Assembly (NCBI GenBank): GCA_025929635.1
Contig: JAICPX010000004.1
Span: 1-33,418 of the forward strand
Source: Chitinophagaceae bacterium
GTDB lineage: Bacteria; Bacteroidota; Bacteroidia; Chitinophagales; Chitinophagaceae
DNA length: 33,418 nt
Direction: 5' to 3'
The translations under genes and the position numbers were made by a program. Within the stretch, counting starts at the first letter, position 1. The number at the start of each line of letters is the position of its first letter. This document shows positions 1 through 33,418 of the stretch, one piece after another. A model generated the notes under the pieces. It did no database searches and was not told the origin of the DNA. It saw only the letters and a list, made by a program, of their open reading frames with translations.

Positions 1-1
1 A

Positions 2-529
2 GCAGCATTGTATAGGATTTGGGACACAAGACCGATGGGTTTTGCCCCTCAAATTGCGATGGCCCTGTTCGCAGGTTCAGTAAGCAAGGACAAGAGGTTT
101 GCATTTTTATTCCCCATACTCTCATTGTTTATTTCCGACCTTCTTTACCAATTACTATACGCACAGGGTTTAACAACTATAAAGGGGTTTTATTCCGGCC
201 AAATTTCAAATTATATTCTAATAGCTTCCATCACAATTATCGGTTTCTTCATCAATAAAAATAAGGCAGGTCAGATTTTTATAGGTTCTCTTGCAGGAGC
301 TGTTTATTTTTTCCTTGTTTCAAATTTTACGGTTTGGATCGGAGGCGGGCTTGATATTAACAACCAGCCTTATGGAAGATCATTTAGCGGACTTTTGCTC
401 TGTTACTCCGAAGCACTGCCATTTTTTAAATGGAGCCTGTTGTCAACATTCTTATTTAACGGAGTTTTCTTTGGCAGCTATTATTTATTAGGCAAGAGCG
501 TCTTGAAGAAAGAAATGCGGGCTGCCTGA
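2..529 (+). CDS. DUF6580-like integral membrane protein, 5'-truncated by window edge
   Basis: Open frame continues upstream of the listed TTG start (AALYRIWDTRPMGFAPQIAMALFAGS...), multiple hydrophobic segments; motif pattern resembles DUF6580 family. Confidence 0.7.
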   Translation, partial: AALYRIWDTRPMGFAPQIAMALFAGSVSKDKRFAFLFPILSLFISDLLYQLLYAQGLTTIKGFYSGQISNYILIASITIIGFFINKNKAGQIFIGSLAGAVYFFLVSNFTVWIGGGLDINNQPYGRSFSGLLLCYSEALPFFKWSLLSTFLFNGVFFGSYYLLGKSVLKKEMRAA

Positions 530-548
530 GTGTATCTATAAGACATGT

Positions 549-576
549 TCCTCTCTTCAACCGGGAGGATCTTTTT
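549..576 (+). terminator. Weak candidate intrinsic terminator after the DUF6580-like gene
   Basis: TCCTC (549-553) / GAGGA (565-569) short stem followed by a T run. Confidence 0.3.
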
Positions 577-1056
577 TCAGAGCAGTTTACCACGCGTAGC
601 TTCAAATCCTTCATCATCAATTGATATCCCAAAATCAGCAGCTTCGGTTGCCAATTGATCGCAGCGATTGTTATAAGGATTATCTGCATGGCCTTTTACC
701 CATACAAACCGAAGAAATTGTGTTTTTGATAAGTGATAAAACCGGAGCCAGAGGTCTTTGTTTTTCTTCCCTCCTTTAAAATCTGTAGCGATCCAGGTAT
801 TTAACCACCCTTTTTCTACCGCGTCGACAACATATTTGCTGTCGGAATAAATGACAACCTGCAACCCCTGCTTTTTCAAAGACTCTAGCCCTGCGATCAC
901 TGCCATTAACTCCATCCGGTTATTGGTTGTTATCTTATACCCCTGGGACAACTCTTTTTTATGATCGCCCGATATCAGAATTGTGCCATAACCGCCGGGC
1001 CCGGGATTACCCCGGGATGCACCATCGGTATACATAATTACATCACGCTTGCTCAC
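577..1056 (-). CDS. rnhA: Ribonuclease HI
   Basis: MYTDGASRGNPGPGGYG...NNRMELMAVIAGLE...SDSKYVVDAVEKGW...WVKGHADNPYNNRCDQLA motifs; likely GTG start at 1056 overlapping the upstream gene stop (GTGA). Confidence 0.93.
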   Translation of the reverse strand: MSKRDVIMYTDGASRGNPGPGGYGTILISGDHKKELSQGYKITTNNRMELMAVIAGLESLKKQGLQVVIYSDSKYVVDAVEKGWLNTWIATDFKGGKKNKDLWLRFYHLSKTQFLRFVWVKGHADNPYNNRCDQLATEAADFGISIDDEGFEATRGKLL

Positions 1057-1826
1057 TGCTGGTAATTTTCCGGTGTGGGAAACTTGATCGGTTTTTGCGG
1101 CTCCCCGAAAACCACTTTCAGTACCTCTTTGCAATGAGAGTTGAAATATAAATTATCCAGGGCAATGTATTCTTTTTGATCAGCCATCTTTGCTGAAGGC
1201 ACTATTTTTTTCTCCAGTAATTTTTTCAAATATTTTTCTTTCAACGATTTATTTATTAGGCTTGTTGAAAAACTGATCCTTTTGCCCGATGCATTTTCTA
1301 CCGCTTTGGAAATTAGCTCAGCACAGTACATCTTATCATCGGTCGAAAGATCAAAATTCATGTCAAATTGAAGCTTGTTGTTATAGTGAGTTTCGGCAAT
1401 GCCTTTTAGTTTTTGCAATTCTTCATGGGAAAGATCATAGCGATATACTCCTGCAGCCACATTATTGACCGGAGTGAGAAAGGAATCGACATTATCACGA
1501 CGCATAACTTCATTTGGATTAATATCCCCGGCCATATTGCTGTAAATAAGCATTTCGCCATTGTGGCGGAAAGCTAAGCCACTGTGCGAATAAAGCTTTT
1601 CCTGCTGGCTAAAATCACGAAGCGATTCGCTGATATGATCATTACCACAACGTAATACAAGATCTCCCTCGCGGATACTATCTTTCAATACCTTAATAGC
1701 TTCCCATCTTTTGGTTAGAACAGAGTCTGGTAACGGCACCGGCTTTATTGCATTTGCATTTCCATCATTATCCGAACACGCAACTACAACAATTATCACT
1801 GATATTAACGAAAGGGTCCTTTTCAT
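1053..1826 (-). CDS. YiiX/YebB-like permuted papain-type amidase (NlpC/P60 superfamily), lipoprotein
   Basis: Lipobox-like VVVACSDN; EGDLVLRCG...HSGLAF...MYCAELISKAVE Cys/His arrangement typical of YiiX-like hydrolases. Confidence 0.75.
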   Translation of the reverse strand: MKRTLSLISVIIVVVACSDNDGNANAIKPVPLPDSVLTKRWEAIKVLKDSIREGDLVLRCGNDHISESLRDFSQQEKLYSHSGLAFRHNGEMLIYSNMAGDINPNEVMRRDNVDSFLTPVNNVAAGVYRYDLSHEELQKLKGIAETHYNNKLQFDMNFDLSTDDKMYCAELISKAVENASGKRISFSTSLINKSLKEKYLKKLLEKKIVPSAKMADQKEYIALDNLYFNSHCKEVLKVVFGEPQKPIKFPTPENYQQ

Positions 1827-1896
1827 AGAAAGCGGTAAAATTAAAAATCCAACTCTGAATAATCAAAGTTGGATTTCTTAAATATTACTATAACTA

Positions 1897-2640
1897 TTAT
1901 TTACTGATAAAGTCAAAATCATCAATTCCGATCTCGTCTGAAACCGACCCGCTGGGGCCACCATTCTTCACAAAATAACGGAAACCTACACGGTGTTTTT
2001 GCGGAATAGTTCCGTTAGGTAAACCAGAGATAGTGAGTTCAAATTTTGTCCATGTTGTCGGGTATCCTGTGGGATAAGGCGCAGCTGAAAGTGTCGGATT
2101 AATATCCAGCAGCTTAACCGTGAAATCACCTGTTTCCAGATCAGATCTTCCAACGTTTGTACTCTCATTATTTGGATTCAACCATACCTGCATACGATCC
2201 GGAAAACTCACAGGGCTTCTTGTCGTTGTCCAGAAAGAGATAACATCTCCGTTTTTCATTGAAAGGGCAGGGGATATCAGCCAACAATTGATGAAGGACA
2301 AGCCTTCACCTACCGTATAAGGAGCAAATGCATGCTCATTGGCACTGGCTTTATATGAATGAGAAGCGATTGAAGAAACAAAAGGACCTCCTTTTGTAGC
2401 GTTTACGATAAATGAACCTTGCTGCCATGAATCACCACCCAATGGGTTGCTTAAGTTCACGGCTTTCCATCCCAAATCAATGACACGCTGCATTGAATCA
2501 AACTCTTCATGATAAGAAAGACTTACGGGCTGATTTGATTCAACAAGTGCCGCAGCTCTTTCTTCGCTGCACGCGCTGAGGAGAATGAGAGAAAATATCG
2601 TAAGTACGAAACCAATTAGGGATAATTTTCCAGTTCTCAT
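1897..2640 (-). CDS. Choice-of-anchor J-like lipoprotein
   Basis: Lipobox LLSACSEE; WLISPALSMKNGDVISFWTTT...GIDDF pattern of the choice-of-anchor J domain; paralogous to the next gene. Confidence 0.7.
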   Translation of the reverse strand: MRTGKLSLIGFVLTIFSLILLSACSEERAAALVESNQPVSLSYHEEFDSMQRVIDLGWKAVNLSNPLGGDSWQQGSFIVNATKGGPFVSSIASHSYKASANEHAFAPYTVGEGLSFINCWLISPALSMKNGDVISFWTTTRSPVSFPDRMQVWLNPNNESTNVGRSDLETGDFTVKLLDINPTLSAAPYPTGYPTTWTKFELTISGLPNGTIPQKHRVGFRYFVKNGGPSGSVSDEIGIDDFDFISK

Positions 2641-2671
2641 TTGTAATTTTTTTATGGTTAGTACTGAATGA

Positions 2672-3424
2672 TTAATGTTTACTAATATAAGCTACGCTGT
2701 CAACACCAATGGCAGACCCCCTTCCGTTATTACCAGCACCTTCAGTATAATAGCGGAAGGCAAATCTTCCTTTTGTTGGTTCACTTAGACCAACAACCGT
2801 AGCTGTGAACTTTGTCCAGACATGCGGATACGCCTGCCTGGCCTGTTGATGTAGCGGATTCGCCGGGTTTATAAAGGCGCTTTTCAAAAACTCATAATAA
2901 AAAGGATTGATGTCAAGAAGAGCTACCGTGAAATCACCGGGGTCATTTCCATCGCCAACATTCAATGAAGTCGTTTTATTCATTCTGACTTGCAGGCGAT
3001 TCACAAAATCAGTAGAGTCATTATTGAAGAATAATAATTGCGCACGCGTATAGAAAGTGATCTGGTCACCGTTTTGCATTATTATTTCAGGGGATACTGC
3101 CCAGTTACTGATTGTTACCGCGGCCGCCGAGGTTGCCTGGTAATCTGACCAAAGATATCCATTACCTGTGCCGCTCCATGAATGAAAAGGAATACCAGTA
3201 AGTGCGTCAGGATTTTGCCAACCGGTTCGACCGATGAATTCACTACGATTAATGAAACGCCAGCCCCTGTCATAAGCATTTTTTGCAGTATCGAATTCTT
3301 CAACAAATGATTGATCCGGAACCGGGGGTGGTTCCAGGAGATAACGATCGTCTTTACATGATTGCAGTAAGGTGAGGATACAAATAGATGCCAGTAAAAA
3401 TCCAGGGATAGTAGATTTCTTCAT
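2672..3424 (-). CDS. Choice-of-anchor J-like lipoprotein (paralog of 1897-2640)
   Basis: Lipobox LLQSCKDD; WAVSPEIIMQNGDQITFYTRA...GVDSVAYI. Confidence 0.7.
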   Translation of the reverse strand: MKKSTIPGFLLASICILTLLQSCKDDRYLLEPPPVPDQSFVEEFDTAKNAYDRGWRFINRSEFIGRTGWQNPDALTGIPFHSWSGTGNGYLWSDYQATSAAAVTISNWAVSPEIIMQNGDQITFYTRAQLLFFNNDSTDFVNRLQVRMNKTTSLNVGDGNDPGDFTVALLDINPFYYEFLKSAFINPANPLHQQARQAYPHVWTKFTATVVGLSEPTKGRFAFRYYTEGAGNNGRGSAIGVDSVAYISKH

Positions 3425-3512
3425 AAGCGTTCAGTTAGTGTTGATTATGGCAGTGAAAGTAGTCAAATTTTATATTCGAAAAAAAGATTTTTTTTCTACA
3501 ATTTCCACAGTA

Positions 3513-5147
3513 TCAGACCTGGAAGACACCAAGTTTTATTGCAGAAGAATGCGGGTTATTGTTTGCTGCAGAAATGGCTTCTGATACCAAAATCCTGGTT
3601 TGGAGGGGATCAATTATATCATCGACCCATAACCGGGCCGCAGCATAGTAAGGAGTTGTTTGCAGATCGTACCGGCTTATGATCTCAGATAACAACTTTT
3701 GTTCGTCGTCGGCCTTTATTTCCTGTCCTTTGGCTTTCATTGCACTTACCTGTATTTGTAAAAGTGTTTTTGCTGCCTGGTCGCCACCCATTACAGCAAT
3801 TTTTGCCGTTGGCCATGCATAAATGAAGCGCGGACCATACGCTTTGCCGCACATTGCATAATTCCCGGCGCCATAAGAATTACCAATGACGATAGTGATC
3901 TTTGGCACAACTGAATTGGCTACGGCGTTTACCATTTTTGCACCATCTTTTATAATACCCGCGTGTTCACTCCGGCTCCCTACCATAAAGCCGGTAACAT
4001 CCTGCAGAAAAACAAGCGGGATTTTTTTCTGGTTGCAATTGAGAATAAATCTTGCAGCTTTGTCAGCACTGTCATTATAGATAACACCGCCTAACTGCAT
4101 TTCTCCCTTTTTTGTTTTTACGATCTTCCGTTGATTCGCAACGATCCCGACAGCCCAACCATCAATCCTTCCGTAACCACAGATAATTGTTTTACCATAT
4201 TCCTCTTTGAATTGTTGAAATGCTGAATCGTCAACAATTCTTTCGATGATGTCAAGCATATCATAGGTCTTGCCATCAAACGGAACTAAACCAAGTAACT
4301 CATTCGGAACTTTTTTTGGAGCAATTGAAGCCTTTCTGTCAAACCCCGCTTTTTCTTTTTCACCCAGCATGGATAGCAAGCGCTTAATGTGATCCATACA
4401 TTCTTGTTCTGTTTTGAATTTATAGTCTGCTGTACCGGAGATCTCCGAATGAGTAGCTGCGCCACCCAACGTTTCTGTATCAATATCCTCACCGATTGCT
4501 GCTTTTACAAGGTAGGGCCCGGCTAAAAAGATCGAGCCATTTCCCTCTACCATCAGCGTTTCGTCGCTCATGATCGGCAGGTATGCGCCCCCGGCCACAC
4601 AAGGACCCATTACTGCGGCAATTTGAGTAATGCCCATTGCACTCATACGGGCATTGTTGTAAAATATTCTTCCGAAATGTTCTTTGTCAGGAAAAATTTC
4701 ATCCTGCATCGGGAGAAATACACCAGCGCTATCCACCAGGTAAATAATGGGCAAATAATTCTCCATTGCGATCTCCTGCATACGGAGATTCTTCTTACCT
4801 GTGATTGGAAACCATGCGCCTGCTTTTACGGTTTGATCATTTGCAACGATCACGCATTGCCTGTTGCTTACCCAGCCAACACCCGCAACAGATCCGCCTG
4901 CTGGACAGCCGCCTTGTTCCTGGTACATGTCGTACCCGGCAAAAGCGCCTATTTCAATAAATGGTTTGTCTTTATCAACGAGGTATTCAATCCGTTGCCT
5001 GGGTGTTAGCTTGTTTTTCTCCTTTTGTTTTTCAACCGCTTTTTTACCACCGCCTTCATAGATCTTTTGCAAACGCCGGCGCATTTCGCTTAGTTGCATC
5101 TTCATGGCATCTTCGTTACGATTGAAATCAAGATTCATAATTGGCAA
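3513..5147 (-). CDS. Acyl-CoA carboxylase, carboxyltransferase beta subunit (methylcrotonyl/propionyl-CoA type)
   Basis: LTPRQRIEYLVD...GGCPAGGSVAGVGWV...GPCVAGGAYLPIMSDE...LQDVTGFMVGSRSEHAGIIKDGAKMV...GNSYGAGNYAMCGKAY; start may be the internal MNLDF. Confidence 0.93.
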   Translation of the reverse strand: MPIMNLDFNRNEDAMKMQLSEMRRRLQKIYEGGGKKAVEKQKEKNKLTPRQRIEYLVDKDKPFIEIGAFAGYDMYQEQGGCPAGGSVAGVGWVSNRQCVIVANDQTVKAGAWFPITGKKNLRMQEIAMENYLPIIYLVDSAGVFLPMQDEIFPDKEHFGRIFYNNARMSAMGITQIAAVMGPCVAGGAYLPIMSDETLMVEGNGSIFLAGPYLVKAAIGEDIDTETLGGAATHSEISGTADYKFKTEQECMDHIKRLLSMLGEKEKAGFDRKASIAPKKVPNELLGLVPFDGKTYDMLDIIERIVDDSAFQQFKEEYGKTIICGYGRIDGWAVGIVANQRKIVKTKKGEMQLGGVIYNDSADKAARFILNCNQKKIPLVFLQDVTGFMVGSRSEHAGIIKDGAKMVNAVANSVVPKITIVIGNSYGAGNYAMCGKAYGPRFIYAWPTAKIAVMGGDQAAKTLLQIQVSAMKAKGQEIKADDEQKLLSEIISRYDLQTTPYYAAARLWVDDIIDPLQTRILVSEAISAANNNPHSSAIKLGVFQV

Positions 5148-5153
5148 ATATAA

Positions 5154-5278
5154 GTCGGAAGTTAGATGTCTGAGGTCTGGGGTCTGAGGTTCGAGGTCGG
5201 AAGTCCGAAGTCACATTTGAATCTTCATACGTAGGAATCAGACATCGTACATCTGTGCTCAGACCTCAGACTTCACCA
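5154..5278. repeat. Degenerate tandem heptamer array (consensus GTCnGAn) with an inverted second arm
   Basis: Nine consecutive 7-mers 5154-5216 (GTCGGAA GTTAGAT GTCTGAG GTCTGGG GTCTGAG GTTCGAG GTCGGAA GTCCGAA GTCACAT) and inverted 7-mers 5237-5278 (ATCAGAC ATCGTAC ATCTGTG CTCAGAC CTCAGAC TTCACCA). Confidence 0.85.
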
Positions 5279-5299
5279 CTTTTCCCGTAACTTATCGAC

Positions 5300-6964
5300 A
5301 TGTTTGAATCAGTTGATATATGGAAAATGCTGGCAGGTATTGCCATATTCCTGTTGGGCATAAAATTTCTTGAAGAATCGTTACAGGAGCTGGCAGGCAG
5401 ACCATTTAAACTCTTTTTAAAAAAACAAACCCAAAATAAACTTAAGGCGATAGGCGGTGGTGCTGTGGTTACTGCCGTTTTGCAAAGCAGCTCGGTTGTG
5501 AACCTGATGGTGCTTGCTTTTGTTGGAGCAGGGATTATTCATATGCAGAATGCGCTGGCAATTATCCTGGGAGCAAATCTTGGCTCCACGGTCAGTAATT
5601 GGTTAATTGTATTAGTGGGATTCAAAGTCAACATCGAAAATTTTGCATTGCCCATAACAGGTCTTGCTGGCCTGGGTTACGTGATATTCAATAAAGGTTC
5701 GCGAATCAATAACTGGTGTCGTTTTCTGCTTGGATTTAGTTTTTTATTTGTGGGGCTTGGTTATATACGTACAGGAATGGAAGATACCGTGAAGCATGTC
5801 GACCTGGCTCAATACCAGGATTCGGCTGCGATCATTTTTGTCCTGGTGGGTTTTATCGTGACCACAATTATCCAGGCAAGTTCGGCCACCATGGCTCTTA
5901 CTTTGAGCGCATTATTTGCCGGGGCGATCAATCTTTATGATGCAATGGCAATCACGCTGGGTTCAGAGGTAGGAACGACCATAAAGCTGTTTATAGCCAG
6001 TATAAAAGGATCCGCGGTAAAAAAGAGAGTTGCGCTCGGTAATTTTTTGATCAATATTATTACCGCATCGGTGACATTAGGTTTCTTATTGCCTGTACAC
6101 CGTTTGATTACCGAAGTGATTGGAATCAGGGATAATTTGATAGCGCTGGTATTTTTTCAAAGCTTCATTAATATTCTTGGGATCATTATTTTTTATCCTT
6201 TATTAAAAGTAATGGGTCAATTCCTGGAGAAGAGATTTCGTTCAGCTGATGATGAAACAATGTTCATTCATAAAGTGGATACCAAAGAGCCATCTATGGC
6301 TTTATATGCAATGGAAAAAGAGGATCGTCATTTAATCGCCGCTGTTTGTGACTTTATATTAGATTGTTTTGGCGTGGATAACAAATTAGAGAAAGACATG
6401 AAACTAAATAAGAGATTTTCTGAGCAAAATCTTTCAAAAAAATATGAGTACATTAAATTTCTATATGGCGAAATTCATAGTTATTATATCCAGCTGCGGG
6501 AAACGATGGGAAAGAAAGATGATTCGGAGAAAGCCGATCGGCTGATGTCATCAGCGCGGAATACGATGTATGCAGCAAAGAGCTTTAAAGATGCTTTGCC
6601 CGATAAGGACCAGTTGCACAATTCAAGTAATGAGACGAAGTATATTTTTTACAAGCAAACAAAAGCAGAAGTAAAGAAATTCTGTGAAGCGATACAGAAT
6701 CTGTTAATAAAAGAAAAACATGATAACATCAAAGAAGTTGTGGAAGTATACCATTCCGTAACCGGGGGATACACAGAAACATTGCAACATTTGTATAAAG
6801 AAGGCACGGCCAAACATGTCAATGAGACCGAGATCACCACGCTGTTGAATTTTAACCGCGAAGTCTTTACAGGTTTCAAGTCTCTATTCTTTGGAATTAA
6901 AGATCTCTTGTTTGACAGGGAACAATCCAGGCAATTGGACGAGTTACCGGGATTTATCAGGTAG
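5300..6964 (+). CDS. Na/Pi cotransporter family protein (NptA/PNaS type with PhoU-like C-terminal region)
   Basis: GIKFLEESLQELAGR...QSSSVVNLMVLAFVGAGI...GANLGSTVSNWL...QASSATMALTLSALFAG...GSEVGTTIK duplicated QSS motifs. Confidence 0.93.
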   Translation: MFESVDIWKMLAGIAIFLLGIKFLEESLQELAGRPFKLFLKKQTQNKLKAIGGGAVVTAVLQSSSVVNLMVLAFVGAGIIHMQNALAIILGANLGSTVSNWLIVLVGFKVNIENFALPITGLAGLGYVIFNKGSRINNWCRFLLGFSFLFVGLGYIRTGMEDTVKHVDLAQYQDSAAIIFVLVGFIVTTIIQASSATMALTLSALFAGAINLYDAMAITLGSEVGTTIKLFIASIKGSAVKKRVALGNFLINIITASVTLGFLLPVHRLITEVIGIRDNLIALVFFQSFINILGIIIFYPLLKVMGQFLEKRFRSADDETMFIHKVDTKEPSMALYAMEKEDRHLIAAVCDFILDCFGVDNKLEKDMKLNKRFSEQNLSKKYEYIKFLYGEIHSYYIQLRETMGKKDDSEKADRLMSSARNTMYAAKSFKDALPDKDQLHNSSNETKYIFYKQTKAEVKKFCEAIQNLLIKEKHDNIKEVVEVYHSVTGGYTETLQHLYKEGTAKHVNETEITTLLNFNREVFTGFKSLFFGIKDLLFDREQSRQLDELPGFIR

Positions 6965-7032
6965 GATAGAAATGACTATCAAAGGACCATTAACTACTGA
7001 ATTTTTAATTTTATCATTCCCGATTTAGATTT

Positions 7033-7040
7033 TACATTTG
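7033..7040 (+). promoter_or_regulatory. Bacteroidota -7 box (TAnnTTTG) for tRNA-Leu
   Basis: TACATTTG 10 bp upstream of the tRNA 5' end; matches the Bacteroidota TAnnTTTG element. Confidence 0.5.
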
Positions 7041-7050
7041 CAACCCCATT

Positions 7051-7134
7051 GCCCAGATGGCGGAATTGGTAGACGCGCTGGACTCAAAATCCAGTGGTAG
7101 CAATACTGTGCAGGTTCGATTCCTGTTCTGGGCA
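7051..7134 (+). tRNA. tRNA-Leu (anticodon CAA)
   Basis: Acceptor GCCCAGA/TCTGGGC, anticodon arm CTGGA-CTCAAAA-TCCAG, T arm with GTTCGATTC, class II variable arm; CCA not encoded. Confidence 0.95.
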
Positions 7135-7144
7135 CGATAAAAAC

Positions 7145-7172
7145 CTTGTAAGTGTTGACTTACAAGTTTTTT
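7145..7172 (+). terminator. Intrinsic terminator downstream of tRNA-Leu
   Basis: CTTGTAAGT-GTTG-ACTTACAAG 9-bp perfect stem followed by TTTTTT. Confidence 0.85.
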
Positions 7173-7218
7173 CATTGTAAGTGTATTAAAGAATGTAGCT
7201 TGTTTCCCCTTTTCTGCC

Positions 7219-7476
7219 GTGATAATAGACAAGTTGACACGAAATGACTCACGAAATCACAGGCCCCCAACCAACGAGTACGCAAAATTTAGTAAGAAGA
7301 CAGGACCTATTCAACCAAAACAGCTGGCTGGCATCTACAACGTATGCGACAAAGCAATGAAAAAATGGGTTAACCCATTTACCGGGAAATTAGAGAAACA
7401 AAGGAAGAGCGCATTCGGTTACTTAAGTGAAGTTCAGATTCAATATGTTGGTGAATCGTGTAAATGTAAAGCCTAA
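7219..7476 (+). CDS. Small HTH-like protein (Bacteroidota 'KQLAxIYxVxxKxxxKWxxPF' type)
   Basis: KQLAGIYNVCDKAMKKWVNPFTGKLEKQRKSAFGYLSEVQIQYVGE resembles small HTH-type Bacteroidota proteins; GTG start assumed. Confidence 0.5.
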   Translation: MIIDKLTRNDSRNHRPPTNEYAKFSKKTGPIQPKQLAGIYNVCDKAMKKWVNPFTGKLEKQRKSAFGYLSEVQIQYVGESCKCKA

Positions 7477-7707
7477 AGCTTTTTCTCAAATCTTTTCTTC
7501 AGAATACTTGATGAAAACAATCGTTAAAAGTGGGGGTTTAGCAAGCAATTTTAAGCCCCATTCGGCAAAATTATTGTAGCCTTTTTAGATCGATGTACTC
7601 CCTTCAAAAACATTGTGGAAATTGTTCGGGATGTAATTAAGATGAAGAATAAGTAACAAGTTAATCGCTCCCGGAATCGGGAAGAACTTAAAAGTAGAAC
7701 ACTACTT

Positions 7708-9321
7708 ATGAAAACAAAAAATTATTTGTCATTGTTTTTTTCTTTCATACCCTTATCGCTGTTTACGATGGTTTTATTAAGTCATTGCAAACAGGCACAG
7801 GAACAACAAAGTGGACCGGTGTCGGTACCCAGGGATACGTCCATAACACCAAAAAACGCCTACTCAAACTTATTTCTGGACAGTGTACAAGTTTCAGCGT
7901 TTCTCGAAAATGAAAATGACATTCTAAAGAGTCAGGTACTTGATTTCTATTCTTTCCGTAATTATGAATTTGCATGGTTTAATGACGAGGGATTAACCCT
8001 CCAGGCAGAAGGTTTTTGGAATCAGCATGATAATTACCTGAACCAAACTGCGGATAGCAGCATTTTTGATCGGCAATTGCATGAGACGATGGATACACTG
8101 CTATATGCCGACAGCAGTTTTATTCGGGACCGTACGACCTTGGTTTTGACTGAACTTTCGCTAACCAAACATTTTTTTGAGTATGCTCAGGCAGCATTTG
8201 GAGTGCGGGCTGAACCCGGGGAACTTCAATGGCATATTCCCAAACGCAGGCTGAACATAGCAGCTATGCTGGATTCCCTGCTGAGCTCCAGGTCAAAAGT
8301 CTGGCAACCATTGGATGTAAGATTTCATGAGCTGCAAGATGCTGTTTTTAAGTATAGGGACATTGAAAAAGCTGGTGGGTGGCCCATTCTTAACATTACA
8401 GGAAAGAGATGGAAAAAAGGGAATAGCAGCGAGTTCGTAAAAAGAATGAAGCACAGACTGTCAATCGAGAGGTATTATTCACGTGCCGATACTTCGGGTG
8501 TATTTACCGATTCTCTCGAAGCAGTTGTAAAAAAAGTACAGGGGCTTTATGGCTTAAAGCAAACCGGTATAATTGATGACCACCTTTTGAGCGCTTTGAA
8601 CGTACCGGTAGGAGAACGAATTAAGCAAATGATGGTGAATCTGGAGCGCATGAAATGGATGCCGAAACGGCCGGACAATTTTATTTTTATCAATATACCC
8701 GAATATCGTTTCCGCTTAATAGAGGATGGCAGGGTGGCGCTGACTATGGATATTGTAGTAGGGAAGGCAGCTAATCGAACGGTTATTTTTTCTGATGAAT
8801 TAAAATACATAGTCTTTAGTCCATATTGGAACATACCCAGAAGTATTGTTCGTAATGAGATTCTTCCTGCCATGAAGCGAAACCCCAACTATCTTGGAAG
8901 AAACAACATGGAAATAACCGGCTACAGCGCTGATTTGCCTGTAGTACGGCAAAAGCCCGGCAGGAGTAATGCATTAGGGCGAGTAAAGTTTCTTTTTCCC
9001 AACAGTTATAATATTTACTTTCATGATACCCCTGCCAAATCGTTATTTAGTAGAGAAAAGAGAGCCTTTAGCCATGGATGTATCCGATTAGAACAGCCGG
9101 TTGCCCTTGCAAAATATTTGCTAAAAGAAGATAGTTTATGGTCTGATACCAAAATTAAACAAGCGATGAGCCGTAAGACTGAACAATGGGTAACCTTAAA
9201 AAAGACCTGGCCCGTCTATATAACATATTTTACCAGCTGGGTGGACAGAGAAGGCATGGTTCATTTCCTGGAAGATATTTACAGGCATGATCACAGACTA
9301 ATGCAACGATTATTTGAATGA
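7708..9321 (+). CDS. L,D-transpeptidase (YcbB-like: scaffold, peptidoglycan-binding and YkuD domains), lipoprotein
   Basis: LLSHCKQA lipobox; VKKVQGLYGLKQTGIIDDHLLSALN PG-binding; YIVFSPYWNIPRSI, KFLFPNSYNIYFHDTPAKSLF, SHGCIRLEQP catalytic motif. Confidence 0.92.
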   Translation: MKTKNYLSLFFSFIPLSLFTMVLLSHCKQAQEQQSGPVSVPRDTSITPKNAYSNLFLDSVQVSAFLENENDILKSQVLDFYSFRNYEFAWFNDEGLTLQAEGFWNQHDNYLNQTADSSIFDRQLHETMDTLLYADSSFIRDRTTLVLTELSLTKHFFEYAQAAFGVRAEPGELQWHIPKRRLNIAAMLDSLLSSRSKVWQPLDVRFHELQDAVFKYRDIEKAGGWPILNITGKRWKKGNSSEFVKRMKHRLSIERYYSRADTSGVFTDSLEAVVKKVQGLYGLKQTGIIDDHLLSALNVPVGERIKQMMVNLERMKWMPKRPDNFIFINIPEYRFRLIEDGRVALTMDIVVGKAANRTVIFSDELKYIVFSPYWNIPRSIVRNEILPAMKRNPNYLGRNNMEITGYSADLPVVRQKPGRSNALGRVKFLFPNSYNIYFHDTPAKSLFSREKRAFSHGCIRLEQPVALAKYLLKEDSLWSDTKIKQAMSRKTEQWVTLKKTWPVYITYFTSWVDREGMVHFLEDIYRHDHRLMQRLFE

Positions 9322-9406
9322 TGTAACAATTGTGAAATGAAAAGATCACATATGTGCGCTTGATATTTAGTTAGTATAAGGTACTTTCACTTCTTCCAAT
9401 TCCAGA

Positions 9407-11578
9407 TCAGAAACGTTTTTCATAATACGCAACTCCTTCGAGCACACCTTCCGAAAGATTCTTTTCAGCGAAATAAATATCCTTCAAATTTTTTAATGAG
9501 ATCATTTCAGGGCTGTGGTTTGCAACGACAATTCCTTTAACTCTGCCTTTCAGCATATCTATGTCGTTGCCGCTATTGCCGGCTGTTAAGAACTTTTCAA
9601 CCGGGGTTCGCCACTTATTGCTTAGAAAGCGTATCGCATTGCCCTTGCTGGCACGGAAAGGAAGAATATCAAGAAATCGGTTTTCTGTCAATAATAGTTT
9701 TGCCCTGAGCTTATTTTCATACAGGATCTTGTAAATAGCATTAATATCTTCATCGGTAAAATCCTCATCGACATAATAACTCAGCTTAAATTCCCGTTGT
9801 GCTGCTTCTTCCTGCAGCGTTAGTTTAGGAAAATGAAGCAGGAGCTTTTCAATCTCATCCTTCTTCCATAGATACGAAATATGACTTTCCCATCCCTTGT
9901 CAGGTTCGTAATCCGGAGTATAAAAAATTTCAGAACCTGCGCTGCAGATCAAAATGTCAGGTTCGGGAAGTTCATATTGGTGAATTGCTTTTTTAACCAA
10001 TTCCAAATTTCTTCCACTTGCCAGACCAAAGCCCACGTCGCTGTCATTTTTATTTATCCATTCCTTTAATTCGTCAAGCCCCGTTGTGGTCTCCCCATCC
10101 ACTAAAGTGCCATCGATATCCGAGATCAAAAAGTATTTGACAAACGATAATTTTTTCCCGTAAGCTAATTCCCGACCCAATCCTTCTTCCTGGTTCTTTT
10201 CTTCAATTGCCTTTTCAACCAGCGAAACATATTGTTGTGAATGATTTTGCCAGGAGTAAGTCTTGTCGGTGCAAAGAATTCCATTTTCTGAATAACGTTG
10301 CCATAAACTATGGTCGGTAATTACTTTTTTTATCCCATACGAAATTGCTGAAGGGTCCTCAACATTAACGACTAATCCATTGTGACAGTGATGGATGATT
10401 TCCTTAGGCCCTCCCTTTGACGATGCAATAACAGGCAGGCCGCAAGCAGCTGCTTCCAATACAGTTAATCCAAAATTCTCCCCCGGTGTAGCATTTACAA
10501 AAACTCCTTTTTTTCGGGCTGCTAACCTATATATCTCCGGGACTTCCAGCTGGGGATCATTCTTTTTTGGAATGGCCATCTTTCCATATAGATCATATTT
10601 GTCCATCAACAACAAAAGATTTGTAAGTAATTCCTGCTCTTCTTCGCCCATTTTGGAAATATCTTTTCTTACACCGGCAAATATGGCAAGGTTGGCCATG
10701 GCCTGCAATCCCTTGTCTTCCCCGTAAGCCTGGATGATCGTTTCAAAATTTTTTCTTTTATCTGCTCTTCCAATCGAAACGATGAGCGGCTTTGCAGGAT
10801 TAAATAAAAACCTTTCAATCTCCTGGTTCACTCTGTTAACCGCCTGTTCCTGTTCCAATGTGAATTTGAAGGAAGGCATGTCAAACCTGTAATATGGATA
10901 AAATAAAGCACTATTGAAACCCGGTGGCACTACAACAAATCTTGCAACATCCGCGTCGTTATAGAGGCTATATTGCGTATCTATCTCATGTTGCGTGCTT
11001 GCAATGACATAATCACTACTCCGCAGCACCGATTCCTCAATGCTTATCCGGTGATCTATCTTGAATGTGTGATTTAACTTTTCCTCGGTATATCCCTGGC
11101 TTAACAGGATCTTTTTCTTATTTCTTCCCAACGAGTGCCCGGTTGCGAAAAATGGAATGCCATATATTTTTGAAAGCTGCTGCGCGATATAATTGCCATC
11201 AGCATAGTGGCCGTGAACAATATCAGGATAATCATCTTCCTGTTCAATAAACCGGATGGTCTTATCTGTAAATTCATCTAAGTGATCCCAAAGATTTTCT
11301 TTTCTTCTGTATCCTGAACCACCACAACTGATCCTTATTATCCTTGCTTTATCGTTTAGCTTTTCTATCGGTTCTGAATAAGAAGATGCAATGCGTTTAT
11401 CGGAAATACGCCTCGTGAACAAATCAACTTTTCGTATGCTTTCGTTTTCCGATAATGAGGTAAGTAACTCTAAAACATACTTCACCTGTCCGCCGGTGTC
11501 TTTATCCTTTCCGATTTCAGGATTCGTGGAGCGAATGAGACCGTGGGGACTAAACAGCTGCAAATAGTAACCTGTCAT
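9407..11578 (-). CDS. Bidomain sucrose-phosphate synthase (GT4) fused to HAD sucrose-phosphate phosphatase
   Basis: YYLQLFSPHGLIRS...DTGGQVKYVLEL...HGHYADGN...ATGHSLGRNKKK...SIGRADKRKN...NATPGENFGLTVLEAAACGLPVIAS then HAD motifs SDIDGTLVD and TAGNSGNDIDML. Confidence 0.9.
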   Translation of the reverse strand: MTGYYLQLFSPHGLIRSTNPEIGKDKDTGGQVKYVLELLTSLSENESIRKVDLFTRRISDKRIASSYSEPIEKLNDKARIIRISCGGSGYRRKENLWDHLDEFTDKTIRFIEQEDDYPDIVHGHYADGNYIAQQLSKIYGIPFFATGHSLGRNKKKILLSQGYTEEKLNHTFKIDHRISIEESVLRSSDYVIASTQHEIDTQYSLYNDADVARFVVVPPGFNSALFYPYYRFDMPSFKFTLEQEQAVNRVNQEIERFLFNPAKPLIVSIGRADKRKNFETIIQAYGEDKGLQAMANLAIFAGVRKDISKMGEEEQELLTNLLLLMDKYDLYGKMAIPKKNDPQLEVPEIYRLAARKKGVFVNATPGENFGLTVLEAAACGLPVIASSKGGPKEIIHHCHNGLVVNVEDPSAISYGIKKVITDHSLWQRYSENGILCTDKTYSWQNHSQQYVSLVEKAIEEKNQEEGLGRELAYGKKLSFVKYFLISDIDGTLVDGETTTGLDELKEWINKNDSDVGFGLASGRNLELVKKAIHQYELPEPDILICSAGSEIFYTPDYEPDKGWESHISYLWKKDEIEKLLLHFPKLTLQEEAAQREFKLSYYVDEDFTDEDINAIYKILYENKLRAKLLLTENRFLDILPFRASKGNAIRFLSNKWRTPVEKFLTAGNSGNDIDMLKGRVKGIVVANHSPEMISLKNLKDIYFAEKNLSEGVLEGVAYYEKRF

Positions 11579-11582
11579 GTAA

Positions 11583-11630
11583 CAAATTTACCCTATAACA
11601 TCGGTGTTGAATATTAGAATCTCATTAGAG
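11583..11630 (-). promoter_or_regulatory. Putative SPS promoter: two 11-bp repeats (CTCTAATGAGA TTCTAATATTC) and a perfect -7 box TAAATTTG
   Basis: Minus-strand TAAT cores 11 bp apart; CAAATTTA on + strand (11583-11590) = TAAATTTG on -; shares TAATGAGATTCTAAT with the 16604-16618 site. Confidence 0.55.
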
Positions 11631-11701
11631 GGCATTGGAAAAAAATTAAAAATGTTGAAAACCTTTGCTTTATATACTTGAATACTCTTTTTGAATTGAA
11701 A

Positions 11702-11709
11702 TATTTTTG
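11702..11709 (+). promoter_or_regulatory. Candidate -7 box for the GH32-like gene
   Basis: TATTTTTG matches TAnnTTTG, 20 bp upstream of the ATG. Confidence 0.35.
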
Positions 11710-11729
11710 CTTTTAACAAAAAAAATCAC

Positions 11730-13205
11730 ATGTATTCAGGAGCAGGTTTCAGCGATTGGGAAATTGGAGATATTTCTATCTATATTCACAATGGAACGTA
11801 TCACTTGTTTCATCTGATCATACCAAATCATGATTATATAGCCCATGCGATTTCAAGAGACGGGCTAACGTGGCGACGGACAAAAAATGCAATTTTTGTT
11901 GGTGATCCCGGTGAATGGGATGATGATATGCTTTGGACCATGCATGTCTTTTCGAAAGAGGAGAGATTTTTCATGTACTATACAGGGTTGCAACGTGAAC
12001 ACAAAGGAGTGAATTCAAAAATAGGACTTGCCATGTCAGACGACCTTCTTAGTTGGACCAAAGTAAAACATGAAGGCTTACCCATTGAGATCAGGAAAGG
12101 CTTTTATGAATGCATTGGTGATAATCCCAGAGGATGGCTGAGCTTCCGCGATCCGTTTTATTTTGAACATGACGGGGAGGCTTACATCTTGTTTTGCGGA
12201 AGGAAGAATTTTGGGCCATTATCACGCAGGGGATGCGTCGGGTTGTTAAAAATAGAAGATAAGAAGTATGTGCTGAAGGAGTGCCTGATCTATCCGATGG
12301 TTTATGATGATGTAGAGTGTCCTTGTGTATTTGAGCTGGATGGGAAGTTTTACATTATCGGATCAATAAGAGAAGATGTAAAAGTCCGCTATTGGATGAG
12401 CGACAGGTTCATTGGGCAATACATAACTTTTCACACTGATTTCCTGTTGCCGGAGGGAAATTATGCCGCACGAACAGTTTGGGACGGGGATCATTTGCTG
12501 CTTTATAATTTCTTTTTTACCCACGGTGCTATCGATTCATTGAGAGTATTGCCCCCTCCAAAAGAACTGTCCACCGACAGTGCCGGACGGTTGGTACTAA
12601 AAAGCTTTTACCGGTGGGAGCAAATGGTCACCAATAGAGTTTTGCAGAAGGATTTTGGGACGCCCGTTCAGGTATTAAAAAATTCTACTTCAAATTTTAA
12701 GCATGAAAATGGCCAATGGAATTGCAGTTCAGAAAGCGGGTATGAGATCTTTTATTTTGATCAGCCCTCTGATAATTTTATTTGGGAAGGAAAGATCAAA
12801 AACCTCGGTTTAGGAAAGTTTGGGCTTGTCGCTCATATTGACCACGATAGCAATGGATATTTTATCTCGTTCGATCTGATCGAGGGCCTTATACTGTTGC
12901 GTTCGTGGGGATATAACCCTGCAAACAGTCGTCAGAATTTTATTTACAGTACGCTGCAATCAAATGTGTGCATTGTTCCGCCATCGGGTACTATTCGCTT
13001 CAAATTGATCTGCTATGGCAATTATATTGAACTGTCTGTAGATGGAGAAGTTAAGCTCACATTAATGGACTATACCTGGAGTGGACCAGGTATGGGGCTG
13101 TATACGGCAGCATCGTCGGTCATTCTTGAAGAATCAGTTATTAAAACTTTACCCCAGGTGGTCAATGAATATGCAAGCCAGGAAGTCGCTCAAAAAAATA
13201 TGTAA
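11730..13205 (+). CDS. GH32-like (clan GH-J) glycoside hydrolase, no obvious signal peptide
   Basis: DISIYIHNGTYHLFHL; DDDMLWTMHVF; FRDPFYF (RDP motif); VECPCVFELDGKFYIIGS (EC motif); C-terminal beta-sandwich-like part. Confidence 0.75.
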   Translation: MYSGAGFSDWEIGDISIYIHNGTYHLFHLIIPNHDYIAHAISRDGLTWRRTKNAIFVGDPGEWDDDMLWTMHVFSKEERFFMYYTGLQREHKGVNSKIGLAMSDDLLSWTKVKHEGLPIEIRKGFYECIGDNPRGWLSFRDPFYFEHDGEAYILFCGRKNFGPLSRRGCVGLLKIEDKKYVLKECLIYPMVYDDVECPCVFELDGKFYIIGSIREDVKVRYWMSDRFIGQYITFHTDFLLPEGNYAARTVWDGDHLLLYNFFFTHGAIDSLRVLPPPKELSTDSAGRLVLKSFYRWEQMVTNRVLQKDFGTPVQVLKNSTSNFKHENGQWNCSSESGYEIFYFDQPSDNFIWEGKIKNLGLGKFGLVAHIDHDSNGYFISFDLIEGLILLRSWGYNPANSRQNFIYSTLQSNVCIVPPSGTIRFKLICYGNYIELSVDGEVKLTLMDYTWSGPGMGLYTAASSVILEESVIKTLPQVVNEYASQEVAQKNM

Positions 13206-13253
13206 CTAATGGCCGCTCGTTCATAAGCATTTATGTTTCGACGTATGCCTCAA

Positions 13254-13311
13254 GTTTAATCACTTTCTAATGTAGAATTAATCCTGAATTATATCCTCTG
13301 CCTTATCATTG
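13254..13311 (+). promoter_or_regulatory. 11-bp direct-repeat promoter upstream of MscS
   Basis: GTTTAATCACT TTCTAATGTAG AATTAATCCTG AATTATATCCT, then -7-like TATCATTG (13304-13311). Confidence 0.6.
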
Positions 13312-13346
13312 CAATAAGCTCCAATTCCGTATTAAATTAAGGGCAA

Positions 13347-14438
13347 ATGAATTCATTTTGGGAAAAAGTGCTTTTGGGCAACACGGTCAGGGACTGGATG
13401 ATCGGTATATTAATTATTGCGATTTCGATCTTTCTCCTGCGTGTTATCAAGACCATTGCGCTGGCTCAACTTAGGAGATGGGCCAGGAAAACGAATACAA
13501 CCATTGACGATTTCTTAATACTCTCGATCGAAAGATCGGTATTACCCTTTTTTTATATACTGGCTGTTTACCTGGGGTTATCATATTTGTCATTTGGAGA
13601 AAAAGCACAAAACATTTTAAGAATTGCATTGTTGGTGACAGCAACTTTTTTCGCGATCAGGCTCATTACTTCGGTCATTAATTACCTGGTTGAAAACTTT
13701 ACCCGCTCGCAGAAAGACGCCGAAACAAAGAGGAAACAAGCACGGGGAATAGTGGTCATCGTCAACATCATAATTTGGATAATCGGCATTGTATTTCTAA
13801 TTGATAATCTCGGTTATGATATTACAACACTGGTGGCGGGCCTGGGAATTGGAGGTATTGCAATTGCCCTTGCTGCGCAGGCAATTCTTGGCGACCTGTT
13901 TAGCTATTTTGTAATTTTCTTTGACAAACCATTTGAAATCGGCGACTTTATTATCATTGGAGATAAAATGGGAACTGTTGAATATGTGGGGATTAAAACC
14001 ACCCGGATAAGGGCGTTAAGCGGAGAGCAGTTGATAGTTTCTAATACCGACCTCACAAATTCAAGAGTGCAGAATTATAAAAGAATGGAATCAAGGAGAG
14101 TCGTTTTTTCGATCGGGGTACTTTATGAAACTCCCTTTGAAAAACTAAAGCGAATTCCCGATATGGTGAAAAGAATAATTGAACAGCAACCCGATCTAAA
14201 GTTTGATCGGGCCCATTTTTCGTCTTTTGGAAGCTCCAGCCTGGATTTTGAGATCGTTTATTTTGTTTCAGGGGCAGACTATAACTTATACATGGATAAA
14301 CAACAACGGATCAATCTTGGGATAGTTGAAGCGTTTGAGAAGGAAAATATCGGGTTTGCCTATCCCACGCAAAAAATATATTTCGATCAGTTTGTTAATG
14401 GAAAAAGTATGCCGGAGAACTCGAATATGCCACGGTGA
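13347..14438 (+). CDS. MscS-family mechanosensitive ion channel
   Basis: TTLVAGLGIGGIAIALAAQAILGDLFSYFVIFFDKPFEIGDFIIIGDKMGTVEYVGIKTTRIRALSGEQLIVSNTDL. Confidence 0.95.
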   Translation: MNSFWEKVLLGNTVRDWMIGILIIAISIFLLRVIKTIALAQLRRWARKTNTTIDDFLILSIERSVLPFFYILAVYLGLSYLSFGEKAQNILRIALLVTATFFAIRLITSVINYLVENFTRSQKDAETKRKQARGIVVIVNIIIWIIGIVFLIDNLGYDITTLVAGLGIGGIAIALAAQAILGDLFSYFVIFFDKPFEIGDFIIIGDKMGTVEYVGIKTTRIRALSGEQLIVSNTDLTNSRVQNYKRMESRRVVFSIGVLYETPFEKLKRIPDMVKRIIEQQPDLKFDRAHFSSFGSSSLDFEIVYFVSGADYNLYMDKQQRINLGIVEAFEKENIGFAYPTQKIYFDQFVNGKSMPENSNMPR

Positions 14439-14451
14439 ATTGACGAGGACA

Positions 14452-15852
14452 CTACTTCCTTCCTAATTCGAAGTTGGAAGCTGATGGGATTGTTAAAGTA
14501 AAAGTGGTTCCTTTATTTACAATAGACCGAACCTTAATAGATCCTTTATGCAACTTTATGATCCGGTCGGCCATTGATAGTCCAAGTCCAAAACCCCTTC
14601 CCTCCGTGGCTTTATTGGCACGATAGAAGGGCTGGAAAATGTATTCTATTTCCTCAGGCGGTATTCCAAAACCCGTATCCTCAATTTCTATTTCAATGTT
14701 GTTTTGACCCGTGCTTAAACTAATGATCGCTTCATGATTGTCAGAATACTTGCAGGCATTCAATGCAATATTTTTAATTGCTGTAAAAAGCAAGGCCTCA
14801 TTTCCAAAAACCAGGAGCTTTTCTTCATCTTCAGGCATATTGTCGAAATTCAGGATCACTACAAATTCACTATTTATCTTAGACAGATCTGAAGGGACGT
14901 GCATAAGAACTTCGTCGATCCGGATCAGGTCAATGTCTAAGCCGCCTTTATTTCCGGAGGCTCTTGCAAATTCCAGCAGTGTTTGCGTTAATTTTCCCAT
15001 ATGTCGCACATCATGGTACACCGACCTGATTACTTTTTGATATTCATTCGTTGTTCTTTCTTTCTCAAGGATCACTTCTAACTGACTTGAGATTGAGGTT
15101 AATGGCGTTGATAATTCATGCGATGCATTTGAAATAAATCTTCGTTGTAATTCAAAGCCTTCCTGGAGCTTGTCAAGTAATTGATTAAAGGTGTCAGCCA
15201 GGTAATGCCATTCATCTTTTATATTTCCTGTTGATACCCTTCTTGTCAGATTCTGAACCGTTATTTCTGAAACTTCATCGGCAATTTTTTTTACGGGACG
15301 CAATAATCGTTGTGAAAAAAGGAAGCCAATGATCAGTGCCGAAATAATACCGACAGTAAAGCTTGATACTAAGATCGTTTTCAGGCGAGCAAGATTCATT
15401 CTTCCATCATTATCGCTTGCTGCCGAAATAATAAATACTTTACTATTATTATCTTCATATTTATATCCAATGGCTTCCCTGTTACCGCTTATAAAATAAA
15501 TTTCGTCACCTTCATCTTTTAAATTGTGAAGGTCTTCCTCGTCCACGTCTATTCTGTCTCCGGCGACGTCGCTGTAGCGATAGATCTCCTGTTCATTGGA
15601 ATCATAAACCTGTATGATTTTTTCCCTGAGTGATACGGCTGTCAGGGAATCAAATTGCCTTATCAGATATGGATCAAATATTTCGCTGCGTGCCAGCAAT
15701 CGCCCCATGGTAATAGCCCTGTTTGTTAAACGAGTCTTCATCGTTTTTAATCTTTCATTTGCCGAAATGTAATAAACTGATCCGCAAACGATACTCATGA
15801 TAATAAAAACGAAAAGAACAAACAACAGCGTAATTCGTATTCGAACCGGCAT
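14452..15852 (-). CDS. HAMP-containing sensor histidine kinase
   Basis: Two TM segments, HAMP, H-box FISNASHELSTPLTSISSQLE, N/G boxes NACKYSDN, DTGFGIPPEE, GRGFGLGLSMADRI. Confidence 0.94.
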   Translation of the reverse strand: MPVRIRITLLFVLFVFIIMSIVCGSVYYISANERLKTMKTRLTNRAITMGRLLARSEIFDPYLIRQFDSLTAVSLREKIIQVYDSNEQEIYRYSDVAGDRIDVDEEDLHNLKDEGDEIYFISGNREAIGYKYEDNNSKVFIISAASDNDGRMNLARLKTILVSSFTVGIISALIIGFLFSQRLLRPVKKIADEVSEITVQNLTRRVSTGNIKDEWHYLADTFNQLLDKLQEGFELQRRFISNASHELSTPLTSISSQLEVILEKERTTNEYQKVIRSVYHDVRHMGKLTQTLLEFARASGNKGGLDIDLIRIDEVLMHVPSDLSKINSEFVVILNFDNMPEDEEKLLVFGNEALLFTAIKNIALNACKYSDNHEAIISLSTGQNNIEIEIEDTGFGIPPEEIEYIFQPFYRANKATEGRGFGLGLSMADRIIKLHKGSIKVRSIVNKGTTFTLTIPSASNFELGRK

Positions 15853-15857
15853 TTGAC

Positions 15858-16547
15858 TCAGTTTTCTTTAAGAATGTATCCCATCCCCACCTGGGTTTGG
15901 ATCAGCTTGTGCTCAAAATTTTTATCGACCTTATTTCTCAGATAACTGATGTAGACATCAATAACGTTTGTATTTCTCTCAAAATCGATGTCCCAAACAC
16001 TCGTGGCAAGATCTGCCCGGGAAACAACCTTGTTTTTATTGCGCAACAAAAACTCGAGCAATTGAAACTCCTTGGCCGTAAGATTTATTTTTATACCGCC
16101 CCTTTTTACTTCCTTGCTGTCTAAATTCATTTCAAGATCGCCTGCGTGCAAAATATTTCCAATTGGTACCTGCTGAAACAAGGTCCTTTTTAGCAACACC
16201 CTGATCTTTAAAAGCAACTCCTTGAATTCAAAAGGTTTTACAATATAATCATCAGCCCCGGAGTCATAACCCTCTATCTTATCGTCAATCGTGGGAAGCG
16301 ACGTAACCATTATGATTGGAATAGTCGAATTCTCTTTTCTGATCATTTTGCACAGCTCAAACCCATTGATACCTGGCAAATTAATATCGAGAATAATAAG
16401 ATTGAACTTGTAGGATTTGAAATACCGGTATCCGATGTTGCCATCATATGCAACATCAACATGATACCCTTTCTCTTCAAGGCCAAACTTCAGGGTATCG
16501 GCAATCTTCCTTTCATCTTCCACAATCAGGATCTTTCTATCATCCAT
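15858..16547 (-). CDS. OmpR/PhoB-type response regulator
   Basis: ILIVEDERKIADTLK...LIILDINLPGINGFELCK...VKPFEFKELLLKIRVLLKR; winged-helix LTAKEFQLLEFLLRNKNKVVSRADLATSVWD...VDVYISYLRNKVD. Confidence 0.95.
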   Translation of the reverse strand: MDDRKILIVEDERKIADTLKFGLEEKGYHVDVAYDGNIGYRYFKSYKFNLIILDINLPGINGFELCKMIRKENSTIPIIMVTSLPTIDDKIEGYDSGADDYIVKPFEFKELLLKIRVLLKRTLFQQVPIGNILHAGDLEMNLDSKEVKRGGIKINLTAKEFQLLEFLLRNKNKVVSRADLATSVWDIDFERNTNVIDVYISYLRNKVDKNFEHKLIQTQVGMGYILKEN

Positions 16548-16600
16548 TGTAAGCGGTTTATACTCAAACTAAGGTAGATAATTAACGCGTTTTTCAGTGG

Positions 16601-16658
16601 TTTTAATGAGATTCTAATGTGAGTTTAATTCATGCTTAAGTTGCGCACATTATTTTAC
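16601..16658 (+). promoter_or_regulatory. 11-bp direct-repeat promoter upstream of universal stress protein gene 1
   Basis: TTTTAATGAGA TTCTAATGTGA GTTTAATTCAT GCTTAAGTTGC, then TATTTTAC at 16651-16658. Confidence 0.65.
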
Positions 16659-16680
16659 ACAGCTGAATCAAAAGTATTTT

Positions 16681-17526
16681 ATGTTTAAGAATATATTGTT
16701 ACCAGTTGATTTTGAAATAAACACTGAATTAGCCGTGAAAAAGGCAATTGAACTGTCAGATTCCGCTGAAACCACAGTTCATTTGTATCATGTTCAGAAA
16801 CCAGCTTTCCCATTTAGATCCATTTTTAAATCGATCTGGCCTGACAACAGTGTACTTAAGAATTTTGTAAAGGATGAACTTCATTATAAGCTTACGCAAT
16901 GGAAGGAATTGATCGAAACGAATTATCCGAATATCAAAGCAGTGGCAAGTATTGAACATTCGATTCATATCCAAAAGGCCATTATTCAAAAAGCAAAAGG
17001 AATAAAAGCTGACCTGATAATTATTGGTAAGCATTCGCATCACAAAACGTTCACATTTCAAAATACTGTTTCTCCAAATAAGATCGCCAAAAGTACCGGT
17101 TGCCCGGTATTAACCTTTAAGCCCGGTTCCGTATATACCACGATCAGATCAATAGTAGTGCCAATTGGACCCGTAATTCCTCAAAGAAAAGTTGAACTTA
17201 TTGTGGCATTAAAGCAAAAATTCAGGATCACCATCCATCTTGTAACGGTAATAAGCAAAAAGCAAAATGCTAGTGAGTTTTCGGCTTATTCGTTATTGGA
17301 AACTTATCGGTTCCTCAGGGATATCGTTCAATGCCCGCTCGATCATGAAGTGTTACACGGTGAAAATGTGGCGCAATTAACGTTCGACTATGCAAAAAGC
17401 ATTAAGGCCGACATGTTATTGGTCGAACCCGAATCCGAAACAAGGTTGTCTTCGTTTCCATCCAAGCATATAATAGATGAATTACGACCAAATTCAACAT
17501 TGCAGATACTTGCAGTGCAATCATAA
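16681..17526 (+). CDS. Tandem-domain universal stress protein
   Basis: MFKNILLPVDFEINTELAVKKAIELS...LIIIGKHSHHKTF; second half IRSIVVPIGPVIPQRK...DMLLVEPES. Confidence 0.85.
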   Translation: MFKNILLPVDFEINTELAVKKAIELSDSAETTVHLYHVQKPAFPFRSIFKSIWPDNSVLKNFVKDELHYKLTQWKELIETNYPNIKAVASIEHSIHIQKAIIQKAKGIKADLIIIGKHSHHKTFTFQNTVSPNKIAKSTGCPVLTFKPGSVYTTIRSIVVPIGPVIPQRKVELIVALKQKFRITIHLVTVISKKQNASEFSAYSLLETYRFLRDIVQCPLDHEVLHGENVAQLTFDYAKSIKADMLLVEPESETRLSSFPSKHIIDELRPNSTLQILAVQS

Positions 17527-17542
17527 ATCCTAAAAAATAAAT

Positions 17543-19162
17543 ATGAAAAGAGTATCGTTCATACCTCTCCTGTTTTTAATAGCACCTGTCGTTGGCCAGG
17601 ACGCTAAAGATGCCAAACAGCTATTGTATTATGGCAAATCTGAAAGCGCAAAAGATGTACTTCATCAAATTGTCAAGAATGATCCTGATGACGCAGAGGC
17701 ATGGTATCTCCTGGCGACGGTGTACAGCGAACCACCCGGCAATATTAAAGTGCCCAACATTTTGCATGCAGCACCACAGGATGTCAAAGAGGATCCTTAC
17801 TTTATGGTCGCTAAAGGAGCCGTTTTATTGCCAGGTTCAAATGTGCAGGAGGCAGACAGATATTTTAGTGATGCCCTGGAAAAAACAAAATATAAAAAAC
17901 CTGAGATTTTATTGGCGGTCGCGAAAACAATAATAAGGGCAGAAAAGGGAGATGCCAATCACGCTATTGATCTTCTTAACAGAGCAATTAAGAAGGATAA
18001 ACGCAATCCGGAATTATACACAGAGTTAGGCAAAGCCTACAGGAAACTAAATAATGGCACCGAGGCGTTTAAGGCATTCCGGCAAGCCATAGAGGCGGAC
18101 AATAAGTTTGCCGAAGCATATTATTTGACTGGAATGTTATTCAGAACACAAAACAATTCAGATCTGTACCTGGAGTATTTTAATAAAGCCATCCAGGCTG
18201 ATTCAAAATATGCACCTGCCTACTATCAGCTGTATTATCACTATTATTTCAGAAATGTGAACAAAGCAAAGGAGTACCTTGAAAAATATATTGCGTTATC
18301 CGATCACAGGATAGAGAACGATTATGACTACACCGACATTCTTTACCTGACAAAGAATTATAAGCAAGCTATTGAACTGGCGAAAAAACTCATTGAAATA
18401 GATAATGATAAAGTGCCGGCGCGTATATACAAACTGATCGCCTATAGTTATCAGGAAACCAATGATCATCTGAATGCCTTTAACTATATACACCGATATT
18501 TTGATGTGGCACCGGATAGCATACTGATCGCGAGAGACTTCATACTGCTCGGCGATCTTTATACAGAAAAGCAACATAACGATTCGGCAATGTTCTTTTA
18601 TAAAGTTGGCGCAGCACTTGAACGTGACAGCAGTTTGCTTGTTAAGTATTACAAGATGATAGCGGATCTTGCGAAAGAACAAAAGGACTATTCCGGGACA
18701 GCGACATGGCTAGGCAAATATTACCTGATCAATGAAAAGTCAACAAATGTTGATCTGTTCAATTGGGGGCTTGCCTGGTTCCAGGCTGGCAATTTTGAAA
18801 AGGCTGACTCCGTATTTGCAATGTATGCGGAAAAATATCCGGACCAGGTGTTTGGATATTATTGGCGTGGACGAAGTAATGCCGCCATTGATACTACTAT
18901 GGAACAGGGTTTGGCAATACCTCATTACTTAAAAGTAGTTGAGATCGGTGAGGAGGATACCACGGGCAATTCAAAACGACAGTTGATCGAATCTTATGGC
19001 TACCTCGCAGGTTTTGAAGCAAATCAAAACAAAAACTACGGTAAAGCAATTGAATATTTTGAGAAATTACTTCAACTCGACCCGGATAACGAGGCAGCGA
19101 GTAAATATGTGCAGATATTAAAGGAGGCCTTATCAAAGAAGGATCCTCTTACTGATTCTTAG
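17543..19162 (+). CDS. TPR-repeat protein, secreted (N-terminal signal)
   Basis: N-terminal signal MKRVSFIPLLFLIAPVVG; repeated TPR units (NPELYTELGKAYRKLNNGTEAFKAFRQAIEADNKFAEAYYLTGMLF...). Confidence 0.85.
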   Translation: MKRVSFIPLLFLIAPVVGQDAKDAKQLLYYGKSESAKDVLHQIVKNDPDDAEAWYLLATVYSEPPGNIKVPNILHAAPQDVKEDPYFMVAKGAVLLPGSNVQEADRYFSDALEKTKYKKPEILLAVAKTIIRAEKGDANHAIDLLNRAIKKDKRNPELYTELGKAYRKLNNGTEAFKAFRQAIEADNKFAEAYYLTGMLFRTQNNSDLYLEYFNKAIQADSKYAPAYYQLYYHYYFRNVNKAKEYLEKYIALSDHRIENDYDYTDILYLTKNYKQAIELAKKLIEIDNDKVPARIYKLIAYSYQETNDHLNAFNYIHRYFDVAPDSILIARDFILLGDLYTEKQHNDSAMFFYKVGAALERDSSLLVKYYKMIADLAKEQKDYSGTATWLGKYYLINEKSTNVDLFNWGLAWFQAGNFEKADSVFAMYAEKYPDQVFGYYWRGRSNAAIDTTMEQGLAIPHYLKVVEIGEEDTTGNSKRQLIESYGYLAGFEANQNKNYGKAIEYFEKLLQLDPDNEAASKYVQILKEALSKKDPLTDS

Positions 19163-19197
19163 ATAGTGTCGGTAGTTTTTCATGTTTGGTATGATGA

Positions 19198-19235
19198 TTA
19201 ATAAAGCACTTCATGAATTTGAAGTGCTTTATTAA
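19198..19235. terminator. Bidirectional intrinsic terminator between convergent genes
   Basis: TTAATAAAGCACTTCA-TGAATT-TGAAGTGCTTTATTAA, perfect 16-bp stem, A/T-rich flanks on both sides. Confidence 0.9.
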
Positions 19236-19286
19236 GTTGAATCAATGGTAATCATGAATGGGGAACCCGCCAATGGGGCCGGCGAT

Positions 19287-20558
19287 CTACATGATATCAC
19301 TGCGTTTTAAAAACTGTCCTTCTTCAACAACATCCTCGTTTCCTTTTTTGTAAAATATCATTCCAACGGCCATTATTATACTTGAGCACAGGATTATAAA
19401 AAATAGGATCCCCTGGTTAAAAGCTGTAAGCATCAGGTGCGATGGTATTTTGTAAAAAAGAACGATCGTAATCAGTCCGCGGGGAATAAAAATGACCTCG
19501 GGAAAAATATTGGCGCGTAAAAAGAAGCGTAAGTAAAGATACCTGACGATCAGTAATGCGAGAACGATCAGACCACCCACCATCAATACGTCGGTTTCAC
19601 CGGCAAAATTTAACTGAATAGAAAAACCAAACAAAAGAAAAAAGAATGTGCGAACCAGAAAGGACGATTCGGCCGTGATCGAATGCAGTAAATTGCGTAA
19701 TGATTCGATCTGCTTTGGAGGGAAATAATGAGAAAGTTTGCTTATCGGGACTTTTTCCCAGTTGTTTATCATCAAACCAAATACAAGTATAATTATCAGG
19801 GACGGCAAATGAAATATTTTTCCGCCTGCGTATATAAGGATAAGCAATGAAAATATCAGGAAGAATTTAATGTTCAGTTTCGTTTTTGCCAATACGAGTA
19901 ATAAAATAAATGACAGGAAAAGGGAAAGAATTATTGAAACAACGATATTGGCTCCAAAAATTCCGGCAGACTTCCAGGTCATTACTTCATCAGCGACAAA
20001 ATAGTTAAATATCATGATGCCTAAAACATCGGAAAAGGATGCCTCGTAAATCAGGAATTCTTTTTTTGCGTTGGTCAGTAGTTGAAGACTTGGGATCACT
20101 ATCGAACTGCTCACTATTGAAAGCGGAATTGCATACACTATGCATTTTATTAAAGACTCCCCGAGCCAATAATAAAGTATGGCACTTATAGATACACATG
20201 AAATGACAAGTATCACCAGCGCAGAAAAAAATGAATTTCTTATCAGTCTCAGTTTATTTCGTCCCAATTTAAGATCCAGCCCGGCTTCAAATACAATCAT
20301 AATAAGGCCGACAATGCCTAAAACTTCAATCAGCCTCGACGGAAATACAATTGACAGCCCGGATCTGTCTGCAACGTACCGGAGACCAATACCCGCAAAA
20401 AGTAAGAGTAAAACGGAGGGTATTCTTATATACTGACTTATAATTGAAAATACGTATGAAAGCACGACCAGGCTGCAGATAATAATCAAATATTGTTCTG
20501 AATTTATACCGTCCATGGTTTGAAGGTAGGAACAAACTACTATTCGCTGATATTTCAA
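19287..20558 (-). CDS. Cation:proton antiporter (CPA/Kef-type membrane domain)
   Basis: About 12 hydrophobic segments; IPSVLLLLFAGIGLRYV, EAGLDLKLGRNKLR, SIVSSSIVIPSLQ, FIPRGLITIVLFYKIP. Confidence 0.85.
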   Translation of the reverse strand: MKYQRIVVCSYLQTMDGINSEQYLIIICSLVVLSYVFSIISQYIRIPSVLLLLFAGIGLRYVADRSGLSIVFPSRLIEVLGIVGLIMIVFEAGLDLKLGRNKLRLIRNSFFSALVILVISCVSISAILYYWLGESLIKCIVYAIPLSIVSSSIVIPSLQLLTNAKKEFLIYEASFSDVLGIMIFNYFVADEVMTWKSAGIFGANIVVSIILSLFLSFILLLVLAKTKLNIKFFLIFSLLILIYAGGKIFHLPSLIIILVFGLMINNWEKVPISKLSHYFPPKQIESLRNLLHSITAESSFLVRTFFFLLFGFSIQLNFAGETDVLMVGGLIVLALLIVRYLYLRFFLRANIFPEVIFIPRGLITIVLFYKIPSHLMLTAFNQGILFFIILCSSIIMAVGMIFYKKGNEDVVEEGQFLKRSDIM

Positions 20559-20598
20559 CCCTTTTGAATTAAAAGCTGCTATTATGAAAATACTTCGC

Positions 20599-20656
20599 CT
20601 TTAATTACATTTTAATGTCATCTTAATTCGGTCTTAATATGCGGGTGCTACTTTTA
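20599..20656 (+). promoter_or_regulatory. 11-bp direct-repeat promoter upstream of universal stress protein gene 2
   Basis: CTTTAATTACA TTTTAATGTCA TCTTAATTCGG TCTTAATATGC, then TACTTTTA at 20649-20656. Confidence 0.65.
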
Positions 20657-20668
20657 TCCTACGAATTT

Positions 20669-21544
20669 ATGGAAGGTAACTTTCGCAGGATATTGACCCT
20701 GATCGACTATACGGCTGCATCGTTGTATGCCGCCAGGGAAGCCGCGTTAATTGCTTCTAAGTTTGATAGTGACCTAAGTTTATTGCACGTATCTCCTGAT
20801 GAAAGATCAGGCAGTTTGATAACGCCGGGAGTTCCCTTTTTTGACGCGCCGGAAAAAGAGGAAGACGAGTACTATCTGAACGTGGATCAGTTGGAAAAGA
20901 TCAAAAGAGAGTTGAACCGGTGTTACAGTGTACCAATTACCTGTTTTGAGGAGCGGGGAAGCTTCTTTGATGTCGTAAAACAGCATGTCGCAGACTTGTC
21001 AATTGATTTAATTGTGCTGGGTACAATGAAGAGAAATTGGGTTAGAGATGTTTTTATTGAAAGTAAAGCCAGGTCAATAATCAAATCAGTCGGCCGTGAG
21101 GTCTTATGTGTTCAGCCTGCATCTAAAAAAGAAGCGCTAAGAAATATTGTGTTGCCGGTTGGTAAATCAGTGCCAAAGAAAAAGATAGGGATTGCTTATG
21201 AATTGGCAAAGAAATTTGCAGCGAAGATCCATCTTATTGCTTTGAATAAGCAGGATAATGCTTCTAACGACGAAAATACAAAAGCGCTGGTTGGTTCATA
21301 TCAATACCTGAAAAATGTCATAAATATTCCTATTGAATGTAACAAGGTAGACGGAAAAAGTCTCGCAGATGCAGCAATGCATTATGCTGAGCTTGTGGAG
21401 GCTGACCTGATCCTTATAGACGAAGGCTCAGAATCGGACTTAAAAATGCCTTTGTGGAGCGGCCATATTGTGAATCACTCGTCGGTGCCTGTACTGAGCG
21501 TACATGCTATGACCGGTGGTGAAAGGAAATTGTATAGAGCTTAA
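20669..21544 (+). CDS. Tandem-domain universal stress protein
   Basis: MEGNFRRILTLIDYTAASLYAAREAALIASKF...DLIVLGTMKRNW; second half LRNIVLPVGKSVPKKK. Start placed at 20669 because the listed 20639 ATG lies inside the putative promoter. Confidence 0.82.
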   Translation: MEGNFRRILTLIDYTAASLYAAREAALIASKFDSDLSLLHVSPDERSGSLITPGVPFFDAPEKEEDEYYLNVDQLEKIKRELNRCYSVPITCFEERGSFFDVVKQHVADLSIDLIVLGTMKRNWVRDVFIESKARSIIKSVGREVLCVQPASKKEALRNIVLPVGKSVPKKKIGIAYELAKKFAAKIHLIALNKQDNASNDENTKALVGSYQYLKNVINIPIECNKVDGKSLADAAMHYAELVEADLILIDEGSESDLKMPLWSGHIVNHSSVPVLSVHAMTGGERKLYRA

Positions 21545-21584
21545 AAAAACTAAGAAGGATAGTTTCTTATAACTGAAGTTTTGA

Positions 21585-21638
21585 GTTAATGCGGATATAG
21601 ATTGATCCGCGTGCATTGTGGTTTTCTCGTGCATTAAC
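21585..21638 (+). other. Candidate structured 3'UTR element
   Basis: Outer stem GTTAATGC (21585-21592)/GCATTAAC (21631-21638), competing inner hairpin GCGGAT/ATCCGC (21591-21596/21605-21610), direct repeat GTGCATT. Confidence 0.35.
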
Positions 21639-21641
21639 CTA

Positions 21642-21670
21642 AGAGCCGTTTGTTTAAGCGGCTCTTTTTT
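21642..21670 (+). terminator. Intrinsic terminator
   Basis: AGAGCCG-N10-CGGCTCT followed by TTTTTT. Confidence 0.85.
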
Positions 21671-21808
21671 GTGGGGTATAACATGATTTTTGTGCAAAGG
21701 ATTACGCGAAAACCCGTATCCTTGAATTACGATAAGTGTTGTCAGGATTTGATAATTTGCTTTCTAATGCATCTGGATTTTCTATCTCTTTAATTTTTAT
21801 CAGAAAAA

Positions 21809-23266
21809 ATGAAATTATCAATTCAATTCTTACTGGCCTTCTCGCTCGTTTTGCTGCTTTCAATTTTCGACACAGCATCTAATTATTTACTGTCACTAAA
21901 AGTTGAGCGAAATACGCAATTCCTCAACAATTCACAGGAGATCATCCGCCATTCGACGGCTTTGCATAAATCGATGATCGACATGCAAAGTTCTTTTCGC
22001 GGGTACCTGTTGACCAATGATGAGCAATTTTTAAAAGGATACGAAACGGGACTGCAAACAGTGCCGTCATTAGTAAACGGGCTAAAAGATCTCACCCGGT
22101 CAAATTCACCTCAAGTGCAGCTTATCGATACCATTGATAAATTGCATCATCAATGGCTTCATTATGCATCCAGTCTGATCAATGCCCGGCAAAATTTTGA
22201 TTCAAAAGAATCTGTTGAGCGATATACCATTTTGTTTGAGACCCAGCTGAAACAACAAATTGGGAAAAAAATAAATGACGATATTGCTATAAAGTTTGCT
22301 GAGTTTGATAAAATTGAATATACTACCCGCAGCGTGCATAGCGGTAATCTTGCTGCGTCCATAAAAGATACCCACTTTTTATCCGTGATCTTTTTTATTT
22401 CGACGATTATTATTGGAGTCAGCGCAGCGTTCTTTATTGTTTATCGGTTATCAACGCGTATAAAGACAATGGTATTACTTGCTGAGAACATTTCGGGCGG
22501 CCGCTTTACAACTCTACATGATAATAGCCACGACGAATTAAAAAGCTTATCCACATCGCTTAACAGGATGTCGGCAAGCTTGCAGAAGAATATTAGTGAA
22601 CTGGAGATCCGCAATGCAGAATTAGACAAATTTGCATATGCGGTTTCTCATGATTTGAAAGCTCCGGTAAGAGGAATCCATAATGTCGTAAATTGGACGG
22701 AGGAAGATCTTGGAAATGAACTGTCACCGGAATTGAGAAAAAATCTTGGAATTATCCGCGAAAGAGCAAAACGCATGGAAGATCTTATCAACGGGTTACT
22801 CGATTATGCCAGGGTAAGAAGGAAAACGGCCCCGCAGATCGTAAATGTGAATGAAATTGTTTACCAGATAGTTGACACCATTGTGCCAAGACATTTCGAA
22901 GTAGAAGTTCATGACCTCCCGATTATATTTACAGAGAAATTAAAATTGGAGCAGGTATTTGAAAATTTGATCAGTAATGCAGTCAAATATACACCAGGGA
23001 AAGACGGTAAAATAGTAATAAGTTGCAGGGAACATACGGATCATTATGAATTTTCGGTCAAGGATAATGGAATAGGAGTAGACCCTGAGTATCATTCCAG
23101 GATTTTTGAAATGTTCCAGACGTTACGGGAAAAGGATGAGAAGGAAAGTACAGGAATAGGACTTGCCATAATAAAGCGAATATTGGATGAGCAGAATTGC
23201 TCGATACGTGTTGTGTCTGCATTGAGACAAGGCGCAGAATTTATTTTTACATGGCCACGAAACTAA
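21809..23266 (+). CDS. CHASE3-domain sensor histidine kinase
   Basis: MQSSFRGYLLTNDEQFLKGYE CHASE3 signature; HAMP; AYAVSHDLKAPVRGI H-box; NAVKYTPG, DNGIGVDPEY, GIGLAIIKRI. Confidence 0.93.
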   Translation: MKLSIQFLLAFSLVLLLSIFDTASNYLLSLKVERNTQFLNNSQEIIRHSTALHKSMIDMQSSFRGYLLTNDEQFLKGYETGLQTVPSLVNGLKDLTRSNSPQVQLIDTIDKLHHQWLHYASSLINARQNFDSKESVERYTILFETQLKQQIGKKINDDIAIKFAEFDKIEYTTRSVHSGNLAASIKDTHFLSVIFFISTIIIGVSAAFFIVYRLSTRIKTMVLLAENISGGRFTTLHDNSHDELKSLSTSLNRMSASLQKNISELEIRNAELDKFAYAVSHDLKAPVRGIHNVVNWTEEDLGNELSPELRKNLGIIRERAKRMEDLINGLLDYARVRRKTAPQIVNVNEIVYQIVDTIVPRHFEVEVHDLPIIFTEKLKLEQVFENLISNAVKYTPGKDGKIVISCREHTDHYEFSVKDNGIGVDPEYHSRIFEMFQTLREKDEKESTGIGLAIIKRILDEQNCSIRVVSALRQGAEFIFTWPRN

Positions 23267-23273
23267 AATTGAA

Positions 23274-23705
23274 ATGAAAAGGAACACAATACTCTTGATC
23301 GAAGATGATGAATTAGACGTCATCAGCTTTAAGCGTGCATTAAAAAAATTAAATATTGAGCTCGATCTTGTTGTCGCTCACAATGGAAAGGAGGCCCTGA
23401 ATATTTTAAATGACCCGCAGCATCCGGTTTTGCCCGATGTCATCTTGCTTGACCTTAATATGCCCAAAATGAACGGCATTGAATTTCTGAGGATATTGCG
23501 TAGTGAAAAAAGGCACCACGAATTGAAAGTATTTGTGATGACCACGTCCTCTGAAACCGCTGACAGAATAACCAGCGAGGAATTAGGAATATCCGGCTAC
23601 CTGATTAAACCGTTGAGTTACACAGATAACACGAAGCGGGCTGATTCAATGGATTCATTTGTGCAATTTCATTTAACGAAGATTTTGAATAAGGAAGTTC
23701 ATTAG
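23274..23705 (+). CDS. Single-domain response regulator (Rcp1-like)
   Basis: TILLIEDDELDVISFKRALKK...PDVILLDLNMPKMNGIEFLRILR...KVFVMTTSS...GYLIKPL. Confidence 0.92.
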   Translation: MKRNTILLIEDDELDVISFKRALKKLNIELDLVVAHNGKEALNILNDPQHPVLPDVILLDLNMPKMNGIEFLRILRSEKRHHELKVFVMTTSSETADRITSEELGISGYLIKPLSYTDNTKRADSMDSFVQFHLTKILNKEVH

Positions 23706-23717
23706 CTGATAATTGTT

Positions 23718-23737
23718 TGCAGCAGCACGTTGCTGCA
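23718..23737. terminator. Candidate hairpin between convergent genes
   Basis: TGCAGCA-GCACGT-TGCTGCA 7-bp stem; poor T run. Confidence 0.3.
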
Positions 23738-23772
23738 GCTTTAATGTGAATGTTGTAGTTTTCTTAGCTTCC

Positions 23773-24525
23773 CTATTCCAGGTGATAACGTCTTTTTAAC
23801 GAAGTAATTAACCCGCGGGCACTATGCAAGAGTATTTTTTGCAAACCGATCCTGTTTACCCAATCAAACTGCTTTAATCTGCAAAGGTTTGCGTATTGTT
23901 CAAAAACAGTTTTATCAGTCCGGTAAATTTTCAGACGTGTAGTGGGTTGAGGATCGACGAGTTTTATGCCGGCGCTGTCCGACGTATACCGGGGGATATA
24001 ATTAAGATCTAAAAACTGCACGAGGAACTTTCTCATCTCTTCCCCCAAATAGTTATTCATTTGCTCAACATATTTTAGATTATTCAAATCGTTATCATAT
24101 TCTGAAAACCTCCTGGTCAGCTCGCTATTATTGAAATAACGCAGGCTTCCTGAAAACTTCAACTGCTCTAAGGTAGAAGTAGTGGCTCCAAAAAATGGAG
24201 CGGCATAAGCGTAATTAGAAAGGGCATATATTCTCTTTATAGCCGAATCGGAATTCGTAAAATGTTGCAAAGCGGCAATCAGTGTATCCAGTTTCATGAT
24301 GCCAATTTGCATAAATTGAGTTCTGTTGCTTAATACAAGAGTGTCCTTGATAAGATCGTCGTATAAAAAAGTTGCATATTTTTTTCCCCGTTCATGCTCT
24401 ATGGTATGCTCTAGTTTATATTCTGCCAAAAATCCACAGAAGACAGCAAGGAATAACATGAGAAACTCCCAGAAATAATGCGTCCATTTTTTCCGGGCTG
24501 TATGTGAGTGGTGGTGTACTTCCAT
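23773..24525 (-). CDS. Tandem single-TM family protein, copy A
   Basis: MEVHHHSHTARKKWTHYFWEFLMLFLAVFCGFLAE; TLEQLKFSGSLRYF; C-terminal RRYHLE. Confidence 0.85.
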   Translation of the reverse strand: MEVHHHSHTARKKWTHYFWEFLMLFLAVFCGFLAEYKLEHTIEHERGKKYATFLYDDLIKDTLVLSNRTQFMQIGIMKLDTLIAALQHFTNSDSAIKRIYALSNYAYAAPFFGATTSTLEQLKFSGSLRYFNNSELTRRFSEYDNDLNNLKYVEQMNNYLGEEMRKFLVQFLDLNYIPRYTSDSAGIKLVDPQPTTRLKIYRTDKTVFEQYANLCRLKQFDWVNRIGLQKILLHSARGLITSLKRRYHLE

Positions 24526-24532
24526 AACTATT

Positions 24533-25273
24533 TTATTTCAGATGATAAGTCGTCTGAAGATATGTTAATAATTCTCCTGCAGATTGTCTCAGGTTAAGTA
24601 GCAAGGGGATCATTCCTTCACGGCTTCCATTCATTTGAACAGCATAAAACCCCAGTTGCTTTAACAATGCCGCATCATAACTAAGCAATGCAGTGTTTCC
24701 CGTAATCCTCGCCACTGAACCATCGGCCCTGATCTGTTTACGGTAGATTGCCGGGTCCATAATCCTGGATGCTACAGCTTTATAGGCTTCATTCTCTGAT
24801 TTAAAAATTTCTTCCACCATGCGTAGCTCCGGTAAATTGGCATAGTGATTCATGATGCGGTTCGATGTTTCAGGATTGCTGATCAGGCGGAAGCCACCAG
24901 AGTTTGTTAGTTGATCAAAAGTGCGGCTATTGTTTACAAGCGGCGCAATACGGTTTCCTATCCGTGAAGTATAGTAAATAGCCTCGCCGTTATTTTTTGC
25001 CAGGTCTGGTGAATCCATTAAAGTACTTAAAGAATCCAAAAAAACAATACTTTTCCTGAGGCTCACTATATGTTTCGTAATAATCAGTGTATCATCCTTC
25101 AGATCTGAAATAAGCGAACGGATAAACTGTTTTTCCCTGTCTCTTTCTATTTTATGTTCCAGTTGGTACTCTGCCAGGAATCCGCAGAACACAGCGAGGA
25201 ACAGCATCAGAAATTCCCAGAAATAGTGAGTCCATTTTTTTCTTGAAGTATGCGAATGGTGGTGTACTTCCAT
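24533..25273 (-). CDS. Tandem single-TM family protein, copy B
   Basis: MEVHHHSHTSRKKWTHYFWEFLMLFLAVFCGFLAE; TFDQLTNSGGFRLI; C-terminal TTYHLK. Confidence 0.85.
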   Translation of the reverse strand: MEVHHHSHTSRKKWTHYFWEFLMLFLAVFCGFLAEYQLEHKIERDREKQFIRSLISDLKDDTLIITKHIVSLRKSIVFLDSLSTLMDSPDLAKNNGEAIYYTSRIGNRIAPLVNNSRTFDQLTNSGGFRLISNPETSNRIMNHYANLPELRMVEEIFKSENEAYKAVASRIMDPAIYRKQIRADGSVARITGNTALLSYDAALLKQLGFYAVQMNGSREGMIPLLLNLRQSAGELLTYLQTTYHLK

Positions 25274-25282
25274 ATAGAATAT

Positions 25283-26014
25283 TTATTGAAAATGATACTT
25301 TGAATCAAAATATTTTATAATTCCATTGGTTTGATTTTGCATGCTGTTCATCCAGCGGCTTTGCCTGTAGATAACCTGCCTGTACCTGAACAAGACATTG
25401 AGAATGTTATTTACAGAATTCTTATCTGCAGAGATCAGGACGGGGATCCTACCGGAGTCAATTGAATCTGTATATAAGAACTTATTTGCTTCAAAATGGC
25501 CCAGCATATCGAAAACATTTCTAACGTTATCCTGGCTATGCTGCATGGCAGTACCTTCCCAATCCTGGTAATTACGGGTATACTTATCGTACGATATGAT
25601 ACTGTCCCGGTCCTCTTTATCCAGCAAGCGCAATCCTCCTGCATTTTTCAATTGTCCGAGTGTTCCGTCGGCAAAGGCAACGGTCAGGAAATATTGTGAT
25701 TGTTTTACCATTCGTGCAAGACAGGCCATATTGGTAGTGTTTTTGGTCAGTGAATCATAACAATGAAATATATCGTTTAATGGAGCTGTTTTTCGTTCAT
25801 TTTCTTCAAGAACCCTCGAGAAAGAAGTGAGGTTTATATGAAGATCATCATAAAAGGAACGGATATATTGCTTGCTCCGGTCTCTTTCCATCTTGTGCTC
25901 CAACTGGTACTCTGCCAAAAAACCACAGAACACGGCAAGGAACAACATGAGAAACTCCCAGAAATAATGCGTCCACTTTTTTCTTGATGTCTGTGAGTGA
26001 TGGTGTACTTCCAT
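25283..26014 (-). CDS. Tandem single-TM family protein, copy C
   Basis: MEVHHHSQTSRKKWTHYFWEFLMLFLAVFCGFLAE; TLGQLKNAGGLRLL; C-terminal SKYHFQ. Confidence 0.85.
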   Translation of the reverse strand: MEVHHHSQTSRKKWTHYFWEFLMLFLAVFCGFLAEYQLEHKMERDRSKQYIRSFYDDLHINLTSFSRVLEENERKTAPLNDIFHCYDSLTKNTTNMACLARMVKQSQYFLTVAFADGTLGQLKNAGGLRLLDKEDRDSIISYDKYTRNYQDWEGTAMQHSQDNVRNVFDMLGHFEANKFLYTDSIDSGRIPVLISADKNSVNNILNVLFRYRQVIYRQSRWMNSMQNQTNGIIKYFDSKYHFQ

Positions 26015-26020
26015 AAGAAA

Positions 26021-26779
26021 TTATTGAAGGTGGTATCCGTTATTAATGGCAGCATCCAGCTTAACTGCCATCGCGACCGCAGTTTTTACATTCATATTGA
26101 ACCACTCGACAGCCACTGCATATTGTTCACAAAGATTGACAAGTCGTTGAATTCTGGTTTTATCTGTAGAAAGAAAATAAGGCTGGACCGGAATTTGAAT
26201 ATCCTGATCCTGGTTGTTCAGACCCGCGTTCAAAAACTTCCTGAATACGGATGATTTAAAAATGTCGGTTCCCGTCTCATTCAGGGTTTTCCATTGAGGC
26301 AGGATGTACATATCCTGCATTTCGCCAACAAAATTTTTTACATACCCATCATACTCCATTATCAGATCAGAAACCTTTTTGTTCCTGATAAGCCTGAAAT
26401 TCCCTGAATTCTTTAGCTGGTCGATAGTGCGGTCGGTATAATTCCATTTATAAAAGTAATTCAGATATACAGATTGCCGGTAAATCTTCCCGGCGGATTC
26501 ACGCGGGAGCATATCATCCTGTAACAAAGGAATTAATGAATCAATATGCCTAATGACCTTTGAAAAAATTCCATGCATGAGATTTAATTTTGCGGTATCA
26601 GACCGGATATCGCTGAGCATGCTGCGCATAAATTCTTTCTCCCTTCTGTGCTCGATAAAATGCTCCCGTTGATTCTCCGCGAGGAATCCGCAGAACACAG
26701 CCAGGAACAACATTAAAAACTCCCAGAAGTAATGGGTCCATTTTTTTCTTGCTGTATGAGAATGAGCATGTACTTCCAT
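26021..26779 (-). CDS. Tandem single-TM family protein, copy D (first in operon)
   Basis: MEVHAHSHTARKKWTHYFWEFLMLFLAVFCGFLAE; TIDQLKNSGNFRLI; C-terminal NGYHLQ. Confidence 0.85.
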   Translation of the reverse strand: MEVHAHSHTARKKWTHYFWEFLMLFLAVFCGFLAENQREHFIEHRREKEFMRSMLSDIRSDTAKLNLMHGIFSKVIRHIDSLIPLLQDDMLPRESAGKIYRQSVYLNYFYKWNYTDRTIDQLKNSGNFRLIRNKKVSDLIMEYDGYVKNFVGEMQDMYILPQWKTLNETGTDIFKSSVFRKFLNAGLNNQDQDIQIPVQPYFLSTDKTRIQRLVNLCEQYAVAVEWFNMNVKTAVAMAVKLDAAINNGYHLQ

Positions 26780-27098
26780 TGTGGTGGCTTTATATATCTT
26801 CTTCCATTGGAATTTTCTACCAGGGATTGTTAGAAAGTGACTAGCAGACCGCTTTTTTGTTCATTGGAAAAGGTACCTATTTTTTTCCATTGGCCAGGAA
26901 TCATTTGTATGTTACTATCGACGTTAACAACCGGGCCGCGTCCCGGAATGCCGGCGAACGAGACCCACCCAAGTCCTGGTTTCTAACATTTGGAACGGGC
27001 GGATTAAAAAATTGAAGCAATAGCTGAGAGATTTTGCTATAAATTGAGTTCGGTGAACAAAGGCAGTTAGATATAATCTGTGAGCAGGAGAACCTGAG

Positions 27099-28343
27099 CT
27101 ATTGGTAAAAACTTTCAATAAGGTCTGCAGCATTATCCGTTCCATTTTCCAACTGCATCTTTTCCATCATTAATCCGCTGATAGCATGAAGTTTTTTATT
27201 CACTAATAGTTCTTTGGCAGCTTGAATCAGGACTGGGGCATCGATCTTTTTTAGCGGAAGTGGCTTTAACCCAAGCCCTTTTTTGAAAGCAACCGTCCCC
27301 CAGAAATGCTGGTCGCCTAATGGATATAATACCGGAAATGTGCCAAAAGGTTTGCCTGCTTTAAGGCAGGCTGCTATAGTTCCAATGCCGCCGTGGTGTA
27401 AGACAGCTTTTATATGCGGAAATAATTTATCATACGGAGCAGATGAAATTACTTTGATGTTGTTGTTCTTTTCAAGTTCCTCAGTATTATTAAGCCCCCA
27501 TCCTTTTACTATGATCAATCTTGTATTTAATTCTTTTGTCAGTTGGGCAAGTGTTTTAGCCAGGTCAATTTTGCTTTCAAATGGCATACTACCAAATGTT
27601 ATCAGCAAAGGAGCTTGCCCGTTATTTATAAAATCAACAACATCTTTGTCAAGATCCTGCTTTGATTCATCAAGCCAAAAACCCGTAAACCGGGAATCGG
27701 GAGGAAAGTCTTTCGGTTGACCGAGAAACGATGGACTGATACCATAAATGGATGGAAGCCCTGGTTTTTTATACTTTGTATTAATTCCAACGCTCTTTCT
27801 GAATGAGTTTATTGGCTTACTCATCATTTTCATTCCTAAGTCTGAAAGTTTATAGCTGAATCGGTTTAAAAACGATGGCAAACCCATAAAACTGATGATC
27901 GGGTTAACAAACTCCCTTGTCGGTTCAATTGCCGGAACCACATTCGTCCTTATTAGCTTTCCCGGAAGATGTTCTGCAAAGCAATCGGTCATTGCTTTTA
28001 CATGAAAAAGTACGCGATCATTTTCCCTCGCAATCTTATAAAATTTAGAAAGTGCATCCTCCATCATGGGATAAATAAGACGGTTAAGATGTTTTCTTGC
28101 GCTGAAAGGATTGCTCATCATTTTTTTCCCCTCCGGAGAGTTCAATACTTCCTGGAAATCCGCATTTACGGCAACAAAGGGCAAATTATATGACTCAATA
28201 AACGACGCAAAATTGCGCGCAGTTGCAAGTGTCACTTCATGACCTCTCTGTTGAAGTCTTTTGCCTAACACAGCAAATGGTTGTACATCGCCCCTGGTAC
28301 CTAACGTAAGCAGCACAATTTTCATGAGCCTGTATTTGATCAC
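27099..28343 (-). CDS. GT1-family (UGT/MGT-like) glycosyltransferase; start likely internal MKIVLLTLGTRGDVQP
   Basis: MKIVLLTLGTRGDVQPFAVLGKRLQQRGHEVTLAT...LITFGSMPF...VLHHGGIGTIAACLKAGKPFGTFPVLYPLGDQHFWG. Confidence 0.9.
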   Translation of the reverse strand: MIKYRLMKIVLLTLGTRGDVQPFAVLGKRLQQRGHEVTLATARNFASFIESYNLPFVAVNADFQEVLNSPEGKKMMSNPFSARKHLNRLIYPMMEDALSKFYKIARENDRVLFHVKAMTDCFAEHLPGKLIRTNVVPAIEPTREFVNPIISFMGLPSFLNRFSYKLSDLGMKMMSKPINSFRKSVGINTKYKKPGLPSIYGISPSFLGQPKDFPPDSRFTGFWLDESKQDLDKDVVDFINNGQAPLLITFGSMPFESKIDLAKTLAQLTKELNTRLIIVKGWGLNNTEELEKNNNIKVISSAPYDKLFPHIKAVLHHGGIGTIAACLKAGKPFGTFPVLYPLGDQHFWGTVAFKKGLGLKPLPLKKIDAPVLIQAAKELLVNKKLHAISGLMMEKMQLENGTDNAADLIESFYQ

Positions 28344-28380
28344 TAAAAGTAATACAAGACATTCAATGCGGTTGCAAAAG

Positions 28381-28402
28381 GAAACATTTAATTGAATGTT
28401 TC
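28381..28402. promoter_or_regulatory. 22-bp near-perfect palindromic operator candidate upstream of nhaD
   Basis: GAAACATTTAATTGAATGTTTC, 10 of 11 pairs; followed by -7-like TATCTTTA at 28418-28425. Confidence 0.5.
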
Positions 28403-28457
28403 AAAATCAAATTCAATTATCTTTAAATGTCAGGACTATTTTAAATTTTCCATCATC

Positions 28458-29732
28458 ATGGTGATAGCGATCATTCTCACATTCATCCTCGGATATTTTG
28501 CAATAACATTGGAGCATACGATAAAGATCAACAAAGCGGCTTCAGCGCTGGTGACGGGAGTTGTGTGCTGGACAATTTATATACTATTTCAGGCCGATAA
28601 GGATCTTGTATCAGAGCTGCTGGTGGACCACTTGGGTGAAATATCAGGGATTCTTTTTTTTCTGCTGGGTGCCATGACCCTTGTGGAACTGATCGATTTA
28701 CACGATGGCTTTCAGATCATAACCGATAAGATCAAAACACGAAGCACGATAAAACTTCTTTGGATAGTGTGTATTATCACCTTTTTTCTTTCTGCTGTCC
28801 TGGATAACCTGACCACGACAATCGTCATCGTTTCATTGCTCAGGAAGCTGATTGCCGATAAAGAACAACGATTATTTTTTATTGGCATGGCGGTTATTGC
28901 AGCGAATGCCGGAGGCGCCTGGTCCCCGTTGGGTGATGTAACAACAACGATGCTTTGGATCGGTGGACAAATCACTGCTTTTAATATAATCAAAGAACTA
29001 TTTATCCCAAGCGTCTTTTGTTTATTGATCCCGTTGAGCCTGGTCTCCTTTAGATTGAGAGGGTCTGTTCAACCGGGTCAGGAGTCACAGCGTGAAAATT
29101 TGAAGCCTGCTTTTCATAGAAACCTTGTATTTTTTTTAGGCGTCGGCATCCTCATTTTTGTTCCCATTTTTAAAACGGTGACACATTTGCCGCCATTTAT
29201 GGCAATTCTATTCGGCTTAGGTTTAATGTGGATCATTACTGAAATCTTACATAGTGGCAGCGACACTGCCGACAAACATGCACCAACTGTGGCATATGCA
29301 CTCCGGAAAATTGATACTCCCAGTATCCTATTTTTTCTAGGCATCCTGGTCAGTATCGGGGCATTGCAAGTGACGGGTCAATTATCACAACTGGCAGAAT
29401 GGTTAACGGATACGATCAAAAATGATACAGTTATTATCACTTCAATCGGTTTACTGTCAGCCATCGTCGACAATGTGCCATTAGTGGCTGCTTCCCAGGG
29501 AATGTATAGCCTGGAACAGTATCCAACTGACGACTTTTTTTGGGAGTTTCTGGCTTATGCTACCGGCACGGGAGGAAGTACTTTAATAATTGGTTCGGCC
29601 GCTGGGGTTGCCGCAATGGGAATGGAAAGAGTGACCTTTTTTTGGTATTTAAAGAAAATCACGTGGCTTGCCTTAGCAGGTTATTTTGCAGGCATATTGA
29701 TATATCTGTTGCAATACAGTTTACTGCATTAG
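28458..29732 (+). CDS. nhaD: NhaD-type Na+/H+ antiporter
   Basis: LDNLTTTIVIVSLLRKLI...NAGGAWSPLGDVTTTMLWIGGQIT...IVDNVPLVAASQGMY...GTGGSTLIIGSAAGVAAMG; start moved from the TTG at 28392 to ATG at 28458. Confidence 0.88.
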   Translation: MVIAIILTFILGYFAITLEHTIKINKAASALVTGVVCWTIYILFQADKDLVSELLVDHLGEISGILFFLLGAMTLVELIDLHDGFQIITDKIKTRSTIKLLWIVCIITFFLSAVLDNLTTTIVIVSLLRKLIADKEQRLFFIGMAVIAANAGGAWSPLGDVTTTMLWIGGQITAFNIIKELFIPSVFCLLIPLSLVSFRLRGSVQPGQESQRENLKPAFHRNLVFFLGVGILIFVPIFKTVTHLPPFMAILFGLGLMWIITEILHSGSDTADKHAPTVAYALRKIDTPSILFFLGILVSIGALQVTGQLSQLAEWLTDTIKNDTVIITSIGLLSAIVDNVPLVAASQGMYSLEQYPTDDFFWEFLAYATGTGGSTLIIGSAAGVAAMGMERVTFFWYLKKITWLALAGYFAGILIYLLQYSLLH

Positions 29733-29766
29733 CAACATTCCACACATAAAATAGCTTTCAGGAGTT

Positions 29767-30672
29767 ATGCAAATAGTCAGGACTGATGCATTAAGCAAAC
29801 GTTTTGGAACAACAACTGCAACAGACGGCATATCTATTCAGGTAGAGCAGGGGGAGATCTATGGTTTTTTGGGATTGAATGGTGCTGGCAAAACGACGTT
29901 AATACGCATTCTTTTAGGGATGATCAAACCCGATATAGGAAGTGTAATGCTTTTTGGCAAACTACTCACACCAGGATTTGATCAATGGAATGATATAGGG
30001 TATATGGTTGAAACGCCATATGCGTACCCCAACCTGTCTGTAAAGGAGAATTTGCAGGTTTACAACAAGCTGAGAGGACTCAAAAGGTCTTCACTGGTTG
30101 ATCAGGTCATAGAAAAATTGAAACTATCGAATTATCGGGATGTAAAAGCCAGGCTGCTATCAATGGGTAATCAGCAACGGCTGGGATTAGCCAAGGCCCT
30201 CATGCACCAGCCAAAGCTATTGATCCTCGATGAACCTATTAATGGCTTAGATCCCGAAGGCATTGTAGAAGTGAGAACCCTATTGAAAGAATTATCAAAG
30301 AATGGATCGACAATTTTTCTCTCAAGCCACATCCTTGGAGAAGTAGCTAAGGTCGCAAATCGGATTGGTATTGTCCATCAAGGAAAATTGATAAAAGAGT
30401 TATCAATTTATGAGTTAAATGAGCAGCTTTTAAAAAAAGTTATCGTTCAAACAAATCAAAACCTAAAAGCTGTCCATGAGTTAGCAAGTGTAAACCATGA
30501 AGCAGTATTGACAGAAGAAGGTGAAATTGAAATAACCGATCGGGCGGCAATAGATCATCCCGAGTATATTTCAAAGTTTTTAGTCGAAAAGGACCTTCCA
30601 CCCAAACAGGTTCGTTTATTTACAGAGGACCTTGAGATGTACTTTTTGCGGACTATCAGAACCAAATCATGA
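29767..30672 (+). CDS. ABC transporter ATP-binding protein
   Basis: Walker A GLNGAGKTTL, signature LLSMGNQQRLGLAKAL, Walker B LLILDEPINGLDP. Confidence 0.95.
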   Translation: MQIVRTDALSKRFGTTTATDGISIQVEQGEIYGFLGLNGAGKTTLIRILLGMIKPDIGSVMLFGKLLTPGFDQWNDIGYMVETPYAYPNLSVKENLQVYNKLRGLKRSSLVDQVIEKLKLSNYRDVKARLLSMGNQQRLGLAKALMHQPKLLILDEPINGLDPEGIVEVRTLLKELSKNGSTIFLSSHILGEVAKVANRIGIVHQGKLIKELSIYELNEQLLKKVIVQTNQNLKAVHELASVNHEAVLTEEGEIEITDRAAIDHPEYISKFLVEKDLPPKQVRLFTEDLEMYFLRTIRTKS

Positions 30673-31451
30673 AACAGCAACTATTTGCGGTCCAGGCTGA
30701 GCTAATTAAGAACAGGCGCTCCAAAATTGTTTGGGTAACATTTATTGCATTCGCTTTAGCGCCTGTAATGGGAGGGATATTCATACTCATTATTCGCGAT
30801 CCGGAAGCATTGGCGAAAGCAGGTGGGCTTGCGGCGAAAGTGAAAGCAATGGGCTTCCAGCCAAGTTGGAATTCTTATTTAAGCGTTTTGACGCAAGCCG
30901 TTGGAGTTGGAGGCGTTTTGGTATCGGGCTTTGTCGCAAGTTGGATTTTCGGGAGGGAGTATTCCGACGGAACGGCAAAGGATCTATTGTCACTTCCCGT
31001 TTCAAGAACTAAAATTCTCAATGCAAAATTCATCGTGTATATGATCTGGAGTGTTGCGCTTGTTATTTCAAATCTCCTCATTGCTTTTCTGATTGGCACA
31101 ATTTTGCATCTTGACCTTGTTGAAAACATTTGGCGGGGATTAGGTGAGTATTTTGTTACTACAGTTCTCACCATACTGGCAGGCCTGCCTCTGGCATTCT
31201 TTGCGATCTGGGGTAGAGGTTATCTCGCTCCTTTAGGTTTTGTTTCACTTACAATTGTCATTGCTCAGATCATAACGGCCATTGGTTATGGATCTTTTTT
31301 TCCCTGGGCAGTTCCGGCATTATATAGCGGAGCGGGCGGGGAGTACAAAGCAGACCTGAACAGCCTAAGTTATCTGATCTTAATCGTAACATCATTCGCA
31401 GGGTACATGGCAACCATCACCTATTGGAAATTTGCTGATCACACAAAATGA
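30669..31451 (+). CDS. ABC transporter permease (ABC-2 type)
   Basis: ATGA overlap with the ATPase gene; FGREYSDGTAKDLLSLPVSRTKILNAKF; six hydrophobic segments. Confidence 0.9.
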   Translation: MKQQLFAVQAELIKNRRSKIVWVTFIAFALAPVMGGIFILIIRDPEALAKAGGLAAKVKAMGFQPSWNSYLSVLTQAVGVGGVLVSGFVASWIFGREYSDGTAKDLLSLPVSRTKILNAKFIVYMIWSVALVISNLLIAFLIGTILHLDLVENIWRGLGEYFVTTVLTILAGLPLAFFAIWGRGYLAPLGFVSLTIVIAQIITAIGYGSFFPWAVPALYSGAGGEYKADLNSLSYLILIVTSFAGYMATITYWKFADHTK

Positions 31452-31464
31452 ATAAAACCTGCTA

Positions 31465-32226
31465 ATGAACCTTCATATAAAGACCGGTGTAACGCTTTTT
31501 GTTTTAGGATTGTCCGGAGTGATCTCCTTACTGTTTACACCGCTTCCACTTGATGCCTTCCCTGAAGAAGTTTTGGCAGATCTGCCTGTGAAGGCATTGC
31601 CATATCTCACTCTAATCAATCCGACAATATTTTTGATAGTCGCAGTCCTAATTGGCGGTTCATTGTCGCCAAAAGTTCAACTTAGTTCCCCACTGATAAA
31701 AGAAATAATTCTTAGAGGGAACTTCAAAAAAATACTGTATGCGCAATTAATACCCGGCGTCACATTGGGATTGTTTGCGGGCGTTTTCATTACGTTGTTT
31801 TCCACATGGATGAGCCCATTTCTTTCGGAAGAGTTTTTAGAGATCGGGCAGAAATTCTCACCTTCCCCCATCACCCGATTTTTGTATGGGGGTATTACTG
31901 AAGAATTACTGCTGCGGTGGGGTTTTATGACCTTAGTTGTATGGTTGACCTGGAAACTTTTCTCGCGAAAAGCGAACGCAATCAGGAACAGCATGTATTG
32001 GACAGGCATTATTATATCTGCTGTCGTTTTTGGTTTGGGGCATCTACCTGCTATCTTTTTTCTCTTAGAAACGCCGACAACCCTGCTAATAGTCTATGCT
32101 GTTTTCGCGAACTCAGTATTCGGAGTTGTTGCAGGATGGTTGTATTGGAAGAAAGGCCTTGAAGCCGCAATGTTTGCTCATATCTCCGTACATATTGTTC
32201 TGCTGATAGCCGGTTTGATAACGTGA
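31465..32226 (+). CDS. CPBP-family intramembrane glutamic endopeptidase (Abi/CAAX-like)
   Basis: GGITEELLLRWGFMT, VVFGLGHLPAIFF, FAHISVHI motifs. Confidence 0.88.
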   Translation: MNLHIKTGVTLFVLGLSGVISLLFTPLPLDAFPEEVLADLPVKALPYLTLINPTIFLIVAVLIGGSLSPKVQLSSPLIKEIILRGNFKKILYAQLIPGVTLGLFAGVFITLFSTWMSPFLSEEFLEIGQKFSPSPITRFLYGGITEELLLRWGFMTLVVWLTWKLFSRKANAIRNSMYWTGIIISAVVFGLGHLPAIFFLLETPTTLLIVYAVFANSVFGVVAGWLYWKKGLEAAMFAHISVHIVLLIAGLIT

Positions 32227-32411
32227 GTGATAAATTCGTCCGGCACACTTTACAAAGTATAGATACAACCAGGTGAGGAAGCTGCTGACATGAGTCCAAA
32301 AAAGTTTGGGTAAGCAAATTCCCATGTCGAAAACCGCTGTTAGTTTCAACGTTACGTGAAGTCACTTATAGATTTCCGGCAATAGAATTAAATTGCTTTA
32401 TCTTTACCCCG

Positions 32412-32774
32412 ATGAGGCAAACATTTGGTCTTATATTAATACTTATACACACTAACTTCCTAATGCTGATACCACAAACAGATGAGGTGGATCTGCAAAC
32501 TAGTGTTGGTGTGCAACATGATGACATTAATTCCCTTGTTGAATACGTTGACCAGGAGATCTTTGAGAACGCTGATCGCACTCCCGAAGATGAAGATGAT
32601 GATAAATCGAGGGATTGCAGGTTCGTTCAAGTTGATTGTTCTCATATTATCTACTTTGCCCAGATTATTTCTTATGATGGTCGACTTCTATCGAGGTCTT
32701 CGTTTCCTGGTTTTCTTGCTGATCAAATACCCTCTGTCAGCTTTGACATCGTTTCACCTCCACCAGAAGCTTGA
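32412..32774 (+). CDS. Hypothetical small exported protein ending in SPPPEA
   Basis: Hydrophobic N-terminus, acidic TPEDEDDDK stretch, C-terminal VSPPPEA as in small Bacteroidota proteins. Confidence 0.5.
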   Translation: MRQTFGLILILIHTNFLMLIPQTDEVDLQTSVGVQHDDINSLVEYVDQEIFENADRTPEDEDDDKSRDCRFVQVDCSHIIYFAQIISYDGRLLSRSSFPGFLADQIPSVSFDIVSPPPEA

Positions 32775-32846
32775 TCGGGATTTTATATTATCGCAGACGC
32801 CCCGATTCATTTTTTTTATCGCTATTCTCAAACATTTAGGTGCAGG

Positions 32847-33021
32847 ATGTTTACGCAGGCAGAACTTCAGGAAATATTTTTCTACTGACGTGTCTTATCC
32901 TTCTCAATGGGAGTCCATCAGCAGAAGTGAAATTTCAATGCATGAGTTAAGATTTGAGATGATGGATATGGATGGCGCCAGAATAGATAAACTGTTAATT
33001 ACTAAAAAGCAAGTTTATTAA
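32847..33021 (+). pseudogene. Candidate ~57-aa small ORF split by a +1 frameshift at a T5 run
   Basis: MFTQAELQEIF (ATG 32847) then, after removing one T from 32877-32881, STDVSYPSQWESISRSEISMHELRFEMMDMDGARIDKLLITKKQVY ending right before the PhyH ATG. Confidence 0.4.
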
Positions 33022-33418
33022 ATGCAAAAACTAAATCAACCTGTTTTTTATTTAAACGGAGCTGTGACAAAGGAGCAGCAACAGTTCTTCAATGAACATG
33101 GGCTTATTCAATTCAAAAATTCTATATCAAAAGAAGCGATTAAAATATTTATTGAAGAGATAGGGAAAATGCAGGATTATCTTTTAAGGCGTGATATTAA
33201 AACCATTAATGGCATTCCATTGAAATTCGGTAAAGATGTCGACGGCTCTCCAATAATTCAACGCATGCCTTTTGCGTCTCAGTACAGTGATGTTCTTAGC
33301 AGGTTTGTGCAAAGCGATACTATAAAAGCATTGGTTAAACTGCTCGAACCCTATGAGGGCCGGGTTGGGGAGAATGAGAAAGACGGCCTTGTCATAAATC
33401 ATTTTATCAATACCAGGG
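33022..33418 (+). CDS. PhyH-like (phytanoyl-CoA dioxygenase superfamily) protein, 3'-truncated by window end
   Basis: Open frame to end of window: MQKLNQPVFYLNGAVTKEQQQFFNEHGLIQFKNSISKEAIKIFIEEIGK...; absent from the ORF track because it has no stop. Confidence 0.7.
   Translation, partial: MQKLNQPVFYLNGAVTKEQQQFFNEHGLIQFKNSISKEAIKIFIEEIGKMQDYLLRRDIKTINGIPLKFGKDVDGSPIIQRMPFASQYSDVLSRFVQSDTIKALVKLLEPYEGRVGENEKDGLVINHFINTR

What the first reader, a model, noticed from the sequence alone, without database searches (positions are those of the whole stretch)
23773..26779. Four tandem paralogs with near-invariant N-terminal TM module and highly diverged C-terminal domains
Copies D-C-B-A are co-directional with 6-9 bp gaps. 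The first ~35 residues (MEVHHHSHTxRKKWTHYFWEFLMLFLAVFCGFLAE) are almost identical, whereas the remaining ~210 aa share little beyond T-x-x-QLKxSGxxR and a terminal YHLx/YHFQ. The conserved block carries many synonymous differences between copies (although A and C share an exact 32-bp stretch), which argues for protein-level constraint more than recent duplication. Likely topology (inference): His-rich cytoplasmic N-tail, one TM helix, extracytoplasmic coiled C-domain. A hetero-oligomeric membrane assembly with diversified sensor domains is a reasonable hypothesis; function unknown to me.
Basis: partly seen in the sequence, partly recalled or inferred. Interest (0 to 1): 0.7.

Follow-up and report, generated by a model that had tools for sequence, protein, structure and literature searches.

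The report
Shuffling arrays of membrane-anchored variable proteins
The four genes belong to an undescribed family that soil and water bacteria (Bacteroidota) carry in long tandem arrays of up to about 57 copies; each copy has the same membrane anchor and a different outward-facing helical domain, the copies are reshuffled through the anchor sequence and sometimes traded between genera, and their job is unknown (perhaps protection against rivals' toxins).

Summary
The four ORFs share a near-invariant anchor (residues 1-46) and C-domains only 15-26% identical. The same genome has at least 22 copies, same-genus genomes 18-57, and a near-complete genome (G049) 29 copies in 51 kb on one contig. The family matches no Pfam or NCBIfam model, but profile comparison makes it a distant homologue of DUF6090 (E = 8e-16), which forms the same kind of array. 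AlphaFold2 (pLDDT 95.8 and 91.5) gives one fold for two strongly diverged copies: a 66-72-residue helix containing the TM segment, then a helical bundle. Charge bias puts the C-domain in the periplasm. C-domains are under purifying selection, so they are not hypervariable antigens. Gene order is scrambled; in 11 of 40 close pairs the anchor DNA is significantly more diverged than the C-domain DNA; paralogues with unrelated C-domains share excess exact anchor tracts; some cassettes are less diverged between genera than rpoB. The anchor therefore acts both as constrained protein and as a recombination block, as in Firmicute immunity-gene arrays. Arrays sit in islands of periplasmic amide hydrolases and amino-acid transporters, without pairing to particular hydrolases. 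Function (immunity-like binding, scavenging or sensing) is unproven.

The parts
26021..26779 (-). array gene 1 (5'-most; 252 aa): constant anchor plus variable helical C-domain; reciprocal best hit in same-genus genome G003 (L063:9311-10066, 54% in the C-domain)
25283..26014 (-). array gene 2 (243 aa); AlphaFold2 model pLDDT 91.5, same helix order as gene 3; no reciprocal hit above 40% in the C-domain in the sampled genus
24533..25273 (-). array gene 3 (246 aa); AlphaFold2 model pLDDT 95.8, helix 14-85 continuous from TM into the periplasm; reciprocal best hit L066:1425-2165 in G003 (62% in the C-domain, 68% overall)
23773..24525 (-). array gene 4 (3'-most; 250 aa)
26642..26779 (-). constant anchor (residues 1-46) of gene 1: cytoplasmic HxHxH/RKKW tail, TM helix with E20, membrane-proximal ENxREH
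25877..26014 (-). constant anchor of gene 2; nt 40-71 identical to gene 4
25136..25273 (-). constant anchor of gene 3
24388..24525 (-). constant anchor of gene 4; nt 40-71 identical to gene 2
26393..26428 (-). conserved T-x-x-QLKNSGxxR core motif (residues 118-129) of gene 1
25628..25663 (-). core motif of gene 2 (TLGQLKNAGGLR)
24887..24922 (-). core motif of gene 3 (TFDQLTNSGGFR)
24139..24174 (-). core motif of gene 4 (TLEQLKFSGSLR)

Best explanation
The four genes are a small block of a large tandem-array family of single-TM inner-membrane proteins. Each has a constant cytoplasmic tail plus TM helix and a variable periplasmic helical bundle. SHOWN by sequence: anchor and C-domain have separable histories, array order is scrambled, anchors carry shared exact tracts between paralogues with unrelated C-domains, some C-domain cassettes are less diverged between genera than the core gene rpoB, and each C-domain lineage is under purifying selection. 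INFERRED: homologous recombination and gene conversion at the anchor DNA shuffle the cassettes; genes 4-10 bp apart are co-expressed, so a cell displays many variants at once; the anchor docks all copies to a common membrane site or partner (invariant E20 in the TM); each bundle binds a different periplasmic ligand. The most likely role is a repertoire of immunity- or resistance-like binders against incoming periplasm-acting toxins or peptides, as in the Firmicute tandem immunity arrays it resembles in anatomy and evolution. Estimated probabilities: array anatomy about 0.95, anchor-mediated shuffling about 0.85, immunity-like role about 0.35.
For: Family size and array structure. One fold despite 15% C-domain identity, same helix order in both models. 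Topology. Purifying selection on C-domains (dN/dS 0.04-0.25 where dS is estimable). Scrambled order (5/147 upstream and 6/147 downstream neighbours orthologous). Anchor pS above C-domain pS in 30/40 close pairs, 11 at P<0.01 (e.g. 0.58 vs 0.07, P = 7e-7); breakpoint at codon ~45 in two pairs. Excess exact anchor tracts (>=32 nt: 32 vs 16 expected, 1/200 shuffles, in G003; 20 vs 11, 2/200, in G049; 76- and 69-nt matches between adjacent genes with 27-29% identical C-domains). L071:748 has an anchor swapped relative to its orthologue and nearly identical to its own neighbour's. Inter-genus transfer: C-domain pS 0.14-0.43 vs rpoB 0.59-0.71, while non-family island genes are 0.58-0.84. Precedent: TsaI, Lpl/TilA, EsaG, TipC arrays (PMC9484751; PMC10730906).
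Against: No toxin, secretion gene or recombinase recurs beside the arrays, and PADLOC finds nothing convincing. The recurrent neighbours are periplasmic amide/peptide hydrolases and amino-acid transporters, which immunity alone does not explain. Many genomes carry 1-5 copies without a large array. Most genomes are MAGs. The exact-tract test is weak in G001 (53/200 and 12/200 shuffles) and not significant in G002.
Confidence: 0.5

Rival explanations
1. Scavenging module: the variable bundles capture different peptides or amide-linked natural products in the periplasm and hand them to the co-encoded hydrolases and amino-acid transporters.
For: Inside or beside arrays recur PF00144 serine hydrolases (12 genomes), amino-acid permeases (12), amidohydrolases (8 and 7), penicillin amidase (8), S9, M19, S58 and M20/M28 peptidases and DcuC/YfcC. 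In G049, 4 of 12 PF00144 genes lie in about 1.4% of the genome. The only strong DcuC hit in G049, G000 and G001 lies in or beside an array. Some neighbours overlap family genes by 4 bp.
Against: Family genes next to the same hydrolase are not orthologous between genomes (0 of about 64 pairs at >=45% identity for the hydrolase, transporter, TPR and DUF418 clusters), so no cassette is dedicated to a hydrolase. The window's own four-gene block has no hydrolase beside it.
Confidence: 0.25
2. Hetero-oligomeric sensor or scaffold: copies assemble through the constant TM module and sense different cues.
For: Invariant polar E20, G31 and E35 in or next to the TM helix; constant tail; class III adenylate cyclase-TPR genes recur in or next to arrays in 5 genomes.
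Against: No output domain. Arrays of 30 genes with scrambled order do not suggest a defined complex. No oligomer was tested.
Confidence: 0.2
3. Surface-antigen or receptor-decoy diversification: a pool of variants selected to differ.
For: Extreme divergence between paralogues, copy-number variation, cassette shuffling.
Against: Strong purifying selection within C-domain lineages; inner-membrane, periplasmic topology predicted, not surface; no silent or expressed cassette arrangement.
Confidence: 0.05
4. Artefact of MAG misassembly or binning.
For: The window genome is a 705-contig assembly; contigs end inside arrays.
Against: 29 copies in 51 kb on one 2.7-Mb contig of a 10-contig genome; arrays in a 3-contig genome (G311) and in named isolates such as Lacibacter luteus, Algoriphagus and Aquiflexum.
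Confidence: 0.02

Closest known systems
DUF6090 (Pfam PF19578, Bacteroidota, function unknown)
   Same: Homologous by profile-profile comparison (E = 8e-16, 211 columns); same layout (basic N-tail, one TM, divergent C-domain); same tandem arrays, adjacent to or mixed with this family in Aquiflexum and Algoriphagus; one pair also shows anchor more diverged than C-domain (N pS 0.68 vs C pS 0.21).
   Different: Window proteins do not match PF19578 and only 3 of 100 relatives match it weakly (best E = 3e-4). Anchor sequence differs (RKIRQKLL...GEIFLVVIGILIALQINNWNE). No HxHxH tail and no YHLK end.
Tandem immunity-gene arrays of Firmicutes: TsaI/DUF443, Lpl-TilA/DUF576, EsaG, TipC (PMC9484751, PMC10730906)
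   Same: Tandem, non-identical paralogues in variable copy number; several are membrane-attached; recombination through a conserved block reported for EsaG, TipC and Lpl; TsaI conserves its N-terminal TM segment (about 75 aa) and varies in the rest.
   Different: No sequence match to those Pfam families; Gram-negative; single TM plus helical bundle; inter-genus exchange; no cognate toxin known; the recombination block is the N-terminal anchor (in TsaI little recombination was found).
rAID orphan-immunity arrays of Bacteroidales (PMC12247911)
   Same: Bacteroidota; arrays of many immunity-type genes without toxins.
   Different: rAID is recombinase-associated and the tested factors carry SUKH domains; here there is one family and no recurrent recombinase.

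Membership tests
DUF6090 (PF19578) | Score above Pfam gathering cut-off (23.5 bits) | tested here: not met
   No hit for the four window proteins; 3 of 100 relatives below E = 0.1, best 3e-4
DUF6090 superfamily (homology) | Significant profile-profile similarity over the C-domain, not only the TM | tested here: met
   hhalign probability 98.6, E = 8e-16, 211 aligned columns
Tandem immunity-gene arrays | Tandem strings of non-identical paralogues with variable copy number | tested here: met
Tandem immunity-gene arrays | Recombination between paralogues through a conserved block | tested here: met
Tandem immunity-gene arrays | Cognate toxin encoded with at least some arrays | tested here: inconclusive
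   No recurrent toxin or secretion gene among the neighbours; orphan arrays need none and no dedicated toxin search was made
Tandem immunity-gene arrays | Protein binds and neutralises a toxin | not testable with these tools
   needs bench work
TsaI (DUF443) / Lpl (DUF576) | Match to the Pfam family | tested here: not met
   No such Pfam hit for the window proteins or among the families listed for their relatives
rAID arrays | Associated recombinase gene | tested here: not met
   No recombinase among recurrent neighbours in 64 genomes
Known solved folds | Foldseek match to the PDB at E < 0.001 | tested here: not met
   Best E 0.087, to designed helical bundles

The most novel reading that the evidence does not exclude
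A Gram-negative repertoire system: a constant inner-membrane anchor gene segment serves as the exchange point through which Bacteroidota trade dozens of periplasmic recognition domains between neighbours in the array and between genera, giving each cell a horizontally updated set of protective or capture proteins. DUF6090 would be a second branch of the same system.
Probability: 0.35. Interest if true: 0.85.

Novelty: new variant of a known kind. Interest (0 to 1): 0.62.

Why it matters
It names an unannotated superfamily (this family plus DUF6090) that can take up tens of kilobases of a genome and is found in 88 of 297 sampled genomes of the window's family. It shows with sequence evidence that such arrays evolve by exchange at a conserved anchor segment and by transfer of single cassettes between genera, a pattern previously described for immunity genes in Firmicutes. 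If the bundles are immunity-type proteins, they give Bacteroidota a readable record of the toxins or peptides their neighbours use. If they are capture proteins, they define a new peptide-scavenging apparatus. Either way, the family is a concrete target whose function is directly testable.

Tried and rejected
Pfam, NCBIfam, PADLOC and PDB sequence searches: no convincing family. Weak YwiC and DUF1980 hits cover the TM region only. Plasmid and phage collections: no match. Foldseek against PDB: no E < 0.001. Recent duplication as the cause of anchor similarity: rejected by near-saturated pS. Pure protein constraint without recombination: rejected. Dedicated pairing of a cassette with a neighbouring hydrolase: rejected for the recurrent hydrolases. 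Metal-binding His tail as a general property: relatives lack it. No paper in the library mentions DUF6090. The reading that the anchor is constrained by docking to a partner could not be separated from other reasons for TM conservation.

Full report
WHAT IS THERE. Four minus-strand ORFs of 243-252 aa lie head to tail at 23773-26779 with gaps of 7, 9 and 6 bp. Residues 1-35 are almost identical and the rest is only 15-26% identical.

SCALE. The window's genome (4.84 Mb, 705 contigs) has at least 22 copies, 13 of them on one 20-kb contig. Same-genus genomes have 57, 44 and 18; two small ones (about 2 Mb) have none. Contigs often end inside arrays, so assembly could be doubted. G049, however, a 10-contig, 100%-complete genome, carries 29 copies within 51 kb of a 2.7-Mb contig. 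Named relatives include Lacibacter luteus, Limnovirga soli, Ferruginibacter, Formosa, Algoriphagus and Aquiflexum.

FAMILY. The window proteins have no Pfam or NCBIfam match, and 27 and 100 relatives give only weak ones. A 113-member alignment shows a constant anchor (residues 1-46, 74% mean identity) and a variable remainder (23%) with conserved D57/D61, D80, Y100, the T-x-x-QLKNSGxxR motif (118-129), and a C-terminal KEYHLK. In Aquiflexum and Algoriphagus the family lies in the same arrays as strings of DUF6090 proteins. The two are homologous by profile comparison (E = 8e-16 over 211 columns), and DUF6090 itself forms long arrays in other Bacteroidia (e.g. about 14 copies in 12.7 kb of G412).

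STRUCTURE. AlphaFold2 gives a confident model for copy 24533 (pLDDT 95.8, pTM 0.86) and, for copy 25283, whose C-domain is 15% identical to it, the same helix order (pLDDT 91.5). A single helix runs from the TM segment about 50 residues beyond it. The terminal helix (about 43 residues) has the length to run back to the membrane, which would place the conserved YHL end near the conserved ENxREH segment (inference from helix lengths). Confidence falls only in the tail and, in copy 25283, around residues 81-110 and 161-200, probably the distal tip. No solved fold matches at E < 0.001. The charge bias is N-in (+2.65 versus -0.96), so the bundle should be periplasmic.

EVOLUTION. (a) The closest relatives of a copy are in other genomes, not beside it: within-genome best C-domain identity is about 33% at the median, while reciprocal best hits between genomes reach 90%. 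C-domain dN/dS is 0.04-0.25 where dS can be estimated, so each variant is conserved. (b) Order is not kept: among 147 orthologue pairs in which both genes have an upstream array neighbour, those neighbours were orthologous in 5; for downstream neighbours it was 6 of 147. (c) Anchor and C-domain have different histories: in 40 close pairs (C-domain pS < 0.5) anchor pS is higher in 30, and in 11 with P < 0.01. Two pairs break at about codon 45. (d) Paralogues with unrelated C-domains share more long exact anchor tracts than a codon-shuffle null allows: at >=32 nt, 32 vs 16 in G003 (1 of 200 shuffles reaches it), 20 vs 11 in G049 (2/200), 12 vs 5 in G000 (3/200); not significant in G002 and weak in G001 (12/200). 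Adjacent genes share tracts of 76 and 69 nt. One gene, L071:748, ties these together: its C-domain has an orthologue at pS 0.34, its anchor differs from that orthologue at pS 0.95, and the anchor is 94% identical to that of its own neighbour. (e) Some C-domain cassettes are less diverged between genera than rpoB: pS 0.14-0.43 versus 0.59-0.71, whereas non-family genes of the same islands show 0.58-0.84. One such pair (L150:18192 and L154:12217, pS 0.30 against 0.60) lies in well-assembled genomes (10 and 3 contigs), so mis-binning is not a general explanation. The direct reading is that recombination and gene conversion at the anchor reshuffle cassettes, and single cassettes move between genera. 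DUF6090 shows one comparable pair (N pS 0.68, C pS 0.21).

SURROUNDINGS. Arrays lie in islands of exported amide and peptide hydrolases and amino-acid transporters: PF00144 serine hydrolases, penicillin amidase, amidohydrolases, S9, M19, S58, M20/M28, amino-acid permeases and DcuC/YfcC, plus DUF418 proteins and class III adenylate cyclase-TPR proteins. In G049, 4 of 12 PF00144 genes fall in the array region, about 1.4% of the genome (binomial P about 2e-5, my arithmetic). The family gene beside a given hydrolase differs between genomes (0 of about 64 pairs orthologous), so no cassette serves a particular enzyme. The window's own block has no such neighbour: a histidine kinase and response regulator converge on its 3' end and a glycosyltransferase-like gene lies upstream (names of these window genes rest on my reading of the sequences, not on a search).

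HOW IT MOST LIKELY WORKS. The shown facts describe a repertoire: one anchor, one fold, many stable and exchangeable domains, apparently co-expressed. The closest described systems in anatomy and evolution are Firmicute immunity arrays. TsaI keeps its first ~75 residues and varies in the rest, and EsaG, TipC and Lpl recombine through conserved blocks (PMC9484751; PMC10730906). By that analogy I favour immunity- or resistance-like binding in the periplasm (about 0.35). Capture of peptides for the neighbouring hydrolases (0.25) and sensing or scaffolding (0.2) remain open. No toxin was found and no binding was measured.

VERDICT. This is an undescribed branch of a DUF6090-type superfamily, arrayed and shuffled like known immunity-gene arrays but in a different protein, phylum and cell compartment. 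Function is open and directly testable.

Noticed in passing
L137:12293-18428; L143:12360-20714; L146:13585-18183: DUF6090-type genes form their own tandem strings, often with 4-bp overlaps, directly after copies of this family; PF19578 annotation exists but the array habit seems undescribed in the library searched.
   Followed up: partly
L056:5829-7526; L115:4706-5461; L060:9618-10163: An amidohydrolase, a peptidase and a DUF4440 protein begin with or contain a stray MEVH-type segment, apparently a remnant of the family's 5' end joined to another gene.
   Followed up: no
L103:3187-11627; L073:6286-9031: Copies with long acidic, low-complexity N-terminal extensions in front of an internal MEVHHH; the motif is kept although it is no longer terminal (or the true start is internal).
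   Followed up: no
G003:C111:12267-12494 versus L024:11348-12844: The DcuC/YfcC transporter that sits intact in the arrays of G000, G001 and G049 is reduced to a short fragment in G003.
   Followed up: no
L024:9335-11320; L062:10234-12195; L151:7206-9227; L065:6746-8674: Class III adenylate cyclase-TPR genes recur in or next to the arrays, usually on the opposite strand.
   Followed up: partly
window 16681-17526 and 20639-21544; 21809-23705: Two universal-stress-protein-like genes near a membrane histidine kinase plus receiver-only response regulator that converge on the array's 3' end.
   Followed up: no
L126 (JACMJL010000102.1): A member lies on a contig titled Clostridiaceae bacterium; probably a mis-binned Bacteroidota contig.
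   Followed up: no
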